Assembly: GCF_003751785.1 (NCBI RefSeq)
Contig: NZ_RKIE01000001.1
Span: forward strand, 1,341,564 to 1,405,563
Length of the DNA stretch: 64,000 nt
Reading direction: 5' to 3'
From: Frigoribacterium sp. PhB160
GTDB taxonomy: Bacteria; Actinomycetota; Actinomycetes; Actinomycetales; Microbacteriaceae
Position numbers and translations under genes: made by a program. Positions 1 through 64,000 of this stretch are shown in pieces (within the stretch, counting starts at the first letter, position 1; the number at the start of each line of letters is the position of its first letter). The notes beneath the pieces are model-generated. The model saw only the letters and a program-made list of their open reading frames with translations. It ran no database searches and was not told where the DNA came from.

Positions 1-762
1 GCGTGGTCGTGGCGCGAGCCGGGCCTCGTCGTGTCCGTCCCTAGGACGGCGTCCCGTCTGCGGCGACGCCGTGGGGTGCGCGTCGTGTGGGACGGTCCCG
101 AGGTGAGCGAGCGCGGCGGCGTCTGGTCCGTCGACGTGCGCGACGCGCTGGCGCGCGCCGTGGTCGAGGCGGCCTCGTTCGAGGACGCGGTGGTCCTCGC
201 CGACTGGGCCCGCGCCTCCGGCGTGGTCCACGACGACGACGACGCCCGGGCGGTGCTCGGGCGTCACCGCCGCGACGCCGCGACGCTCGCCGAGTGGGCC
301 GACGGCGGGTGCGACAGCATCATCGAGAGCGCGGCGGGCACCCGCCTGCGCCTCGCCGGCCGCAGGATCCGGCGACAGGTCGTCGTCGGTCCGCGCGGCG
401 AGCGCGTCGACATGGTGGTGGACGGCGTCGTCGGCCTCGAGACGGACGGCCGGCAGTTCCACGCCGACCGGTTCGAGCGCGACCGGCGGAAGGACGCCCT
501 CGTCGCGATCCACGGGCTCGCTCCCTTCCGGGCCAGCTACCTCGCCGTCCGCGACCGATGGGAGGAGACGGAGTCGGCCGTGGACGCGCTCGTGCGGACC
601 CGTCGACGAGGCGTCCGGACCGCTCGCGGCACCGACCCCACGCCCCGGCGACCCCGGGGGAGGAGGGGCGCCCGCTCGTGGCACTTCGGGCCGCGACGCC
701 GGCCCCGATCCCGGCTCGGGGTCGGCGGGAATGCGGGGGCGTCCCGCCGACTTCTCCCCACC
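1..762 (+). CDS. DUF559 / Vsr-like nuclease-fold protein, 5' partial
   Basis: The reading frame is open from the first base of the window, so the N-terminus is missing. The visible part contains the C-terminal DUF559 pattern: a hydrophobic core ending VVGLETDGRQFH, then FERDRRKDALVAIHG, which resembles the E...D(G)..H...D..R...L layout of Vsr/restriction-endonuclease-fold proteins common in Microbacteriaceae. The role is unknown; these proteins are usually annotated as hypothetical. There is no stop in this frame before 1464, so the frame runs directly into the downstream DsbA-family gene. The end given here is arbitrary, set at the next plausible start (GTG 763). A one-base shift into frame 2 would end at TGA 764-766, overlapping that GTG. 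Confidence 0.6.
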
Positions 763-1464
763 GTGACCGCCTCGACTCCCGTCCCCGTCCCCTCCGCGAC
801 CCCCGATGCCGTGAAGATCGACGTCTGGAGCGACATCGCCTGTCCGTGGTGCTTCATCGGCAAGCGCAAGTTCGAGGCGGCTGCCGCGCAGTTCGACGGT
901 GCCGTCGAGGTCGAGTACCACTCGTTCGAGCTCGCGCCCGAGACCCCCGTCGACTTCGACGGCGACGAGGTCGACTTCCTCTCCGGGCACAAGGGCCTGC
1001 AGGCCGACCAGGTCGCGGGCATGCTCGCCTCCGTGGCCGAGATCGCCGCCCGGGTCGGCCTCGACTACGACTTCGGCGCCCTGCGCCACACGAACACCGT
1101 CAAGGCCCACGAGCTCCTGCACCACGCGAAGTCGCTCGGCCGCCAGCTCGAGATGACGGAGCGGCTCTTCGCCGCCTACTTCGAGGAGGGGCGCCACGTC
1201 GGGCGCGTCGACGACCTCGCCGACCTGGCCGCGGAGATCGGACTCGACCGCGACGACGCCCTCGGCGCCCTGGAGAGCGGACGGCACCTCGCCGCCGTGC
1301 GGGACGATCAGGCGCGGGCGCAGTCGCTCGGCATCACGGGCGTGCCGTTCTTCGTCCTCGACGGCAAGTACGGCATATCGGGTGCGCAGGCGCCGGAGGC
1401 GTTCCTCCAGGCCCTGGAGCAGGTGGCCGCCGAGCGCGCGACCGCCACCGAGAGCGCCCGATGA
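763..1464 (+). CDS. DsbA family oxidoreductase (FrnE-like)
   Basis: Thioredoxin-fold protein of the DsbA/FrnE family, about 233 aa. The start of the fold is VKIDVWSDIACPWCFIGKRKF, with the CPWC active-site motif typical of FrnE-type cytoplasmic disulfide isomerases; the cis-proline loop appears as GITGVPFFVLDGKYGISGAQ near the C-terminus. There is no signal peptide, so cytoplasmic action is expected. GTG 763 is chosen, but GTG 811, just before the first beta strand, is equally compatible and neither has a good ribosome binding site. The frame is open to the upstream DUF559 gene, so a fusion cannot be excluded. The stop overlaps the next small gene by ATGA. Confidence 0.85.
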   Translation: MTASTPVPVPSATPDAVKIDVWSDIACPWCFIGKRKFEAAAAQFDGAVEVEYHSFELAPETPVDFDGDEVDFLSGHKGLQADQVAGMLASVAEIAARVGLDYDFGALRHTNTVKAHELLHHAKSLGRQLEMTERLFAAYFEEGRHVGRVDDLADLAAEIGLDRDDALGALESGRHLAAVRDDQARAQSLGITGVPFFVLDGKYGISGAQAPEAFLQALEQVAAERATATESAR

Positions 1465-1634
1465 CGACCCCGTTCGTCATGCTGGGCGCCGCCGACGCGG
1501 TGGCCTGCGAGGGTGACGCCTGCCTCCTGCCGTCGAGGTCGGAGGACGTCGGCCAACAGGGCGCGCCGCCGCTGCCGACGCGTCCCGCCGCCTCGGCCCT
1601 CGTCGTCGCCGCCCTCGACGGCGGCGACCTCTGA
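1461..1634 (+). CDS. small hypothetical protein
   Basis: A 57-aa frame starts at an ATG that overlaps the DsbA-family stop (ATGA), which suggests translational coupling. The protein begins MTTPFVMLGAADAVACEGDACLLP, carrying a CxxxxC pair close to the N-terminus, and has a low-complexity C-terminal half. The two cysteines next to a thiol oxidoreductase may be meaningful, but this is inference. No family is recognised with certainty, and a chance frame in GC-rich DNA remains possible. Confidence 0.45.
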   Translation: MTTPFVMLGAADAVACEGDACLLPSRSEDVGQQGAPPLPTRPAASALVVAALDGGDL

Positions 1635-1701
1635 TCGTCGGCCCCTCGGTCAGCGGCACGACGGTCGACGACGAGTCGGGGCGACCCGGGGGATGCGCGA
1701 C

Positions 1702-2232
1702 TCAGTCCGTGATGTCCGCCACCGTCGCCGAGTACGCGGCCACCAGGGCGTCCGCGTCGACGAACAGGCTGCGGCCGTGGGCCCCCGCGCCGAGCGCGAC
1801 CCGACGACCGACGATGCGCTCGTCGGCCACGACCGGCCACGCGGTGCTGCTGCCGACCGGGGTGATCGTGCCCCGCTCGAAGCCCGTCGCGGCCAGGGCG
1901 ACGTCGGGGGAGGGCATCGACAGCTTGTTGACCCCGACGACCGAGCGGAGCTTCGACCACGAGATCGACCTGCCGCCCGGAACGAGGGCGAACAGGAACG
2001 TGCCGTCGTGTCGCTTCACGACCAGGCTCTTCACCAGCGACCCTGGGTCGACGCCCAGCAACGCCGCGGCCTCCTCGAGAGAGCCCGCCTCGGGACGTTC
2101 CACCACCTCCACGTCGAGGCCCCGGGAGGCGGCGTCCCGCAGGACGCGGGCGGTCCCGTCCTCCCCAGGCGTGTCCTGTCCCTCGGCCGTCCCCAGGCCC
2201 ACGGCCTCGTCTGTCGTCTCGTCGTCACCCAT
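1702..2232 (-). CDS. YbaK/EbsC-family aminoacyl-tRNA deacylase
   Basis: A 176-aa protein with an acidic N-terminal extension of about 35 residues followed by a YbaK/ProX-like editing domain. Visible family features are the segment GSLVKSLVVKRHDGTFLFALVPG, which includes the conserved lysine of the deacylase pocket, and the glycine-rich GFERGTITPVGS motif that forms the substrate loop. Members hydrolyse mischarged Cys- or Ala-tRNA-Pro in trans. The ATG at 2232 is only 15 bp from the divergent dusB start, so the two genes share a very short promoter region and one of them may be leaderless. Confidence 0.85.
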   Translation of the reverse strand: MGDDETTDEAVGLGTAEGQDTPGEDGTARVLRDAASRGLDVEVVERPEAGSLEEAAALLGVDPGSLVKSLVVKRHDGTFLFALVPGGRSISWSKLRSVVGVNKLSMPSPDVALAATGFERGTITPVGSSTAWPVVADERIVGRRVALGAGAHGRSLFVDADALVAAYSATVADITD

Positions 2233-2247
2233 GGGAGAATCGTAGGG

Positions 2248-3405
2248 ATGTCTACCACCACCATGCCCACCCGTGGCCTCTCGATCGGACCGATCGACGT
2301 GGCCTCTCCCGTCGTGCTCGCCCCGATGGCGGGCATCACGAACACGGCCTACCGGCGCCTCTGCCGCGAGTACGGCGCCGGGCTCTACGTCAGCGAGATG
2401 ATCACGAGCCGTGCCCTCGTCGAGCGCACGCCCGAGTCGATGCGCCTCATCACGCACCATGCGAGCGAGACGCCGCGCAGCATCCAGCTCTACGGGGTCG
2501 AGCCCAACACCGTCGCCGAGGCGGTCACCATGCTCGTCGCGGAGGACCGCGCCGACCACATCGACCTCAACTTCGGCTGCCCCGTCCCCAAGGTCACCCG
2601 TCGGGGCGGCGGTTCGGCCCTGCCGTGGAAGATCGGGCTCTTCCGCGACATCGTCGAGCGTGCCGTCCGGGCGGCCGGCGACGTCCCGGTGACGGTGAAG
2701 ATGCGCAAGGGCATCGACGGCGACCACTTGACCTACCTCGAGGCGGGTCGCGCCGCCGAGGGCGCAGGCGTCGCCAGTGTCGCCCTGCACGCCCGCACGG
2801 CGTCGGAGTTCTATTCCGGGCACGCCGACTGGTCCGCCATCGAGACGCTGAAGCAGACCGTCACGAGCGTGCCGGTGCTCGGCAACGGCGACATCTGGTC
2901 GGCGGCCGACGCGCTCCGCATGGTCGACGAGACCGGCTGCGACGGCGTCGTCGTGGGCCGGGGCTGCCTGGGGCGCCCCTGGCTCTTCGGCGACCTCGCG
3001 GCCGCCTTCCGGGGCGAGGAGCTCAAGGCCGAGCCCACCCTCGGCGAGGTGGCCACGGCGTTCCGTCGCCACGCCGAGCTGCTCGTCGAGTTCTACGACG
3101 GCGACGAGCCGCACGCCTGCCGCGACATCCGCAAGCACGTCGCGTGGTACTTCAAGGGCTACCCCGTCGGAGGCGACGTCCGGGCCAGCCTCGCGGCGGT
3201 CGAGTCCCTCCAGATGATGGACGACCTGCTGGCCACGCTCGACTGGGCCCAGCCCTACCCGGGTGAGGCGGCCGAGGGGCCCCGCGGGCGGGCCGGCAGC
3301 CCGAAGAAGCCCTCGCTGCCCGACCGCTGGCTCGAGAGCCGTGACCTCGACGAGGCCTTCAAGGCCGAGCTGGCCGCCGCCGAGCTGCACCACAGCGGCG
3401 GATGA
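2248..3405 (+). CDS. dusB: tRNA-dihydrouridine synthase DusB
   Basis: FMN-dependent reductase that converts uridine to dihydrouridine in the tRNA D-loop; 385 aa, usual actinobacterial length. The TIM-barrel FMN site starts with LAPMAGITNTAYRRLC. The catalytic cysteine is in DLNFGCPVPKVTRRGGGSAL, and later motifs VTVKMRKG, LHARTASEFYSGHADW, GNGDIWSAADA and GVVVGRGCLGRPWLF follow in family order. A short Pro/Gly-rich tail of about 45 residues closes the protein. ATG 2248 is chosen because it gives the normal N-terminus; longer readings upstream run through the divergent YbaK gene and are shadows. Confidence 0.95.
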   Translation: MSTTTMPTRGLSIGPIDVASPVVLAPMAGITNTAYRRLCREYGAGLYVSEMITSRALVERTPESMRLITHHASETPRSIQLYGVEPNTVAEAVTMLVAEDRADHIDLNFGCPVPKVTRRGGGSALPWKIGLFRDIVERAVRAAGDVPVTVKMRKGIDGDHLTYLEAGRAAEGAGVASVALHARTASEFYSGHADWSAIETLKQTVTSVPVLGNGDIWSAADALRMVDETGCDGVVVGRGCLGRPWLFGDLAAAFRGEELKAEPTLGEVATAFRRHAELLVEFYDGDEPHACRDIRKHVAWYFKGYPVGGDVRASLAAVESLQMMDDLLATLDWAQPYPGEAAEGPRGRAGSPKKPSLPDRWLESRDLDEAFKAELAAAELHHSGG

Positions 3406-3565
3406 CGGCCCGGCGCGACCTGACGGCACCTCGCCCCGATGGGGCCGGCCGCCCTCGCGAGCACGGACGCCACGACGGCGCCCGTCGCCACGACGGCCTG
3501 CCCCGCCCGGACCGCGCCCACCGCGCCCGGACCGTCCCAGCCCTGCCCCGACCGAGAGGTGACCG

Positions 3566-4837
3566 GTGACCACTGCGTCCGTCCACGGCGCGAGCGTCGA
3601 GTACGCTCCCGCCGACTCCGAGCGCTGGCTGCCCGAGCAGCACTCGAACCGGCGCAGCGACTTCGCCCGTGACCGGGCGCGCCTGCTGCACTCGAGCGCA
3701 CTCCGGCGCCTCGCGGCCAAGACGCAGGTGCTGAGCCCCACGGCCGGGCTCGACTTCGCCCGCAACCGGCTCACCCACTCGCTCGAAGTGGCCCAGGTGG
3801 GCCGCGAGCTGGCGACGAGCCTCGGTCTCGACCCGGACGTCGTCGACACGGCCTGCCTCGCCCACGACCTCGGCCACCCGCCCTTCGGCCACAACGGCGA
3901 GAAGGCGCTGAACGAGTGGTCCGCCGACATCGGCGGCTTCGAGGGCAACGCGCAGACCCTGCGGCTGCTCACCCGCATCGAGCCCAAGGTCATCGACGCC
4001 ACCGGGCGCAGCTTCGGGCTGAACCTGACCCGGGCGAGCCTCGACGCGAGCTGCAAGTACCCGTGGCCCGCGGCACAGGGCGTGCCCGACCCCGGCGGGC
4101 GCATGAAGTTCGGCTTCTACGACGACGACACGGCGGCGTTCGAGTGGCTCCGGGCGGGGGCGCCGCGCCGACGTCGGTGCATCGAGGCCCAGGTCATGGA
4201 CCTCAGCGACGACATCGCGTACTCCGTGCACGACTTCGAGGACGCGGTCGTCAGCGGCTACGTCGACGTGTCGAGCCTCGGCTCGGCCGACGGCCGCGAC
4301 GACCTCGTCTCCGCCATGCACGCGTGGGTGGGCGGCGAGCTGAGTCGCGACGAGCTCGTCGAGGCGTTCGACCGACTCCGTCGGCAGCCCTTCTGGGTCC
4401 GGTCGTACGACGGCGGCCGTCTCGACCAGGCCCGGCTCAAGAACCTGACGAGCCAGCTGATCGGTCGGTTCGCCGGCTCGGCGACGCAGTCGACGCGTGA
4501 GTCGTACGCCGAGCAGTCCCTCATCCGCTTCAGCGCGAGCATGGTCGTCGACCCCGACGTCATCGGCGAGATCGCGGTGCTCAAGGGCATCACGGCGGCG
4601 TTCGTGATGACGCAGGGCGCCCGCCAGCCGATCTACGAGCGGCAGCGCGACGTCCTCACCACCCTGGCGGAGGCGCTCTGGTCGCACGGCGACTCCGAGC
4701 TCGACGCCGGCTTCGCGGCCGACTGGGCCTCCGCCCCCGACGACGCCGCCCGCCGACGCGTCGTCGTCGACCAGGTCGCCTCGCTCACCGACCAGAGCGC
4801 CGTCGCCTGGCACGACCGCCTCGTCGGGCGACCGTGA
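3566..4837 (+). CDS. dgt: deoxyguanosinetriphosphate triphosphohydrolase-like protein
   Basis: HD-domain dNTP triphosphohydrolase of 423 aa, which removes tripolyphosphate from dGTP or other dNTPs. The metal-binding HD motif is seen as RNRLTHSLEVAQVGREL (first His) and CLAHDLGHPPFGHNGEKAL (HD pair and following His), with the distal Asp in VMDLSDDIAYSVHDFED. GTG 3566 follows a GAGAGGTGACC stretch. It sits between dusB and dnaG; dgt followed by dnaG is a conserved actinobacterial gene pair. A 160-bp gap separates it from dusB, with no obvious terminator. Confidence 0.93.
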   Translation: MTTASVHGASVEYAPADSERWLPEQHSNRRSDFARDRARLLHSSALRRLAAKTQVLSPTAGLDFARNRLTHSLEVAQVGRELATSLGLDPDVVDTACLAHDLGHPPFGHNGEKALNEWSADIGGFEGNAQTLRLLTRIEPKVIDATGRSFGLNLTRASLDASCKYPWPAAQGVPDPGGRMKFGFYDDDTAAFEWLRAGAPRRRRCIEAQVMDLSDDIAYSVHDFEDAVVSGYVDVSSLGSADGRDDLVSAMHAWVGGELSRDELVEAFDRLRRQPFWVRSYDGGRLDQARLKNLTSQLIGRFAGSATQSTRESYAEQSLIRFSASMVVDPDVIGEIAVLKGITAAFVMTQGARQPIYERQRDVLTTLAEALWSHGDSELDAGFAADWASAPDDAARRRVVVDQVASLTDQSAVAWHDRLVGRP

Positions 4838-4898
4838 GCCCGACGTCCCCGACCCCGGCGCCCCGCCCCGTGTCGGCGGCCCGACCTAGGATCGTCCC

Positions 4899-6806
4899 GT
4901 GCCCGGCCTGATCAAGAGGAACGACATCGACGAGGTGCGCTCGCGCACCAACATCGTCGACATCGTCTCGGACCACGTGACGCTCAAGGGCGCGGGCGTC
5001 GGCTCGATGAAGGGGCTCTGCCCGTTCCACGACGAGCGCAGCCCGAGCTTCCACGTCCGGCCGCAGGTGGGGCGCTACCACTGCTTCGGCTGCGGAGAGG
5101 ACGGCGACGTCTTCAGCTTCGTGCAGAAGGTCGACCACACGACTTTCCAGGAGGCCGTCGAGCGGCTCGCCGCGCGCATCGGGTTCGACCTCCACTACGA
5201 GGACGGCGGTCAGGCCAGCGACCACGGCAACCGGGCCCGCCTCATCGCCGCGAACGAGGCCGCGCGCGAGTTCTTCACGGAGCACCTGACGGCGGCCGAC
5301 GCCGAGCCCGCGCGCCGGTTCCTCGGCGAGCGTGGCTTCGACCCCGCGGCCGCCGGCCGCTTCGGCGTCGGCTTCGCGCCGAAGTCGTTCGACGCGTTGC
5401 GCTCGCACCTCAAGGGCCTCCGCTTCACCGACGAGGAGCTCGTGACGGCGGGCCTCCTGAGCCAGGGCGACCGCAGCCCCTACGACCGGTTCCGGGGCCG
5501 GCTCGTCTGGCCGATCCGCGACGTGACCGGCTCGACCATCGGCTTCGGCGCCCGACGCCTCCTCGACGACGACAAGGGCCCCAAGTACCTGAACACCCCC
5601 GAGACCCCGATCTACCACAAGTCGCAGGTGCTCTACGGGCTCGACCTCGCCCGGCGCGAGATCTCCAAGGGCAAGCAGGTCGTCATCGTCGAGGGCTACA
5701 CCGACGTCATGGCCTGCCACCTGGCGGGCGTCACGACGGCCGTCGCCACGTGCGGCACGTCGTTCGGCGTCGACCACATCAAGCTGCTGCGGCCGATGCT
5801 GGGCGACGTCGGGGGAGCCGACACCTCGGCCGGCGGCCAGGTCGTCTTCACCTTCGACCCGGACGAGGCAGGCCAGCGGGCGGCGTCGCGCGCCTTCGCC
5901 GAGGAGGGCCGCTTCTCGGCACAGACCTTCGTCGCGGTCGCGCCCGACGGCCTCGATCCGTGCGACCTCCGCCTCAACCGGGGCGACGACGCGGTGCGGC
6001 GCCTCCTCGACACGAAGCGTCCGATGTTCGAGTTCATGATCCGACGCGTCCTCGACGCCCACGACCTCGAGACGGTCGAGGGGCGGGTCGCGGCCCTGCG
6101 CTCGTCGGCGCCGGTCGTCGCGGGCATCCGCGACCGGTCGACGACCCAGGGCTACGTGCGGCAGCTCGCCGGCTGGCTGGGACTCGACCCCTCCGAGGTG
6201 GCGACGAGCGTCGACGAGGCACGCCGCGCCTCCGGCGCTGCCGCTGCCCTCGAGCGTGCCCAGCCGAAGAGCGTCACCGACGGCCGGCAGTCCATCACGA
6301 GCCTGCCGCCGCTCCCGGAGGAGCCCGCGGGGCCGAGCCTGCTGACCATGGCCGCCGACCTCACGACGCGCACCGAGCGCGACGCGCTGATGGCGATGAT
6401 CCAGCAGCCCGCGGCGGTCGGCTTCGAGCTGATCCAGCGCGCGGTCCGGGCTCGCCTCGAGAACCCGTCGTTCGCCGTCGTCCGCGACGCGGTGGGCGCG
6501 AGCCTCGACCACTTCGGCCAGGCCGACTGGCTCGACGTCGTGCTCGACCAGACGCCGCCCCCGTTCGACGGGCTCGCCAAGGAGCTCGCCGTGGCGCCCA
6601 TGCCCGAGCGGCCGGGTCGCGAGATCACCACCTACTGCCGCGGCATCGTCGTGTCGATCGTCGAGCGCGACCTCATCCGCGAGAAGTCGGAGCTCATGGG
6701 CCAGTCGTTCCGCACCGACATGAAGGCCGAGCCAGAGAAGTGGCGCGAGATCCAGGTGCGCCTCGCCGCCCTGGAGGCCGAGCGACGGACCGTCACCGCC
6801 GAGTGA
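4899..6806 (+). CDS. dnaG: DNA primase DnaG
   Basis: Primase that makes RNA primers for chromosomal replication; 635 aa, full length. The N-terminal CHC2 zinc-binding domain reads CPFHDERSPSFHV ... YHCFGCGEDGD. The catalytic TOPRIM domain shows VVIVEGYTDVMACH, GTSFGVDH and FTFDPDEAGQRAASRAF. The last roughly 200 residues are the helicase-interacting C-terminal domain. The start GTG 4899 gives MPGLIKRNDIDEVRSRTNIVDIV, the standard N-terminus. The phage carries its own helicase but no primase, so it probably relies on this host enzyme. Confidence 0.97.
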   Translation: MPGLIKRNDIDEVRSRTNIVDIVSDHVTLKGAGVGSMKGLCPFHDERSPSFHVRPQVGRYHCFGCGEDGDVFSFVQKVDHTTFQEAVERLAARIGFDLHYEDGGQASDHGNRARLIAANEAAREFFTEHLTAADAEPARRFLGERGFDPAAAGRFGVGFAPKSFDALRSHLKGLRFTDEELVTAGLLSQGDRSPYDRFRGRLVWPIRDVTGSTIGFGARRLLDDDKGPKYLNTPETPIYHKSQVLYGLDLARREISKGKQVVIVEGYTDVMACHLAGVTTAVATCGTSFGVDHIKLLRPMLGDVGGADTSAGGQVVFTFDPDEAGQRAASRAFAEEGRFSAQTFVAVAPDGLDPCDLRLNRGDDAVRRLLDTKRPMFEFMIRRVLDAHDLETVEGRVAALRSSAPVVAGIRDRSTTQGYVRQLAGWLGLDPSEVATSVDEARRASGAAAALERAQPKSVTDGRQSITSLPPLPEEPAGPSLLTMAADLTTRTERDALMAMIQQPAAVGFELIQRAVRARLENPSFAVVRDAVGASLDHFGQADWLDVVLDQTPPPFDGLAKELAVAPMPERPGREITTYCRGIVVSIVERDLIREKSELMGQSFRTDMKAEPEKWREIQVRLAALEAERRTVTAE

Positions 6807-7031
6807 GCGAGCCCATGGCAGGCCGTCGCCTGCACCCCGTGCAGAGGCGACCACGTGGCAAGGGTTCATTGCGGGCCTGTAAACATTCGCGCCTCGGCAC
6901 CGCCCGGAGCCCGGCCATGTGTTACCAATGATCACTCCCTCAGTCAGCGGCGCCCCGGAGCCACGTCCACAGCAGCGTCCGGTGCCATGCCGACGGGGAG
7001 CTCCCGCACACAGAGAAAGAGGCAACCGGAC

Positions 7032-8660
7032 ATGACATCCGACTCCAAGCTCGTCTCGCGGCGCGTCCTCGCCGTGATGGGCGGCGCCGCCGCCACCGCA
7101 CTGGTCCTGGCCGGCTGCGCCTCGGGCGGCGACGCCGCCGACGACGCGCTCAACGGCATCTCGGTCGGCACGACCGACGTGATCACGTCGCTCGACCCCG
7201 CCGGCTCGTACGACAACGGCTCGTTCGCCGTCCAGAACCAGGTCTTCGGCTTCCTGATGAACTCGCCCTACGGCAGCCCCGACGTCGAGCCCGACCTCGC
7301 CGAGTCGGCCGAGTTCACCGACCCGACGACCTACACGGTCACGCTCAAGGACGGCCTCACCTTCGCGAACGGCAACGAGCTCACCTCGAGCGACGTCAAG
7401 TTCACGTTCGACCGCCAGCTGGCGATCGCCGACGACAACGGCCCCTCGTCGCTGCTCGCGAACCTCGCCAGCACCGAGGCGCCCGACGACAAGACCGTCG
7501 TCTTCACGCTGAAGGGCGCCGACCAGACCTGGCCGCAGATCCTCTCGAGCCCCGCGGGCCCGATCGTCGACGAGGACGTCTTCTCGGCCGACAGCCTCAC
7601 CGCCCCCGACGACATCGTCTCGGGCAACGCCTTCTCCGGCCAGTACTCGATCACCGACTACAAAGAGAACGAGGCGATCCAGTACGAGGCGAACGACGCC
7701 TACGACGGCGTGCTCGGCGCCCCCGTCACCTCGTCGGTCACGGCCACGTACTACACGGAGGAGACCGACCTCAAGCTCGCCGTGCAGGAGGGCGACGTCG
7801 ACGTCGCGAACCGCAGCCTGAGCCCGACCGACCTCGCCGACCTCGCGACCGACGACTCGCTCACGGTGCACGACGGCCCCGGCGGCGAGATCCGCTACAT
7901 GGTCTTCAACCTCAACACGCAGCCCTACGGCGCGACGCAGTCCGACGCCGACCCGGCCAAGGCCCTCGCGGTCCGCCAGGCGATCGCCGACACGGTCGAC
8001 CGCGCGGCCCTCGCGAAGGAGGTCTACAACGACACCTACACGCCCCTCTACTCGGTCGTCCCCGACGGCCTGACCGGCGCCACCGAGCCCCTCAAGGGCC
8101 TCTACGGCGACGGCGACGGCGGGCCCGACGTCGACAAGGCCACGCAGACCCTCTCCGGCGCCGGCGTCTCGACGCCCGTCGCGATCGACCTGCAGTACAG
8201 CCCCGACCACTACGGCGCCTCGAGCGACGAGGAGTACGCGCTGATCAAGACCCAGCTCGAGGCCACGGGCCTCTTCACGGTCAACCTGCAGTCGACCCTG
8301 TGGGACACCTACTCGAGCGAGCGCCGCGAGGACGCCTACCCCGTGTACCAGCTGGGCTGGTTCCCCGACTTCTCGGACGCCGACAACTACCTGTCGCCGT
8401 TCTTCGTGAAGGACAACTTCGTGGGCAACCACTACGACGACGCCGAGGTGCAGGGCCTGCTCACGCAGGAGATCGCCGAGTCCGACGAGGCCGCGCGCAC
8501 CGACCTCATCGGCCAGATCCAGGACGCCGTCGCGGCCGACCTGCCGACGCTGCCGCTGCTGCAGGGCACGCAGGTCGTCGTCTCGGCGGCCGACGTGACG
8601 GGCGTCGACGACACGCTCGACGCGTCGTTCAAGTTCCGCTACGGCGCGCTCGGCCGCTGA
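7032..8660 (+). CDS. ABC transporter substrate-binding lipoprotein (family 5)
   Basis: Extracytoplasmic solute-binding protein of the peptide/nickel/opine family (SBP_bac_5), 542 aa. It begins with a lipoprotein signal: SRRVLAVMGG, a hydrophobic stretch, then the lipobox LVLAGC with the lipidated Cys at residue 29. The mature part has the family pattern of DPxG..DN, a long LKDGLTFANG segment and a C-terminal FSDADNYLSPFF motif. It is the first gene of the transporter operon. The 225-bp leader (6807-7031) holds the probable promoter, including an A/T-rich patch near 6880-6890, but no clear operator. The substrate cannot be read from sequence. Confidence 0.92.
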   Translation: MTSDSKLVSRRVLAVMGGAAATALVLAGCASGGDAADDALNGISVGTTDVITSLDPAGSYDNGSFAVQNQVFGFLMNSPYGSPDVEPDLAESAEFTDPTTYTVTLKDGLTFANGNELTSSDVKFTFDRQLAIADDNGPSSLLANLASTEAPDDKTVVFTLKGADQTWPQILSSPAGPIVDEDVFSADSLTAPDDIVSGNAFSGQYSITDYKENEAIQYEANDAYDGVLGAPVTSSVTATYYTEETDLKLAVQEGDVDVANRSLSPTDLADLATDDSLTVHDGPGGEIRYMVFNLNTQPYGATQSDADPAKALAVRQAIADTVDRAALAKEVYNDTYTPLYSVVPDGLTGATEPLKGLYGDGDGGPDVDKATQTLSGAGVSTPVAIDLQYSPDHYGASSDEEYALIKTQLEATGLFTVNLQSTLWDTYSSERREDAYPVYQLGWFPDFSDADNYLSPFFVKDNFVGNHYDDAEVQGLLTQEIAESDEAARTDLIGQIQDAVAADLPTLPLLQGTQVVVSAADVTGVDDTLDASFKFRYGALGR

Positions 8661-8714
8661 CCTGACCGGGTCGGCGACGAGCCGACCCGAGCAGCGACGC
8701 ACGGCGCGACACGC

Positions 8715-8750
8715 GAGGGGGTGTCCGGCCCACGGGCCGGGCACCCCCTC
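8715..8750 (+). terminator. intercistronic hairpin / attenuator in the transporter operon
   Basis: A near-perfect GC hairpin: arms 8715-8731 and 8734-8750 pair over 17 positions with one G.T pair and a two-base loop. There is no U-run, so it is more likely an mRNA-stabilising or attenuating structure than a full terminator. It lies between the binding-protein gene and the permease genes, where such structures usually leave the binding protein more abundant. The remaining 160 bp up to the permease are low-complexity CACC/CGCAC-rich DNA without a gene. Confidence 0.6.
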
Positions 8751-8911
8751 CGCGCGGCGGAGACACGAGGAGGCGCGACCCGCCCACCCGGGGCCGGGCA
8801 CCGCCCAGCCCGCCCGCCCCGCCGCACGCCGGCACCACCCCGCACGACGCACCACCCCGCACCACGCACCACCTGAACAGCACCACACCGCACCAGGAAA
8901 GGCACACCGAC

Positions 8912-10003
8912 GTGACAGTGCTCATCGGGGACCCGACGGCCCCCGCGACGCCCCCACCCACCACGGCCAAGCGACGATCCGGCGGCGGCCTCGGCCGCTA
9001 CCTCGTGGTGCGGGCGCTGCTCATCATCCCGACCGTGTTCATCCTGGTCACCCTCGTCTTCTTCCTCATGCGGGTCGTCGGCAACCCGATCACCGCCAGC
9101 GTCGGCGGCCGGCTCACCGAGGCCCAGCTGCAGGAGCGCCTCCACGCCGCCGGCTACGACCGGCCGATCATCGTGCAGTACCTCGAGTACCTCGGGCAGG
9201 TGGTGCGCCTGGACTTCGGCACCACCGCGACCGACAACCGCCAGATCAGCGACATCATCGTCACGTACGGCGCGGCGACGGTCGAGCTCGTCTTCTACGC
9301 GCTGATCGTCGCCCTCGTGATCGGCATCCCGCTCGGCATGCTCGCCGCCTACGTGCGCGACCGCTGGCCCGACGCGGTGCTGCGCATCCTCGCGATCTTC
9401 GCCTACGCCACGCCCGTCTTCTTCGCGGGCCTGCTGCTCAAGCTGACCTTCTCGGTCTGGCTCGGCTGGCTGCCCCTGAGCGGCCGCGCCGACACGCGGG
9501 TCGGCATCGCGCTCGGGCGCATCGACAGCCCGACCGGCATCTACATCATCGACGCGCTCCGCATCGGCAACGCGACGATCATCACGAACGTCCTCAGCCA
9601 CGCGGTGCTGCCGGCCCTGACTCTCGGGCTCCTCACCGCGGGCATCTTCCTGCGGCTGGTGCGCACGAACGTGATCGGCACGCTCGGCTCCGAGTACGTC
9701 GACGCCGCCCGCTCGCGCGGCGTGTCCGAGTTCCGCCTCGTCCGGGCGCACGCCCTCAAGCCGGCGCTCATCCCGATCATCACGGTGATGGGTCTCCAGA
9801 TCGCCATGCTGCTCGGCGGCTCGGTCCTCACCGAGACGACCTTCGGCTGGCGCGGCCTCGGCTTCCAGCTGCAGCAGTACCTCTCCGCGCGCGACTTCGT
9901 CGCCGTGCAGGGCATCGTGGCCGTCCTGGCCGTGATCGTCGCCGTCACGAACTTCCTGGTGGACGTCATCGCCGCCCTGATCGACCCGCGAGTGAGGTAC
10001 TGA
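8912..10003 (+). CDS. ABC transporter permease (DppB-type)
   Basis: Inner-membrane permease of the peptide/nickel class, 363 aa, with about six transmembrane segments. The first, starting around residue 30 (VVRALLIIPTVFILVTLVFF), is followed by a periplasmic domain with PIIVQYLEYLGQVVRLDFG. The EAA cytoplasmic loop that contacts the ATPases is EYVDAARSRGVSEFRLVRAHALKPALIPI. GTG 8912 follows GGAAAGG. A two-base gap separates it from the second permease. Confidence 0.93.
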   Translation: MTVLIGDPTAPATPPPTTAKRRSGGGLGRYLVVRALLIIPTVFILVTLVFFLMRVVGNPITASVGGRLTEAQLQERLHAAGYDRPIIVQYLEYLGQVVRLDFGTTATDNRQISDIIVTYGAATVELVFYALIVALVIGIPLGMLAAYVRDRWPDAVLRILAIFAYATPVFFAGLLLKLTFSVWLGWLPLSGRADTRVGIALGRIDSPTGIYIIDALRIGNATIITNVLSHAVLPALTLGLLTAGIFLRLVRTNVIGTLGSEYVDAARSRGVSEFRLVRAHALKPALIPIITVMGLQIAMLLGGSVLTETTFGWRGLGFQLQQYLSARDFVAVQGIVAVLAVIVAVTNFLVDVIAALIDPRVRY

Positions 10004-10005
10004 CC

Positions 10006-11013
10006 ATGAGCACGACCACCACCGGGGTCCTCGCCGACCGCCGGGAGCCGCTCTGGAAGCGCCTCCCCGTCGTCGCCCACGTCCGCCGCGCCGTCGGCCT
10101 CCAGCGCGGCATGCTCGTCGCCGGGCTCGTCATCTGCGGCGTCTTCCTCCTCCTCGCGGCCCTCGCGCCGCTCATCGCCCCCTACGGCTTCGGCCAGCTG
10201 AGCGACGCCGACGGCACCTTCCCGCGCCAGGCCGCGCCGAGCGCCGAGCACCTCTGGGGCACGACGGTCGGCGGCTACGACGTCTTCAGCCGGGTCGTCT
10301 GGGGCACCCGCACGGCGATCGCCGTGGTCGTCGTCGCCGTGGTGCTGTCGATCACGATCGGCGTCGTGCTCGGCCTCGTCTCCGGCTACCTCGGCGGCTG
10401 GCTCGACCGGGTGCTCGTCGTGATCGCCGACGCGGTCTACGCCTTCCCGTCGCTGCTGCTCGCCATCGTCATCTCGATCGTGATCAGCGGCGGCCAGTCG
10501 AGCCTCACCGGCGGCATCCTGTCGGCGGGCATCTCGATCACGGTCGTCTACGTGCCGCAGTACTTCCGGGTCGTCCGCGCCGAGGCCGTCCGGCTCAAGG
10601 CCGAGGCCTTCGTCGAGTCGGCCAAGGTGGTCGGCAGCAGCACCCCGCGCATCATGTTCAAGCACGTGCTCCGCAACGCCACGCGCAGCCTCCCGCTCGT
10701 GCTGACGCTGAACGCCTCCGAGGCGATCCTGACGCTCGCCGCCCTGGGCTTCCTCGGCTTCGGCATCGGGCCGACCGCCGCGGCCGAGTGGGGCTACGAC
10801 CTCAACCGGGCGCTCAGCGACACGGCGAGCGGCATCTGGTGGACGGGCGTCTTCCCCGGCACGGCCATCGTGCTCATGGTGCTCGGCATCACCCTCGTGG
10901 GCGAGAGCCTCAACGACCTGGCCGACCCGCGCCTCCGGACCCGCCGTCGGGCCAGGCGCACGCAGAAGGGCGCGGCCGCGACGCCCGCCGAGACCACGGA
11001 GGTCCGCGCATGA
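10006..11013 (+). CDS. ABC transporter permease (DppC-type)
   Basis: Second permease subunit, 335 aa, pairing with the DppB-type protein. It has an N-terminal OppC-type segment with a transmembrane helix near residues 35-55 (MLVAGLVICGVFLLLAALAP), the LWGTTVGGYDVFSRVVWGTR motif typical of this subunit, and the EAA loop EAFVESAKVVGSSTPRIMFKHVLRN. The stop overlaps the next ATPase gene (ATGA at 11010-11013). Confidence 0.93.
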   Translation: MSTTTTGVLADRREPLWKRLPVVAHVRRAVGLQRGMLVAGLVICGVFLLLAALAPLIAPYGFGQLSDADGTFPRQAAPSAEHLWGTTVGGYDVFSRVVWGTRTAIAVVVVAVVLSITIGVVLGLVSGYLGGWLDRVLVVIADAVYAFPSLLLAIVISIVISGGQSSLTGGILSAGISITVVYVPQYFRVVRAEAVRLKAEAFVESAKVVGSSTPRIMFKHVLRNATRSLPLVLTLNASEAILTLAALGFLGFGIGPTAAAEWGYDLNRALSDTASGIWWTGVFPGTAIVLMVLGITLVGESLNDLADPRLRTRRRARRTQKGAAATPAETTEVRA

Positions 11014-12737
11014 GCGACCCGCAGCAGCCCGCCCGCCACGCCACGCACGACCTGCCCCGCGACCGTCGCGACGTCGCGGTCGGCATCGAGGACCTCGAGG
11101 TGACGTTCGCCACCGACGGCGGCGACGTCCGTGCCGTGCAGGGCGTCACGCTCGACGTCCGCGCAGGGGAGGTGCTCGCCATCGTGGGCGAGTCCGGCAG
11201 CGGCAAGTCGGTGACCGCCAAGACCATCCTGGGCCTCCTGCCCGAGACGGCCGTCGCCTCCGGCGCCGTGCTCCTCAGCGGGCAGAACGTGCTCGAGATC
11301 GGCCCGGCGGCCGTCCGCCGCCTCCGCGGCACCGACGTCGCGATGGTCTTCCAGGAGCCCTCGACGGCCCTCAACCCCGTCTACACGGTCGGCTGGCAGA
11401 TCGCCGAGGGCCTCCGGGCCCACGGCAAGGTCGGACGCAAGGAGGCGCGGGCCCGGTCGATCGACATCCTCCGTCGCGTGGGCATCCCCGATCCCGAGAG
11501 CCGCGTCGACTACTACCCGCACCAGTTCTCGGGCGGGCAGAAGCAGCGCGTGGTCATCGCGATGGCGCTCGTGCTGAACCCGTCGGTGATCGTCGCCGAC
11601 GAGCCGACGACCGCCCTCGACGTCACGGTGCAGGCCGAGATCCTCGACCTGCTGCGCGACCTCCGCGACGAGTTCGGCACCGCCATCGTGCTCATCACGC
11701 ACAACATGGGCGTCGTGGCCGACCTCGCCGACCGCGTGGCCGTCATGTACCTCGGCAAGGTCGTCGAGCAGGCCACCTCGGCCGAGCTCTTCGCGAGCCC
11801 GCAGGACGACTACACCAAGCGCCTCCTCGCGTCGGTGCCGAAGCTCGAGCCGCGCGGCGCCCAGGTGCAGGCGGCCGAGGCCGACCGCGACGTCGTGGTG
11901 CGCGCGACGGGCCTCGAGATCGAGTACCCGGGCCGGCTCGGCCGGGGCGGCTTCCGGGCCGTCAAGGGCGTCGACTTCTCGATCGCCCGCGGCGAGGTGC
12001 TCGGCCTCGTCGGCGAGAGCGGGTCGGGCAAGACCACGATCGGCCGCGCGATCGCCGGCCTCACCAAGGTCACGGGCGGCTCGCTCGAGGTGCTCGGCGT
12101 CGAGATGAACGGCGTCCACGAGCGCGACTTCAAGGCCAAGCGGGCCGAGGTCGGCTTCGTCTTCCAGGACCCCGCCTCGAGCTTCAACCCGCTGCTGACG
12201 ATCGCCGAGTGCGTCGCCGAGCCGCTCATCGTGCACGGCCGGGCGCAGAACGCCCGCGGTGCCCGGCGCCGCGTCGACGAGCTGCTCGAGGCCGTGCAGC
12301 TGCCGAAGGCCTTCGGCGACCGCTACCCGCACGAGCTGAGCGGCGGCCAGCGCCAGCGGGCGAGCCTCGCCCGGTCGCTCGCCCTCGAGCCGGCCCTCCT
12401 CATCGCCGACGAGCCCACGAGCGCGCTCGACGTGTCGGTGCAGGCCAAGGTGCTCGAGCTGTTCCGCGAGCTGCAGTCCGACCTCGGCTTCGCCGCGTTG
12501 TTCATCAGCCACGACCTCGCCGTCGTCAACATGCTGGCCGACCGCATCGGCGTGCTCTACCACGGCGACATGGTCGAGATGGGCCCGAACGACCAGGTGC
12601 TCGGCGCCCCCGAGCACGTCTACACGCAGCGCCTGCTGGCCTCGCTGCCCGTGCCCGACCCCGCCGAGCAGGCCGCGAGGCGCACCCGGCTGGCCGAGCT
12701 CGACCGGGCCGCCGCGCGCGCCGACGGGGCCGCCTGA
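11010..12737 (+). CDS. dipeptide-type ABC transporter ATPase, two fused nucleotide-binding domains
   Basis: A DppD-DppF fusion of 575 aa with two complete ATPase domains. Domain 1: Walker A GESGSGKS, signature FSGGQKQR, Walker B VIVADEPTTAL, H-loop ITHNM. Domain 2: Walker A GESGSGKT, signature LSGGQRQR, Walker B LLIADEPTSAL, H-loop ISHDL. Each domain ends with the oligopeptide C-terminal region (YTKRLLASVPKLEP; YTQRLLASLPVPDP). It could form the whole ATPase dimer alone, which leaves the third ATPase gene downstream unexplained. Confidence 0.93.
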   Translation: MSDPQQPARHATHDLPRDRRDVAVGIEDLEVTFATDGGDVRAVQGVTLDVRAGEVLAIVGESGSGKSVTAKTILGLLPETAVASGAVLLSGQNVLEIGPAAVRRLRGTDVAMVFQEPSTALNPVYTVGWQIAEGLRAHGKVGRKEARARSIDILRRVGIPDPESRVDYYPHQFSGGQKQRVVIAMALVLNPSVIVADEPTTALDVTVQAEILDLLRDLRDEFGTAIVLITHNMGVVADLADRVAVMYLGKVVEQATSAELFASPQDDYTKRLLASVPKLEPRGAQVQAAEADRDVVVRATGLEIEYPGRLGRGGFRAVKGVDFSIARGEVLGLVGESGSGKTTIGRAIAGLTKVTGGSLEVLGVEMNGVHERDFKAKRAEVGFVFQDPASSFNPLLTIAECVAEPLIVHGRAQNARGARRRVDELLEAVQLPKAFGDRYPHELSGGQRQRASLARSLALEPALLIADEPTSALDVSVQAKVLELFRELQSDLGFAALFISHDLAVVNMLADRIGVLYHGDMVEMGPNDQVLGAPEHVYTQRLLASLPVPDPAEQAARRTRLAELDRAAARADGAA

Positions 12738-12739
12738 CC

Positions 12740-13594
12740 GTGGCGGCCCTCGACCTCGACATGGCGTCGCCGGTGACGACCAGCGACCTGTCGCTCGAGT
12801 ACCCGGCGCACTCCGGCCACGCCGCGCTCCGGGCCGTCGACGGGGTGACCCTGTCGGTCGCCCCCGGCGAGATCGTCGCCGTGCTCGGCGAGAGCGGCTC
12901 GGGCAAGTCCACGCTCGCGCAGGCCCTCGCCGGCCTCGTCGGCCGCGGCCGGACGCCCGAGGGGCGACCGCGGATCGTCGGGGGCACCGTCAGCGTGTTC
13001 GGCCAGGACATGGCCCGCTCGTCGATCCGCCGACGCGACCGTCTCTCGTCGATCGTCGGCTACCTCGCCCAGGACGACGGCGAGGCCCTCAGCCCCGACC
13101 TCACCGTGGGCGAGGCCATCGCCGAGCCGATCTACCTCCGCGACCGCCGCTTCGACCGGCGTGAGGCCGGGCGCGTGACGGCGGCCCTCGTCGACGCGGT
13201 GCACCTGCCGCTCAGCACGATGCTCAAGCAGACCTGGGAGCTGAGCTCCGGGCAGCGGCAGCGCGTGGCCCTGGCGCGGTCCCTGGTGCTCGAGCCGCGC
13301 CTCCTCGTGGCCGACGAGCCGGCGCGCGGCGTCGACGTCCTCGTGCGGCAGGCCGTGCTCGACGTCATCCGCAACCTGCACGCCGACCGGCAGTTCTCGG
13401 CGGTCGTCGTGACGTCGTCGGTGGCCGAGGCCCGGGCCATCACCGACCGCGTCGCCGTGATGCGCGGCGGGCGCCTGGTGGGCCACGGCAACGTCGACGA
13501 GGTGCTCCGCGACGGCCTCGACCCGTACGTCAAGGTGCTCTCGTCGACCTCGCCGATCGACATCATCACCCCCGAGGAACGCGGCGACGCATGA
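12740..13594 (+). CDS. additional ABC ATPase, atypical switch region
   Basis: A third ATPase of the same operon, about 284 aa from GTG 12740 (ATG 12761 is an alternative). Walker A GESGSGKS, signature LSSGQRQR and Walker B LLVADEPARGVD are present. At the H-loop, where family members have a His (as in ISHD), this protein reads VVVTSSVAEARA, so the switch histidine is absent; the Q-loop is AQDD. It may be a degenerate partner or regulator of the fused ATPase. The stop overlaps the next gene (ATGA). Confidence 0.85.
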   Translation: MAALDLDMASPVTTSDLSLEYPAHSGHAALRAVDGVTLSVAPGEIVAVLGESGSGKSTLAQALAGLVGRGRTPEGRPRIVGGTVSVFGQDMARSSIRRRDRLSSIVGYLAQDDGEALSPDLTVGEAIAEPIYLRDRRFDRREAGRVTAALVDAVHLPLSTMLKQTWELSSGQRQRVALARSLVLEPRLLVADEPARGVDVLVRQAVLDVIRNLHADRQFSAVVVTSSVAEARAITDRVAVMRGGRLVGHGNVDEVLRDGLDPYVKVLSSTSPIDIITPEERGDA

Positions 13595-14616
13595 CCGCCC
13601 CCGGCGAGCAGCGAGCCGCAGGAGGCGCGCGCGGGCACCGCGCGGTCGTCCCCGACGCACCCGGTCGCGTCCCGCACGCCGCGCCCGAGGCGGGGCCGGT
13701 CAGCGTCGCGCCCCGGCCCTCGCCGGTCTTCGTGGCGGCCGTCGAGCAGGCGGGCGGCACCGTCGTGCCCCTCGGCGACGAGACCCGCGGGCTCGTCTGG
13801 CTGTCGTACTCCGACCCGGCCGGGCTCGAGGCGGCCCTGGCGGCGCACCCGCGCATCTCGTGGGTGCAGCTGCCCTACGCGGGGGTCGACGCCTTCGCGG
13901 ACGTGCTCGCCCGGCACGCCGGCTCCGTCACGCCCCTCTGGACGAGCGCCAAGGGCGCCTTCGCCGAGCCCGTCGCCGAGCACGCGCTCATGCTGACGCT
14001 GTCGCTGCTGCGGGTCGTGCCCTCCCGGGTGCAGGCCACGTCGTGGCAGCGCGAGCAACGCGGCATCTCGCTCTACGGGCGGGACGTCGTGATCGTCGGC
14101 GCCGGGGGCATCGCCCTCGAGCTGATGCGCCTGCTCGAGCCCTTCGAGGTGAGCGTCACCATCGTGCGGCGCGGCGACGCGCCGGTCGTCGGCGCCGCCC
14201 GCACCGTGACCGCCGACCGGCTCGACGAGGTGCTGCCCACGGCCGACGTCGTCGTCCTCGCCGCGGCGTCGACGCCCGAGACGGCGCGGCTGCTCGACGC
14301 GCGTCGCCTGGCCCTGCTGCGCCCGAGCGCCGTGCTCGTCAACGTCGCCCGGGGCGACCTCGTCGACACGGAGGCGCTGGTCGAGGCCCTGCGCCACGAG
14401 CGCCTCTGGGGCGCCGGCCTCGACGTCACGGCGCCCGAGCCGCTGCCGGACGGCCACCCGCTGTGGGGCGACCCCCGGGTGCTGATCACGCCGCACCAGG
14501 CCGACACGCCGGAGATGACGGCGCCGCTGCTGGCGGAGCGCATCCGCCACAACGTGCGGGCGTTCCTCGGCGACGGTGCCTTCGTCGGGGTCGTCGACCC
14601 CGCCCGCGGGTACTGA
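13591..14616 (+). CDS. D-isomer-specific 2-hydroxyacid dehydrogenase
   Basis: NAD(P)-dependent dehydrogenase, 341 aa, coupled by ATGA to the transporter operon. The Rossmann motif is VVIVGAGGIALELMRLL, rather than the more usual GxGxxG. Catalytic residues are in LVNVARGDLVDTEAL (Arg), GAGLDVTAPEPLPDGHPLW (Glu) and VLITPHQADTPEMT (His). The N-terminal 45 residues are Ala/Pro-rich, and translation may start a little later. Co-transcription suggests it acts on the imported compound, but the substrate is unknown. Confidence 0.88.
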   Translation: MTAPGEQRAAGGARGHRAVVPDAPGRVPHAAPEAGPVSVAPRPSPVFVAAVEQAGGTVVPLGDETRGLVWLSYSDPAGLEAALAAHPRISWVQLPYAGVDAFADVLARHAGSVTPLWTSAKGAFAEPVAEHALMLTLSLLRVVPSRVQATSWQREQRGISLYGRDVVIVGAGGIALELMRLLEPFEVSVTIVRRGDAPVVGAARTVTADRLDEVLPTADVVVLAAASTPETARLLDARRLALLRPSAVLVNVARGDLVDTEALVEALRHERLWGAGLDVTAPEPLPDGHPLWGDPRVLITPHQADTPEMTAPLLAERIRHNVRAFLGDGAFVGVVDPARGY

Positions 14617-14681
14617 CCACCCACTGTCCTGGCGAGCCCGCGAGACCGTGGCGGGCCCGCCACGCCGCGGCGGTGACGTGG

Positions 14682-14711
14682 TTCATCCCGGGCGCGATTG
14701 TTTGCTACAGT
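14682..14711 (+). promoter_or_regulatory. possible tRNA-Asn promoter
   Basis: TTCATC (14682-14687) and TACAGT (14706-14711) are separated by 18 bp, a plausible sigma70-like pair 42 bp upstream of mature tRNA-Asn. It is the best candidate in the 136-bp gap after the dehydrogenase gene. Confidence 0.3.
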
Positions 14712-14752
14712 TGTGTCCGCTGTCGAAGACCCCGGTCGGAGGCAGTTGCCAT

Positions 14753-14825
14753 TCCTCGATAGCTCAATTGGCAGAGCAGCCGGCTGTTAACCGGCAGGTT
14801 GTTGGTTCGAGTCCAACTCGGGGAG
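14753..14825 (+). tRNA. tRNA-Asn(GTT)
   Basis: A 73-nt cloverleaf. Acceptor stem TCCTCGA pairs with TCGGGGA; the anticodon arm is GCCGG / CTGTTAA / CCGGC with anticodon GTT at 14786-14788; the T arm is GTTGG TTCGAGT CCAAC. No CCA is encoded. The 3' half (from 14790) is the left phage attachment core, and a second copy of that half lies at 53230-53265. The tRNA is intact in the lysogen because the phage brings an identical 3' half. Confidence 0.96.
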
Positions 14826-15122
14826 CGAAGGCCCAGCGGCTCCACCCGCTGGGCCTTTTTGCGTCTCCGGGTCGAAGGGCGCGATGACCGACGGGATGAA
14901 GTGCGACATGGGGACGCGCAGCAGGTAGGAGAGCACGGCGAGGTCGTCGGTGCTGAACGCCAGGCGCGCGTTGAGGCGCTCGTACCAGTAGCGCTGCGAG
15001 CGGCCGACTCGCTGGGGGAGTGAGTTGCTCGTCAGGCCCTGACGGGCGAGCTCGGCTCGGACCTCAGCGGCAATCATCTCGCGGCCGCTCTCTGCGCGGA
15101 CCGGCATGGGGATCACGTTCAT
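14787..15122 (-). CDS. phage repressor, prophage (truncated, 111-aa) form
   Basis: Candidate immunity repressor. Residues about 15-75 form a Cro/CI-like helix-turn-helix (AAEVRAELARQGLTSNSL ... STDDLAVLSYLLRVPMSHF), clearly paralogous to the divergent Cro-like protein. The last 23 codons (from KGPAGG to NQQPAG) are the antisense of the att core. The stop TAA (14787-14789) is contributed by the tRNA-Asn anticodon loop, outside the core, so it exists only after integration. In the circular phage the frame would continue through the core into 53229-53113, adding 38 residues and ending VRAA. The assignment as repressor rests on position, fold and this att arrangement. Confidence 0.85.
   Translation of the reverse strand: MNVIPMPVRAESGREMIAAEVRAELARQGLTSNSLPQRVGRSQRYWYERLNARLAFSTDDLAVLSYLLRVPMSHFIPSVIAPFDPETQKGPAGGAAGPSLPELDSNQQPAG
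14790..14859. repeat. attL core (70-bp direct repeat)
   Basis: Identical to 53230-53299 over 70 bp. It comprises the anticodon-stem 3' strand, variable loop, T arm and acceptor 3' strand of tRNA-Asn, plus 34 bp downstream containing the intrinsic terminator. Base 14789 (A versus T at 53229) and base 14860 (T versus C at 53300) mark the limits of identity. On the minus strand the same 70 bp encode 23 codons of the phage repressor. Confidence 0.95.
14828..14860 (+). terminator. tRNA-Asn intrinsic terminator (inside att core)
   Basis: Stem 14828-14839 pairs perfectly with 14846-14857, with a six-base loop, and the run of T ends at 14860. It starts three bases after the tRNA. A second copy lies in attR at 53268-53299. 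The element is also protein-coding on the opposite strand for the phage repressor. Confidence 0.85.
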
Positions 15123-15255
15123 GCGCTGACCGTATCACCTATGCCGAATGAAATGCCCGCTCATCCGCATAGATTCACGCGTTTGGGGGGTAAATCATCC
15201 GACAAGCGGATGATCCATGCTTGCAGTTATCCGCTGAGCGTCTAACACTGTCCCC
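15123..15255. promoter_or_regulatory. divergent immunity control region with operator repeats
   Basis: This 133-bp gap separates the divergent repressor and Cro-like genes. A perfect dyad lies at 15194-15214 (arms ATCATCCG / CGGATGAT, 5-bp spacer). Related half sites are TCATCCGC at 15161-15168, TTATCCGC at 15227-15234 and CGGATAA at 15260-15266; the last two form a 7-bp inverted pair around the Cro start. A likely Cro promoter is TTGCAG (15221-15226) and TAACAC (15243-15248), 16-bp spacer, placing the transcript start at or near ATG 15256, so the mRNA may be leaderless. The repressor promoter is not clear. Confidence 0.75.
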
Positions 15256-15498
15256 ATGACGGATAACGCAGCACGGCGAGTAGGCCGAAACGTGAAGGCA
15301 GAGCTCGCCCGCAACGGGCTGACCCAGGGGGAGCTGGCCGATCGCCTGCGTCTCACGCAGCCCGCGGTGTCGCGGCGTCTCAGCGGCGATGTGCCGTTCA
15401 ACGTCAACGAGCTCGCGGTGGTTTCGCGAGTCGTCGGCGTCCCCCTCTCCCGGCTCGTCGCGGGGTCCGAGCGTCCGCTCGTCCCCGTCCCCGCCTAG
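15256..15498 (+). CDS. Cro-like helix-turn-helix protein
   Basis: An 80-aa DNA-binding protein made of little more than one HTH (residues about 8-65: VGRNVKAELARNGLTQGELADRL, TQPAVSRRLSGD). It shares the pattern AELAR.GLT ... LAV.S....VP.S with the opposing repressor, so the pair arose by duplication. It is the first rightward gene of the early operon, the position of Cro in temperate phages. There is no ribosome binding site before ATG 15256, in agreement with leaderless translation. Confidence 0.8.
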   Translation: MTDNAARRVGRNVKAELARNGLTQGELADRLRLTQPAVSRRLSGDVPFNVNELAVVSRVVGVPLSRLVAGSERPLVPVPA

Positions 15499-15560
15499 CC
15501 ACTTCGCACGCCTTCCGCGGATCCGACCCGCGGCCGGCCATCACTTCTAAGGGCATCCCC

Positions 15561-16010
15561 ATGGCACGCATCAAGAGCACAACGCGCCCGAAAACTGGGC
15601 GTCTGCACCGGTTCGTCGAGCGCTTCATCATCGCTGACGGCCCCGACGACACCTCCTACCTGGACCGCGCCGACGGTCTTCAGGTGGGACCGCCGTACCC
15701 GCGCCGGGCGCTGTCGAAGCGCAGCGCCGAGCAGTGGGTCGACACCCACAACCCGTACATCGACGGGATCCTCGAGGCCGAGCTCTGGGAGCGCGCCTTC
15801 TGGTTCTCCCAGGAGGCGGCACGGGAGCGTCGCTCGTCGTCGTCGGCGCTGGTCGCCGTGTGGGTGGCTGCAGCCCTTATCGCGGGTATCGCTCGACTGT
15901 TCGTCGGGATCACGAGCGGGGACGGGCTGCTGATGCTCGTCTACCTGTTCGGCGGCCTCGCGGTCTGGCAGCTGTGGTGGGACTCGCTCGCCGATCGGCG
16001 CACGAAGTGA
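15561..16010 (+). CDS. hypothetical membrane protein
   Basis: A 149-aa early phage protein of unknown family. The first 90 residues are soluble and basic at the N-terminus (MARIKSTTRPKTGRLHRFV). Two hydrophobic segments follow, at about residues 94-113 (SALVAVWVAAALIAGIARLF) and 118-138 (GDGLLMLVYLFGGLAVWQLWW). The stop overlaps the GTG of the next gene. Early membrane proteins in temperate phages often act in exclusion, but nothing here proves that. Confidence 0.6.
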   Translation: MARIKSTTRPKTGRLHRFVERFIIADGPDDTSYLDRADGLQVGPPYPRRALSKRSAEQWVDTHNPYIDGILEAELWERAFWFSQEAARERRSSSSALVAVWVAAALIAGIARLFVGITSGDGLLMLVYLFGGLAVWQLWWDSLADRRTK

Positions 16011-16303
16011 GCAGCGAAGCGCCCCTGGCCCCCTTCTCTGACGTGGACGCGTCGAGCCTCGAGCACCTCGAGTTCCGCCCGTCGTGCACGGCCAGCGTCG
16101 ACAAGGTCGAGTGCGGCAAGGACGCGTCGTTCTCGATGCGGTGTCGTCACTGCGCCACGACAACGCTGCTCTGCGCGGAGCACGTCGCGGAGGTATACCG
16201 GCGGGCCCGGAACAGCCCCCGGGTCGGGTGCACGACCTGTCGGGTGTACGCCGCCGAGCTCCGTGACGTCGTCGACATCGTGCCGCTCGGGTTCCGACTG
16301 TGA
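16007..16303 (+). CDS. hypothetical protein with paired cysteines
   Basis: A 98-aa protein starting at GTG 16007, which overlaps the upstream stop (GTGA). Cysteines are spaced as C, C, CRHC, LLCAEH and CTTC, which suggests one or two zinc-binding knuckles. No family is recognised. It is part of the tightly packed early operon and its stop overlaps the RuvC-like gene. Confidence 0.6.
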   Translation: MSSEAPLAPFSDVDASSLEHLEFRPSCTASVDKVECGKDASFSMRCRHCATTTLLCAEHVAEVYRRARNSPRVGCTTCRVYAAELRDVVDIVPLGFRL

Positions 16304-16848
16304 TCGTCGTCGGCATCGACCCGTCGCTCTCGTGCACGGGCATCGTCACCGCCGACGACTGGGGCGGCATCGTCACCGGGCGGGCTAAGACGCAGACCCC
16401 GCCGACACAGACACTCCGGGCCCGCCGGCGCCGGACCCGGACGGCCCTCGCGCGGATCCTCGACCAGCTCCCGCAGCGCGTCGACCTGTTCGTCGTCGAG
16501 GCTCCCTCGCCGCGATCGCAGTTCGGCAGCCACAACGACCGCGTCGGCCTCTACTGGCTGCTCGTCGACCAGCTTCTCGCCCGGGCCGACGTCGCCGAGG
16601 TCCTCCCGAAGACCCGCGCGAAGTACGCGACCGGCAACGGCAACGCCGACAAGGCAGCCGTGAAGACCGCGATGCGCGCCGCCTTCCCCCACGTGCCCGT
16701 CCCCGACGACAACGTCGCGGACGCCCTGGCCCTCGCCCTCATGGGCCTGCGCCACCTCGGCTCGCCGCTCGACGGCGAGCTCACGCCGAAGCACCTCGAC
16801 GCCATGGACGCCCCGTCCTGGCCCACCCCTGAAGGAGCAACAGCATGA
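16300..16848 (+). CDS. RuvC-like Holliday junction resolvase
   Basis: A 182-aa RNase H-fold protein. The first strand carries the catalytic Asp in VVGIDPSLSCTGIVTA; the second acidic residue is in LFVVEAPSPRSQFGS, and the last in DDNVADALALALMG. These match RuvC-type resolvases found in many actinophages. The expected role is resolving recombination or branched replication intermediates before packaging. GTG 16300 overlaps the preceding stop; the next gene overlaps by ATGA. Confidence 0.85.
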   Translation: MIVVGIDPSLSCTGIVTADDWGGIVTGRAKTQTPPTQTLRARRRRTRTALARILDQLPQRVDLFVVEAPSPRSQFGSHNDRVGLYWLLVDQLLARADVAEVLPKTRAKYATGNGNADKAAVKTAMRAAFPHVPVPDDNVADALALALMGLRHLGSPLDGELTPKHLDAMDAPSWPTPEGATA

Positions 16849-17159
16849 CCGTCCAGATGAACAGCGGGAAGATCCCCGACACCGCGAACGGCCTCGTCGA
16901 CCTCGAGCGCGAGCTGCTCGACTTCACCGACGCCGATCGGGTGACGGCGATCGTCACGATCAAGGTCACGAAGAAGACGCACGACATGGAGTCGGGCGAG
17001 GACTACCCGGTCGTGAAGATGACGCACATCGAGCCGATCCGGTCGCCGGACGCGCTGGCGCAGGTGCTCGAGCTGCAGCAGTCGGCGTACCAGGTGCGCA
17101 CCGGCGAGACGGCTCTCGACCTCCCCACGGTCGATGACGACGAGGCGGCCGACGCGTGA
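16845..17159 (+). CDS. hypothetical protein in recombination operon
   Basis: A 104-aa acidic protein overlapping both neighbours by four bases. The middle segment (VTAIVTIKVTKKTHDMESGEDYPVVKMTHIEPI) is beta-rich and reminiscent of small proteins found next to phage exonuclease genes. No function can be assigned; location between the RuvC-like and YqaJ-type genes suggests DNA metabolism. Confidence 0.65.
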   Translation: MTVQMNSGKIPDTANGLVDLERELLDFTDADRVTAIVTIKVTKKTHDMESGEDYPVVKMTHIEPIRSPDALAQVLELQQSAYQVRTGETALDLPTVDDDEAADA

Positions 17160-18259
17160 ACGACCTCATCGACGTCTACAACGACCTGATGGCCCGTGCC
17201 GGGGCCTCCGACAAGGACCGCGACCTGTGGCTCGCCGAGCGCCGCACCGGCCTGACCGCGACCGAGATCCGCGACCTCTACCTCCGCAAGACGACCGTGC
17301 AGCAGCTCGTCGACCTGAAGCTCGGCCGCCGCGTCGACTCGTTCGGCGGCAACCAGTACACGGCGTGGGGCAACACCCGCGAGCCCGTCCTCGCCGACGT
17401 CGTGCAGTCCATCTACCCGCTCGTGCAGCCCGAGTCGCGGGTCTTCCACGCGGCCGACGACTCGCGCCGCCTGGCGTCGCCCGACGGTGCCGGCATCGTC
17501 CGCGGTGAGCTCGTCGTCGTCGAGATCAAGACGGGGAAGGACGACATCCGTGTCGGCACCCCGGCGTACATCGCGAAGGGCTATGGCATCCAGCAGCAGT
17601 GGTCGATGCGCGTCACCGGCGCCCGCCGCTCGCTGTACGTGTCGGAGCAGCACGACAGCGACTGGCAGGACCGCGGCGGCGCCTACCCCGAGCCGACGCC
17701 CATGGGCCTCGTGCCCGTCATGGAGTGGGTCGAGTTCGACGAGGCCCTCGTGCGTGAGCTCGACGTCATCGCGACGGGCTTCCTCGTCGCGCTCGACGCG
17801 GCCGTGCACGGCGAGGGCGTGGCGTACGACGACGACCTCGACACGCTCGCGGTCAACCTCCTGCGGTTCCGCGAGGAGGAGGCGTCGGCGAAGAAGGCGA
17901 AGGAGTCGACGTGGAAGCAGCTGCAGACGTCACTCCGAGAGCAGCACGACGAGCTGTCGCAGGAGTCGCCGCTCGCACGGATCACGTGGCGTGCGGCCGG
18001 CACGGCTGACGTCGTCGGCGAGCCGATCGTGACGGTCGACGAGGCGTCGCTGCGAGCCGACCACCCTGACGTCGCTCGCGAGTTCGACGAGGCGAACGCT
18101 GCAGTCGAGGCCGCCCTGAACCGTGCGCACAGCGCCGAGGGGGCCTTCCGCGAGCTGGCAGAGAAGTACAGCACCACCACGCCGGGCGAGACGCACCAGG
18201 TGTCCACGAAGGAGTCGCTCACGGTCACGGCCGTGAAGCAGAAGGAGATGAAGGCATGA
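17156..18259 (+). CDS. YqaJ-type (lambda-exonuclease-like) recombinase nuclease
   Basis: A 367-aa exonuclease, partner of the Bet protein encoded immediately downstream. The PD-(D/E)xK fold is visible: WLAERRTGLTATEIRDLYL at the N-terminus, AWGNTREPVLADVV, an SPDG segment with the catalytic Asp, and the core EIKTGK (ELVVVEIKTGKDD). A long C-terminal helical region, about residues 230-340, is rich in Glu and Lys. It resects double-strand ends to give 3' single strands for annealing. GTG 17156 overlaps the upstream stop. Confidence 0.88.
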   Translation: MNDLIDVYNDLMARAGASDKDRDLWLAERRTGLTATEIRDLYLRKTTVQQLVDLKLGRRVDSFGGNQYTAWGNTREPVLADVVQSIYPLVQPESRVFHAADDSRRLASPDGAGIVRGELVVVEIKTGKDDIRVGTPAYIAKGYGIQQQWSMRVTGARRSLYVSEQHDSDWQDRGGAYPEPTPMGLVPVMEWVEFDEALVRELDVIATGFLVALDAAVHGEGVAYDDDLDTLAVNLLRFREEEASAKKAKESTWKQLQTSLREQHDELSQESPLARITWRAAGTADVVGEPIVTVDEASLRADHPDVAREFDEANAAVEAALNRAHSAEGAFRELAEKYSTTTPGETHQVSTKESLTVTAVKQKEMKA

Positions 18260-19209
18260 CCGGCACCGTGGTGGCGCTCCCGGCGACGGGCGACAGCTCG
18301 CAGTGGACCGAGACGGAGAAGGCGCTCGTCGAGGCGGCCGGCCTCGTGTCCGGCCCGGCGAACAACAGGCAGCTGGCCCCGCGACCCGTCGTCGAGGCGT
18401 TCCTCCTCCACGCGCGCCGCACCGGGCTCGACCCGATCGCTCGGCAGATCTACTGCATCGAGCGGAAGGGGCGCTGGGGCACGCAGGTGTCGATCGACGG
18501 CGCCCGCCTCGTCGCGGAGCGCACGAAGGAGTACCGCGGGCAGACCCCGACGCAGTGGACGAACGACGGCGTGACGTGGGTCGACGTCTGGCTCGACTCG
18601 AAGCCGCCGAAGGCAGCCCGGGTCGGCGTCTACCGCGAGGGGTTCGTCGAGCCGCTGGTCGCCGTGGCGACGATGGACGCCTACAACGCGGGCGGCCCGA
18701 TGTGGACGAAGATGCCGGCGCTCATGCTCGGCAAGTGCGCGGAGATGTTGGCGCTGCGGAAGGCGTTCCCGCAGGACCTCTCGGGCCTGTACTCGACCGA
18801 GGAGATGGACCAGGCGGGGCAGCCGAAGCAGGCCGCGCAGGTGCCCGCGCAGCCCCAGCTCGTCGAGGTGGAGCCGTCCGGTCGCGACTGGGTGGCGGAG
18901 GCGCGCACGAAGGCCACGACGGCCGAGATCAACGCCCTCTGGGGCGAGGTCCCCGGCCACGAGCGCTCGGCCGAGCTGCTCGCGTCGCTGCGTGCCGTTG
19001 GCATGGCGCTCGCGCAGCAGGCCGCGGCCGAGCCGCCGTCGCCCGAACCCGAGAAGCCGTGGGCCGCTCAGGGCGCGCCGGCGGGTGCGGAGTGGGTGGC
19101 CGCGACGATCCCGCAGGACGAGGAGGTGCGCCCGGGCGAGGAGGAGACTCCGCCGCTCGAGGGCATGGAGCCCGAGGCGCCGGTGACGGGTGGCGACGAC
19201 CGTGGCTGA
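18256..19209 (+). CDS. phage recombination protein Bet (single-strand annealing)
   Basis: A 317-aa Red-beta-family annealing protein. The conserved core spans residues about 20-185: FLLHARRTGLDPIARQIYCI, TQVSIDGARLVAERTKEYRG and MPALMLGKCAEMLALRKAFP. The last third is a Pro/Glu-rich, probably flexible tail. It works with the upstream exonuclease in recombination-dependent replication or repair of phage DNA. The start overlaps the exonuclease stop (ATGA). Confidence 0.93.
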   Translation: MTGTVVALPATGDSSQWTETEKALVEAAGLVSGPANNRQLAPRPVVEAFLLHARRTGLDPIARQIYCIERKGRWGTQVSIDGARLVAERTKEYRGQTPTQWTNDGVTWVDVWLDSKPPKAARVGVYREGFVEPLVAVATMDAYNAGGPMWTKMPALMLGKCAEMLALRKAFPQDLSGLYSTEEMDQAGQPKQAAQVPAQPQLVEVEPSGRDWVAEARTKATTAEINALWGEVPGHERSAELLASLRAVGMALAQQAAAEPPSPEPEKPWAAQGAPAGAEWVAATIPQDEEVRPGEEETPPLEGMEPEAPVTGGDDRG

Positions 19210-19330
19210 GTTCCGGTGCCGATACTGCGGCGTCAAGTTCGTCACCCGACGCGACCGCTGCGAACACATCGAGCTCTTCTGTGATGACGCACCAATCGAA
19301 GAGACCGCCTTCGGCGAGGACGACTTCTGA
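19202..19330 (+). CDS. small zinc-finger-like protein
   Basis: A 42-aa frame from GTG 19202 to TGA 19330. The sequence FRCRYCGVKF ... RCEHIELFC gives a CxxC ... CxxH arrangement like a single zinc finger, followed by an acidic tail ending EDDF. It overlaps the Bet stop by 8 bp and the next gene by ATGA, which fits operon structure. The partner is unknown. Confidence 0.65.
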   Translation: MAEFRCRYCGVKFVTRRDRCEHIELFCDDAPIEETAFGEDDF

Positions 19331-19842
19331 TGGGCGTCGACGGGGCCACCGGCGAGGTCATCGAGGGAGGCGGCCTCGACCCCCGGGTCGCTGACGTGCT
19401 CCGCTCGGTCGGCATCCACCACCCCTCGAAAGACGACGTCCTGCACGTGGCCCTCGTCGACGCCGTCTGGCGGACCCTCGGCAGCTCGTACGGCGCGCAG
19501 CTCGTCGCGATGCGGTTCGAGGTCGCGCAGGCCCTCCGGCTCGCCGGTGAGGACTACGCGAGGGCGAAGCACCAGACCGAGCGGATCCTCGCTCGCGAGA
19601 CGGTGCGGCTCGTCGGTGGCGACGCGAAGGTCAGCCGGGCCCTGGCTCAGCAGATGGCCGAGGCGTCCGACGAGTACGACACGGCCCGGCTCAACGAGCT
19701 GGTGCAGGAGAAGCGGGAGCAGTGGCTGCGGAAGCTGCTCGACACCTTCGCCGCGGCGATGGACAACCACCGCACGGACCGCGCGGACGACCGCGCGGCT
19801 TCCCGATTCGGAGCCTCGGGCCATGTGTCCGAGGAGAGGTAG
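19330..19842 (+). CDS. hypothetical helical protein
   Basis: A 170-aa protein predicted to be mostly helical from about residue 60 on, with repeated charged heptad-like stretches (AQQMAEASDEYDTARLNELVQEKREQWLRKLLDTF). No family is recognised. It lies between the zinc-finger-like gene and the J-domain gene, and is probably part of early DNA metabolism. Confidence 0.6.
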   Translation: MGVDGATGEVIEGGGLDPRVADVLRSVGIHHPSKDDVLHVALVDAVWRTLGSSYGAQLVAMRFEVAQALRLAGEDYARAKHQTERILARETVRLVGGDAKVSRALAQQMAEASDEYDTARLNELVQEKREQWLRKLLDTFAAAMDNHRTDRADDRAASRFGASGHVSEER

Positions 19843-19851
19843 GAGACGCTC

Positions 19852-20526
19852 ATGGCCGAGTGGCCGAGCAACATGAAGACGGGCCCGATCCGGGAGTGGC
19901 CCGGGGCGCTGACCCCGTCGGCCGCACGCAAATTTGCCCCGTTCAAGACGAACGAGATCGACTCATACCGGCGCCGGTCGACGCCGCTGAGCTCGACTCT
20001 CGAGCTGCTCGACCGCGAGCTGCGGATGATCGACGGCCGCGATGTCGAGCTGCTCGTCGCGATCGCCCCCGAGCAGTTCCGGCTCGACGGGCAGCCGCGG
20101 GCGCAGGCGAAGGCCGAGCACCCCGGAGTGATCCTGTCGCTGCGGTCGCGGCACGGGCAGCTGTCGTACCCGTGCGACACGTTCACGACCTGGCAGGACA
20201 ACCTGCGGGCGATCGCCCTCGCGCTCGAGGCGCTGCGGAAGGTCGACCGCTACGGCGTCACGTCCCACGGCGAGCAGTACCGCGGCTTCCTCGCGATAGA
20301 GAGCGCCCGGGAGGCCGGCCCCGCGATGTCGACGGCGGCGCAGGCTCAAGCATGGATTGAGGCGCTCGTCGCCCCGCACTCCGATGTCCCCATGGCCGAG
20401 CACACCCTCACCTGGACGGTCCGGCGCGCCAAGAGTCTGACGCACCCCGACCGGGGCGGCTCGGCGGCGGACTTCAACCTCGTCACGCGCGCCGAGCTGA
20501 TCCTGCGCCAAGCAGGTGCCCTGTGA
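19852..20526 (+). CDS. J-domain-like (DnaJ-type) phage protein
   Basis: A 224-aa protein whose C-terminus contains SLTHPDRGGSAADFNLVTRAELIL, the HPD-centred loop and helix III of a J-domain. The N-terminal 150 residues have no recognised domain (PGVILSLRSRHGQLSYPCDTF). J-domain proteins stimulate DnaK-type chaperones; in phages they may remodel replication complexes. A purine-rich AGGAGACGCTC precedes ATG 19852. Confidence 0.72.
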   Translation: MAEWPSNMKTGPIREWPGALTPSAARKFAPFKTNEIDSYRRRSTPLSSTLELLDRELRMIDGRDVELLVAIAPEQFRLDGQPRAQAKAEHPGVILSLRSRHGQLSYPCDTFTTWQDNLRAIALALEALRKVDRYGVTSHGEQYRGFLAIESAREAGPAMSTAAQAQAWIEALVAPHSDVPMAEHTLTWTVRRAKSLTHPDRGGSAADFNLVTRAELILRQAGAL

Positions 20527-20531
20527 GCGTC

Positions 20532-20696
20532 TCAGTCCGAGGTGGCCTTCAAGGTGCCGTTCTCCTCGAGGTCTTTCAGAGCACCAGCCAGGTCCGCGAT
20601 AGCTGCGGCGAGGTACTGGATGTCCTGGCTTCTGGAGACGTTGCGGGCGTTGCCGGCGTTGTTGATGGCGCTGTTCAGCTTGCTGCGTGCGGACAT
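20532..20696 (-). CDS. small antisense-oriented protein, paralogue of 22553-22750
   Basis: A 54-aa gene on the strand opposite to the early operon, with ribosome binding site AAGGGGAAC just before its ATG (20696). The protein is MSARSKLNSAINNAGNARN followed by SRSQDIQYLAAAIADLAGAL and an acidic tail. It fills a 217-bp gap between two plus-strand genes. The motif DI..LAA....LA.....L recurs in the other minus-strand small gene at 22553-22750, so the two seem related. The function is unknown. Confidence 0.7.
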   Translation of the reverse strand: MSARSKLNSAINNAGNARNVSRSQDIQYLAAAIADLAGALKDLEENGTLKATSD

Positions 20697-20743
20697 GGTG
20701 TTCCCCTTCGTGTCGAAGCGCTCAACGTACTGGGGGCGCCCGC

Positions 20744-21178
20744 GTGAGCGCCATTGACCGTCTCACCGATGACTTCCCCCACGGGACCCCGGACGGCTAT
20801 GACCGCGGGTGCCGCGGCCGCATCTGCCCATCCACCCCGTCGTGTCTGGCAGCGCGCGTCCGCTTCCAGGGCGACTACGCCTACCGCCGCGAGGTGCTCG
20901 CAGCGCGTGCCGAGGCCGCGAAGCCGAAGCCGCGTCGGGGGATGCCTCCGCGCCGGATCTTCACCGCCGAGCACGTCGCGGCGCTACGGGACCTGAACGA
21001 GCAGGGGTGGTCCGACAACCGGATCGCGAAACACCTCGGCTTTAGCAACAGCAACGTGTCGCGACGTCGTGACGAGATGGGCCTGCCGGCGAACTTCACC
21101 GGCCGCCCGAGGAAGAACAGCCACACCCCTGACCGCGAAGGCCGCGAGCAGGCACACGAAGGAGAGAGTCATGTCTGA
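20744..21178 (+). CDS. helix-turn-helix protein
   Basis: A 144-aa protein from GTG 20744. The N-terminus (PHGTPDGYDRGCRGRICPS) is a Cys-containing motif common in small actinophage proteins, followed by a basic linker and a resolvase-type HTH (AEHVAALRDLNEQGWSDNRI, SNSNVSRRRDEMGL). It is probably a DNA-binding protein of the early operon; its 3' end overlaps the ParB-like gene by 8 bp. Confidence 0.68.
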   Translation: MSAIDRLTDDFPHGTPDGYDRGCRGRICPSTPSCLAARVRFQGDYAYRREVLAARAEAAKPKPRRGMPPRRIFTAEHVAALRDLNEQGWSDNRIAKHLGFSNSNVSRRRDEMGLPANFTGRPRKNSHTPDREGREQAHEGESHV

Positions 21179-22547
21179 GTCCATCGAGCGAGTCGACCCG
21201 TCGACGCTCATCATCGCCGCGAACGTCCGCACCGAGACCAAGATCTCGAAGGAGTTCGTCGCGAGCATCAAGCAACACGGCGTGAAGGTACCGATCACCG
21301 TGCAGCGCATCGACGAGGGCCTGGCCGTCATCGACGGGCAGCGGCGCACCCTGGCAGCCGTCGACGCCGGCCTGGCCGACGTCCCCGTGTTCGTCGTCGA
21401 GCCGCTGTCGGACGAGAAGGACCGCATCGTCGACCAGCTGATCGTCAACGACCAGCGGGAGAGCCTCGGCGCTGTGGAGACGGCGGCCGCGGTGAAGCAG
21501 CTCGAGCTGTTCGGCATGACGGCCACGGCGATCGCCCGGAAGACCGGTTACAAGCGCGAGCACGTGAACACGGCGCTGGCAGTCGGGTCGAGCGAGGCCG
21601 CGTCGACGGCCTTGCGTGAGCACCAGGTGTCCTTCGATGACGCGGCGATCATCGCAGAGTTCGAGGGCGACGCGGAAGCGCAGAGCGAGCTCGTCCAGTA
21701 CGCCGCGAGCGGGTACAACCTGCGGCACTCCGCGCAGCAGTGGCGCGACAAGCGGGCGCAGGAGGCGCTCGAGGCGACCATCGAGGCGATGGAGGGCGTC
21801 ACCCTGATCGGGACGCCGTCGTACGACCAGGCCGACCCGAAATCCGTGCACAGCCTCTACCTCGACGAGGCCAGGCGCGACTCCCTCAACGAGGTCGAGC
21901 ACGAGCGCCTCGTGGAGCTCGCCGGCGACGGGCTGTGCGCCTACGTCCAGTCGATGGGCTGGTCGTCGGAGGGGCAGAAGTTCGAGGTGCGCTACGCCAT
22001 CAAGGGCTGGAAGGAGCGCGGGCTGTTCGGCTACGAGTACGGCTCGACGAAGCCGACCACCCCGGAGGAGGTCGAGGCCTTGAAGCAGCAGCGGCGCCTC
22101 GACCGCCAGACGACGAAGGACTGGGCGTCGGCCACGACCGTCCGCATCGCCTGGCTGGCGGAGCTCGCGCAGCGCAAGACCATGCCGAAGGGCTGGGAGC
22201 TCGAGGTCGCACGTCACGTCGTCAGCACGGCCTCGACGAACTTTTCTCCGAATCAGTGGGCCGCGGTCGCCGCGATCCTGCAGGTCCCCGAGGGCACGAG
22301 CGCCTACTCGCGACGGGATGACGTGTCGGCCTGGCTCGAGCAGCACCCGGCACGGGCACCGCACGCCGCCGTAGCGATCGCCTTCGGCGCCATCGAGGGC
22401 CGCCAGGACTTCGACCGCAAGGGCTGGCAGGCGCACGACGCTGCCGACCGCATCCGCCGCTACCTGCTGACGCTGCACGGCTGGGGTTACCTGCTCAGCG
22501 AGGTCGAGGCGCGCGTTGCCGGCGCCGAGCATGCCGCGGCCGCGTGA
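21171..22547 (+). CDS. ParB/Srx-domain protein
   Basis: A 458-aa protein. The N-terminal ParB nuclease-like domain is evident: SIKQHGVKVPITVQRIDEG, VIDGQRRTLAAVDAGL. An HTH follows at about residues 115-140 (LFGMTATAIARKTGYKREHV), then about 300 residues without a recognised fold. Phage ParB-like proteins may be DNA-binding regulators, nucleases or modifiers; no ParA partner is present, so plasmid-type partition is unlikely. ATG 21171 is preceded by AAGGAGAG. Confidence 0.8.
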   Translation: MSESIERVDPSTLIIAANVRTETKISKEFVASIKQHGVKVPITVQRIDEGLAVIDGQRRTLAAVDAGLADVPVFVVEPLSDEKDRIVDQLIVNDQRESLGAVETAAAVKQLELFGMTATAIARKTGYKREHVNTALAVGSSEAASTALREHQVSFDDAAIIAEFEGDAEAQSELVQYAASGYNLRHSAQQWRDKRAQEALEATIEAMEGVTLIGTPSYDQADPKSVHSLYLDEARRDSLNEVEHERLVELAGDGLCAYVQSMGWSSEGQKFEVRYAIKGWKERGLFGYEYGSTKPTTPEEVEALKQQRRLDRQTTKDWASATTVRIAWLAELAQRKTMPKGWELEVARHVVSTASTNFSPNQWAAVAAILQVPEGTSAYSRRDDVSAWLEQHPARAPHAAVAIAFGAIEGRQDFDRKGWQAHDAADRIRRYLLTLHGWGYLLSEVEARVAGAEHAAAA

Positions 22548-22552
22548 CAGCG

Positions 22553-22750
22553 TCAGCGAATGGCGACGCCCTTCTCAGAGGGAACATCCTCGTCGTGCAC
22601 CAGGGCATCAACAACGTTCGCCAACGACCCGACCAGCGCCGCGAGGGTAGCTATGTCGTCGGACGTGTACTTGTGGCCGGAATCGTTCAAGGTCCGAAGC
22701 GTGTCTTGAATACCGCTCATGGCCTCGGGCAAGTTCTTCGCTGCAGTCAT
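22553..22750 (-). CDS. small antisense-oriented protein, paralogue of 20532-20696
   Basis: A 65-aa protein encoded against the operon. Its core TSDDIATLAALVGSLANVVDAL resembles the other minus-strand small protein. A purine-rich TAAGGTGCGGAC precedes ATG 22750. It fills the gap between the ParB-like and HNH genes. It could be expressed from the prophage while the rightward operon is silent; that is inference. Confidence 0.65.
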   Translation of the reverse strand: MTAAKNLPEAMSGIQDTLRTLNDSGHKYTSDDIATLAALVGSLANVVDALVHDEDVPSEKGVAIR

Positions 22751-22776
22751 GTCCGCACCTTACTGAGGCGTGCGGA

Positions 22777-23130
22777 GTGACCGCCATCCCGGCCGTAGTC
22801 ATCGACGCGGTCAGGCGGAGATCGCACGGAACTTGCGAGGGCTGCGGCGTTCGTGAGGCCACAGAGATGCATCACCGCCAGTTCCGTAGCCGCGGGGGGC
22901 AGCACTCGGTGGCCAACCTGCTGCACCTCTGCGGGTGGGGCAACCACACCGGGTGTCACGGGATCGCCCACAGCCAGGCCGGTCACGACAAGGGGTGGTC
23001 GGTCCAGTCCTGGGCCGTACCCACTGCAATACCGATCCAGCACGCCGCGCACGGCCTCGTCCTCCTGGACGACGTCGGCCGGTGGGCACCAGCACAGAAG
23101 GAGGCAGGACCATGGGCGTTCGCAGAGTAG
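22777..23130 (+). CDS. HNH endonuclease-like protein
   Basis: A 117-aa protein with the HNH signature HGTCEGCGVREATEMHHRQF, SVANLLHLCGWGNHTGCHGI: two Cys in CxxC, the HH pair, the central Asn and the last His. The C-terminal 50 residues are not part of the domain. It lies in the replication region, apart from the terminase-associated HNH at 28989, and could be a homing-type or nicking enzyme. It overlaps the next gene by 19 bp. Confidence 0.8.
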   Translation: MTAIPAVVIDAVRRRSHGTCEGCGVREATEMHHRQFRSRGGQHSVANLLHLCGWGNHTGCHGIAHSQAGHDKGWSVQSWAVPTAIPIQHAAHGLVLLDDVGRWAPAQKEAGPWAFAE

Positions 23131-23954
23131 AGCTGCCGTTCGAGGGCCACTTCACCCAGATCCCGAACGCATGGCTAAGGGACCAGCGCCTCTCGCGCCG
23201 GGCCCGCGGACTTCTCGGCGAGATCATGACGCACCGCGTCGGATGGCACGTCACGATCAGCAGCCTGCAGAAGGCCGGCAACGAGGGGCGCGACGCGATC
23301 CGGACGGCGCTGCTTGAGCTGCGGGAGGCGGGCTACCTGAAGCTCGCGCAGACCCGCGGCGACGGCGGCCGGTTCAACGAGGTCGAGTACGAGCTCTGCG
23401 CTCCCGCCATCACCGCTGACGGATTTTCCGACACCGGTGGATTCACCGCTGTCGGCTCAGCCGACGTCGGTTCACCCGACGTCGGTGAATCCGACACTAA
23501 GAAGACCATCTACTCAGAAGACCATCTGAAAGAACACGACACCCCCCTACCCCCTGCGGGGGTGAGCCGGGGCGAGGTGGTCGTGAGCGGGGCTGGGTCG
23601 TTCGAGTCCTTCTACGAGGCGTACCCGCGGCACACGGGCCGGGCGGCGGCCGAGAGGGCGTTCGCGAAGGCGCTACGGGTCGCGCCGGCCGAGCGGATCG
23701 TCGCCGGTGCCCGCCGGTTCGCGGCCGACCCGAACCTGCCGCCCCGCGAGGAGGCGCGGTTCATTCCGCACCCGGCGACCTGGCTCAACGCAGGCCGGTG
23801 GGATGACGACGCGCTGCCGGCGCGCGGCGGGGGGCGTGGTCAGGAGAAGCAACAGCAGTCGATCGAGCTCGTCAGGAGCTACCAGCAGCGAGAGGAGCAG
23901 GAGCATGAAGAAGTCAGAGCTGGCGATCGTCCTCGCCTGGGTCTCGTCCGTTGA
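23112..23954 (+). CDS. replication initiator-like winged-helix protein
   Basis: A 280-aa protein. The N-terminal 95 residues form a winged helix of the phage replication type (FTQIPNAWLRDQRLSRRARG, TISSLQKAGNEGRDAIRTAL). A linker (residues 103-140) is encoded by repeated DNA that may be the phage origin. The C-terminal part (SFESFYEAYPRHTGRAAAER and HPATWLNAGRW) resembles replication-organiser proteins that contact helicase loaders. The following genes are a small loader candidate and a DnaB-like helicase, as in the lambda O-P arrangement. ATG 23112 follows AGGCAGGACC. Confidence 0.8.
   Translation: MGVRRVELPFEGHFTQIPNAWLRDQRLSRRARGLLGEIMTHRVGWHVTISSLQKAGNEGRDAIRTALLELREAGYLKLAQTRGDGGRFNEVEYELCAPAITADGFSDTGGFTAVGSADVGSPDVGESDTKKTIYSEDHLKEHDTPLPPAGVSRGEVVVSGAGSFESFYEAYPRHTGRAAAERAFAKALRVAPAERIVAGARRFAADPNLPPREEARFIPHPATWLNAGRWDDDALPARGGGRGQEKQQQSIELVRSYQQREEQEHEEVRAGDRPRLGLVR
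23420..23527. other. candidate phage origin (iteron-like repeats inside initiator gene)
   Basis: Between 23420 and 23497 the sequence repeats variants of CCGACGTCGGTTCACCCGACG in direct and inverted order, with spacing near 15 bp. Directly after come two identical copies of AGAAGACCATCT (23500-23511 and 23516-23527) in a stretch less GC-rich than its surroundings. Repeats plus an A/T-richer flank within an initiator gene are the layout of lambda-type origins. Confidence 0.5.
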
Positions 23955-24255
23955 CGGGCGACTCATCAACGAGATGACCGTCGAGGCGTGGCACGAGATC
24001 ATCGGGAGCTACCCGGCGGCCGAGGTGCGGCAGGCGGTCGTGGACCACTACCGCGAGGTGTCGCGGAACGTGTTCCCGGCCGACGTCGTGAAGCGTCTGC
24101 AGGTCGACCCGGATCTGGGGCAGTTGCCGAACGCGACCGCCGAGCTGCTCGACGCGCAGAAGGCCGCCTGGTGCAGGGATCACGGCGTGACGGTGGCCGA
24201 GTTCGACGAACACCAGCACGACCTCGAATGGGTCACGGCGGTGTCTCGTGGCTGA
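23905..24255 (+). CDS. small replication protein, helicase-loader candidate
   Basis: A 116-aa protein overlapping the initiator gene by 50 bp and the helicase gene by 8 bp. The first 65 residues (ELAIVLAWVSSVDGRLINEM, AWHEIIGSYPAAEVRQAVVD) look like the helical module that precedes DnaB-like helicases in many actinophages. There is no AAA+ motif, so it is not a DnaC-type loader. Position between initiator and helicase suggests an adaptor. Confidence 0.6.
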   Translation: MKKSELAIVLAWVSSVDGRLINEMTVEAWHEIIGSYPAAEVRQAVVDHYREVSRNVFPADVVKRLQVDPDLGQLPNATAELLDAQKAAWCRDHGVTVAEFDEHQHDLEWVTAVSRG

Positions 24256-25558
24256 CGCCGTCCAGGAGCGGGGCCCGCAGCACGACGTCGGCGCCGAGCA
24301 GTACGTCGTCGGGTCGCTGATGCTGTCCCCGAAGGCGATCTGGGAGGTCCTCGACAGCCTCGTGCCGGCCGACTTCTACCTCCCGAAGCACGAGGTCATC
24401 GTGACCGCGGCCGCGCGCCTCGCGCACCAGAACCAGCCGATCGACGTCATCACCCTGATGGACGAGCTCGGCCGGGCTGGCGAGCTCGAGAAGGCGGGCG
24501 GCGCCGAGTACCTCCACGTGCTCCACAGCGCACCGAGCACCGCGGCGAACGTCGGCTACTACGTCGACATTGTGAAGGACCGGGCGCTCCGCCGCCGCCT
24601 GCAGGACGCCGGCATGCGCGTCGCGCAGATGGGGCAGTCCACCGAGGGAGACGCGTTCGAGCTCGCCGACATCGCCCGGGCCGAGATCGAGGGAGTCGCC
24701 GCCGGCGCCCGCGTCGACGTGCACGCCGTCGGGTCGACGATCGACGCGCTGATCGACCGACTCGATAAGAGCCCCGAGTACGTGCCGACGCCGTGGCCGT
24801 CGCTCGACAAGCTGATCGGCGGGCTCGCGGCCGGGAACCTCATCATCGTCGGCGCCCGCCCCGGTGAGGGGAAGACGATCGTCGGCTTGCAGTGCGCGAC
24901 GCGCCTCGCTCACGAGGGCTTAGTCGCGTTCATCAGCCTCGAGATGGGCGAGGACGAGCTGCAGATCCGCCTCATCGCGCAGTACGGCGAGGTGCACATG
25001 AAGAGCCTGCGGAACCGGAACCTGAACAAGGAGCAGTGGGGCCGCGTCGCGGTCGCTCGGCAGCGGTTCCAGGAGGCGCCGATCTACATCGGCGACGACA
25101 TCTCGACCCTGACGCAGATCCGGTCGTTCGTGCGATCGGTCGCGCGGAAGGGGAAGCTCGCGGGCGTCGTCATCGACTACCTGCAGCTCATCGAGGGCGG
25201 CGGCAAGGAGAACCGGCAGCAGGACGTCGCGGAGTTCAGCCGCGGCCTCAAGAAGATGGCGAAGCAGCTGCAGGTGCCCGTCATCGCCCTGTCGCAGCTC
25301 TCCCGGCCGCCGGCGCAGCGTGCGTCGCGGACGCCGCTGCTGACGGACCTGCGGGAGTCGGGCGCGATCGAGCAGGACGCCGATGTCGTGCTGCTTCTGT
25401 CGTACGACCGCGCGAAGAAGCCGGGCGACCTCGAGGTCGTCGTGGCGAAGAACCGGCACGGCGAGATGGGGACGGTCGTCCTCGACTGGCAGGGCCAGTT
25501 CGCACGGCTGCGAGACAAGAGCTGGGACCCGTTCGGGTCGACCCAGCTGGACATCTGA
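24248..25558 (+). CDS. DnaB-like replicative helicase
   Basis: A 436-aa hexameric 5'-3' helicase. The N-terminal DnaB domain is present (GAEQYVVGSLMLSPKAIWEV). The RecA-like C-terminal domain has Walker A GARPGEGKTIVGLQ, FISLEMGEDELQIRL, Walker B AGVVIDYLQLIEG, then VIALSQLSRPPAQRA and DLRESGAIEQDADVVLLL. It is complete and close to normal length. GTG 24248 overlaps the upstream gene. It probably recruits the host DnaG. Confidence 0.95.
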   Translation: MADAVQERGPQHDVGAEQYVVGSLMLSPKAIWEVLDSLVPADFYLPKHEVIVTAAARLAHQNQPIDVITLMDELGRAGELEKAGGAEYLHVLHSAPSTAANVGYYVDIVKDRALRRRLQDAGMRVAQMGQSTEGDAFELADIARAEIEGVAAGARVDVHAVGSTIDALIDRLDKSPEYVPTPWPSLDKLIGGLAAGNLIIVGARPGEGKTIVGLQCATRLAHEGLVAFISLEMGEDELQIRLIAQYGEVHMKSLRNRNLNKEQWGRVAVARQRFQEAPIYIGDDISTLTQIRSFVRSVARKGKLAGVVIDYLQLIEGGGKENRQQDVAEFSRGLKKMAKQLQVPVIALSQLSRPPAQRASRTPLLTDLRESGAIEQDADVVLLLSYDRAKKPGDLEVVVAKNRHGEMGTVVLDWQGQFARLRDKSWDPFGSTQLDI

Positions 25559-25568
25559 GGAGGACGAG

Positions 25569-25781
25569 ATGGCGATCACCAGGACGCGCGAGGTCACCGT
25601 GGCCGACGCGTGGGCAGACGACGAGGACGGCGTGACGCTCGAGGCCGGCGACGGCCGGGCGACCCTCACGGTCGACGAGGCGCACGCCTTCGGGCAGCAG
25701 ATCATCCAGGCCGCGTTCGAGGCGGCACAGACCATCCGGGAGCGCAACGCGCGCACCGGCGACGACACCACGGCTCTCTGA
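25569..25781 (+). CDS. hypothetical protein
   Basis: A 70-aa acidic protein between helicase and SSB genes. GAGGAGGACGAG precedes ATG 25569, a strong ribosome binding site overlapping the helicase stop region. No domain is recognised (MAITRTREVTVADAWADDED). Confidence 0.6.
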   Translation: MAITRTREVTVADAWADDEDGVTLEAGDGRATLTVDEAHAFGQQIIQAAFEAAQTIRERNARTGDDTTAL

Positions 25782-25799
25782 GCCAGGAAGCAGGACACC

Positions 25800-26270
25800 A
25801 TGAGCAACCCGAACATCACCATCAATGGCCGGCTGTCGAAGGACCCCGAGGGTCGCACGGCGAACGGCAAGAGCGTGGCCGAGATCACGGTCCCGCAGCA
25901 GCGGTCCCGCAAGGTGGACGGCGGCGGGTACGAGAACGTGGGCGGCACGTCGTGGATCACGGCCACCTTCTGGGAAGGCGACGCGGACGCGGTCATGGCG
26001 TCGCTCGCGAAGGGCAGCGAGGTCATCGTGACCGGCCAGCTCGCGACGCAGGAGTACCGGACCCGGGAGGGAGAGCAGCGGACGAAGCTCGTGATCGAGT
26101 TCCCGAAGGTGGCCCTTGTGCTGAAGTCCGGGCAGGCGCCCTCGGGCGGCGGGCAGCGTCAAGGCGTGGCGGCGCCGCAGGAGCCTTGGGCGAGCGCACC
26201 GCCCGCCGCGGACGCGTGGGCGGCGCCGAGCACCGGCGGCGCGACCTACAACGACGAGACGCCGTTCTGA
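25800..26270 (+). CDS. single-stranded DNA-binding protein
   Basis: A 156-aa SSB with an OB fold: NITINGRLSKDPEGRTANGK, TSWITATFWEGDADAVMASL, GSEVIVTGQLATQEYR. The C-terminus is Pro/Ala-rich and ends in NDETPF, resembling the acidic tip (D-D-x-P-F) that binds replication partners. It is likely used with Bet and the helicase. Its stop overlaps the next gene (ATGA). Confidence 0.92.
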   Translation: MSNPNITINGRLSKDPEGRTANGKSVAEITVPQQRSRKVDGGGYENVGGTSWITATFWEGDADAVMASLAKGSEVIVTGQLATQEYRTREGEQRTKLVIEFPKVALVLKSGQAPSGGGQRQGVAAPQEPWASAPPAADAWAAPSTGGATYNDETPF

Positions 26271-26491
26271 TGGACGGCGACAAGGTGCAGGCCACCTACC
26301 ACGACGGCACGTACGACCCGCTGCCGGGCTCGACCCCGGTGCCTGAGAAGACCCTCGACCGGGCGAAGCTGCTCGCCCACCTCGCCACGAAGGCAGGACA
26401 CAAGAACCTGCTGATCCACTCCGTCGTCTCGGGCCTCATCACGGCCGTGAAGCGCGGCGATTTCGACACCACCGAGGAGGCCCGGCGATGA
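26270..26491 (+). CDS. hypothetical protein
   Basis: A 73-aa frame overlapping SSB (ATGA) and the next gene (ATGA). The sequence has no recognised domain; LLAHLATKAGHKNLLIHSVV is probably helical. Tight coupling supports a real gene. Confidence 0.6.
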   Translation: MDGDKVQATYHDGTYDPLPGSTPVPEKTLDRAKLLAHLATKAGHKNLLIHSVVSGLITAVKRGDFDTTEEARR

Positions 26492-27387
26492 CCGAGCTCG
26501 ATACCATGACCACCCCCACCGACGAGGACCTGCTGCAGCTCGCCGCCGCCCGGGCCCGCCGGCGCCTGCTCGAGGCGCCCGCCCTCGTCGGCTACGTCCG
26601 CGCCCTCATGGTCCCCGGCCTCGGGGGCGCCCAGGACGGCATGCCCCGCGCTGCGTCGAAGACAGCACCGCTGCCCATGCGGGCCGACGCCGTCGACGAC
26701 ACCGACGACATCTTCGCCCGCCTCACGTACTGGGTGAACTACTGGTCGACGGCCTACAAGGTCGCCCCGCCGTCCGCGGTGCTCGTGCACTGGGCCCGCG
26801 ACGGCGAGGCCGCCGGCTTCCGAGCCGAGACGACCCCGGCCGGCGCCCAGGCGCTCCTGACGCAGGTCACGACGTGGCTGCTCATCCGGCACGACCTCAT
26901 CGCCCTGCACGCCGATGGCCCGGTGTTCTTCGACGACGTCAACGAGATGCTGCGCTCCCTGTGGGCGAAGTACCCGACCGCCCCGCGTGCCGCCCGCGGT
27001 GTCCTCGACCGTGCCTGCCCGGTCTGTGACAGGTTCGCCTTCGGCGCGCACTGGCCCGACGACGCCGACGTGGACGGGTTCGAGCTGTCGTGCTCGTTCT
27101 GCGGGCACAGCCAGCCCGCGGCCGACTTCATCCGCGCCGGCCGCGTCCGCGAGCTCATGCACGAGCTGCGCGAGGAGCACGCCGATCCGCGATCTGAGTG
27201 GTGGACCAAGCGGCAGGCGATGCTCGAGCTTGACCTGGGCAAGAGCACGCTGAACCGGTACATCGCCGACGGCGACCTGCAGACGTACACGGTGCAGGGC
27301 ACGGTCTACGTCAACACCGAGGACCTGCTCACCCTGTGGCGCGCGAAGCGCACCTCGACGAAGGAAACCCGGGCGGTCGGGGCATGA
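26488..27387 (+). CDS. hypothetical protein with zinc knuckle and C-terminal winged helix
   Basis: A 299-aa protein of unknown function. A CPVCDRF ... CSFCGHS four-cysteine motif (about residues 177-210) suggests a zinc site. The C-terminal 50 residues (WWTKRQAMLELDLGKSTLNR, QTYTVQGTVYVNTEDLLTLW) look like an excisionase/MerR-type winged helix. As the last large gene of the early operon it may be a DNA-binding regulator, for example of late genes or excision; this is inference. Confidence 0.6.
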   Translation: MTELDTMTTPTDEDLLQLAAARARRRLLEAPALVGYVRALMVPGLGGAQDGMPRAASKTAPLPMRADAVDDTDDIFARLTYWVNYWSTAYKVAPPSAVLVHWARDGEAAGFRAETTPAGAQALLTQVTTWLLIRHDLIALHADGPVFFDDVNEMLRSLWAKYPTAPRAARGVLDRACPVCDRFAFGAHWPDDADVDGFELSCSFCGHSQPAADFIRAGRVRELMHELREEHADPRSEWWTKRQAMLELDLGKSTLNRYIADGDLQTYTVQGTVYVNTEDLLTLWRAKRTSTKETRAVGA

Positions 27388-27542
27388 ACGGCCGCATCCT
27401 GCGGGGCGACGGCTGGGCACTCACGAGTCCAGAGGGCCCGCACGGGCGCGGGTGCGACGCCTTGCTGTCCCACGAGTTCGCGCCAATCTGCGACTGCGGG
27501 CTCGTCGAACTCGTCTGGACCGACACGCCGCCAGGCGCGTAG
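27384..27542 (+). CDS. small hypothetical protein
   Basis: A 52-aa frame coupled by ATGA to the upstream gene, with Cys/His residues (RGCDALLSHEFAPICDCG) that could bind metal. It is the last gene before two hairpins that end the early operon. Confidence 0.5.
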   Translation: MNGRILRGDGWALTSPEGPHGRGCDALLSHEFAPICDCGLVELVWTDTPPGA

Positions 27543-27588
27543 TTGCAGGCCTGGGCCGATCTGAGTTAGCCTGGCGCCAGCGAACCCG

Positions 27589-27619
27589 ACCGCCCGAGCC
27601 CTTACCGGCCGGGCGGTTT
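27589..27619 (+). terminator. terminator of early operon
   Basis: Arms CCGCCCG (27590-27596) and CGGGCGG (27610-27616) pair and are followed by TTT. The hairpin lies about 50 bp after the last early gene. Confidence 0.6.
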
Positions 27620-27705
27620 GGCGTTAACGCAGCTCTCCCCGGGCCCCTCGGGTCGAGAGCCGGGTGCTGATCCTCCTGGGTGTCGGACCATCACGGATCA
27701 TCTGC

Positions 27706-27740
27706 GCGGCCGGGCGCCCTTCGGGTGGACGCCCGGCCGC
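27706..27740 (+). terminator. second hairpin before structural genes
   Basis: A perfect 11-bp GC stem (27706-27716 with 27730-27740) and a 13-base loop. There is no T run; it may act as an attenuator or protect the mRNA of the collagen-like gene, whose ATG is 26 bp downstream. Confidence 0.5.
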
Positions 27741-27765
27741 GTCACGTCACCTCGGGGGAGGACGC

Positions 27766-28433
27766 ATGCGCCGCGAAATCGTCAGCACCGTGAGCACCGC
27801 CATGAAGGCCGCGGTCGCTCGCGCACAGTCCACGGCAGACAACGCCCGCCAGATGGTCCTGAACCGCGACAAGGTCCTCGCTGACCTCGACGCGGACACG
27901 GCGACCCTGGGCGACGCGATCGCCGCGGCGGGTACCGAGCACGCCTCGATGCGCGAGGAGTGGGAGACCGCCGACCAGGCCTTTACGGATCGCCTCGACG
28001 GCATCCAGCTCACGCCGGGGCCTCGGGGGAACGACGGCAGCCCGGGCCGCGACGGATCACCTGGCCGCGATGGTGCCGCAGGCAGGACGGTGTGCCGGGC
28101 AAGGATGGCGCGCCCGGGAAGGACGGCGCCCCTGGCGCGGCCGCCACCGCAGCGAGCGTCGGGATAAGCAGCGGCACCGCAGCGATGACCGGGACGCTCC
28201 TCGCCGGCGCCACCACCGACGTCATCGTGACCCTCAGCACACCGTTCGGGACGGCCGCGTACGCCGCGACCGCGACGATCATCGGCGGCACCGGCCTCCT
28301 CGGGAAGCTCGTCGTGCAGGGCATCGTCGGCCAGACCTCCACCACCGTCACCGTGCGGGTGCAGAACACGGGCCTCGCCGGCCTCGCCAGCACCGGCGCC
28401 ACCATCTCCGTCGTCGCAGTCCGCCTCACCTGA
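27766..28433 (+). pseudogene. collagen-like phage protein, split by a frameshift
   Basis: The frame from ATG 27766 (good GGGGGAGG site) has a helical N-terminus and then collagen-type triplets (GPRGNDGSPGRDGSPGRDG), but near 28080 it goes out of frame and stops at 28167. In the -1 frame the triplets resume (DGVPGKDGAPGKDGAPG) and lead into a 90-residue beta-rich domain ending VVAVRLT at 28433. Joined, the protein would be about 222 aa and resemble collagen-containing tail-fibre-like proteins. A single missing base, an assembly error or programmed frameshifting are possible; no classical slippery heptamer is seen. Confidence 0.65.
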
Positions 28434-28446
28434 CAGGAGCAGCAGC

Positions 28447-28740
28447 ATGGCCGACCACGTCCTCGCCGCACCCAACAAGGGCCTCTACGAGATCGACCTC
28501 CCCGCCGAAACGATCGTCACCGTCGAGGTCGAGCCCGCCGGCTCCGAACCCGTCACCGACGTCGAGGTCCTCGTGCACGACGCCGACACCCCGGTGTACG
28601 TCCGCAACGGCACCGCCGTCGACGTGCAGGACCCGCAGGCGTACCTCGTCCCACCCGGCACCTCAGCCGCGTACGTCCCCGCCACGACGATCGCGCTCAT
28701 CTGCGCGTCGGACTCGCGGGTGTCACTGATCCGCCGCTGA
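28447..28740 (+). CDS. hypothetical structural-type protein
   Basis: A 97-aa protein rich in beta-prone segments (YEIDLPAETIVTVEVEPAG, DVEVLVHDADTPVYVRNG), ending SRVSLIRR. It follows the collagen-like gene after AGGAGCAGCAGC, so the two are probably translated together. It could be a small decoration or fibre-associated protein. Confidence 0.6.
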   Translation: MADHVLAAPNKGLYEIDLPAETIVTVEVEPAGSEPVTDVEVLVHDADTPVYVRNGTAVDVQDPQAYLVPPGTSAAYVPATTIALICASDSRVSLIRR

Positions 28741-28988
28741 CCAGACTTCGGTGCGCACCACCCACACACACGCCCACCGGCGATGCGCTCCCGCTCCACC
28801 GTCTGACACCCGGTCCTGCGGACGCGCGCACCGCACACCCTGCCTGCCGGGGTGAGTGCGCACCGAATCCACTTCGAGCGGGACCGTCAACGGTCCTCGT
28901 GTGTATTCCGCCGAAGGACGCCCACGACGCCGAGTTCACCGGCCAGGCGCACCTGCGGTCCCGCTCGTCGCACCACCAGGGAGGCACG
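28741..28988. other. non-coding region upstream of HNH/terminase genes, cos candidate
   Basis: No gene is seen in these 248 bp. A perfect 12-bp inverted repeat, TTCGGTGCGCAC (28747-28758) and GTGCGCACCGAA (28857-28868), brackets a C-rich segment; a third copy of GGTGCGCAC lies at 30354-30362, upstream of TerS. Phages with an HNH gene next to the terminase typically have cos here, so this is the best cos candidate. The cut site cannot be read. Confidence 0.4.
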
Positions 28989-29276
28989 ATGCCCCGTGTA
29001 GCCGGCCGCCGTCACCGCGAGATGCGAGACGAAGAGAAGGCCCGCTGGTCCCAGGAGAACCGCCCCTGCTGCATCTGCGGCATGGCGACCATCGACTGGG
29101 ACGCTCCCGCTAACGAACCCGACGCGTTCGAGCTCGAGCACCCTCTGCCGGTGAAGACGCACCCGCACCTCGAGTTCGAGCCGTCGAACAGAAAGCCCTC
29201 TCACCACCGGTGCAACCGCGCCAAGGGGGCGGGGCCCAGCATGCCGACCATCGGGACCACGTCCGAGACGTGGTGA
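28989..29276 (+). CDS. HNH endonuclease, terminase-associated
   Basis: A 95-aa HNH protein: ENRPCCICGMATIDW (CxxC), FELEHPLPVKTHPHLEFEPS (the EH pair), NRKPSHHRCNRAKG (Asn and last His). HNH proteins next to TerS/TerL are required with terminase for cos cleavage in HK97-type phages. Here it is separated from TerS by two cargo-like genes. AGGGAGGC precedes ATG 28989. Confidence 0.85.
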   Translation: MPRVAGRRHREMRDEEKARWSQENRPCCICGMATIDWDAPANEPDAFELEHPLPVKTHPHLEFEPSNRKPSHHRCNRAKGAGPSMPTIGTTSETW

Positions 29277-29284
29277 CTAAAGAG

Positions 29285-29533
29285 CTAGATGCCGCTCGCG
29301 TCCACGGGAATGACAATGCGCTTCGTCAACACGAACGACAGCAGCACCTCGTCCCCGAAAGGCTGCAGCGAGTGCGAGACGATCTCGAACCCACTGTTCA
29401 AGACCAGGATCAAGTCCGGGTTGCTCGCATAGTTCACGTCTGCCACGTGGACTCCACCGAGCGTGTCGGGCATCACCGCCTCGGCAGGTATACGCCACGC
29501 GACAACTCGAACCTCAGCACCAATGTCAGTCAT
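29285..29533 (-). CDS. hypothetical protein, divergent cargo gene
   Basis: An 82-aa minus-strand protein (MTDIGAEVRVVAWRIPAEAV, NPDLILVLNSGFEIVSHSL) with alternating hydrophobic pattern of beta strands. It interrupts the HNH-terminase module together with the divergent DUF4145 gene. Base composition around it is noticeably less GC-rich than in the neighbours, as expected of a recently acquired gene. No family is recognised; ATG 29533 is chosen over longer in-frame starts because these would overlap the divergent gene. Confidence 0.6.
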   Translation of the reverse strand: MTDIGAEVRVVAWRIPAEAVMPDTLGGVHVADVNYASNPDLILVLNSGFEIVSHSLQPFGDEVLLSFVLTKRIVIPVDASGI

Positions 29534-29636
29534 GAACTCAACGTAACCTTCACCACCGACAACCGCGCGACAACGACCGCGCTCTGACGACTTGACCCGG
29601 CAGAACGATACGGTCTCGCCTGGCATGATTCCTGAC

Positions 29637-30287
29637 ATGCCGACTCGCCTCTGCCCATACTGCAACGCCATTGCCGACCTAGCCCCCGGCTGGTCGACAT
29701 CAGAGTTCGCTGGCTACGCCTCGGGTGGAGGCGGCAGGCGCTACCTCGTCCGCATGGCTTGCATATGCATGAACTGCCGCCATCTGAGCATTGCAGTGCT
29801 CGAGCACTCCAGCGTCGACGCCCCGGCGGGAACAGCAGCACACACCCTCCGTCGAATCCTGGAGCAAGAGCGGGTGACCAGCTGGACACCACTGGCCGCG
29901 TCAGCCCCAGACTTCGACAGAGTCCCCGAACACGTGGCACGCTGCGCTCAGCAGGCCCACGTGAGTCACCAAGTCGGTGCCGAAATCGCCAGCATCTTGA
30001 TGACCCGCACCACCATCGAGGCCACAGCCAAGAGCAAGGGACTTACCAGCGGCAACTTGTACTCCAAGATCGAAGCTATGGCAGAGCAAGGCATCATCCG
30101 GCGCGACGCACTTAACGTCGCACACGCCATCCGGCACCTCGGCAACGACATGGCACACGGCGACGTAGAAGACCCACCCACACCCGAAGACGCCAGCGAC
30201 GCCCTCAAGCTCATGGACCTCATCCTCAGCGAGGTCTACCAAGCCACCAGCCTCGCCGACGAGATCCTCAAACGCCGCAACGGGTAG
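29637..30287 (+). CDS. DUF4145-domain protein
   Basis: A 216-aa protein (ATG 29637; ATG 29625 and TTG 29592 also possible). The N-terminus carries a CPYC ... CMNC zinc ribbon; the C-terminal domain matches DUF4145 (ARCAQQAHVSHQVGAEIAS, AIRHLGNDMAHGDVEDPPTP). DUF4145 occurs alone or fused to restriction-type enzymes and in defence-associated genes. Its position as an insertion between HNH and terminase genes, with less GC-rich codons, marks it as cargo. A defence or exclusion function is inference. Confidence 0.75.
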   Translation: MPTRLCPYCNAIADLAPGWSTSEFAGYASGGGGRRYLVRMACICMNCRHLSIAVLEHSSVDAPAGTAAHTLRRILEQERVTSWTPLAASAPDFDRVPEHVARCAQQAHVSHQVGAEIASILMTRTTIEATAKSKGLTSGNLYSKIEAMAEQGIIRRDALNVAHAIRHLGNDMAHGDVEDPPTPEDASDALKLMDLILSEVYQATSLADEILKRRNG

Positions 30288-30362
30288 GGGCGGTCACATC
30301 GCCAGCCACCACCACCCAGGACCATTCGCCGGGAGTGATCTTCCCCACCCACGGGTGCGCAC

Positions 30363-30383
30363 ACGCGAACGTCGTGTTCGCGT
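30363..30383. promoter_or_regulatory. inverted repeat upstream of TerS
   Basis: Perfect 8-bp arms ACGCGAAC (30363-30370) and GTTCGCGT (30376-30383) with a 5-bp spacer, directly after a GGTGCGCAC motif and 21 bp before the TerS start. It could be an operator for late genes or a terminase recognition site. Confidence 0.35.
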
Positions 30384-30404
30384 TCGCAGCACGAGGAGGT
30401 CGTG

Positions 30405-30866
30405 ATGGCTCAGACGCCGGAACAGCGACGGGCCGCTGCGCGTGAGCGGATGCGGAAGAAGCGGGAGCAGGAGCGGGGGCAGCGTGCTGCTGCCACCCCA
30501 GCGCCCGCGAACGCGGCGAACGTGCCCGAGGCGCGTCCGATGCGCGAGGCCGTCGACAACGCGAACGCTGCCGCTCGGTGGCTGACGCTGTCGGACGAGG
30601 CGTCGAAGGAGCAGGCGCGGCAGCTCGCGGATGACGTGGACGCGTCGAACGCTGTCGGCGATCGGGCGGCTGCCCGTGCTGCGCACCGTGCCCTGTCGCG
30701 CGTGCTGAACGACCTCGGCGCGACACCTTCCGTGCGGCTGCAGCGCGAGCTGCGGTCCCGGCGACTGATCGAGGAGAAGGGCGGCGGCGATGACGGACAC
30801 GCTGCGGCCACCGGCACGACAGGCGTCGTCACGCAGTTCGAGCGGCCAGCGCGCCGCGCGAGATAA
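30405..30866 (+). CDS. terminase small subunit (putative)
   Basis: A 153-aa protein with a very basic N-terminus (RRAAARERMRKKREQERGQR) and a helical middle, encoded directly before TerL, the position of TerS. It should recognise cos and recruit the large subunit. There is little sequence identity to expect in this family, so the call rests on position and size. ATG 30405 is preferred over GTG 30402 because the GAGGAGG site is then 6-7 bases away. It overlaps TerL by 77 bp. Confidence 0.7.
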   Translation: MAQTPEQRRAAARERMRKKREQERGQRAAATPAPANAANVPEARPMREAVDNANAAARWLTLSDEASKEQARQLADDVDASNAVGDRAAARAAHRALSRVLNDLGATPSVRLQRELRSRRLIEEKGGGDDGHAAATGTTGVVTQFERPARRAR

Positions 30867-32457
30867 GCGCTACGGGTCGGTCACGCCTCGGCTGTTCACG
30901 CCGCCGCTGCGGGAGCTGACGCCGGAGACGTCGCTGGGCTTCGAGGTGATCGAGTTCGCGGACTGGGCACGGAACCGGCTCGAGGAGCTGGACGCAACCC
31001 GCGCGGTCGGCGACGACATCGACTACTTGGGGATGATGCCGCGGCTGCTCGAGTGGCAGCGGTGGCTCCTGATCCACGCGCTCGAGCTGCTGCCGGGCGA
31101 GCAGTCGGTGCCGCGGTTCCGCACGGTGCTGCTGCTCGTGGCCCGGCAGAACGGCAAGAGCACGGTGCTGACGGTACTGATCCTGTGGCGCCTGTTCCAG
31201 GACCGGGCGCGCATGGTCCTCGAGACTCATGCCTCGCTCGAGCACGCGCGCATGGCGTGGCAGGAAGCCGTCGACATCGCGGAGGCGATCCCCGAGCTGG
31301 CCGACGAGATCGCGCAGAACCTCGCGGGCGGCAAGGGGTCGCAGCTGCTGAAGCTTGACGGCGGCGAGCAGTTCAAGATCGCGTCCGCGAACCGTCGCGG
31401 CGGCCGCGGGTTCCGCGGTGACCTCGTCATCTTCGACGAGCTCCGCGAGCACCAGGACACCCGAGCGTGGTCGGCGACGTCGAAGACGACTCTGGCCCGG
31501 CGCCGCGCGCAGGTCTGGGGCGTCTCGAACGCCGGCGACACGCTCTCGGTCGTGCTGCGCCACCTGCGGAAGGTGGCCCTCGCGGCCATCACGGGCGAGG
31601 CTGTCGAAGGCATCCCCGAGGGAGAGGTCGACTCGAGCGCTACCGGTCTGTTCGAGTGGTCGGCCGGCGAAGTCGACGGTGCCCCTCGTGGCATCTGGGA
31701 CCGCGACGGCTGGGTCGAGGCGAACCCGTCCATGGGGCACACCGAGCTCGACGAGCGCGCGATCGCCGCAGCGGCTGCCGAGGACACAGAGCAGGACTTC
31801 CGCACCGAGGTGCTGTGCCAGTTCGTGACCAGTACCGCCACGGGCCCGTTCCCAACGGGCGGCTGGGAGGCCACCCGGGCGGAGCGCGTCGTGCGCGACA
31901 CCGACCGGCTGGCAACGTACTGCGTCGACACGTCGTGGAACCGGCAGATGACGCACATCGCGCTGGCGTTCTACGACGTCGAGGGGCGTGCTCGCGTGGA
32001 GATCGCGGCGTCCCGCGCCGGCACCGAGTGGGTCATCCCGTGGCTGATGTCCCCGCAGCGCAAGATCGAGCCGGAGTTCGTGACACTGCAGGCGAAAGGC
32101 GCACCAGTCGGTTCGCTCGTGGCCGAGTTCGAGCGTGCCGGCATCGCGTTCACCGACTGGGGCGGCCCTGACCTCGGGCGCGCCTCCGGCGTGATGTTCG
32201 ACATGATCCGCCAGGCCGTGGACCCGGAACTGCCCCAGGTGGTCTTCACACACGGCAACCAGCCAGTGCTGGACGTCGCTGCCACGTCGGCCGTCGTCAA
32301 GACGTTCGGCGACGGCTGGGGCATCGACCGGCAGAAGTCACCCGAGGACGCCGCACCGCTGGTCGCTGCGCTCGGTGCGCTGTGGCTGCTCAACACCAAC
32401 CCGGAGCCACGCGGCTCCGCGTACGACGACGAGGACGCGAGCGTGCTCGTGTTCTAG
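30790..32457 (+). CDS. terminase large subunit
   Basis: A 555-aa packaging motor. The ATPase domain has Walker A VARQNGKSTVLTVL and Walker B GDLVIFDELREHQD; a coupling motif follows. The nuclease domain begins around YCVDTSWNRQMTHIALAFYD, where the first metal-binding Asp lies. The length is typical of HK97/lambda-like actinophage enzymes. It packages DNA into the procapsid through the portal encoded next. Confidence 0.95.
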   Translation: MTDTLRPPARQASSRSSSGQRAARDKRYGSVTPRLFTPPLRELTPETSLGFEVIEFADWARNRLEELDATRAVGDDIDYLGMMPRLLEWQRWLLIHALELLPGEQSVPRFRTVLLLVARQNGKSTVLTVLILWRLFQDRARMVLETHASLEHARMAWQEAVDIAEAIPELADEIAQNLAGGKGSQLLKLDGGEQFKIASANRRGGRGFRGDLVIFDELREHQDTRAWSATSKTTLARRRAQVWGVSNAGDTLSVVLRHLRKVALAAITGEAVEGIPEGEVDSSATGLFEWSAGEVDGAPRGIWDRDGWVEANPSMGHTELDERAIAAAAAEDTEQDFRTEVLCQFVTSTATGPFPTGGWEATRAERVVRDTDRLATYCVDTSWNRQMTHIALAFYDVEGRARVEIAASRAGTEWVIPWLMSPQRKIEPEFVTLQAKGAPVGSLVAEFERAGIAFTDWGGPDLGRASGVMFDMIRQAVDPELPQVVFTHGNQPVLDVAATSAVVKTFGDGWGIDRQKSPEDAAPLVAALGALWLLNTNPEPRGSAYDDEDASVLVF

Positions 32458-32473
32458 AACGCTGGGAGGCGCC

Positions 32474-34426
32474 GTGGGACTGCTGGACTTCATCCGCGGC
32501 GTGAGCAACGAGATCCGCCCGAACGTGCCGGTCGAGTACATCAACCACCTGACGAGCTCGGTCCTGAACCGGACGCCGGAGGACATGTGGCGGACGCAGC
32601 CCGCGCTGCGGTCGGTCGTGTCCTTCCGGGCGCGGAACGTCGCGCAGCTCGGCCTGCACACGTTCCAGCGCGACGGTGAGAGCCGCGAGCGGGTCCGGGA
32701 CAACCCGGTGGCGCAGCTGCTCCGCCGTCCGAACGCGCACCAGACGACATACGAACTCGTGTACGACCTCGTCGCGATGCTCGACCTCTACGACCGTGCG
32801 TACTGGGCGCTCGGCCCCGACGACGACGCGCCCTCGGGCTGGTCGATCCGCTCGGTGCCGGCACCGTGGGTGGTCGGCAAGGCGGGCGGGGACTTCTGGG
32901 GACCGGCCGAGTGGATCATCGCGCCCCCCGGCGAGGCTCAGTTCCGAGTCCCGGCGTCGGCGCTCATCTCGTTCATCGGCTGGTCGCCCCTCTCGAGCAC
33001 CAAGGGCACCCCGCCGATTGACGCGCTGAAGCAGACGCTCGCCGAGCAGATCAGCGCGCAGGAGTTCCGGCTGCAGATGTGGAAGCGCGGCGGCCGCGTC
33101 GGCACGTACCTGACCCGCCCGGCTACGGCGCCGGCGTGGGACAAGACCGCTCGCGAGCGATTCCGTGACTCGTTCGCGCAGTACACGGCCAGCGGCGCCA
33201 AGGCCGGCGGGACGCCTCTACTCGAGGACGGCATCGAGATGAAGCGCGTGGGCTTCACGGCCCGCGAGGAGGAGTACATCGAGTCGGCGAAGCTCGCCAT
33301 CTCGACGGTCGCTTCGGTCTACCACGTGAACCCGACCATGATCGGGCAGCTCGACAACGCCAACTTCGCGAACGTCCGCGAGTTCCGTCGCATGCTCTAC
33401 ACAGAGACGCTCGGCCCCCTCATCGCGCAGATCGAGGACCGGCTGAACGCGTTCTTGGTGCCGCAGCTGACGGACGACGATGGGGTCTACGTCGAGTTCA
33501 ACATCGGCGAGAAGCTGCAGGGCTCGTTCGAGGAGCAGGCCGCGGTGCTGTCGACCTCGACGGGGTCCCCGTGGATGACGCGGAACGAGGCCCGGTCGCG
33601 GAACAACCTCCCGGCGATCGAGGGTGGCGACGAGCTCGTGACGCCTCTGAACGTCCTCATCGGCGGGCAGGCGTCGCCGCAGGATGGCGGCACACCGATC
33701 GGCACCCTCGCGGCCCTGGCCGAGCTGGTGCAGCGGCGCGCACCGCACACCGTGCGTGTGAATGCCGACGAGCAGCCCCCGGACGAGGACGACGTCGCCG
33801 ACCTGGGCGAGACGTTCTCGGCGTTCTTCAAGCGGCAGCGACGGGTCGTCCTCTCGGCTCTCGGCGCTAAGGCCCCCGAGTGGTGGGACGAGGACCGATG
33901 GAACGAGGAGCTGGCCGACGACTTGCTCGGCAACTCCACGGCCCTCACCAGGACCGTGGGGCGGCGCACGCTGCGCAGCGCGGGGTTGGACCCCGACGCC
34001 TACGACACGGAGCGCACGCGCGCGTACCTCGCCGCAGTGGCGGCGTCGACGGCGCGCGGGGTGAACCGGGCGACGAAGGCGCAGCTCGACGCAGCACTCG
34101 ACGCTGACGAACCGCAGGACGCCCTGCGGAACGTCTTCGACGTGTCGGAGGACGCGCGCTCGGCCGAGGCGGGCCAGACCCTGGCGACGGGGCTGGCCGC
34201 GTTCGCTGCGGTCGAGTCCGTGAAGCAGGTGGCGCCCGAGAAGGCGACGAAGACGTGGATCGTCACGTCGGCGGATCCGCGGGCGTCGCACGCGTCACTG
34301 AACGGCGAGACGGTCGGCATCGACGACACGTTCTCGAACGGGGCCAAGTGGCCGGGCGACGCGACGGCCCTCGACGTCGACGACATCGCGGGCTGCCAGT
34401 GCGCGGTCGAGATCAACCTGCCGTAG
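32474..34426 (+). CDS. portal protein fused to MuF-like head morphogenesis domain
   Basis: A 650-aa protein from GTG 32474. Residues 1 to about 410 are an HK97-type portal (VVSFRARNVAQLGLHTFQRD, FRLQMWKRGGRVGTYLTRP, NFANVREFRRMLYTETLGPL). The C-terminal about 200 residues are MuF-like, ending in the metal-site-like segment TWIVTSADPRASHASLNGE, FSNGAKWPGD, DIAGCQCAVEINL. In many phages these are two genes; here there is one continuous frame, so some MuF domains would sit on the portal ring inside the head. Confidence 0.9.
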   Translation: MGLLDFIRGVSNEIRPNVPVEYINHLTSSVLNRTPEDMWRTQPALRSVVSFRARNVAQLGLHTFQRDGESRERVRDNPVAQLLRRPNAHQTTYELVYDLVAMLDLYDRAYWALGPDDDAPSGWSIRSVPAPWVVGKAGGDFWGPAEWIIAPPGEAQFRVPASALISFIGWSPLSSTKGTPPIDALKQTLAEQISAQEFRLQMWKRGGRVGTYLTRPATAPAWDKTARERFRDSFAQYTASGAKAGGTPLLEDGIEMKRVGFTAREEEYIESAKLAISTVASVYHVNPTMIGQLDNANFANVREFRRMLYTETLGPLIAQIEDRLNAFLVPQLTDDDGVYVEFNIGEKLQGSFEEQAAVLSTSTGSPWMTRNEARSRNNLPAIEGGDELVTPLNVLIGGQASPQDGGTPIGTLAALAELVQRRAPHTVRVNADEQPPDEDDVADLGETFSAFFKRQRRVVLSALGAKAPEWWDEDRWNEELADDLLGNSTALTRTVGRRTLRSAGLDPDAYDTERTRAYLAAVAASTARGVNRATKAQLDAALDADEPQDALRNVFDVSEDARSAEAGQTLATGLAAFAAVESVKQVAPEKATKTWIVTSADPRASHASLNGETVGIDDTFSNGAKWPGDATALDVDDIAGCQCAVEINLP

Positions 34427-34435
34427 GAGGCGACC

Positions 34436-35182
34436 ATGACCACGAAGATCAAGACGACCACGCCGGCCCTGCGCATGAAGGCAGGGCCGGAGGACGGGCT
34501 CGAGGAGGGCCAGTTCATGGTCTACCCCTCGACGTTCACCCGGACGCCGGACTCGTACGGCGACGTCGTCGCACCGGGCGCGTTCCTGCAGACCATCGAG
34601 GAGTGGAAGGCCTCGGGCCACACCCTGCCGGGACTCTTCGGGCACCGGCTCGACGACCCCGACTTCTACGTCGCGGGCGCGCTCGACATGGGTGAGGACG
34701 AGCACGGCTGGTGGGTGAAGGGCGAGTTCGACCTCGAGTCGCCGAAGGGCCCGCAGGTGTACCGCCTCGTGAAGGGCGGCCGGCTGAACCAGCTGTCCTT
34801 CGCGTTCGACGTCCTCGAGGAGGGCGTCGTCGACCTCGGTGACGGGGAGACGGCCAACGAGCTGCGCCGCCTGAAGGTCTACGAGTTCTCGTTCGTGCCG
34901 ATCGGCGCGAACCAGGACACCAGCATCGTCGCGGTCAAGGCGGTCACCGACCAGCTGACCGCCGACGTGAAGGAAGGACGCGTGCTCGCGTCCAAGCACA
35001 TCGACTCCCTGCGCGCCGCGCAGGAGGCAATCGGGGCCGTCATCACGGCGGCCCTCGGAACCGATGACGACAGCAAGGCCAGCGACGCCAAGGCCAAGGA
35101 CGAGGAGCTCGCGAGAGCCAAGTCCGAGGAGCTGCAGCGCTCGACCGCGGAGCTGCGATCCATCGAACTGTCCCTCATCTAG
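34436..35182 (+). CDS. HK97-family prohead protease
   Basis: A 248-aa maturation protease. Catalytic residues are seen as His in GLFGHRLDDPDF and Ser in LNQLSFAFDVLEEG, with the flanking YPSTFTRTPDSYGDVVAPGA and VYEFSFVPIGANQDT typical of the U35/HK97 family. The C-terminal 80 residues are helical and may act as a scaffold before cleavage. AGGAGGCGACC precedes ATG 34436. Confidence 0.92.
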   Translation: MTTKIKTTTPALRMKAGPEDGLEEGQFMVYPSTFTRTPDSYGDVVAPGAFLQTIEEWKASGHTLPGLFGHRLDDPDFYVAGALDMGEDEHGWWVKGEFDLESPKGPQVYRLVKGGRLNQLSFAFDVLEEGVVDLGDGETANELRRLKVYEFSFVPIGANQDTSIVAVKAVTDQLTADVKEGRVLASKHIDSLRAAQEAIGAVITAALGTDDDSKASDAKAKDEELARAKSEELQRSTAELRSIELSLI

Positions 35183-35194
35183 GAAGGAGCCCAC

Positions 35195-36403
35195 ATGGGT
35201 CTCAAGGAACAGCTCGCCGCGGCCCGCAAGGACGCGAGCGAGTTCATCGCCCGGCTCAAGGCCGACGGCCACGAGGTCACCGACGCCGAGCTCGCCGAGG
35301 CGCGCACGAAGTCGGACCTCGTCAACGAGCTCGCCGCGAAGGTCGAGCGTCAGGACGCCCTGAAGGGCTTCAGCACCGTGACGGCCGTCGACGAGACGCC
35401 CGAGTCGAAGGCGCCCGCCCGCACCCTGGGCGAGCACTTCGCCAAGGCCGTCGGCGACACGCTCCGCGTCGCGCGCGGCCAGAAGGGCTTCTCGGTGTCC
35501 GCACCGGAGTTCAAGGCCGCCACCGACGCGCAGTCGATCCCCGCCGTCGTCGCCCCGGCGCTGACGACGATCGACACGAACATCGTCATCGGCACGCGCC
35601 GCCGCCTCACGGTCGCGGATCTCCTCGGCTCGGAGACGATCAGCGGCAACGCGCTGACGTACTTCGTCGAGGGTGCGCTCGAGGGCGACTTCGCCACGGT
35701 CGCCGAGCTCGGCAAGAAGCCGCAGTTGCACTTCGGTGACCCGACCCCCGTCACGGAGGCGCTCGCGAAGATCGCCGGGTTCCTCAAGGAGTCCGACGAG
35801 ATCCTCGAGGACGTCCCGTGGCTCATCTCGGCCATCAACAACCGGCTGCTGTACCAGCTCGGCCTCGTCGAGGAGAACCAGCTCCTCTCGGGCACGGGCA
35901 CGGGCGGCAACATCCGCGGCCTGCTCAACCGGTCGGGCGTGCAGGTCGTCGCCTCGGCGAACCGCACGGACAACGCGGACGCGCTGTTCCGGGCGATCAC
36001 CGCGGTCGGCCTGAACGGCGGCATCGAGGCGGACGGCCTGGTCATCAACCCGGCCGACTACCAGACGCTCCGTCTGGCGAAGGACGCCAACAACCAGTAC
36101 TACGGCGGCGGCTTCTTCGCCGGCGAGTACGGGCAGGGCGGCATCGTCCAGCAGCCGCCCGTCTGGGGCCTCCGCACTGTCGTGACCCCGGCGATCGCCG
36201 CCGGCACCGCGCTGGTCGGTGCCTACGGCCAGGCCGCGTCCGTCATCCGCAAGGGCGGCGTCCGCGTCGAGACGACCAACTCGGACGTCGACGACTTCGA
36301 GTACAACCGCGTGACGGTCCGTGCGGAGGAGCGCCTCGCTCTCGCCGTGCGCCGCCCCGCCGGCTTCGCGAAGGTCACGTTCTCGTCGGTCGCCCCGGCG
36401 TGA
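35195..36403 (+). CDS. HK97-fold major capsid protein
   Basis: A 402-aa capsid protein. The first about 110 residues are a helical, charged delta domain (QLAAARKDASEFIARLKADG) probably removed by the protease. The mature part shows the HK97 fold: DLLGSETISGNALTYFVE, SDEILEDVPWLISAINNRLL, GTGTGGNIRGLLNRSGVQV, AGEYGQGGIVQQPPVWGLR, VRAEERLALAVRRPAGFAKV. AGGAAGGAGCCC precedes ATG 35195. Confidence 0.95.
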   Translation: MGLKEQLAAARKDASEFIARLKADGHEVTDAELAEARTKSDLVNELAAKVERQDALKGFSTVTAVDETPESKAPARTLGEHFAKAVGDTLRVARGQKGFSVSAPEFKAATDAQSIPAVVAPALTTIDTNIVIGTRRRLTVADLLGSETISGNALTYFVEGALEGDFATVAELGKKPQLHFGDPTPVTEALAKIAGFLKESDEILEDVPWLISAINNRLLYQLGLVEENQLLSGTGTGGNIRGLLNRSGVQVVASANRTDNADALFRAITAVGLNGGIEADGLVINPADYQTLRLAKDANNQYYGGGFFAGEYGQGGIVQQPPVWGLRTVVTPAIAAGTALVGAYGQAASVIRKGGVRVETTNSDVDDFEYNRVTVRAEERLALAVRRPAGFAKVTFSSVAPA

Positions 36404-36409
36404 TCCCCG

Positions 36410-36439
36410 GGCGGGGCTGGCCTTCGGGCTGGCCCCGCC
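36410..36439 (+). terminator. hairpin after capsid gene
   Basis: Arms GGCGGGGC (36410-36417) and GCCCCGCC (36432-36439) pair perfectly with a 14-base loop and no T run. Such hairpins after capsid genes help raise capsid mRNA relative to downstream connectors. Confidence 0.5.
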
Positions 36440-36465
36440 TCCACCTCTGACCGAAGGGAGTCCTG

Positions 36466-36654
36466 ATGGGGCTCAAGGAGTACCGCCACAACGGCGGCAC
36501 GTACCAGTTCGACACCGACCAGGTGCCGAAGGGGGCCGTCCTCGTCGACGACGCTCTCGCCGCCGAACTCGCGCAGCTCGAGGCCGAGCACAACGCGCAG
36601 ACGAAGCAGCAGCCGGCGCCGCGAAACAAGGCCCGCGCGGCCGACACGAAGTAG
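36466..36654 (+). CDS. small hypothetical head-region protein
   Basis: A 62-aa protein starting MGLKEYRHNGGTYQFDTDQV, preceded by GAAGGGAG. It resembles small proteins found between capsid and connector genes in actinophages. The C-terminus is basic and probably disordered. Confidence 0.65.
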   Translation: MGLKEYRHNGGTYQFDTDQVPKGAVLVDDALAAELAQLEAEHNAQTKQQPAPRNKARAADTK

Positions 36655-36663
36655 GAGGCCACC

Positions 36664-37218
36664 GTGGCAGAGCTCGACTCGTTCGCGAAGCCCGAGGACA
36701 TGGAGGAACGCACCGAGGGGGCCATCCCCGCGACGCGCCCGTTCCTCGACACAGCTCTCGCCGCGGCCTCCCGCGCTATCCGCGACTACTGCGGCTGGCA
36801 CATCGCCCCTGTCGCCGAGCAGGTGCAGTACGTCGGCGGACGCGACGCCGTGTTCCTCCCCACCCGGAGGATCGCGGCGCTCGTGTCCGTCGTCAACGAC
36901 GGCACCACGCTCGACACGGGGGCGCTCGACTTCGACGAGGACACCGGTCAGGTGTTCGGCCACCGCTGGTCGACGCGACGCCGCGGCCTCGTCATCACCT
37001 ATCGGCACGGCCTCGACGAGGTCCCGTCCTTCATCCAGGACCTGACTCTGCAGATCGCCGCCCGCGCCCTCGGGTCGCCGCTCGGCGTCATCCGCGAGCA
37101 GTCCCTCGCGTCGTCGATCACGTGGACGGCCACCGCGGCCGGCGTCGCAGGCGGCACTGTGCTGATGCAGCACGAGCAGGAAGCCCTCGCGGCGTACCGG
37201 GTCGGGTGGCACTTGTGA
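36664..37218 (+). CDS. head-tail connector (adaptor)
   Basis: A 184-aa connector of the HK97 gp6/SPP1 gp15 type, expected to sit under the portal ring. Typical features are the N-terminal helix DTALAAASRAIRDYCGWHIAP and the later strand-rich SVVNDGTTLDTGALDFDEDT with VITYRHGLDEVPSFIQDLTL. GTG 36664 follows AGGAGGCCACC; the stop overlaps the next gene. Confidence 0.85.
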   Translation: MAELDSFAKPEDMEERTEGAIPATRPFLDTALAAASRAIRDYCGWHIAPVAEQVQYVGGRDAVFLPTRRIAALVSVVNDGTTLDTGALDFDEDTGQVFGHRWSTRRRGLVITYRHGLDEVPSFIQDLTLQIAARALGSPLGVIREQSLASSITWTATAAGVAGGTVLMQHEQEALAAYRVGWHL

Positions 37219-37553
37219 GGGCGTCCTTCGCCCGGCTCACCATCGTCCGGTTGCGCTACCCGAAGCGTGTCGACCGGGGGACCGAGGTCACCGACTACAC
37301 CGCGGTGCCCGACGAGCTCGACATCAAGCGGTGCTGGTACGAACCGACGTCGTCCGTGGAGGACACGGACGCTCGCAGCGCGGTCCTCACGGGCTACACG
37401 GTTGACGCCCCGTCGGGCGCGGACATCGTCGCGTCGGATCACGTCCGCATCGCCGGTGTGGAGCACGAGGTCGACGGTCAGCCGCTCGACATCCCGTCCC
37501 CGACCGGCGTCCTCGACTCCGTCCGCCTGACGACCAAACGCTGGGAGGGCTGA
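37215..37553 (+). CDS. head closure protein (putative)
   Basis: A 112-aa beta-rich protein (RASFARLTIVRLRYPKRVDR, DHVRIAGVEHEVDGQPLDI) between adaptor and neck genes; size and order fit the stopper that closes the head after packaging. GTG 37215 overlaps the upstream stop, and its own stop overlaps the next ATG. Confidence 0.72.
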   Translation: MRASFARLTIVRLRYPKRVDRGTEVTDYTAVPDELDIKRCWYEPTSSVEDTDARSAVLTGYTVDAPSGADIVASDHVRIAGVEHEVDGQPLDIPSPTGVLDSVRLTTKRWEG

Positions 37554-37807
37554 TGCCGAGCAAGGTCCGCATCGAGATCACCCCGGGCGCCATCCAGGAG
37601 ATCCTGAAGTCGGCCGAGGTGCAGGCTGACCTCCGGGACCGTGCTGAGCGCATCGCGTCCGCGGCAGGCAGCAGCGAGGACTACGAGGTCGACACCCGCG
37701 TCGGTCGCACTCGCGCCCGAGCATCCGTCCGCACAGCCTCGTTCGAGGCCATGCGCGACGAGGCTGAGAACCGCACGCTGACCCGAGCGCTGGATGCCGG
37801 CCGGTGA
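37553..37807 (+). CDS. neck / HK97 gp10-like protein (putative)
   Basis: An 84-aa protein (MPSKVRIEITPGAIQEILKS, AERIASAAGSSEDYEVDTRV) of the small gp10-like type, located between closure and tail-terminator genes. It is shorter than the usual 110-150 residues. It overlaps both neighbours by one to four bases. Confidence 0.7.
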   Translation: MPSKVRIEITPGAIQEILKSAEVQADLRDRAERIASAAGSSEDYEVDTRVGRTRARASVRTASFEAMRDEAENRTLTRALDAGR

Positions 37808-38220
37808 GCGCGGAGCTGATCCTCGCCCCCGACCCAGTAGAGGTCGTCGTGGCCGAACTGGCCCGCGTGCTGCCGACCGTCGACGGCTACACCAAGGCAG
37901 TAGCAGGTGGCTACGTTCCCTCACCCCGGCCCGCGCTATTCGTGCGCGTGCGCTCGGTGGGCGGCGCGCAGGACGACGTCGCCCACCTGACGCCCACTGT
38001 CACCGTCGAGGCGTACGCGTCGAGCGACGGTGCCGCCGCCAGGCTCGGGTGGGTCTGCCACGCGATCATGCTCGCCGCGGGCCGCAACCTCAGCGTGGGC
38101 GGCCACCCCTGCAGCAGCGTCGGAGTCTTCTCCCTGCCGCAGGACCTCCCTGATCCGACAACGGACCAGTCACGATCCACCGCGACGTACGCGGTGTCGC
38201 TCCGCGGCGTCGTCGCGTAG
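37804..38220 (+). CDS. tail terminator (putative)
   Basis: A 138-aa protein with ALFVRVRSVGGAQDDVAHLT and PTVTVEAYASSDGAAARLGW, a pattern seen in tail-completion proteins of siphoviruses. It directly precedes the tail tube gene, where the terminator that ends tube growth is expected. Confidence 0.78.
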   Translation: MSAELILAPDPVEVVVAELARVLPTVDGYTKAVAGGYVPSPRPALFVRVRSVGGAQDDVAHLTPTVTVEAYASSDGAAARLGWVCHAIMLAAGRNLSVGGHPCSSVGVFSLPQDLPDPTTDQSRSTATYAVSLRGVVA

Positions 38221-38282
38221 CACCCACCACACCCATGGCCGCCCCGGGCGGTCTTCCTGCTGCCCGGAAAGGGGCTCACACC

Positions 38283-38894
38283 ATGGTCAACAACGCCTCA
38301 CGCGTCATCAACGGCAAGCCGGTCGCGGCCGGCGGAGTCGCCGTCGGCCCCCTCGGCACGCCGCTGCCCGAGACCGCCATCGCCGTCCTCGACGAGGCGC
38401 TCATCCGCGCCGGCTACATCAGCGAGGGCGGCGTCACGAAGTCCGAGTCCCGCGACGTCAACGAGCTGAAGGACTGGGGCGGCATCACCGTCAAGAAGTC
38501 GACCACCGGCTTCGCGGTGACCCTCGCCTTCCAGTTCCTCGAGTACCTCAACCCCGTCGGCGCCCGCGCCGTCTACGGCGACAGCGCGGTCACGGTCACC
38601 GCCGCCACCGCCGAGCACGGCGAGCAGATGAAGGTCGCCGTCTCCGGGCAGGAGGCACCGCACCTGTCCTGGTGCTTCGACATGGCCGACGGCGACGCGC
38701 ACCTCAAGGTCAACGTCCCCGACGGGCAGATCACGGAGACGGGCGACACCCCGTACTCGAACAGCGACGGGGCCGTGCGCGACGTCACCCTCTCCGCCTA
38801 CCCGGACGAGTTCGGGGTGCTCATTTACGAGCTCACCGACGACGGCCGCAAGACCCCCGTCGTCACCACGGCGGACATCACGCCCGGCGCGTAG
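38283..38894 (+). CDS. major tail protein (tube)
   Basis: A 203-aa tube protein. It is rich in Gly, Thr and beta strands (GGITVKKSTTGFAVTLAFQF, YLNPVGARAVYGDSAVTVTA, TLSAYPDEFGVLIYELTDDG). Placement between the terminator and the frameshifted chaperone genes supports the call. ATG 38283 follows GGAAAGGGGCTCACACC. Confidence 0.85.
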   Translation: MVNNASRVINGKPVAAGGVAVGPLGTPLPETAIAVLDEALIRAGYISEGGVTKSESRDVNELKDWGGITVKKSTTGFAVTLAFQFLEYLNPVGARAVYGDSAVTVTAATAEHGEQMKVAVSGQEAPHLSWCFDMADGDAHLKVNVPDGQITETGDTPYSNSDGAVRDVTLSAYPDEFGVLIYELTDDGRKTPVVTTADITPGA

Positions 38895-38983
38895 CCGGAC
38901 CAGATCAGTGGGCCGGGAAGACGGGACTCCTCCCGGCCCACTGTCACCCCCACCGGAGTCCCGACACCAGAAGGAGTCCCACC

Positions 38984-39283
38984 ATGGTCTACGAAGTCCC
39001 CGCGTCGAAGGCGTCGGTCGATCAGAACGTGTTCACGTTCAAGATCCCCGGCGACCGCCGCACCCACAAGGTCCCCAAGCTGCGGTTCATCAAGCCCTCG
39101 CTGATGCGAGAGATGGACGCGCAGGCCAACCGCATCGACCGCGTCTACGCCCTCCTCGAGCACTACGTGCCCGGCGTCGTCGACAAGTTCGAGTCCCTCG
39201 ACCAGCTCGAGGCCCTGTACGAGAACTGGGCCAAGGAGTCGGGCGTCAGCGTGGGGGAATCCTCGGCCTCCTCCGAGTCCTAG
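38984..39283 (+). CDS. tail assembly chaperone, short (G-type) product
   Basis: A 99-aa protein (FTFKIPGDRRTHKVPKLRFI, MREMDAQANRIDRVYALLEH) located between tube and tape-measure genes, the place of lambda gpG. AAGGAGTCCCACC precedes ATG 38984. Near its 3' end a GGGGGAA slip site would let some ribosomes enter the -1 frame and make a longer product. Confidence 0.85.
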   Translation: MVYEVPASKASVDQNVFTFKIPGDRRTHKVPKLRFIKPSLMREMDAQANRIDRVYALLEHYVPGVVDKFESLDQLEALYENWAKESGVSVGESSASSES

Positions 39284-39645
39284 ACGCTCACGAGGAGGCC
39301 ATCCGCTACGACCTCTTCTTGGCCGGGCGATCCCTCGACGATCTGGGATCGCCCGGGTTCTCGTGGCTCGACCTCCGGGCACTGCTCGTCTGGGCTCCCG
39401 CGAGCTCCGCCTACGCCCGATCCAACCTCGGCGCCGAGATCGCCTCCTGGGCCGACGTGCAGACGCATCTCCTCGCGTCCGTCGTCGACCTGCTCGCTGG
39501 CGCCAATTGGCAGCGCGCGGGCAAGAAGGGCGGCTCGAAGCCCAAGCCGTTGAAGCGCCCGGGCGGCGAGGTCAAGGTCGGCGGCGGCACCGTGATGGAG
39601 CTCGACGAGCTCGACAAGTTCCTGGGGTGGTCGCCCCGTCGATGA
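38984..39645 (+). CDS. tail assembly chaperone, long (GT-type) frameshift product
   Basis: Slipping back one base after codon GGG at 39254-39256 joins the first 91 codons to a -1 frame that reads GILGLLRVLDAHEEAIRYDL and ends at 39645 (WSPRR), giving about 220 aa. The second frame has no good start of its own, and the join restores a continuous helical protein. Both products assist tape measure and tube assembly in long-tailed phages. Confidence 0.8.
39253..39259 (+). other. -1 ribosomal frameshift site
   Basis: GGGGGAA lies in the zero frame as GTG GGG GAA. The P-site tRNA can re-pair with GGG one base back, leading to GGA ATC. This matches the kind of slippery site found in tail chaperone genes of many siphoviruses. 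Confidence 0.75.
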
Positions 39646-39660
39646 GGAAGGCGGTGGCGC

Positions 39661-42288
39661 GTGCCTACCGAACTCGCCACCGCCTACATCTCCCTGGTGC
39701 CCTCCATGAAGGGGGCCCAGGGGGAGATCGCCAAGGCACTCGTCCCGGACGCACAGTCCGCCGGCGACGCCGCGGGACGCGAGTCCGGTGGACGCTTCAG
39801 CAGCGCCTTCAAGGGCGCGCTCGGTGGCGCGGCGATTGGTGCCGCCCTCGTCGGCAGCTTCGCGGGCCTGTACGCCGTCGGCAGCATCTTCGACGACGTC
39901 ACCGACACCATCCGTGTCGGCACCGGCGCCCAGGGCGAAGCGCTCGAGGGGCTCTCCGACGTCGCGAAGGACGTCGCGACCTCCGTCCCCGCGAGCTTCG
40001 AGGACGCAGGCTCCGCGGTCGCCGACCTCAACACCCGCCTCGGCCTCTCCGGCGACACCCTCAAGACCGTCGCCTCTCAGTACCTCGAAGCCGGCCGCAT
40101 CCTCGGCACCGAGGTCGACATCAACGCGACCACGGCCGCGTTCTCCGCCTTCGGTATCGAGGGCGAAGCGGTCTCCGGCGCCATGGACGAACTGTTCCAG
40201 GTGTCGCAGGCGACCGGCGTCGGCATCAACGAGCTCGCCTCGTCGGTGCAGAAGAACGCACCCGCCGTCCAGAACCTCGGCTTCTCGTTCTCCGAGACAG
40301 CAGCACTCGCGGGCTCCCTCGACAAGGCCGGTCTGAACACCGGCCAGGTCATGGGGTCCCTGTCGAAGTCCCTCGTTACCCTCGCGAAGGACGGCCAGGA
40401 GCCGCAGGCCGCCTTCGAGGGCGTCATCACCCAGCTCGAAGGGTTCATCGACGCAGGCGACACGGCCGGCGCGATCGACCTCGCCGGGAAGGTCTTCGGC
40501 ACGAAGGGCGCCAGCCAGCTCGTCGGCGCCATCCAGTCCGGAACCCTCGCTCTCGATGACCTCGTGGGCGCTGCTGGACTCTCGGGCGACACCATCCTCG
40601 GTGTCGCGGCCGAGACAGCCGACTTCGCCGAGTCCTGGACCCTCGTCAAGAACAACGCCCTGTCAGCCATCGAGCCGCTCTCCACCGCGGTGTTCAACCT
40701 CGCCGGCAACGCCATGGGCGCGGTCGCCACGAAGGCGCAGGAACTCGCCCCGGTCATCTCCGCCGGCCTCACGACCGGTCTCGCCGCGGTGGGGCCGCTC
40801 CTGTCCGGTCTTGGCTCGACGCTCGGGCCGCTCATCGGGACCGCGGTGTCGCTGTGGCAGGCGTTCTCCCCACTGTCGCTCATCTTCCAGGTCATCCAGC
40901 CGTTGCTACCGACTCTCCTCGGGGCGTTCGCGCAGCTGGCAACGACCCTCGGCGGTGCCCTCACGACCGTCCTGCAGTCGCTGCTGTCCGCTCTCGCACC
41001 CGTGGTCACAGTTCTGTCGGCGAACCTCACCACTGTCCTCGCGACGCTGCTACCCGTCATCCTGCAGCTCGCCGGCACCCTGGCTGGTGTCTTCGCTGGG
41101 GCCCTGACAACGCTGGCCCCACAGATCGGGCTGCTCGCGGCCACGGTAGGCAGCGTCCTCACGACGGTCCTCGCCGCGCTCGGGCCGGTCCTCGGCCTGG
41201 TCGCAGGCCTGCTCGTCTCGGTGCTCGGTGCCGTCATGCCACTGATCCCCGTCATCATCAGCCTCGTCGCGGCGATCCTGCCGCTCGTCGCTCAGCTCAT
41301 CGGGGCACTCGCCCCGGTGCTGGTGTCCTTGGTGCCGCTGTTCGCCGCGATCATCCAGGCGATCGCGCCGCTCATCACGACGATCATCGGCGTGCTGGTC
41401 CCGGTCATCCAGGCCCTGCTCCCGGTCATCACGACGGTCTTCGGCGTGATCGTCAGCATCATCACCGCAGCGATGCAGGTCGTGCAGGGGATCATCCAGG
41501 TCGTCACCGGGATCATCACCGGCAACTGGTCGCAGGTGTGGACCGGGCTCGGCAACATCGTCGCCGGCGCGTGGAACCTCATCAAGTCGATCGTGTCGGG
41601 CGCCCTCAGCATCCTCGGTGCCGTCATCGGCGCCGCGCTGAACGGCATCCGGTCGATCTTCTCCGGCGTGTGGAACGGGCTCGTCGGCTTGGTCCGCGGG
41701 GCCTGGTCCGGCATCACCGGGGCGATCAGCGCCGGCGTCAGCTCCGCGGTCGGGTTCGTGTCCGGACTGCCCCGACAGATCCTCGGGGCACTCGGTGGTC
41801 TCGCGGGACTGCTGCTCGGTGTGGGCCGCGACATGATGAACGGCTTCATCGAGGGGGTGAAGGCCACCGCGGGACGCATCCGCGACGCCGTGCTGGGGCC
41901 CATCAAGGATTCGGTCGACGCCGTGAAGAACTTCCTCGGCATCCACTCCCCGTCGCGCCTCATGCGCGGCCTCGGTCGCAATACCGGTGAGGGCTACGAG
42001 GGCGGCGTCCTCGACTCCGTTCCTGGTGTCAGGTCGGCGTTCGACTCCATGGTCGAGGTCCCCGACGCCGCGGCGTTCGCACCCCGAGTCGGTGCGGGCG
42101 CCTATCTCGCCGGCCTCCGCGGCCCGTCAGCGGCGGAAGGGGCTGGCGTGCTGCCCTCGGAGATCGCCCTGTACGACGCCGACGGCAGCATCCTCACGAA
42201 GGCGCGCGTCATCTCGAAGACCGAGGTCAAGGCCGCGGCCCGTGACACGGGGACGCGCCTCTCCGCGGGTCGTCAGCGCATCCAGTGA
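39661..42288 (+). CDS. tape measure protein
   Basis: An 875-aa protein that sets tail length. The N-terminus has IAKALVPDAQSAGDAAGRES and a TP901-type region (about residues 80-330: DVATSVPASFEDAGSAVADL, VGINELASSVQKNAPAVQNL). The centre (about 350-650) is a very hydrophobic, Leu/Val/Ile-rich repeat-like region expected to span membranes during DNA entry. The C-terminal part (FLGIHSPSRLMRGLGRNTGE) is a conserved tape-measure motif. By the usual 0.15 nm per residue rule the tail would be about 130 nm. Confidence 0.95.
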   Translation: MPTELATAYISLVPSMKGAQGEIAKALVPDAQSAGDAAGRESGGRFSSAFKGALGGAAIGAALVGSFAGLYAVGSIFDDVTDTIRVGTGAQGEALEGLSDVAKDVATSVPASFEDAGSAVADLNTRLGLSGDTLKTVASQYLEAGRILGTEVDINATTAAFSAFGIEGEAVSGAMDELFQVSQATGVGINELASSVQKNAPAVQNLGFSFSETAALAGSLDKAGLNTGQVMGSLSKSLVTLAKDGQEPQAAFEGVITQLEGFIDAGDTAGAIDLAGKVFGTKGASQLVGAIQSGTLALDDLVGAAGLSGDTILGVAAETADFAESWTLVKNNALSAIEPLSTAVFNLAGNAMGAVATKAQELAPVISAGLTTGLAAVGPLLSGLGSTLGPLIGTAVSLWQAFSPLSLIFQVIQPLLPTLLGAFAQLATTLGGALTTVLQSLLSALAPVVTVLSANLTTVLATLLPVILQLAGTLAGVFAGALTTLAPQIGLLAATVGSVLTTVLAALGPVLGLVAGLLVSVLGAVMPLIPVIISLVAAILPLVAQLIGALAPVLVSLVPLFAAIIQAIAPLITTIIGVLVPVIQALLPVITTVFGVIVSIITAAMQVVQGIIQVVTGIITGNWSQVWTGLGNIVAGAWNLIKSIVSGALSILGAVIGAALNGIRSIFSGVWNGLVGLVRGAWSGITGAISAGVSSAVGFVSGLPRQILGALGGLAGLLLGVGRDMMNGFIEGVKATAGRIRDAVLGPIKDSVDAVKNFLGIHSPSRLMRGLGRNTGEGYEGGVLDSVPGVRSAFDSMVEVPDAAAFAPRVGAGAYLAGLRGPSAAEGAGVLPSEIALYDADGSILTKARVISKTEVKAAARDTGTRLSAGRQRIQ

Positions 42289-42343
42289 TGCAGAGGGGCC
42301 GGGCTCAGCCTGGCTCCTCTGCTCGTCTTGAAAGGACCGGCAG

Positions 42344-43867
42344 ATGCTGACCAACTACGTGCCCGACCCTCTCGCCATCGGGCCGCAGTTGCTGCTGCAG
42401 GGGAGCGGCGCCACCGTCGAGCGGGTCAAGGACTCCCAGCTCGCGGCCCGCGGCCGCTCCTACAGCGTCCACAGCACGACCGGCGAGGACGGTGCGGCGC
42501 GGCTCCCCGCCGCGTGGCGCGCCCCCGCCGCCGCAGGGCAGCCTTGGGCTGCGGCCGGCATGTTCCGCTTCGACCCCACCGTGGTCGCCTCGCAGACGAT
42601 CCGGCTCATCATCGAGTTCCTCAACGCGCAGGGCACGGTCATCGGTACTGAGTCCGCGGGCATGGTCTACGACCTCTCCGCGGGGTTCTACGAGACGGCA
42701 CCCGGGTCAGGGTTGTTCGTCGTCGGGCACGCCGAGATGGGCCCCGACCGGTCGTACCCGGCGGACCTGTTCCAACAGACCAGCGACACCATCTACGAGC
42801 TGACAACCTCTGACGCTGACCCGGTGCCCCCGCCCGGCCCCATCCAGGTGTTCGGGACCGCGCCGGAAGGCACAGCCTCCGTCAACGTCGCGGTCACCGG
42901 GACCGCGTTCTTCGTCACTCAGCTGATCCTCGTCGCGGCGACGCCAGCGACCATGCCGAACTTCTTCACCGGCGCGTCCGGGCCCTACAACGCCTGGACC
43001 GGCCCGGCCAACGCATCGACGTCGCTGTACTACCAGACGTCACCGCAGCTCGTCCCGAAGGTCGACAGGTCTCCCGTGGAACGAGTGGAGATGACCTTCC
43101 GGGAGGTGCTGCCCGGCGCTACCTACGTCAACGTGTGGCGGGTGGCAGACGGCCGCACCATGGAGGTGCGAGGTGGCCTCCGCCGGTACGCCGTCGGCGG
43201 GTTCCCGCTCATCGACTACGAGGCTCCGTTCGGGGTGCCCATCACGTACCGGGCGGAGATGTTCACCGACGACACCATGACGGTGTCGATGGGCTTCACG
43301 GAGACCGCTGTGACGGTCCTCGACGCGAAGCAGCCTTGCGTGCACCAGCCCCTCAATCCGGCGGTGGCTGTGTGGCCCCGCGCTATGGCTGGCACGGCCG
43401 CGGACGTCGTCCGCCGGACACCGGGCGAGCTCGTCTACGTCGAGGGTGCCGAGGTCGGGACCTGGCTCGGGCAGCAACGCCGAGGAGCGGAGGGCGTCGA
43501 CTTCAACCTGCTGACGGAGAGCATCGCCGACGCCGACCTCTTCCAGTCCGTCCTCGGCCGGTACGGGGAGTCCTCCGGCGCAGTGGTGTGCATCCGCATC
43601 CCGCCGCCCATGCGCATCCCACGGACCTTCTTCGGGACGATCGACGAGCTCCACGAGGTCGCCTTCGATGTCGCCCGCGACGGCGGCGCGGTCATGTTCA
43701 CCTTCACGGCGAACGAGGCCCGCCCGCCGGCTCCGGGTCTGGTCCCTGCTCTCCTCCGCCGCGACGACGTCGATGCCGCCTACCCGACCCGGGCTGAGCG
43801 CGCTTCGGCGTACCTCACGCGCCTCGACCGCGATCGCGACTTCACCCTCGCGGGATTGGCTGGCTGA
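42344..43867 (+). CDS. minor tail protein (distal tail / carbohydrate-binding type)
   Basis: A 507-aa protein directly after the tape measure gene. The first 220 residues look like a jelly-roll binding module (AARGRSYSVHSTTGEDGAAR, RLIIEFLNAQGTVIGTESAG); the later part (EVRGGLRRYAVGGFPLIDYE, PFGVPITYRAEMFTDDTMTV) resembles actinophage minor tail proteins. AAAGGACCGGCAG precedes ATG 42344. Its last base is shared with the next start. Confidence 0.78.
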   Translation: MLTNYVPDPLAIGPQLLLQGSGATVERVKDSQLAARGRSYSVHSTTGEDGAARLPAAWRAPAAAGQPWAAAGMFRFDPTVVASQTIRLIIEFLNAQGTVIGTESAGMVYDLSAGFYETAPGSGLFVVGHAEMGPDRSYPADLFQQTSDTIYELTTSDADPVPPPGPIQVFGTAPEGTASVNVAVTGTAFFVTQLILVAATPATMPNFFTGASGPYNAWTGPANASTSLYYQTSPQLVPKVDRSPVERVEMTFREVLPGATYVNVWRVADGRTMEVRGGLRRYAVGGFPLIDYEAPFGVPITYRAEMFTDDTMTVSMGFTETAVTVLDAKQPCVHQPLNPAVAVWPRAMAGTAADVVRRTPGELVYVEGAEVGTWLGQQRRGAEGVDFNLLTESIADADLFQSVLGRYGESSGAVVCIRIPPPMRIPRTFFGTIDELHEVAFDVARDGGAVMFTFTANEARPPAPGLVPALLRRDDVDAAYPTRAERASAYLTRLDRDRDFTLAGLAG

Positions 43868-44979
43868 TGCGCGTCCACTCCGACCAGCTCCTCGAGGTGC
43901 TCGAGTACTCCTTCGAGCGACGATGGCTGGCGGATCTGTACTACGACGGGGAGAGGAAGGTCGCCGACCTCCCCATCATCGATCCGAAGTTCGACGATGA
44001 CGGTGGCGCCCTAGTCCAGTCGACCGGGTCCGTCACCGTCATCTACCAGGGCGACTTCGCGGACTCGCTCTCCCCGACGACGGTCAGCGATCTGCTCGCA
44101 CCGGCCGGCGCCGAGCTCGCCGTCTACTGCATCGTGTCAGCGGGCGACTTCACCGAGCGCGTCGAGATGGGCTGGTACCGCATCGTCGAGACGCCGTCCG
44201 CGAAGGACTTCACCGCGAAGTACGGCAGCCGGCGCATCACCCTCGGCTCTCGGGTCGAGCTCACCCTGCAGGATCGGTTCCACCGGGTGCAGCGGGACCG
44301 GTTCGATGTTCCTGGGTCGCCGGCGAAGCTGACGTCGGTGTTCGCGGAGGTCGCGAAGCAGACGCAGTTGCAGCTGACGAAGATGGTCCCCGACAAGCCG
44401 ATCCCGCGCTCGATCGCCTTCGAGGAGGACCGGCTCGAGTACGTCTACGACCTCGTCGCAGTGCTCGGTGCCGTCCCCTACATGCGGCCGGACGGATCGC
44501 TCGGTCAGCGGACCATCACGTGGCCCGCCCCTGGCCCAGTGCTCCGCGGCGGGAACGGGGGGAGCCTCATCAGTCTCGCCCGGTCGCTGTCGTCGGAAGC
44601 GGTCTACAACAGGGTCGCGTTCCGCAGCACAGCGGGTGACCAGACCTCGATCGTCGCCACGGCCGAGATCACCCAGGGCCCTCTTCGGGTGCGGAACGCG
44701 GACGGGTCGCCCTCGCCGGCGGGCCGCGTCACCTACTACGCCTCGAGCGAGTTCGTCACCTCTCGCACGCAGGCGCAGGCGTACGTCAACGACCTGTTGC
44801 CACGGGTGTCCACCATGCAGGCACTCGAGGTGCCCGTCGTCGAGAAGTTCAACCCCCTGCGCGAGGTCGGTGACGTCGTGCCCATCGAGCACCCCACCGG
44901 GGACCTGCTGGGCCGCGTGCGCACGATCAGCCGAGACTCCGGCGCTACCCAGGCCCTGACGTTGGAGGTGAACCCGTGA
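43867..44979 (+). CDS. minor tail protein, DUF5047-like
   Basis: A 370-aa protein with an N-terminal segment like DUF5047 (EVLEYSFERRWLADLYYDGE, STGSVTVIYQGDFADSL) and a hub-like remainder (RITLGSRVELTLQDRFHRV, VEKFNPLREVGDVVPIEHP). It is probably part of the baseplate hub. ATG overlaps the upstream stop, and its stop overlaps the next GTG. Confidence 0.75.
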   Translation: MRVHSDQLLEVLEYSFERRWLADLYYDGERKVADLPIIDPKFDDDGGALVQSTGSVTVIYQGDFADSLSPTTVSDLLAPAGAELAVYCIVSAGDFTERVEMGWYRIVETPSAKDFTAKYGSRRITLGSRVELTLQDRFHRVQRDRFDVPGSPAKLTSVFAEVAKQTQLQLTKMVPDKPIPRSIAFEEDRLEYVYDLVAVLGAVPYMRPDGSLGQRTITWPAPGPVLRGGNGGSLISLARSLSSEAVYNRVAFRSTAGDQTSIVATAEITQGPLRVRNADGSPSPAGRVTYYASSEFVTSRTQAQAYVNDLLPRVSTMQALEVPVVEKFNPLREVGDVVPIEHPTGDLLGRVRTISRDSGATQALTLEVNP

Positions 44980-45854
44980 CGACCGACGTCGAGCAGCTCG
45001 AGTCGCTCCTCGGGGACAAGTCCCGGGTCGGGATGTACGCAGGCGCATTCGTTTCCTACGAGGACAAGGCCGCCACCGTGGACCTCGAGGGGAGCCGGCT
45101 CCTTGGGATCAAGTCCGCGACACCGTACCTGCCCGCGGTCGGCGAGCAGGTGTGGGTCCAGTTCATCGACGGAGTTCCATGGCTGCTCGGCCCGACCGTC
45201 ATCCCGCCGGGCGACGGCACGATCGTCACCGTCAGCAGTGAGTCCGCAGTCGTCGAGACCGACATCGGTCGGATCACGGCGACCTACACGGCAGGGCAGG
45301 CGCTGTCCTCCGGACAGAACGTGAAGCTGTACTGGCAGGGCGGCCCACACGTGATCGGCCCGCTCGCTACAACCCCGCCGCCCAAGCCGACTCCGGACCC
45401 GCCGGCCCCGTCACCCTCGAGCCGCCACGTCGACGTCTTCACGGCCGTCGACGCTGGCTCCTGGTCAGGGGCTTACGGCTGGCGTCAGGCGCAGGTGTGG
45501 GCGTCCGACAGCCTCCTCGGCGCCTGGTTCTACGGCTCGAAGATCCGCGACACACTCGCCGACGCCGCGGTCGAGAAGATCGAGATCTGGTCGACCCTGA
45601 CGCAGATCCGCGGCAACCCGCCCGTCTTCGCCACCCACCCCCACGCCGGCAAGCCCACGGGCGCTCCCGCCCTGTCCTCGTCAACGGCCACCCCCGTCGC
45701 ATCCGGTAGGTGGGTGCAGCTCCCACTGTCCTTCGGCCAGTTCCTCGCCAGCAACGTCGGCGGCATCGGGCTGAACCACGGCGGCTACAACAAGTTCCGC
45801 TCGCTCGCTGAGGACCCGCAGTCGGGTGCTCTGCGCATCACCTCGATCTACTAA
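44976..45854 (+). CDS. minor tail protein
   Basis: A 292-aa protein. The N-terminal 130 residues form a beta-rich domain (YAGAFVSYEDKAATVDLEGS, PYLPAVGEQVWVQFIDGVPW), linked by a proline-rich stretch (PPPKPTPDPPAPSPSSR) to a C-terminal domain with HPHAGKPTGAPALSS and SNVGGIGLNHGGYNKFRSL, perhaps a receptor-binding module. GTG 44976 overlaps the upstream stop. Confidence 0.72.
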   Translation: MTTDVEQLESLLGDKSRVGMYAGAFVSYEDKAATVDLEGSRLLGIKSATPYLPAVGEQVWVQFIDGVPWLLGPTVIPPGDGTIVTVSSESAVVETDIGRITATYTAGQALSSGQNVKLYWQGGPHVIGPLATTPPPKPTPDPPAPSPSSRHVDVFTAVDAGSWSGAYGWRQAQVWASDSLLGAWFYGSKIRDTLADAAVEKIEIWSTLTQIRGNPPVFATHPHAGKPTGAPALSSSTATPVASGRWVQLPLSFGQFLASNVGGIGLNHGGYNKFRSLAEDPQSGALRITSIY

Positions 45855-45863
45855 GGAGTCCCG

Positions 45864-46355
45864 ATGGCTGCAGACAGCTACGGCCCCAAGGGCGAGCCCC
45901 AGTTCGCCGGTTCTGGCGCCTCGGCCGACGCCGAAGACCTCACTCTCCTCGGCGAGTTCGCCGCCGACGTCGGCAACAACCGTGTCGGCACGACCGCCGA
46001 GCGCGACGCCGCCACAGCGGCCGGTGAGGCGTACGACGGTCTCACCTGGTGGGACACCACCCTCCGACGCCGCTTCCAGCGCGTTGGCACGTCGTGGCGT
46101 CCCGCCGGAGCGCTGATGGACGGAGACCTTCGCGAGGGCACCACCGCCGCGAACGGCGTCGTCGGTGTCGGGCACAGCCTCGGCGCGGTCCCTCGTGCCG
46201 TCCTCATCACCGGGACCGGCCGCGGTGCCGTGCCTGGCGAGCTGACCTACATCGTGACCGCGAAGACCGAGCTGATCTTCAACGTGAACGTCTACCGGAA
46301 CGGCAGCCCGTTCGCCAACAACCCCGTCGGGTTCCACTGGCTGGCCCTCGCATGA
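45864..46355 (+). CDS. minor tail / fibre-type protein
   Basis: A 163-aa protein with an N-terminal DSYGPKGEPQFAGSGASADA, a GLTWWDTTLRRRFQRVGTSW segment that recurs in actinophage tail fibres, and a C-terminal beta domain. AAGGAGTCCCG precedes ATG 45864. It overlaps the endolysin gene by ATGA. Confidence 0.68.
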   Translation: MAADSYGPKGEPQFAGSGASADAEDLTLLGEFAADVGNNRVGTTAERDAATAAGEAYDGLTWWDTTLRRRFQRVGTSWRPAGALMDGDLREGTTAANGVVGVGHSLGAVPRAVLITGTGRGAVPGELTYIVTAKTELIFNVNVYRNGSPFANNPVGFHWLALA

Positions 46356-47218
46356 GCACCGTGCTCGACCTGATCGTCATCCCCAACACGGCCGACGTCA
46401 TCACGAACGGTCGGCAGCTCATCTCACGGGCCCTGCTGCCCGGGTTCCTCGCCGCGTCCGCCGCGTTCCGAGCTGAGACCGGCCGGCCCGTGTACGTCGC
46501 TGAGGGGTACCGGTCAGACGAGGAGCAGCGGCGCATCTTCGTCGAGCGCTACTACGTCGTCGACCGGCGCACGAGCGTCCTCTACGAGGGCAAGTACTGG
46601 GCGAAGCACCCCGGAGTGCCGGTAGCCGCCATCCCCGGCAGCACCGCGGCGAAGCACAGGCTCGGCGAGGCGCTCGACCTCTGGTCCGGCATCGACTCGT
46701 CCTTCACTTCACGCGAGCACCTCATCTGGGTGCGCGTCGCGAAGCCGCACGGCTGGGACAACACCGGGCGCAGCTTCGGCGAGCCCTGGCACCAGCAGGG
46801 CACCCCCGGTCTCTCACCCGCGTCCTCGGGCGCCGTCGTCATCGACATCCCCATCGAGTCCGAGGAGGACGACATGTTCAAACCGCAGCTGTCCCGCAAC
46901 ACCAAGACGAAGCGAGTCGCCTTCTTCTTCCCCGACCGCGTCGTCGAGACCGAGAGCGAGGAGCAGATCTACCGGCTCGGTCGCGGCTGGAACGTCCTCA
47001 AGGCTGGACAGGCATGGACTGACGTCGTGAACGACATCGACGACGCCGAGTACAACGCCACCGTGACCGAGATCAACGCGAGCCGCACGAAGACCCGCGG
47101 CGAGTACGTGAAGGCCATCGCTCAGGGCGTGTGGGACCACGTCGTCGCCGGGTGGAACGGCAAGCAGAGCGCCCGCAACCGCCTCGCCGGCATCGACGAG
47201 AAGGCCGGCAAGCGATGA
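46352..47218 (+). CDS. endolysin with M15 (VanY-like) peptidase domain
   Basis: A 288-aa lysin. Residues about 25-155 are a zinc D,D-carboxypeptidase/L-Ala-D-Glu-type domain: VYVAEGYRSDEEQRRIFVER, STAAKHRLGEALDLW with the His and Asp ligands, and FGEPWHQQGT with the last His. The C-terminal 110 residues (MFKPQLSRNTKTKRVAFFFP, YRLGRGWNVLKAGQAWTDVV) have no recognised fold and may bind cell wall. It would cleave host peptidoglycan at the end of infection. Confidence 0.87.
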   Translation: MSTVLDLIVIPNTADVITNGRQLISRALLPGFLAASAAFRAETGRPVYVAEGYRSDEEQRRIFVERYYVVDRRTSVLYEGKYWAKHPGVPVAAIPGSTAAKHRLGEALDLWSGIDSSFTSREHLIWVRVAKPHGWDNTGRSFGEPWHQQGTPGLSPASSGAVVIDIPIESEEDDMFKPQLSRNTKTKRVAFFFPDRVVETESEEQIYRLGRGWNVLKAGQAWTDVVNDIDDAEYNATVTEINASRTKTRGEYVKAIAQGVWDHVVAGWNGKQSARNRLAGIDEKAGKR

Positions 47219-47703
47219 TCGCGACCGACCCGAAGCTGAACGACCGGAGGCTGCGGTGGGAGCGCACGATCTGGGTCATCGACATGGTCGCCTACGCCGT
47301 CATGGCCGTGAACGGCGCCTCCGCGCTCTGGTTCACCTCGCCATTCGTGCAGGAGGAGATCCGGCTCCCCGCCGTCATCGTCGTGTGGGGCGTGCTCATG
47401 CTCGCGGGCGGCGCCGGCGGCTTCTTCGGCCGCCTCTTCGGGCTCTGGGCGGTCGAGGTCATCCTCAACGTCTCCGCCTGGTCCGGGGCCGTCTGCTACG
47501 CGATCATCATCTTCTCCGCGGTCACCTCGGGATCCTCGCTCGTAATCCTCGGCATGGTCGTGCTCGCGTTCCTGTTCATGTTCCGCCGCTACTGCGAGCT
47601 GCAGATCTTCACCAGCGAGCCCGGGCTCACCACGTTCACCGAGAAGGTGCGGTCCCTGCTCCGCCGCCGCACGGGGTACGTCGTCCGCCGCAACCACTAC
47701 TAG
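47215..47703 (+). CDS. membrane protein, holin-like candidate
   Basis: A 162-aa protein with four predicted transmembrane segments (about residues 21-41, 53-71, 82-103 and 105-122) and a basic C-terminal tail (RSLLRRRTGYVVRRNHY). It is coupled by ATGA to the endolysin gene, so it may help lysis. Confidence 0.65.
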   Translation: MIATDPKLNDRRLRWERTIWVIDMVAYAVMAVNGASALWFTSPFVQEEIRLPAVIVVWGVLMLAGGAGGFFGRLFGLWAVEVILNVSAWSGAVCYAIIIFSAVTSGSSLVILGMVVLAFLFMFRRYCELQIFTSEPGLTTFTEKVRSLLRRRTGYVVRRNHY

Positions 47704-47711
47704 GGGGCTCC

Positions 47712-48014
47712 GTGGTGGACACCACCCTGCTCGTCGCCCTCGGAGGCGGCGCCGGTATCTCCCTCATGCTCCGCGAGATCATCTCGGTCCTCGCGACCGT
47801 CCGCTCCGGTGTCAGCGCCCGGGAGGGAAAGCGGCGGACCGACATCGTGCAGCAGCGCGACGAGGCAATTCTCCGTGCCGACGCCGAGGCGGCGAAGCGC
47901 CGCAACATCCAGGAGTACGCCGCGCGACTGCGTGTGCAGCTCATCGAGAACGGCCTCGAGCCGGGCGACCCGCCCGTCATCGAGCGCACCACACCCACCC
48001 AGGAGGAAGCATGA
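47712..48014 (+). CDS. membrane-anchored coiled-coil protein
   Basis: A 100-aa protein from GTG 47712. One N-terminal hydrophobic segment (TTLLVALGGGAGISLMLREI) is followed by a charged helix (REGKRRTDIVQQRDEAILRA, EAAKRRNIQEYAARLRVQL). This is the layout of phage spanin-like or lysis accessory proteins, but no spanin would be expected in a host without an outer membrane. Confidence 0.6.
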   Translation: MVDTTLLVALGGGAGISLMLREIISVLATVRSGVSAREGKRRTDIVQQRDEAILRADAEAAKRRNIQEYAARLRVQLIENGLEPGDPPVIERTTPTQEEA

Positions 48015-48352
48015 CCACCGCCCCGCAGCACCTCGCCGCCGTCGACGAGCGACCGTCCCTTGCCCAGCTCGGTACCCAGATCGCCAACCCGGTCCGCGCG
48101 ACCGTCCGCACCGTCGTGCAGTTCCTGATCGGCGCCGTGCCCGTCCTGAACATCGCGGCCGGCATCGTCCTCAGCACACTGCAGCAGCAGAGCGACTTCG
48201 TCGTCCCCTCCTGGGCCTTCGTGGCGCTGAACGGCATCCTCGTCGCGACCGCGCTGCTCATCGCTTTCGTCACGCGGCTCATGGCAGCCCCGGCAGTCAA
48301 CGCCTGGATCACGCTCTACGTCCCCTGGCTGGCGCCCCTGAAGCGGTCGTGA
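48011..48352 (+). CDS. holin candidate
   Basis: A 113-aa protein with two transmembrane segments (about 38-60, TVVQFLIGAVPVLNIAAGIV, and 68-88, WAFVALNGILVATALLIAF) and a short basic tail ending PLKRS. Size, topology and position in the lysis cassette fit a holin; three membrane proteins follow the endolysin, so which one sets lysis timing is not certain. Confidence 0.68.
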   Translation: MTTAPQHLAAVDERPSLAQLGTQIANPVRATVRTVVQFLIGAVPVLNIAAGIVLSTLQQQSDFVVPSWAFVALNGILVATALLIAFVTRLMAAPAVNAWITLYVPWLAPLKRS

Positions 48353-48356
48353 GCCC

Positions 48357-48425
48357 GTGTTCTGGCTCCTCGTCATCGCCGTCCTGATCCTCGCGTACAG
48401 CCCCACGCTCGACTCCCTCGACTGA
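48357..48425 (+). CDS. possible 22-aa membrane peptide
   Basis: GTG 48357 opens VFWLLVIAVLILAYSPTLDS-LD, almost entirely one hydrophobic helix, five bases after the holin-candidate stop. Its location in the lysis cassette is suggestive, but a frame this short may be chance. Confidence 0.3.
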   Translation: MFWLLVIAVLILAYSPTLDSLD

Positions 48426-48464
48426 CCCAGCCGCCTGCGGGCGGCTCTCGTGAAAGGCCCCCGC

Positions 48465-50228
48465 ATGGCGAACTTCCCTGTGCCCACTTTCGACCCGACC
48501 ACGGGCCGACTCCCCGACGTCGTGCACGACGCGCTCGGCCGCGACTTCTCGAAGCACATGGTCGTCAACGTGTACGACTACGGCGCCATCGACGTCAGCG
48601 CATACGACGTCAGCACCCGCGAGAAGCTCGACGCGGTGCCGTCCTCGCAGTTCGCTCTCGACCTCGCGATCGCGGCGGCCGAGAAGCTGGCCTCGACGAG
48701 TGCTGAGACGCGCGTGTGGATCCAGATCCCGTACGGCGCCGTTCGGGGCTCCATCTGGATCAAGACGCCGTACGTCTGCGTCATGGGTCCGGGAGCCCTC
48801 GTCGCGGGCTCCGGCACCGAGGGCGAGGTGTTGGTCTCGTCGAGCCTCGACAAGGCGCTCGTCCGATTCCACACCTTCATCCGCGACCTGACGTGCAAGC
48901 CGCTGAACGCGGCGCTGTTCCGTGGCACGTGCGCCGTGCGCGTCCGTGGTGCTGCCTTCGTCCACGTCCAGGGCATCCGCGTCCGCGACCTCCCCGTCGG
49001 CGTCCTGTTCGAGACGTGGGAGAACCTCGCCGGCCAACAGAACAAGAACATCACGATCGGCGGCATCCCGAACGAGTTCGTCAACGTCGACTACGCGGTC
49101 AAGACGAACCACCGAACGGGCACCACGTGGGACGCCACGGCGGACTCGTGGTTCTTCGGCAACATCGTCCGGAACGCCTACATCAGCCACGGCTACATCG
49201 AGGGAGCTGACGGGTTCCACGCGTTCAAGAACGCGTTCTTCTCCGTCGGACGGGACTCGCCCGACACGTTCCACAAGGCCATGAAGTCGCACGGCTGGTA
49301 CTACGGCCCCCGGACAGCCTTCGGGTTCTTCGACGACAACGAAGTGTTCGAGACCGGATACTCCGGCGTCTACCTCGACCGGTGCGCCAGCGTCCAGGTC
49401 CGCGGCAACAACTTCGGCTGGTGTGGCCAGATCAAGCAAACGCCGACGGTTCTGATCAACACCACAGCGGCGTTCCTCACCGGAGCGCACCTCGTCGACG
49501 GCAACACGATGGACCTCTGCACCGGGCCCGGGATCGGGATCATCGGGGACGGCAACGCGGGGAACATCCTCATCCCCGGGTCGAACAACATTCGTCTGAT
49601 GGGCGACGAGCAGCGCAACGTCTACCGCGGCGACCAGTTCGGCAACGGGCCGCTGAAGACGAACGACCTCGCCCAGATCTACGTCGCGCCCACCGTGGTC
49701 GGGCTGCCCCAGGTGACGCACACGTGGAAGCCGCGAGGCAGCCGCAAGAGCGTCATCGACATGAAGGGCATGTACTCGAGCGCCCGTCGGACCCCGTGGC
49801 CGGACCACACCGAGACGATCACGAACCATACGCGCGACTTCACGGTCGGGCAGGGGCAGACGCTGTGCAACCTGGCGTCGACGACCGACCCGGTGTCGGC
49901 GACGACCTACGTGGGCATCGTGGAGGTGATCGCGAAGAACACGGACGGCTCCTACGTCGGACGGTACGAGTTCACGGTGGCGTCGAACGGCACGAACAAG
50001 ACCGTCGCGAACCTCCGGACCGCTGGCTCCGTCTCGTCGATCGCGGACGGCCGGACGCCTGCGTTCGTCTTCTCGATCCCGCAGGCGGGCCTGCTGACGG
50101 CCACGGCTCAAGGCAACACCGCCGGCAAGTTCGAGTTCACCGTCAAGGCAATGGGTCTTGTCCAGGCCAGCTACACGGCTGCGGAGTTTGCCCTCCTCCC
50201 GCTCGTAGAGACCCCATCCGGCACCTGA
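48465..50228 (+). CDS. tailspike-like beta-helix protein
   Basis: A 587-aa protein that probably binds or degrades surface polysaccharide. The N-terminal 40 residues (ANFPVPTFDPTTGRLPDVVH) look like a virion-attachment segment; NVYDYGAIDVSAYD is the classic start of a pectate-lyase-type right-handed beta helix, and the middle continues in short beta-helix turns (VRVRGAAFVHVQGIRVRDL, GNTMDLCTGPGIGIIGDGN). The C-terminal 150 residues are a separate beta-rich domain. No catalytic residues are assigned. Confidence 0.8.
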   Translation: MANFPVPTFDPTTGRLPDVVHDALGRDFSKHMVVNVYDYGAIDVSAYDVSTREKLDAVPSSQFALDLAIAAAEKLASTSAETRVWIQIPYGAVRGSIWIKTPYVCVMGPGALVAGSGTEGEVLVSSSLDKALVRFHTFIRDLTCKPLNAALFRGTCAVRVRGAAFVHVQGIRVRDLPVGVLFETWENLAGQQNKNITIGGIPNEFVNVDYAVKTNHRTGTTWDATADSWFFGNIVRNAYISHGYIEGADGFHAFKNAFFSVGRDSPDTFHKAMKSHGWYYGPRTAFGFFDDNEVFETGYSGVYLDRCASVQVRGNNFGWCGQIKQTPTVLINTTAAFLTGAHLVDGNTMDLCTGPGIGIIGDGNAGNILIPGSNNIRLMGDEQRNVYRGDQFGNGPLKTNDLAQIYVAPTVVGLPQVTHTWKPRGSRKSVIDMKGMYSSARRTPWPDHTETITNHTRDFTVGQGQTLCNLASTTDPVSATTYVGIVEVIAKNTDGSYVGRYEFTVASNGTNKTVANLRTAGSVSSIADGRTPAFVFSIPQAGLLTATAQGNTAGKFEFTVKAMGLVQASYTAAEFALLPLVETPSGT

Positions 50229-50247
50229 CAGACCGCAGCACCAACAA

Positions 50248-50282
50248 GGCCCCCTGCCCCTCTTGCGAGGCGGCAGGGGGCC
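50248..50282. terminator. bidirectional terminator
   Basis: Perfect 11-bp stem, GGCCCCCTGCC (50248-50258) with GGCAGGGGGCC (50272-50282), and 13-base loop, flanked by TTAT on the right. It lies between the convergent tailspike-like gene and the minus-strand cargo gene and can end both transcripts. Confidence 0.75.
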
Positions 50283-50293
50283 TTATCGTGCGT

Positions 50294-50869
50294 TCAGATC
50301 TCCGTCTCCTCCGCGAACCGGAAAACGTAGTCGGGTGTCGAGTCCAGAGAGAAATATTCGTAGACATACGTTCTGCGCCACCGGACATCGCCCTGATCGC
50401 TCGAATACTCGAGAACGACGTGATGTGGTCGCGAAGGCAGCGGGTCCACCCTCCGCCCCATCAGAATCGGGTCAGTCCACACGGCGCCTCCGGAGCCTCT
50501 CGGTGCGCCTGTGAGGTTTGCTGCCTCCTTCTTCGAGGGCCGGCCGTCCCCGCGGTCGTATGTAAGGGACACTCGCCGAGCCGTGTTTTCGGACAGGTTT
50601 CGGATCACAAATTTTTGCTGGTCGGCGTCGGCGACGTAGTCCACTTCCAGGTCTGGCTTGGTGATGAGCCCGAGAGCTCGGCTGCTCTCTCGCGCTGTTG
50701 ATGCGCTGTCACGCGCGGCGAGACCGGCGTAGAGCGCTGCCACTGCACTTGCTGCGGCGGCAACACCGTTTGCGTCTAACCCGGCGACTGCCAACACCGC
50801 GTAGAGCGCAGCGATGACAGCCACGATGACGGCAGCCGGGATGATGTTTTTCAGGCGAAAGCGAGGCAT
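50294..50869 (-). CDS. membrane-anchored hypothetical cargo protein
   Basis: A 191-aa protein with two N-terminal hydrophobic segments (about residues 9-30, NIIPAAVIVAVIAALYAVLA, and 34-50) and a soluble remainder with strands (LEVDYVADADQQKFVIRNLS). No family is recognised. It lies on the minus strand near the integrase, the place where prophage-expressed cargo sits, so exclusion of other phages is a reasonable hypothesis. Its codon use is less GC-biased than in the structural genes. Confidence 0.68.
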   Translation of the reverse strand: MPRFRLKNIIPAAVIVAVIAALYAVLAVAGLDANGVAAAASAVAALYAGLAARDSASTARESSRALGLITKPDLEVDYVADADQQKFVIRNLSENTARRVSLTYDRGDGRPSKKEAANLTGAPRGSGGAVWTDPILMGRRVDPLPSRPHHVVLEYSSDQGDVRWRRTYVYEYFSLDSTPDYVFRFAEETEI

Positions 50870-50962
50870 TGTTCGACCGTACCTTTAGCTGACGGTGACT
50901 CAGATCGGAGAGGCTGGTCGGGTAATCTGCCCGATGGGGAAAGGTTGACGATTAACTAGCGG

Positions 50963-51115
50963 GTGGAACATTCATCGACGTCCGCAGGTGTTCCGTACCC
51001 GGCCAGGGTCTCGCCCCTGGCCATCGGCGACATCATCCTCCGCTTCGACGGGGCGCACCTGGCCAACGCCGCCTCCGCATCGTTCGGCCCGCTGCGCGCC
51101 GGGCGGCTGCTCTAG
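50963..51115 (+). CDS. possible small protein
   Basis: A 50-aa frame (GTG 50963) reading ARVSPLAIGDIILRFDGAHL; the third codon positions are strongly GC-biased after the first 15 codons, as in real genes here. It converges with the next minus-strand gene, overlapping its stop by three bases. It may be a remnant of a larger gene. Upstream 50870-50962 holds TTGACG at 50944-50949 but no clear -10. Confidence 0.4.
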   Translation: MEHSSTSAGVPYPARVSPLAIGDIILRFDGAHLANAASASFGPLRAGRLL

Positions 51116-51408
51116 CTCGAACGGCGGTCGACCCACCAGCGCAAGCATTCGACCGGGTCGCCGCGAGTGCAGAACCGGTCGTCGCTGTTGCGCGGGTCGT
51201 AGGCGACCCAGCCGTCGTGCGGGTACCACGAGACGCTGTACCAGCCGGGCAACCCCGGCCTGTCTGACCTGATGTGGAACGAGTGCGGCCGCTCCACGCG
51301 CGCCTCCGCCTGCAGCGTGTAGATGCCGACCCGGCGCCGCTCGGTGAGGTTCGCCCCGCGCTCTTCCATCTGACGATCCCAGGACCGCTTATCGGGTTGC
51401 ACTGCCAT
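51112..51408 (-). CDS. hypothetical cargo protein
   Basis: A 98-aa minus-strand protein from ATG 51408 (MAVQPDKRSWDRQMEERGAN, GLPGWYSVSWYPHDGWVAYD). Trp- and Arg-rich with a single CxxxxxxxxC pair (FCTRGDPVEC). No function is assigned. The ribosome binding site is weak. Confidence 0.6.
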   Translation of the reverse strand: MAVQPDKRSWDRQMEERGANLTERRRVGIYTLQAEARVERPHSFHIRSDRPGLPGWYSVSWYPHDGWVAYDPRNSDDRFCTRGDPVECLRWWVDRRSS

Positions 51409-51454
51409 GGCGGCACCGTAGGTCCCGCCCCCGACATCGGCCCGCGGCACGAAA

Positions 51455-51489
51455 AAGCCCCACCTGGCCTTCCCGGTCGGGTGGGGCTT
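51455..51489 (-). terminator. terminator downstream of DUF4429/SHOCT gene
   Basis: Arms AAGCCCCACC (51455-51464) and GGTGGGGCTT (51480-51489) pair perfectly; on the minus strand the hairpin is followed by T residues (complement of GAAAA). It ends the transcript of 51507-52037. Confidence 0.75.
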
Positions 51490-51506
51490 TCTCATCGTCT
51501 AAGGGT

Positions 51507-52037
51507 TTACATGCGGGCGAGGATCTCGGCCTTCTTCGTGTCGAACTCATCCTGCGTGAGGATGCCTCCCTGGCGCAGCCCTTCGAGCTGCTGCAGCTGC
51601 GCCCCGAGGTCGACGGGCGCCGGGGCAGGTGCGGGAGCGGCGGCCGGTGCGGCAGGCGTGGACACGGGAGTCGTTGCGGCGACGGGGCCGCCCAGCATGA
51701 GCTGCTGCAGGAGCGCCTTCACGTTCGCAGCCTCGGCGTGCGAGACGCGGAAGTCGATCGTGTTGCCCGTCGTGATGACCGACACCACCGTGTTCCGGAA
51801 GCCGTCGCGGGCGGTCGTGACGCTGCTGATGCTGCGGATCGGGATCATTTCCGTCCCCGCTCGTCCGTTCTGAACCCCTGTGGCGAAGAGGCTCATACCT
51901 CCGGTGGCTAGGCCAGCCATGATCTTTCCTCCGGAGACGCCGCGGGGGAGTTCCCACTCGATGCGGTCGTTCCAGATCTCGACCTTGGCGTTCTTGCCGC
52001 TGATGTGGGAGGTGAACGTGAGAAGTGCTGCCGTCAT
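51507..52037 (-). CDS. DUF4429/SHOCT-domain cargo protein
   Basis: A 176-aa protein. Residues about 1-110 resemble DUF4429 (PH-like: KVEIWNDRIEWELPRGVSGG, EMIPIRSISSVTTARDGFRN); a Pro/Ala linker (APAAAPAPAPAPVD) follows, then a C-terminal SHOCT motif (QLQQLEGLRQGGILTQDEFD-TKKAEIL). SHOCT/DUF4429 proteins are widespread in actinobacteria and phages, without established function. It has its own terminator and is likely expressed in the lysogen. Confidence 0.75.
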   Translation of the reverse strand: MTAALLTFTSHISGKNAKVEIWNDRIEWELPRGVSGGKIMAGLATGGMSLFATGVQNGRAGTEMIPIRSISSVTTARDGFRNTVVSVITTGNTIDFRVSHAEAANVKALLQQLMLGGPVAATTPVSTPAAPAAAPAPAPAPVDLGAQLQQLEGLRQGGILTQDEFDTKKAEILARM

Positions 52038-52093
52038 GGCTCGATCGTAGGTGAGGGCATGTCGGGTCGTCATCCCCTGAGACGGGGGAGGCA

Positions 52094-52123
52094 GTGCCGG
52101 AGGGCTTCGGGACCCTCCGGCAC
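52094..52123 (-). terminator. terminator after integrase
   Basis: A perfect 11-bp stem (52094-52104 with 52113-52123) and 8-base CTTCGGGA loop lie 18 bp downstream of the integrase stop. There is no long U run, so read-through into the cargo genes is possible. Confidence 0.6.
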
Positions 52124-52140
52124 CGCCGGTCAGGTTAGCT

Positions 52141-52992
52141 TCACGCAGCGAGCGGTTGGCTCCGGGAGGGAGGTCTTTCGTCGTCGACGAGTCGGAGGTG
52201 GCCGCGGCGGGGGAGTGACGTTGCGGCAGCCGCGGCACGAACGGCGTCGAGGCCGACGTGCAGGTACCGCTCGGTCGTCGCGAGCGAGGAGTGGCCGAGG
52301 AAGTCCTGGACTGCCCGGAGGTCGCGGGTGCCGTTGTAGGCGCTCGTGGCGGCCGCGTGGCGGAGGCTGTGCGGGTTCGCGCCGAGCCGTCGCGTAATGA
52401 TCTTGTTCACGCTCGCCGGGTGCATGTGACCGCCGTACCGGCCCGGGAAATAGTAGCCACCTTGGCGCTCGTCCTCGAGCTCGAGGAGCACCTGCATCAG
52501 GTCGTCGTTGATCGGGACGCGGCGCTGCTTCTCGCCCTTGCCCGTGATGCGGAGCACGTCGTACTCGCGGTGCTTCGTGTGGAGCGTGGCGATCTCGCTG
52601 AGGCGAAGGCCAGCCAGCCGACCGAGGAGGATCATCGCCGACTCCTCGAGGGTGGAGCCTACGAGTGCGAGCTGCACCTCGCCGTCGGCTGCCAGGCGCG
52701 GCACCTTCCGGGGAACTCGGATGGGAGCCAAGCCGAGGGAGGGGTCTTCCGCTATTCGGCCGGTGCGATGGGCCCACCCGTAGAACGTGCGGAAGGAGGA
52801 CCTCATCGACTTGCGGGTCTCGGCGGAGTGGCTGGTGCGCCGCTCGGCGAGGAACCGCTCGAGGTCGGGCAGGGTGACGGACATCAGGTCCGGGTGGAGG
52901 GCGTGCAGGTGTTCGATGTGGCCGAGTCGCTGCTTGACGGTGCCGAGGCTACGGCCGGCGGCGAGTAGTGAGTTGCGGTACTCCTTCATCAT
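52141..52992 (-). CDS. int: tyrosine integrase with ssrA-like C-terminus
   Basis: A 283-aa tyrosine recombinase that should integrate the phage at tRNA-Asn. After a SAM-like core-binding domain (residues about 1-90) come the catalytic residues: Arg in AGLRLSEIATL, Lys in ITGKGEKQRRVPI, His-x-x-Arg in PHSLRHAAATS, His in FLGHSSLATT and the nucleophile Tyr in TERYLHVGL. It lacks the extra N-terminal arm-binding domain of lambda-type enzymes. The last residues, SQPLAA, resemble the ssrA degradation tag. The start is ATG 52992 with GAAGGA upstream; an alternative is 52989. In the circular phage it would follow the repressor gene on the same strand. Confidence 0.93.
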   Translation of the reverse strand: MMKEYRNSLLAAGRSLGTVKQRLGHIEHLHALHPDLMSVTLPDLERFLAERRTSHSAETRKSMRSSFRTFYGWAHRTGRIAEDPSLGLAPIRVPRKVPRLAADGEVQLALVGSTLEESAMILLGRLAGLRLSEIATLHTKHREYDVLRITGKGEKQRRVPINDDLMQVLLELEDERQGGYYFPGRYGGHMHPASVNKIITRRLGANPHSLRHAAATSAYNGTRDLRAVQDFLGHSSLATTERYLHVGLDAVRAAAAATSLPRRGHLRLVDDERPPSRSQPLAA

Positions 52993-53112
52993 GCTGTTCT
53001 GATCCTTCGGGTCGGGTGCCTTGGTTCGGGGCCAGGGGTGAGCGATCCTAGAAAAAGGTGCCGTGAACAGCGACAGGTGTTGCGTCTAGGGTCGAACTTC
53101 CTGTGCGTCGGA

Positions 53113-53229
53113 CTAGGCAGCGCGGACCTTCGAGGTCAGCTCGGTGACCACCGCGTCGATCGGCCGAATGGGCTGCATCTCGGCGAGGACGCGGCGCTGT
53201 GCGAGACGCGAGTCCAGGGCAAGCGTGAT
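53113..53229 (-). other. detached 3' end of viral-form repressor gene
   Basis: These 117 bp, read on the minus strand, encode 38 residues (ITLALDSRLAQRRVLAEMQP, ending ELTSKVRAA) and a TAG. They are in the same frame as the repressor across the att core. In the lysogen they are cut off from their start codon; in the circular phage they restore a 149-aa repressor. Between this segment and integrase (52993-53112) lies 120 bp, containing TAGGAT on the minus strand (53045-53050), which could be a -10 element for int or part of arm sites. Confidence 0.85.
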
Positions 53230-53299
53230 ACCGGCAGGTTGTTGGTTCGAGTCCAACTCGGGGAGCGAAGGCCCAGCGGCTCCACCCGCTGGGCCTTTT
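53230..53299. repeat. attR core (70-bp direct repeat; tRNA-Asn 3' fragment)
   Basis: Perfect copy of 14790-14859. It contains the 3' 36 nt of tRNA-Asn (53230-53265), which is not a functional tRNA, and the terminator hairpin. Host DNA resumes at 53300. Confidence 0.95.
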
Positions 53300-53330
53300 C
53301 TCATTCCCCGTCGAGCGTGGCGTCGTGTCG

Positions 53331-53355
53331 CGTGACGTGACGTGACGTGACGTGA
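53331..53355. repeat. CGTGA pentamer tandem repeat
   Basis: Five exact copies of CGTGA in 25 bp, followed by one variant (CGTGG), located 32 bp to the right of attR in host DNA. The surrounding 219-bp gap (53300-53518) between attR and the peptide deformylase gene is GC-rich and holds no gene. Confidence 0.9.
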
Positions 53356-53518
53356 CGTGGCGTCGGATCGGATCGGTTCGGCTCGGGCCCTGGGCCCTGG
53401 GCCACGGGCGGCCTCGTGGCCCGGGCGTGCGGGCGTGCGGCGAGGCGACCGCCCAGGTGAGGCGGGCGACCGTCGTGACCCGCAGCGCGCCTCCCCGGGT
53501 CGTGGCGGGCGGCAGCCC

Positions 53519-54085
53519 TCAGGCGTCGAGGTCGTCGACGCCCGGCAGCCAGGTCTTGCCCGGGACTCCCCAGCTCGACCGCTTGACCTGCTTCGCCGCC
53601 GCCTTGTGGAAGGGGTGCTCGAGACGGTCGGCATAGAGCACGCCGTCGAGGTGGTCGTACTCGTGCTGGAAGATGCGGGCCAGCCAGCCGTGCGCCTCGA
53701 CCTCGAACTGCTCGCCCTCGAGGTCGGTCGCGCGCAGCAGGACCCGGTCGGCGCGGCGCAGCGGGAAGCGCTCGCCCGGGATCGACAGGCAGCCCTCCGA
53801 CTCGCCATCGTCGTCGAGGGGCTCGATGCCCAGCGGCGTCTGCCACAGCGTCGGGTTCACGGCGACGCCGCGCGAGCCCTGGCCGTCGTCGTCGACCCAC
53901 GACCACACGAACAGCCGCAGGCCGACGCCGACCTGCGGGGCGGCGAGGCCGACCCCGGGAGCCGCGTCCATCGTCTCGAACATGTCGCGGACGAGCGTGC
54001 GCAGCCCCTCGTCGACGAGGGACACCTGGGAGGCGGGGGAGTGGAGCACGGGATCGCCCGTGATCGAGATGGGTCGTACGGCCAT
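53519..54085 (-). CDS. def: peptide deformylase
   Basis: Removes the N-formyl group from nascent proteins; 188 aa. Metal-binding motifs are complete: motif I GVGLAAPQVG, motif II EGCLSIPGE with the Cys ligand, motif III QHEYDHLDGV with both His ligands. The C-terminal tail (KQVKRSSWGVPGKTWLPGVD) is typical for actinobacteria. ATG 54085 is used. It is the first host gene right of the prophage. Confidence 0.96.
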   Translation of the reverse strand: MAVRPISITGDPVLHSPASQVSLVDEGLRTLVRDMFETMDAAPGVGLAAPQVGVGLRLFVWSWVDDDGQGSRGVAVNPTLWQTPLGIEPLDDDGESEGCLSIPGERFPLRRADRVLLRATDLEGEQFEVEAHGWLARIFQHEYDHLDGVLYADRLEHPFHKAAAKQVKRSSWGVPGKTWLPGVDDLDA

Positions 54086-54125
54086 TCGTCCAGACTATCC
54101 AGCGCCGTGGCGCTACCGTGGACGC

Positions 54126-55040
54126 GTGTCCGCAGACCTCGGCGACCTGACCGCGCAGGTCTCGCTCACCCCGTACCAGGCGCTGGGGATCCCCATCGCG
54201 CTCGTCGGCGCGGTCTTCCTCTCCATCGGCGCCCAGCTGCAGAGCCGGGGCGTCGCCAAGGTCGAGCACCGCCTCGGGGCGGCGCACAGCGGCATGAGCG
54301 TCCGCCAGGTGCTGGCCCTGCTCGGGCGGCCGTCATGGGTGACGGGCACCCTCCTGCTCGGCCTGGCGATCGTCTTCCAGCTCACGAGCCTCAAGATCGC
54401 GCCGCTGCTCGTCGTCCAGCCGCTCGGCGCGATCGCGCTGGTCGTGACGGCGATCCTCAACGCCCGGGTCACGGGCACGAAGCTGAGCGGGCGGGTCAAG
54501 CGCTCGATCGCCATCTGCGTGGGCGGGGTTGGCCTGTTCGCGACGGTGGCCGCGTTCTCCGCGACCGAGAGCCCGATCACCACCCGACAGCTCGTGACCG
54601 TGCTCGTGCTCCTGCTGATCGTCGGCGCTCTGCTCGGCATCGCGTTCGTGCTGCTGCGGCGACGCCGGAGCGCCCTGTTCTACATCATCGGCGCCGGCGT
54701 CCTGTACGGGTTCGTCGCGACGCTCGCGAAGGTCGTGCTCAACCGCTTCGGCGCGGGCGAGTTCGACGGGCTGAGCGCCCTGTGCGTGGTCATGCTGCTG
54801 GCCGCGGGGGCCCTCGGCGGCTACTTCGTGCAGAACGCCTACTCGTCGGGGTCGCCCGACCTGGTCATCGCCGGTCTCACGGTCGTCGACCCGATCATCG
54901 GCGTCACCATCGGCATCGTCGTGCTCGGCGAGGCCGCCCAGGCCTCCGCCTTCGCCGGAGTGCTGTTCGTGCTCGCGGGGGCCGTGGCGATCTACGGCGT
55001 GTTCCAGCTGGCCAAATACCAGCCCGCGAAGGCTCACTGA
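54126..55040 (+). CDS. DMT/EamA-type transporter
   Basis: A 304-aa membrane protein with about nine to ten transmembrane helices (IPIALVGAVFLSIGAQLQSR, PLLVVQPLGAIALVVTAIL, VVDPIIGVTIGIVVLGEA). It resembles the drug/metabolite-transporter superfamily proteins common next to def in Microbacteriaceae. GTG 54126 is 40 bp from the divergent def start. The substrate is unknown. Confidence 0.85.
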   Translation: MSADLGDLTAQVSLTPYQALGIPIALVGAVFLSIGAQLQSRGVAKVEHRLGAAHSGMSVRQVLALLGRPSWVTGTLLLGLAIVFQLTSLKIAPLLVVQPLGAIALVVTAILNARVTGTKLSGRVKRSIAICVGGVGLFATVAAFSATESPITTRQLVTVLVLLLIVGALLGIAFVLLRRRRSALFYIIGAGVLYGFVATLAKVVLNRFGAGEFDGLSALCVVMLLAAGALGGYFVQNAYSSGSPDLVIAGLTVVDPIIGVTIGIVVLGEAAQASAFAGVLFVLAGAVAIYGVFQLAKYQPAKAH

Positions 55041-55132
55041 GCTAGCGTGGTGCCGCCGCCGTCGGGCGGCGTCGCCCACCGGGCGGCGGAACCCGCGCAC
55101 ACCGAGCACGACGACGAAGGAACCCCCGAGAC

Positions 55133-56374
55133 GTGACCGACGCCCCGCACCCCACGGATCCGACCGGCGCCGACCAGCACGCCGACGCTCCACGCCTCAC
55201 CGTGCTGATCGCGGCCGACACGTTCCCGCCCGACGTCAACGGCGCGGCGAACTTCGCCGAGCGCCTGGCGGTGGGCCTGGCGGGTCGTGGGCACGACGTG
55301 CACGTCCTCGCACCGGCCCCGGGGCGTCGGCACGGCACGTTCCACGAGGAGCACGCGGGCACGACCCTGACGGTGCACCGCCTGTACTCGACCCGGTGGC
55401 CCCTGCACGACTGGCTGAGGTTCGCGACCCCGTGGCGGGCCCAGGCGAACGCCGAGCGCGTCATCGCCCGGATCGAGCCCGACGTGGTCCACATCCAGTC
55501 GCACATCGTCATCGGCCGGGCCGTGGTGCGCGTGGCCAACCGGCTCGGCATCCGTGCCGTCGCCACCAACCACTTCATGCCCGAGAACCTGCTCGAGCAC
55601 ACGGGCCTGCCGCACGCGCTCCGCGCCACCGCCGTGCGCTGGGCCTGGGCCGACGCGAGCCGGACGTACCACCGCGTCCAGGCGATGACGTCGCCGACGC
55701 AGAAGGCCGCGACCTTCCTCGAGAAGGCGATCGGCGTCCGAGGGGTGCTGGCCGTCTCGTGCGGCATCGACGCCTCGCACTACACGGCGCGGGCGGACAG
55801 GCCGCGGGACGCCAAGATCGTCTTCGTCGGTCGCGTGACCGCGGAGAAGCAGATCGACGTGCTGCTGCGGGCGATGACGAAGATCGACCCCGCGGTCGGC
55901 GCCACCCTGACGATCGTCGGAGGCGGCGACCTGCTCAAGCAGCTGCAGCAGGCCACCATCGACCTCGGGCTCGCGAACCGCGTGACCTTCGTCGGGTACC
56001 TCTCCGACGCGGAGCTCCGGCAGACGCTGACCGACTCGTCGGTCTTCGCGATGCCCTCGATCGCCGAGCTGCAGAGCATCGCCAGCCTCGAGGCGATGGC
56101 GTCCGGGCTGCCGATCGTCGTCGCCGACGCGATGGCCCTGCCGCATCTCGTGGACGAAGGCGAGAACGGCTGGCTGTTCCGACCGGGCGACGCCGACGAC
56201 CTCGCCGAGAAGCTGACGCGCGTGCTGACAGCCGACGACGAGACCTACCTCGCCATGCGCCGCGCGAGCCTCCGCATGATCGAGGGGCACGACATCGAGC
56301 GCACCTTGAACGTCTTCGAGGCGCTGTATCGTGGTGAGCCGGTGGTCCCGACCACCGACGTCGCCCCGTCCTGA
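55133..56374 (+). CDS. GT4 family glycosyltransferase
   Basis: A 413-aa GT-B enzyme, which transfers a sugar from a nucleotide donor to a lipid or glycan. The acceptor-side N-terminus has FPPDVNGAANFAERLAVGLA; the donor-side motif is IVFVGRVTAEKQIDVLLRA, followed by the E-x7-E pattern in MPSIAELQSIASLEAMASGL. It is most like mannosyltransferases of the phosphatidylinositol mannoside type. GTG 55133 follows GAAGGAACCCCCGAGAC. Confidence 0.9.
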   Translation: MTDAPHPTDPTGADQHADAPRLTVLIAADTFPPDVNGAANFAERLAVGLAGRGHDVHVLAPAPGRRHGTFHEEHAGTTLTVHRLYSTRWPLHDWLRFATPWRAQANAERVIARIEPDVVHIQSHIVIGRAVVRVANRLGIRAVATNHFMPENLLEHTGLPHALRATAVRWAWADASRTYHRVQAMTSPTQKAATFLEKAIGVRGVLAVSCGIDASHYTARADRPRDAKIVFVGRVTAEKQIDVLLRAMTKIDPAVGATLTIVGGGDLLKQLQQATIDLGLANRVTFVGYLSDAELRQTLTDSSVFAMPSIAELQSIASLEAMASGLPIVVADAMALPHLVDEGENGWLFRPGDADDLAEKLTRVLTADDETYLAMRRASLRMIEGHDIERTLNVFEALYRGEPVVPTTDVAPS

Positions 56375-56412
56375 CGGCCACCCTCGCGGTGGTGGTCCGG
56401 CCGCGGCGGCGA

Positions 56413-56486
56413 GGGGCGGTAGCTCAGCCGGTTAGAGCAGTCGACTCATAATCGATCGGTCACGGGTTCAAGTCCCGTCCGCCCTA
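56413..56486 (+). tRNA. tRNA with CAT anticodon (elongator Met or Ile2)
   Basis: A 74-nt cloverleaf. Acceptor GGGGCGG pairs with CCGCCCT (first pair G-T); anticodon loop CTCATAA within a TCGA/TCGA-type stem; T arm ACGGG TTCAAGT CCCGT; discriminator A, then CC without encoded CCA. The anticodon CAT with GGTCACGGGTTCAAGTCCCG resembles tRNA-Ile2 (lysidine-modified CAU) more than initiator tRNA, but elongator Met cannot be excluded. Confidence 0.85.
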
Positions 56487-56555
56487 CCGACGGTCGCCCT
56501 CGCGCCGCAGCCGCGCCTCCCGCTCCGCCCAGGCGCGGCGTGGCACGATGTGCGC

Positions 56556-56879
56556 ATGTTCACGAGGCGCGCACGCGAGGCCGACCAGGGCGACGACTCC
56601 GACGACCGCTCGACGGGCCCGGCCCGCATGGGCGTCGGGGCGCAGGTGTACGTGCTCGACTCGGACGAGGACGCGCACACGCCGTTCCCGTACGGGCCCA
56701 CCGGCGTCGTGCTGCGCGCCGGAGGCTCGGCCTGGCAGGGCGTGTCGGCCATCGGCGGCTCGGCGCGCACCTGGTGGGTCGAGTTCGACTCGCCGCAGAT
56801 CGACCGCGACGGCGACGGGCCCGTCGAGCGTGCCCAGGTGGCCGAGCGCTGGCTGCGCCTCGCGCCGCCGCTCGGCTAG
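56556..56879 (+). CDS. hypothetical protein
   Basis: A 107-aa protein (ATG 56556; GTG 56550 possible). The N-terminal 25 residues are charged; the rest (GVGAQVYVLDSDEDAHTPFP, GVVLRAGGSAWQGVSAIGGS) is beta-prone with a conserved-looking VEFDSP.IDRDGDGPVE segment. No family is recognised. Confidence 0.6.
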   Translation: MFTRRAREADQGDDSDDRSTGPARMGVGAQVYVLDSDEDAHTPFPYGPTGVVLRAGGSAWQGVSAIGGSARTWWVEFDSPQIDRDGDGPVERAQVAERWLRLAPPLG

Positions 56880-56947
56880 CTGCGCCCGGCGCCGCCCTCG
56901 TCCCTCGTCCTGCCGCCCGGCGCTGCTGCCGTCACCGCGCCGGCGTC

Positions 56948-57026
56948 GCGTCGGCAACTCCTGCGGAGATGCGACGTCCGGGCATCGACGGCCCGCCCGT
57001 CGCACGAGGGCAGGAGTTGCCGACGC
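56948..57026. repeat. long inverted repeat (REP-like palindrome)
   Basis: Perfect 17-bp arms: 56948-56964 (GCGTCGGCAACTCCTGC) and 57010-57026 (its reverse complement), 45-bp spacer. A second inverted pair, TGCGACG (56970-56976) and CGTCGCA (56998-57004), is nested inside, so the whole unit can fold into one long stem. There is no gene and no T run; it looks like a dispersed REP-type element. Confidence 0.85.
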
Positions 57027-57127
57027 CCGATCCGTGCGACGAGGGCGGTGCGGCGCGTCCGGACGCGGCCCCGCCGCGCCCGGCCGGCGCCCCGGGAATG
57101 CCACGCCGCCCCCGCCGGTTCACCCGA

Positions 57128-57147
57128 CTGCATGCAAACGCATGTAG
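57128..57147. promoter_or_regulatory. palindromic operator candidate upstream of LLM flavoprotein gene
   Basis: A 20-bp near-perfect palindrome, CTGCATGCAAACGCATGTAG, with core arms CATGC / GCATG (57131-57135, 57140-57144). It is 20 bp before ATG 57168 and thus overlaps or follows the likely promoter. MarR-family regulators often bind such sites before flavin reductase operons; no regulator gene is in this window. Confidence 0.5.
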
Positions 57148-57167
57148 TTGAGCAAGGGATGGACATC

Positions 57168-58280
57168 ATGCAGTTCGGCATCTTCTCGGTCGGTGACCTG
57201 ACGACCGACCCCACCACCGGCCGGACGCCGTCCGAGCACGAGCGCATCCAGGCGATGGTGACCATCGCGAAGAAGGCCGAGGAGATCGGCCTCGACGTCT
57301 ACGCCGCCGGCGAGCACCACAACCCGCCCTTCGTCAACTCGAGCCCGACGACCCTCCTGGCGTACATCGCGGCACAGACCGAGCGCATCGTGCTGAGCAC
57401 CGCGACGACCCTCATCACGACGAACGACCCGGTCAAGATCGCCGAGGACTTCGCGATGCTGCAGCACCTCAGCGGCGGCCGCGTCGACCTCACGCTCGGC
57501 CGCGGCAACACGGGCCCGGTCTACCCGTGGTTCGGCAAGGACATCCGCCAGGGCATCAACCTGGCCGTCGAGAACTACGCGCTCCTCCGCCGACTCTGGG
57601 ACGAGGAGGTCGTCGACTGGAAGGGCCACTTCCGCACGCCGCTCCAGGGCTTCACCGCGACCCCTCGTCCGCTCGACGGCGTGGCGCCCTTCGTGTGGCA
57701 CGGCTCCATCCGCAGCCCCGAGATCGCCGAGCAGGCCGCGTACTACGGCGACGGGTTCTTCGCCAACCACATCTTCTGGCCCGCCTCGCACACGAAGCAG
57801 ATGGTCGAGCTCTACCGCAGCCGCTTCGAGCACCACGGCCACGGGCGCGCCGACCAGGCGATCGTCGGCCTCGGCGGCCAGGTCTTCCTGGCGAAGAACT
57901 CGCAGGACGCCAAGACCGCCTTCCGCCCCTACTTCGACGAGGCCCCGGTCTACGGCCACGGCCCGTCGATGGAGGACTTCACGAGCCAGACCCCGCTCAC
58001 CGTCGGCAGCCCGCAGGAGGTCATCGACCGCACGCTCGGCTTCCGCGACTACGTCGGCGACTACCAGCGGCAGCTCTTCCTCATGGACCACGCCGGCCTG
58101 CCCCTCAAGACCGTCCTCGAGCAGCTCGACCTGCTCGGCGAAGAGGTCGTGCCTGTGCTCCGTCGCGAGTTCGCCGCCGGTCGCCCGGCCGACGTGCCCG
58201 ACGCCCCCACCCACGCTGCGCGCGTCGCCTCGGCGGTCGCCGCGAGCGACCAGGCTCCCGTCGCGGCCCCCGCGGCGTAG
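57168..58280 (+). CDS. LLM-class flavin-dependent oxidoreductase
   Basis: Luciferase-like monooxygenase of 370 aa, using reduced flavin. Visible features are MQFGIFSVGDLTTDPTTG, VYAAGEHHNPPFVNSSPTTL, LSGGRVDLTLGRGNTGPVYP and GSPQEVIDRTLGF. ATG 57168 is chosen since AAGGG (57154-57158) is then nine bases away; ATG 57159 would have no spacing. It is followed 48 bp later by an FMN reductase that likely supplies reduced flavin. The C-terminal 40 residues are Ala/Pro-rich. Confidence 0.92.
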   Translation: MQFGIFSVGDLTTDPTTGRTPSEHERIQAMVTIAKKAEEIGLDVYAAGEHHNPPFVNSSPTTLLAYIAAQTERIVLSTATTLITTNDPVKIAEDFAMLQHLSGGRVDLTLGRGNTGPVYPWFGKDIRQGINLAVENYALLRRLWDEEVVDWKGHFRTPLQGFTATPRPLDGVAPFVWHGSIRSPEIAEQAAYYGDGFFANHIFWPASHTKQMVELYRSRFEHHGHGRADQAIVGLGGQVFLAKNSQDAKTAFRPYFDEAPVYGHGPSMEDFTSQTPLTVGSPQEVIDRTLGFRDYVGDYQRQLFLMDHAGLPLKTVLEQLDLLGEEVVPVLRREFAAGRPADVPDAPTHAARVASAVAASDQAPVAAPAA

Positions 58281-58328
58281 CCCGGGCCCCCGTCCGCAGA
58301 CACCGTCACAGACTCCAGGAGGCGCACC

Positions 58329-58961
58329 ATGAGCACCAAGAAGATCGTCGTCATCTCCGCAGGGCTGGGACAGCCCTCGTCCACCCGCCTGCTCGCCGAC
58401 CGGCTGGCCGAGGCCACCGCGCGGGCGTTGCTCGAGCAGGGCACGCCGGCCGAGTTCGAGGTCGTCGAGCTCCGTGACCACGCGCACGAGATCACCGACG
58501 CGATGCTGACCGGCTTCGCGCCGGGCTCCCTCGCCGGCGTCGTGGAGTCGGTCACCCGCGCCGACGGCCTCATCGCCGTCACCCCCGTGTTCACCGCGTC
58601 CTACAGCGGACTGTTCAAGTCCTTCTTCGACGTCGTCGACAACGCCGCGCTGACCGGCACCCCCGTGCTGCTCGGCGCCACGGCCGGCACGGCCCGGCAC
58701 TCGCTCGTGCTCGACCACGCGCTCCGCCCGCTGTTCTCGTACCTGCGGGCCGTGGTCGCCCCGACGGCGGTCTTCGCCGCCTCGGAGGACTGGGGGAGCG
58801 GCGACGAGACGACGACCGGGCTGCCCGAGCGCGTCGCCCGGGCGGCCGGCGAGCTGGCCGAGCTCGTGGGCCGACACCGCACGGAGCGGGCCGACCCGTT
58901 CGCCGACGTGGTCCCCTTCGCCGAGCAGCTCGCCCGGCTCCAGGGCGGCTCGGGCGACTGA
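58329..58961 (+). CDS. NAD(P)H-dependent FMN reductase
   Basis: A 210-aa flavodoxin-like reductase of the kind paired with LLM proteins in actinobacteria. The phosphate-binding segment is SAGLGQPSSTRLLADRLAEA; the flavin-contact motif is TPVFTASYSGLFKSFFDVVD, and GATAGTARHSLVLDHALRPL follows. CAGGAGGCGCACC precedes ATG 58329. It forms an operon with the monooxygenase. Confidence 0.9.
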   Translation: MSTKKIVVISAGLGQPSSTRLLADRLAEATARALLEQGTPAEFEVVELRDHAHEITDAMLTGFAPGSLAGVVESVTRADGLIAVTPVFTASYSGLFKSFFDVVDNAALTGTPVLLGATAGTARHSLVLDHALRPLFSYLRAVVAPTAVFAASEDWGSGDETTTGLPERVARAAGELAELVGRHRTERADPFADVVPFAEQLARLQGGSGD

Positions 58962-59073
58962 CGCCCGGCCCGCCCCCGGGCCCCGTCGGCCGTCCGCGCG
59001 GAGCGGCCGACACCCCGGCGCGGGCATGATCGAGCCGCGCCCCGCGTTGACCGCACCGACCCCCGGAGGACCC

Positions 59074-59904
59074 ATGACCGACACCCGCACCGCCGCCGCC
59101 GAGCTCGACCGCTTCCACGCCCTGCGACGAGACCGCGTCACCGGCCCGGACGGCCCGCTCGCGCTCGTGGGCACCCAGTGGATCGACTCCGAGCAGCCCG
59201 TCTGGGGCGTTCCCGGCAGCTGGGCCCCCACGCCCCCGGGCGTCTCGGGCCTGCGGCTCACCGCGGCGGCCGCCGACGGGATCGTCGTCGACGGCGACGT
59301 CGTCGACGGGTCCGTCCTCGTGGCGGGCGACGACGCGGTCGTGCCGAGCTCGATCCGCTTCTCGGCCACCAGCACGGGCACCGTCATCGCGAACGACGAC
59401 CGCACCAGCTACGCCCTCCGGGTCTGGGACTCCGCGTCCGAGGGCGTGGCCCGCTTCGGCTCCATCGACGCCTTCCCCTACGACCCCTCGTGGATCGTCC
59501 GGGCCGAGTTCGTGCCCGTGCCCGAGGGCACCCAGGTCGACATCCGGCACCAGGCGGACGTCGATCTCAGCCGCCCGAAGCCCCTGCCGGGCCTGATCCG
59601 GTTCACGCGCGACGGCGTGCAGCACGAGCTCGCGGCGTTCCCGTCCGGGTCCGGCGACCGGTTGCAGCTCGTGTTCGCGGACGCCACGAACGGCGACAGC
59701 ACCTACTCGGTCGGCCGGTTCCTCTTCCCGACGCCGTCCGACGACGGCACGATCGAGCTCGACTTCAACCGCGCGGTCCTCCCGCCCTGTGCGTTCTCGT
59801 ACGCCTTCAACTGCCCGATCCCGCCGCCCCAGAACCGCTTCTCGACCCCGATCACGGCCGGGGAGAAGAACGTGCTCGACGCGGAGGGCGCGCTCCTGCA
59901 CTGA
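59074..59904 (+). CDS. DUF1684 domain-containing protein
   Basis: A 276-aa cytoplasmic protein of the DUF1684 family. Diagnostic segments are LDRFHALRRDRVTGPDGPLA, IRFTRDGVQHELAAFPSG, LQLVFADATNGDSTYSVGRF, and the Cys/Asn-containing end PPCAFSYAFNCPIPPPQNRF. The biochemical role is unknown. ATG 59074 with GGAGG nine bases upstream is chosen over a longer reading at 59026. Confidence 0.9.
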   Translation: MTDTRTAAAELDRFHALRRDRVTGPDGPLALVGTQWIDSEQPVWGVPGSWAPTPPGVSGLRLTAAAADGIVVDGDVVDGSVLVAGDDAVVPSSIRFSATSTGTVIANDDRTSYALRVWDSASEGVARFGSIDAFPYDPSWIVRAEFVPVPEGTQVDIRHQADVDLSRPKPLPGLIRFTRDGVQHELAAFPSGSGDRLQLVFADATNGDSTYSVGRFLFPTPSDDGTIELDFNRAVLPPCAFSYAFNCPIPPPQNRFSTPITAGEKNVLDAEGALLH

Positions 59905-60021
59905 CCCCGCCGCGGCTCGGCCCGACGAGCGCCGCCGCGGCCCGCCCGTGACGGCTCGACGCGAGCGCCGGGGCCGGCCCCGTGGTCCGTCGGTGTCGGC
60001 GGCCGGTGGCAGGATCGACGG

Positions 60022-61674
60022 GTGTTCCTCCTCCTCGAGCGTCGGTCGGACGGCGACGTCGACCTGACGACCTACCGTCGACCCGACCCGCGGGCTGCCC
60101 TCACGGCCGAGGGCACCCGCCTCGTGCGCGACGGCGAGCTCGCTGAGGTCGTGCGGGCGACGGAGAGCGACCCCGCGGCGGCCGACGGCCCGCGCTGGGT
60201 CTGGGACGACACCCCGCGGTGGTACCCGCGCCTCCTCGACGCCGGTGTCCGGGTCGCCCGGTGCGTCGACCTGCGGCTCTGCCACGCCGTCCTGCGAGCG
60301 GCCGCCGCGACGGCCGGCCACGAGCTCAACGGGGCGCCCCGCGGCCCGTGGGACGTCCCGGCGGCGGCCGAGCGGCCGAGCGACGGCCTGTTCGACGTCC
60401 CTCCCGACTCGCTCCCGGGCCCCGCCGCCGAGTTCGCGCGGCAGCGGTCGGCGATCGAGGCGAGCCCCGGTCGCCGCGGGCTCGAGCTGCTCACCGCGGC
60501 CGAGTCGACGGGCGCGCTCGTCGCCGTCGAGATGCGCCGTCGGGGCATCCCGTGGTCGGCCGACGTCCACGACCGGCTGCTGACCCGTGCGCTCGGTCCC
60601 CGGCCCTCGCCGGGCGAGCGACCGGCGGGCATGCGGGCCGACCTCGACGAGGTGCGGGCCGCCCTCGGCGCCCCCGACCTCAATCCCGACTCCACGGCCG
60701 AGCTGCTGCGGTCGCTGAACGCCGCCGGGATCCACGTCGCGTCGACGAGCAAGCACGAGCTGCAGCGGCACGAGCACCCCGTCATCGAGCCCCTGCTGCG
60801 GTACAAGCTGAAGCAGCGCCTCCTGGTCGCGAACGGCTGGACCTGGCTCGACGCGTGGGTGCACGACGGCCGGTTCCGGCCCGACTACGTGCCGGGCGGC
60901 GTCGTCACCGGGCGGTGGGCCACGAGCGGGGGAGGCGCGCTGCAGCTCCCGAGGGCCGTGCGCGCCGCCGTCGTGGCCGACCCGGGCCACCGGCTCGTGG
61001 TCGCCGACGCCTCGCAGCTCGAGCCGCGCATCCTGACCGGCCTCTCGGGCGACGGCGCGATGGCGGCGGCGGGCGAGGGCGATCTCTACGAGGGCATCGT
61101 GAGGAGCGGTGCCGTGGCGACGCGGGCCGAGGCGAAGCTGGCCATGCTGGGCGCCATGTACGGGGCGACCAGCGGCGAGAGCGGGCGGCTGGTGCCCCGC
61201 CTGGCACGGCAGTTCCCCGCCGCGATGGCCCTCGTCGAGGCCGCGGCGCGCACGGGGGAGCAGGGCGGCGTGGTCAGCACGCTGCTCGGGCGCACGTCTC
61301 CCTCGCCCGCCGCGGGGGCGGACGAGCTGCCGCCCGAGATGCCCCGCGAGACCGCCGGTCGCGACACCCGCGCGTGGGGGCGGTTCACGCGCAACTTCGT
61401 CGTGCAGGGCACGGCCGCGGAATGGGCGCTGTGCTGGATGGGTGCCCTGCGTTCACGCCTGCACGCGAGGTGGGGCGACGAGGGCGACGTGCCGCACCTC
61501 GTGTTCTTCCTCCACGACGAGCTCGTGCTGCACGTGCCGTCCGCCGCCGCGGACGAGGTCGCGGCCGTCGTCGTCGAGGCCGCGGCGGAGGCGGGGCGGC
61601 TGCTGTTCGGGGAGGCGCCGGTGCGCTTCCCGCTCACGGTCGCCGTCGTCGACGACTACTCGCAGGCCAAGTGA
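60022..61674 (+). CDS. PolA-like DNA polymerase (bifunctional 3'-5' exonuclease/polymerase type)
   Basis: A 550-aa family A polymerase, shorter than housekeeping PolA, of a type common in actinobacteria as a second copy. The N-terminal half corresponds to a degenerate exonuclease domain. Polymerase motif A is VVADASQLEPRILTGLSGDG, motif B EAKLAMLGAMYGATSGESGR, and motif C VFFLHDELVLHVP with the catalytic Asp-Glu. Its role is probably repair. GTG 60022 is used. Confidence 0.92.
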   Translation: MFLLLERRSDGDVDLTTYRRPDPRAALTAEGTRLVRDGELAEVVRATESDPAAADGPRWVWDDTPRWYPRLLDAGVRVARCVDLRLCHAVLRAAAATAGHELNGAPRGPWDVPAAAERPSDGLFDVPPDSLPGPAAEFARQRSAIEASPGRRGLELLTAAESTGALVAVEMRRRGIPWSADVHDRLLTRALGPRPSPGERPAGMRADLDEVRAALGAPDLNPDSTAELLRSLNAAGIHVASTSKHELQRHEHPVIEPLLRYKLKQRLLVANGWTWLDAWVHDGRFRPDYVPGGVVTGRWATSGGGALQLPRAVRAAVVADPGHRLVVADASQLEPRILTGLSGDGAMAAAGEGDLYEGIVRSGAVATRAEAKLAMLGAMYGATSGESGRLVPRLARQFPAAMALVEAAARTGEQGGVVSTLLGRTSPSPAAGADELPPEMPRETAGRDTRAWGRFTRNFVVQGTAAEWALCWMGALRSRLHARWGDEGDVPHLVFFLHDELVLHVPSAAADEVAAVVVEAAAEAGRLLFGEAPVRFPLTVAVVDDYSQAK

Positions 61675-61868
61675 GGCGCGGCGGAGCCCGACGCCGCGGC
61701 AGCTCGCAGGTGTTACACGGTTGTGATCCGCAGCCGGTGTCTGCGATGATCTGTCGAGCGGACGAGTCCGCCCACAACTGAAGACGCACGAGAACGCCAC
61801 GAGACAGCCCGATGAGGCGTCCGTCCACAGGTCGATGGGGAAGTCGCACCTGACCGGATGGAGGAATC

Positions 61869-62372
61869 GTGGCTGACGCAACGGCTAGGGGAGTGCTCTA
61901 TGTGCACTCGTCCCCTCGTGCACTGTGCCCACACGTCGAGTGGGCGGTCGGTCGTGCCCTCGGGCACGCCGTCAACTTCGCCTGGGTCGAGCAGCCCGTG
62001 CTGAAGGGCGCCCAGCGCACCGAGTTCTCCTGGCAGGGAGAAGAGGGTGCGGGTGCCCGGATCGCCTCGGCCCTGCGTGGCTGGGAGCACCTGCGGTACG
62101 AGGTGACCGAGGACCCTGGCGAGACCCATGACGGCGGTCGCTGGATGCACGCGCCCGACCTCGGCGTGTTCTTCGCGCAGACCGACACGGCCGGCAACAC
62201 CGTCGTGCCGGAGGACCGCATCCGCTACGCCATGGAGATCGCGGGCTCGAACGCCCTCGAGCTGCACCGCGAGCTGCGGCTGGCGCTCGGGCAGGCCTGG
62301 GACGACGAGCTCGAGCCCTTCCGCTACAGCGGCGAGGGCAATCCCGTCGTGTGGCTGCACAAGGTGGGCTGA
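61869..62372 (+). CDS. DUF3145 domain-containing protein
   Basis: A 167-aa protein of the actinobacteria-specific DUF3145 family. Characteristic are ARGVLYVHSSPRALCPHVEW, RYEVTEDPGETHDGGRWMHA and DLGVFFAQTDTAGNTVVPED. The function is unknown. GTG 61869 follows GGAGGAATC. The 194-bp upstream gap holds no gene; TTACACGGTTGTGAT near 61713-61727 may be part of the promoter. Confidence 0.95.
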   Translation: MADATARGVLYVHSSPRALCPHVEWAVGRALGHAVNFAWVEQPVLKGAQRTEFSWQGEEGAGARIASALRGWEHLRYEVTEDPGETHDGGRWMHAPDLGVFFAQTDTAGNTVVPEDRIRYAMEIAGSNALELHRELRLALGQAWDDELEPFRYSGEGNPVVWLHKVG

Positions 62373-62435
62373 CCCGCCGGACGGCCGTGCGCCTCCGGGA
62401 TGGTCCCTGGCGGCGCGACCGTGCCGCGGCACCCG

Positions 62436-62478
62436 ACGACGAAGGCCGACACCCCCTGCGGGTGTCGGCCTTCGTCGT
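62436..62478. terminator. bidirectional terminator between DUF3145 gene and fabF
   Basis: A perfect 19-bp stem (62436-62454 with 62460-62478) and 5-base loop sits between two convergent genes. There are no T runs, but the length makes it a convincing bidirectional stop or mRNA end. Confidence 0.75.
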
Positions 62479-62488
62479 GCCTCGAGCG

Positions 62489-63727
62489 TCAGACCGAGCG
62501 GAACGCGACGACGGCGTTGTGCCCGCCGAAGCCGAACGAGTTGCTGATGGCGACGATCTCGCCGGACGGCAGCGCGCGCGGCTCGCCGACGACGACGTCG
62601 AGGTCGATCTCGTCGTCCATCTGCGTGACGTTGATGGTCGGGGGCGCGAGGCGCTCCTGCAGGGCCTTGACCGTGAAGACGGCCTCGATGGCGCCGGCTC
62701 CGCCGAGCAGGTGGCCGGTGGACGACTTCGTCGCCGAGACGATCAGCGTCGAGGTGTGGTCGCCGAACACGCGCTTCAGGGCTCGGTACTCGGCGATGTC
62801 GCCGACGGGGGTGCTCGTCGCGTGCGCGTTGACGTGCACGACCTGGTCGCGGTCGACCCCGGCGTTCTCGAGGGTCGAGACGACCGCGCGAGCGGCGCCG
62901 GACCCTTCGGGGTCGGGGGCCGTGATGTGGTACGAGTCGCTCGTCACGTCGCCGCCGAGCAGCTCGGCGTAGATCTTCGCACCGCGGGCGAGCGCGTGCT
63001 CCTCGGTCTCGAGGACGAGCGCCGCGCCTCCTTCTCCGAGCACGAAGCCGTCGCGCGTCACGTCGTAGGGGCGCGAGGCCGTCGCCGGGTCGTCGTTGCG
63101 CTTCGACAGGGCCTGCATGGCCGCGAACGAGGCGAGGGGCATCGGGTGGATGGCGGCCTCCGAGCCGCCCGCGACGATGATGTCGGCGAGGCCCTGCTGC
63201 AGGTGGTCGTAGGCGTTGGCGATCGACTCGGTGCTGGAGGCGCAGGCCGAGACGACCGTGCGGGCGCCGGCCCGTGCGCCGAGGCTCATCGACACGGCCG
63301 CGGCGGGCCCGTTCGCCATGAGCATCGGGACGGTCATGGGCAGGACGCGCCGGGCGCCCTTCTCCCGGAGGGTGTCCCAGCCGTCGAGGAGGGTCCAGAC
63401 GCCGCCGATCCCGGTGGCCCAGTCGACGCCGAAGCGCTCGGGGACGACCTCGGGGGAGCCCGCGTCGGCCCAGGCCTCGCGCGCGGCCGTGATGGCGAAC
63501 TGGCTGGAGGGGTCGAGGCGCTTGATCTCGCGACGCTCGAGGACGTCGGCGGACGGGACGCGGGCCTGCCCGGCGAAGGTCACGGGCAGCTCGTACTTGG
63601 CGACCCAGTCCTGCTCGAGGGTGGTGACGCCGGACTCGCCGGCGAGGAGGGCGGTCCAGCTCTCGGGGGCCGTGCCTCCGAGGGGGGTGGTGGCACCGAT
63701 TCCGGTGACGACGATCTTCTTGGTCAT
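62489..63727 (-). CDS. fabF: beta-ketoacyl-ACP synthase II
   Basis: Condensing enzyme of fatty-acid synthesis, 412 aa. The catalytic triad is complete: Cys in TVVSACASSTES, His in VNAHATSTPVGD, His in SSTGHLLGGAGAIE, plus the GFGGHNAVVAF C-terminal loop. ATG 63727 follows CCAGGAGAATC. It lies downstream of the acyl carrier protein gene in a type II fatty-acid operon. Confidence 0.96.
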   Translation of the reverse strand: MTKKIVVTGIGATTPLGGTAPESWTALLAGESGVTTLEQDWVAKYELPVTFAGQARVPSADVLERREIKRLDPSSQFAITAAREAWADAGSPEVVPERFGVDWATGIGGVWTLLDGWDTLREKGARRVLPMTVPMLMANGPAAAVSMSLGARAGARTVVSACASSTESIANAYDHLQQGLADIIVAGGSEAAIHPMPLASFAAMQALSKRNDDPATASRPYDVTRDGFVLGEGGAALVLETEEHALARGAKIYAELLGGDVTSDSYHITAPDPEGSGAARAVVSTLENAGVDRDQVVHVNAHATSTPVGDIAEYRALKRVFGDHTSTLIVSATKSSTGHLLGGAGAIEAVFTVKALQERLAPPTINVTQMDDEIDLDVVVGEPRALPSGEIVAISNSFGFGGHNAVVAFRSV

Positions 63728-63865
63728 GACGATTCTCCTGGAGTGGCGCTTGCCCGGAGCCCGACGACGGAGGTCGACGGCGCGTGCACGGCGACCTCGG
63801 TCGACGCGCGGTGGGCGACGTGGGCGCCCGGCCGGCCCTCGCGGGCGCGACCGGGCGGCGGACGT

Positions 63866-64000
63866 CTAGTCCTGTGCCTTGGTGATGAACGTGACGGCGT
63901 CACCGACGGTCTTGAGGTTCTTGACCTCTTCGTCGGGGATCTTCACGTCGAACTTCTCCTCGGCGTTGACCACGATGGTCATCATCGAGATGGAGTCGAT
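63866..64000 (-). CDS. acpP: acyl carrier protein, 3' part
   Basis: The last 44 codons of an ACP run off the right edge. The first visible residues are IDSISMMTIVVNAEEKFDVK, containing the DS(I/L) site where the phosphopantetheine arm is attached, followed by IPDEEVKNLKTVGDAVTFI. The 138-bp gap to fabF has no other gene or obvious terminator. Confidence 0.93.
   Translation of the reverse strand: MDSISMMTIVVNAEEKFDVKIPDEEVKNLKTVGDAVTFITKAQD

What the first reader, a model, noticed from the sequence alone, without database searches (positions are those of the whole stretch)
14787..15122. Phage attachment core lies inside the repressor gene: integration-dependent immunity switch
The minus-strand repressor frame enters the 70-bp att core. 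In the lysogen it stops one codon past the core (111 aa). Joining 53229 to the core, as in the circular phage, keeps the frame open for 38 more codons, to TAG at 53113-53115 (149 aa). This matches the integration-dependent immunity architecture of mycobacteriophages BPs, Brujita and Charlie, where attP sits in the repressor gene and only the integrated, shortened form is stable and active. I know of no described example in a Microbacteriaceae prophage, but I cannot search for one.
Basis: partly seen in the sequence, partly recalled or inferred. Interest (0 to 1): 0.96.

Follow-up and report, generated by a model that had tools for sequence, protein, structure and literature searches.

The report
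Prophage repressor switched by integration
This bacterial virus keeps its joining site inside the gene for its own off-switch, so that inserting into the host chromosome probably trims a destruction tag off the switch protein and turns it on; the trick is known from viruses of related bacteria and is seen here in a family where I found no report of it.

Summary
A 70-bp exact repeat (14790-14859 = 53230-53299) is the 3' half of a host tRNA-Asn gene plus its terminator. The minus-strand repressor enters it, stops at 111 aa in the lysogen, and reads to 149 aa at the in-silico attP. The open frame alone is weak evidence: 60-71% of random frames here stay open that long. The case rests on relatives. 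Of 20 viral contigs with an integrase match and at least 1 kb upstream of it, 10 carry an intact attP-like site inside a repressor-like frame just upstream of int. Of 11 same-family prophages with paired tRNA cores, 8 stop at the core in the lysogen and read through at attP; 3 do not. The integrase ends PLAA (host tmRNA tag ends ALAA); 33 of 39 distinct related integrases end AA, against 19 of 463 background ORFs. The trimming stop is the antisense of tRNA-Asn bases U35 U36 A37. This is integration-dependent immunity as described for mycobacteriophage BPs and reported or predicted in Gordonia and Bifidobacterium phages. My searches found no Microbacteriaceae case. It is a new member of a known kind; stability and immunity of the two forms are untested.

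The parts
14753..14826 (+). host tRNA-Asn (anticodon GTT), attB/attL target
   Evidence: ARAGORN; Rfam tRNA
14790..14859 (.). attL copy of the 70-bp core (tRNA nt 38-74 plus terminator hairpin)
14787..14789 (-). host-supplied TAA stop of the lysogen repressor, antisense of tRNA nt 35-37 (U35 U36 A37)
14787..15122 (-). repressor, lysogen form, 111 aa; helix-turn-helix about residues 13-70, disordered tail from about 80
   Evidence: phrog_4583 2.8e-6; Pfam HTH_31 only 0.03, below cut-off; AlphaFold and Foldseek
15123..15255 (.). repressor/Cro control region with perfect palindrome ATCATCCG-N5-CGGATGAT at 15194-15214 (possible operator)
   Evidence: operator role inferred
15256..15498 (+). Cro-like helix-turn-helix protein, 80 aa, first gene of the rightward (lytic) side
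   Evidence: Pfam HTH_3 6.9e-7, phrog_4583 4e-17
52141..52992 (-). short tyrosine integrase, 283 aa, C-terminus ...SQPLAA
53113..53229 (-). [quoted passage not shown]
   Evidence: motif shared with some related tails
53230..53299 (.). attR copy of the 70-bp core

Best explanation
An integration-dependent immunity cassette of the BPs type in a Microbacteriaceae prophage integrated at tRNA-Asn. In the free phage the repressor gene spans attP and makes a 149-aa protein whose last 38 residues carry a degradation signal (inferred), so repression is weak. A short integrase, itself carrying an LAA-type end (inferred to make it unstable), recombines attP with the tRNA-Asn. Integration swaps the 38-codon tail for host DNA, where the complement of anticodon-loop bases U35 U36 A37 supplies TAA, giving a stable 111-aa repressor (stability inferred) that shuts off the divergent lytic promoter (inferred). 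Shown from sequence: anatomy, frames, stop, relatives with an intact attP-like site.
For: Frames and repeat; tRNA target intact at attL, with tRNA plus core contiguous in 15 of 15 other genomes of the genus. 10 of 20 viral contigs with at least 1 kb upstream of an integrase match have a repressor-like frame running through a tRNA T-arm-like segment into a 13-36 aa tail before int; 6 of the 10 misses are weak integrase matches of 27-33% identity. The same motif falls in the last 300 nt of 29 of 695 background ORFs. 8 of 11 paired prophages conform, at tRNA-Asn (5), tRNA-Arg (2), tRNA-Val (1). Int ends AA in 33 of 39 distinct vs 19 of 463 background; host tag ANNKRTDFALAA. 14 of 20 tails end A/S vs 97 of 463. 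Between the L133 and L137 tails the last nine codons differ at 4 nt, all synonymous. Eight annotated repressors of related phages all show the T-arm-like segment in their frame.
Against: Chance openness is high. 3 of 11 pairs do not conform: G008 and G253 have no long frame at attL, and G033 has a longer lysogen frame and only 4 tail residues. No core pair was found in 4 further sets. The tail's match to ssrA is only ...RAA; several related tails end otherwise (...RARQ...PAVG...AI). HTH support is uneven: of the 10 viral repressors, 9 have some HTH-type Pfam match at E <= 0.1 but only 3 pass a cut-off and L139 has none; of the 7 other conforming prophage repressors, 6 have a match, 4 pass and G057 has none. 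The window repressor has no close relative in a proven case (listed phage hits 31-38%; in Obliviate the hit is gp34, not its annotated repressor gp38). No functional data.
Confidence: 0.88

Rival explanations
1. The overlap is incidental: the phage merely tolerates attP in the 3' end of its repressor gene, and both forms are equally stable and active.
For: Random frames stay open here 60-71% of the time; AlphaFold makes the C-terminal third, including the att-coded part, disordered and outside the HTH, so its loss need not matter.
Against: Ten natural attP-spanning repressor-like genes, strong AA bias of Int ends, shared tail motif 9 of 20 vs 0 of 463, though chosen after seeing the tails, and synonymous-only change in the last nine codons of L133/L137.
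Confidence: 0.07
2. The tail is not a degron but a working domain that changes activity (for example promoter activation or mixed oligomers) in the free phage.
For: The BPs paper raises such effects of its long form (PMC4557955, passages). 9 of 20 tails share A[VT][VI][TI]x[LIF] upstream of the extreme end, more than an ssrA end needs.
Against: 14 of 20 tails end in A or S like a protease tag, and most Ints of such phages end AA.
Confidence: 0.15
3. The 80-aa plus-strand HTH protein is the true repressor and the 111-aa protein is a Cro or excision factor.
For: The 80-aa protein matches repressor family phrog_4583 better (4e-17 vs 2.8e-6) and Pfam HTH_3 above cut-off, the 111-aa protein none above cut-off.
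Against: The 80-aa gene heads the rightward side with exonuclease, replication and structural genes, while the 111-aa gene runs with int, as in BPs.
Confidence: 0.05

Closest known systems
Integration-dependent immunity of mycobacteriophage BPs and clusters G, N, P (PMC4557955, PMC9262239; passages read)
   Same: rep and int co-directional, divergent cro-like gene, attP in rep, tRNA attB, tail lost on integration, tag-like ends on Rep and Int, host DNA next to the core makes the stop
   Different: Here tRNA-Asn rather than tRNA-Arg, 70-bp core including the tRNA terminator (35 bp in BPs), a whole host TAA codon from the anticodon loop (in BPs one host base alters a cysteine codon), 120 nt between rep and int (overlapping in Angel), 38-aa tail (33 in BPs)
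Gordonia phages with predicted systems (PMC4929511 search listing; PMC5559632 passages), e.g. GMA5
   Same: Short integrases related at 27-38% in the rows listed; repressors cross a tRNA T-arm-like segment
   Different: Other tRNAs and hosts; repressor bodies differ
Bifidobacterium prophages Bb423phi2 and 689b-1 (PMC6109161 passages)
   Same: Prophage-based in-silico inference of a tagged viral form at a tRNA site
   Different: tRNA-Met, 18-residue tail
Microbacterium phage Min1 (EF579802)
   Same: int-rep-cro order and AA-rich ends, host in Microbacteriaceae
   Different: A tRNA-Arg-like stretch lies in the 3' end of int, not in rep

Membership tests
Integration-dependent immunity (BPs type) | rep and int adjacent and co-directional in the viral genome, cro-like gene divergent | tested here: met
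Integration-dependent immunity (BPs type) | attP lies inside the repressor reading frame | tested here: met
   in-silico join; natural intact examples in relatives
Integration-dependent immunity (BPs type) | attB overlaps a host tRNA whose 3' end is restored | tested here: met
   intact tRNA-Asn at attL; core is host sequence in 15 of 15 other genus genomes; mapping
Integration-dependent immunity (BPs type) | integration shortens the repressor, host DNA supplying the stop | tested here: met
Integration-dependent immunity (BPs type) | short integrase without arm-binding domain | tested here: met
   283 aa; Pfam finds only SAM-like 15-77 and catalytic 116-246
Integration-dependent immunity (BPs type) | ssrA-like end on Int | tested here: met
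   PLAA, host tag ALAA; 33 of 39 distinct relatives end AA; sequence only
Integration-dependent immunity (BPs type) | ssrA-like end on the viral repressor | tested here: inconclusive
   ...KVRAA resembles but does not equal LAA; 14 of 20 tails end A/S
Integration-dependent immunity (BPs type) | long form degraded, short form stable and the only one giving immunity | not testable with these tools
   needs experiment

The most novel reading that the evidence does not exclude
Microbacteriaceae phages hold a large undescribed radiation of this switch in which (a) invariant bases of the host tRNA anticodon loop act as the repressor's stop codon, so any tRNA-Asn(GUU) guarantees correct trimming, and (b) the phage-borne tails share a new degron-like motif, A[VT][VI][TI]x[LIF], read by a protease or adaptor differently from a plain ssrA end.
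Probability: 0.3. Interest if true: 0.65.

Novelty: new member of a known kind. Interest (0 to 1): 0.5.

Why it matters
It extends integration-dependent immunity to Microbacteriaceae and shows, at three kinds of tRNA, how the host gene itself ends the repressor. It gives many natural tail sequences with which to define the degradation signal, and it suggests that short peptides antisense to tRNAs (LPELDSNQQPAG and the like) at prophage edges, easily taken for junk, can be real protein ends.

Tried and rejected
Openness of the 38-codon frame as proof: rejected, since chance is 0.60-0.71. Repressor-body homology as proof: rejected; the hits are generic HTH proteins, and in Obliviate the hit (gp34) is not the annotated repressor gp38. 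Sigma-70-like promoters in the control region: none found. A second copy of the palindrome in the window: none. Exact tRNA-core pattern in genome contigs: 0 hits, the own genome being left out there; in viral contigs: 2, both contigs already found. Tail motif statistics: the motif was chosen after seeing the tails and some tails are related (L123/L124/L126; L133/L137), so the printed p-values are not tests; the strict motif is in 0 of 8 annotated repressors of related phages, though Brusacoram (APVIPL) and Mutzi (QVIPL) look similar to the eye. G008 and G253 look like remnants and G033 has rep-like sequence on both sides of its element; I left them as misses. PDB fold search: XRE and lambda-cI-like N-terminal domains, best E 2.4e-3, none at or below 0.001. 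The 15 of 15 contiguous tRNA-core matches do not by themselves prove empty sites, because a lysogen's attL would match the same stretch; only the few bases beyond the core (3-18 nt in 14 of 15) and the lack of an integrase match in the 6 other genus genomes listed speak for emptiness. Phage records fetched but outside the 8: Obliviate (its gp38 only read), Arthrobacter Ryan (no annotated repressor beside int) and Min1. Not counted among the 39 distinct integrases: L117 (own), L132 (ends AA), L150-L157 (weak matches, none ends AA), L115 and L116 (not examined).

Full report
Observation. The window holds a 38-kb prophage between two exact 70-bp repeats, 14790-14859 and 53230-53299. The left copy is nt 38-74 of a tRNA-Asn gene (14753-14826; mapping) followed by its terminator hairpin. 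In 15 of 15 other genomes of the same genus the tRNA and the whole core occur as one stretch, so the core is host sequence; in 14 of 15 the match runs 3-18 nt on into the right flank. The 6 other genus genomes sampled have no match to the integrase. Of 10 prophage proteins scanned, 7 gave functions: RecE-like exonuclease, ParB-like, replication initiation, terminase, portal, major head and tape measure.

The repressor frame. Minus ORF 14787-15122 encodes 111 aa. Its last 23-24 residues are coded by the core, and its TAA is the first codon past it. At the joined attP the frame runs 38 further codons to TAG at 53113-53115, ending IDAVVTELTSKVRAA. The stop TAA is the antisense of tRNA nt 35-37, U35 U36 A37, so the host anticodon loop ends the protein. 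In the window, 60% of minus-strand and 71% of plus-strand positions stay open for at least 38 codons, so the open frame by itself proves nothing.

Neighbours. The 283-aa integrase (52141-52992, minus) has SAM-like and catalytic domains only and ends SQPLAA. The host's tmRNA tag is ANNKRTDFALAA. An 80-aa HTH protein lies divergently at 15256-15498, and the region between holds a perfect 8-5-8 palindrome found once in the window. The repressor itself matches phrog_4583 at 2.8e-6 and Pfam HTH_31 only at 0.03, below cut-off. AlphaFold gives a confident four-helix domain for residues about 13-70 of the 111-aa form and a disordered remainder; Foldseek ranks XRE and lambda cI domains first, best E 2.4e-3.

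Relatives with a natural attP. A search with eight aligned integrases (A1) gave 41 viral-contig loci, all scanned (31, 10). Twenty had at least 1 kb upstream of the integrase match. In 10 of these (L119, L123, L124, L126, L129, L131, L133, L137, L139, L141) a repressor-like frame runs through an antisense tRNA T-arm-like segment and on for 13-36 codons before int. In the other 10 it does not, or not clearly: L127, L148, L149, L150, and six weak integrase matches of 27-33% identity (L151-L154, L156, L157). As a control, the same motif falls in the last 300 nt of 29 of 695 background ORFs. Pfam finds some HTH-type match at E <= 0.1 in 9 of the 10 repressors, above cut-off in 3, none in L139. L129 and L133 are the contigs first seen as L010 and L007; L123, L124 and L126 share one integrase C-terminus. 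Four further contigs show the lysogen form ending LPELDSNQQPAG with TAA (L004, L005, L006, L009).

Relatives as paired prophages. Of 299 genomes of the window's family, 45 had an integrase match at E <= 1e-20. I fetched longer DNA for 14 integrase places, ten by score and four for a tRNA-like motif upstream. With the window that makes 15 sets; 11 had a tRNA core pair and 4 did not. In 8 of 11 (window, G057, G268, G051, G185 at tRNA-Asn; G056, G127 at tRNA-Arg; G238 at tRNA-Val) a repressor-like frame stops within two bases of the core edge in the lysogen and reads into a 24-60 aa tail at attP. Of the 7 besides the window, 6 have an HTH-type Pfam match at E <= 0.1, 4 above cut-off; G057 has none. 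In all five tRNA-Asn cases the stop is the same UUA complement; in tRNA-Val it is nt 33-35 and in tRNA-Arg nt 39-41 (for G051 ARAGORN's tRNA is one base shorter, so the count reads 34-36). G008, G253 and G033 do not conform.

Signs of selection on the ends. Of 43 integrases, 39 distinct, 33 end in AA, against 19 of 463 background ORFs of at least 200 aa picked greedily from the fetched regions and the window; the eight weak matches L150-L157, not in that count, do not end AA. Of 20 tails, 14 end in A or S (background 97 of 463), and 9 hold A[VT][VI][TI]x[LIF] in the last 20 residues (background 0 of 463), a motif chosen after the fact. The L133 and L137 tails differ by a frame-keeping codon gap, 7 synonymous and 6 other codon changes, but in the last nine codons only by 4 synonymous changes. 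Two of the 20 tails (L105, L110) come from attR sides only.

Comparison with the known. The published system (PMC4557955 and PMC9262239, passages read) has attP in the repressor gene, tags on repressor and integrase, a tRNA attB and a host-made stop. Eight annotated repressors or DNA-binding proteins beside such integrases (Angel, Typha, Mutzi, Fulbright, Coeur, Tarzan, Brusacoram, GMA5) all show the T-arm-like segment in their frame; I did not check in print that each of the eight is of this type. Systems of this kind are reported or predicted for Gordonia (PMC5559632 passages), Bifidobacterium (PMC6109161 passages) and Streptomyces (PMC12243558, search listing only). In Arthrobacter phage Galaxy the layout is similar but attP is outside the repressor (PMC5513430 passages). 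Searches for Microbacteriaceae, Microbacterium or Clavibacter together with such terms gave no paper whose listing or passages, as far as I read them, describe one there; most papers were seen as listings only. A Curtobacterium prophage survey has no hit for integration-dependent, attP, tRNA or ssrA in its main text, and a Microbacterium prophage paper has none for attP or ssrA. The library lacks most subscription papers, so this is not proof of absence.

Verdict. Anatomy and relatives make this a BPs-type system with confidence about 0.88. What remains inferred is that the tail causes degradation, that Int is unstable, and that only the short form gives immunity.

Noticed in passing
L158 (Microbacterium phage Min1, EF579802) 42-117 and 1066-1413: ARAGORN finds a tRNA-Arg-like stretch inside the 3' end of Min1's integrase gene while its c1 repressor ends KAAVSDLTAYRAAKAAG: possibly a variant in which integration trims Int rather than the repressor.
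   Followed up: partly
G033 (L074-L076): Repressor-like sequence with the tRNA-Arg core lies on both sides of the element, as if two elements sit in tandem; frames do not follow the rule.
   Followed up: partly
G008 (L060), upstream of int: An attR-side tail (...SGAVVTRVDEFLRRRALSA) that looks like the shared motif but no repressor at the far core, 8.8 kb away: probably a decayed prophage.
   Followed up: partly
L123, L124, L126: One integrase C-terminus follows two different repressor bodies (L123 against L124/L126), with tails that all hold VLHFRPRAS, suggesting swaps of the repressor head across the att core.
   Followed up: no
window 53300-54085: In the lysogen int is cut off from the repressor promoter; the ORF at 53519-54085 (minus) points towards it, so Int for excision may depend on another promoter or host read-through. 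Reading from the map only.
   Followed up: no
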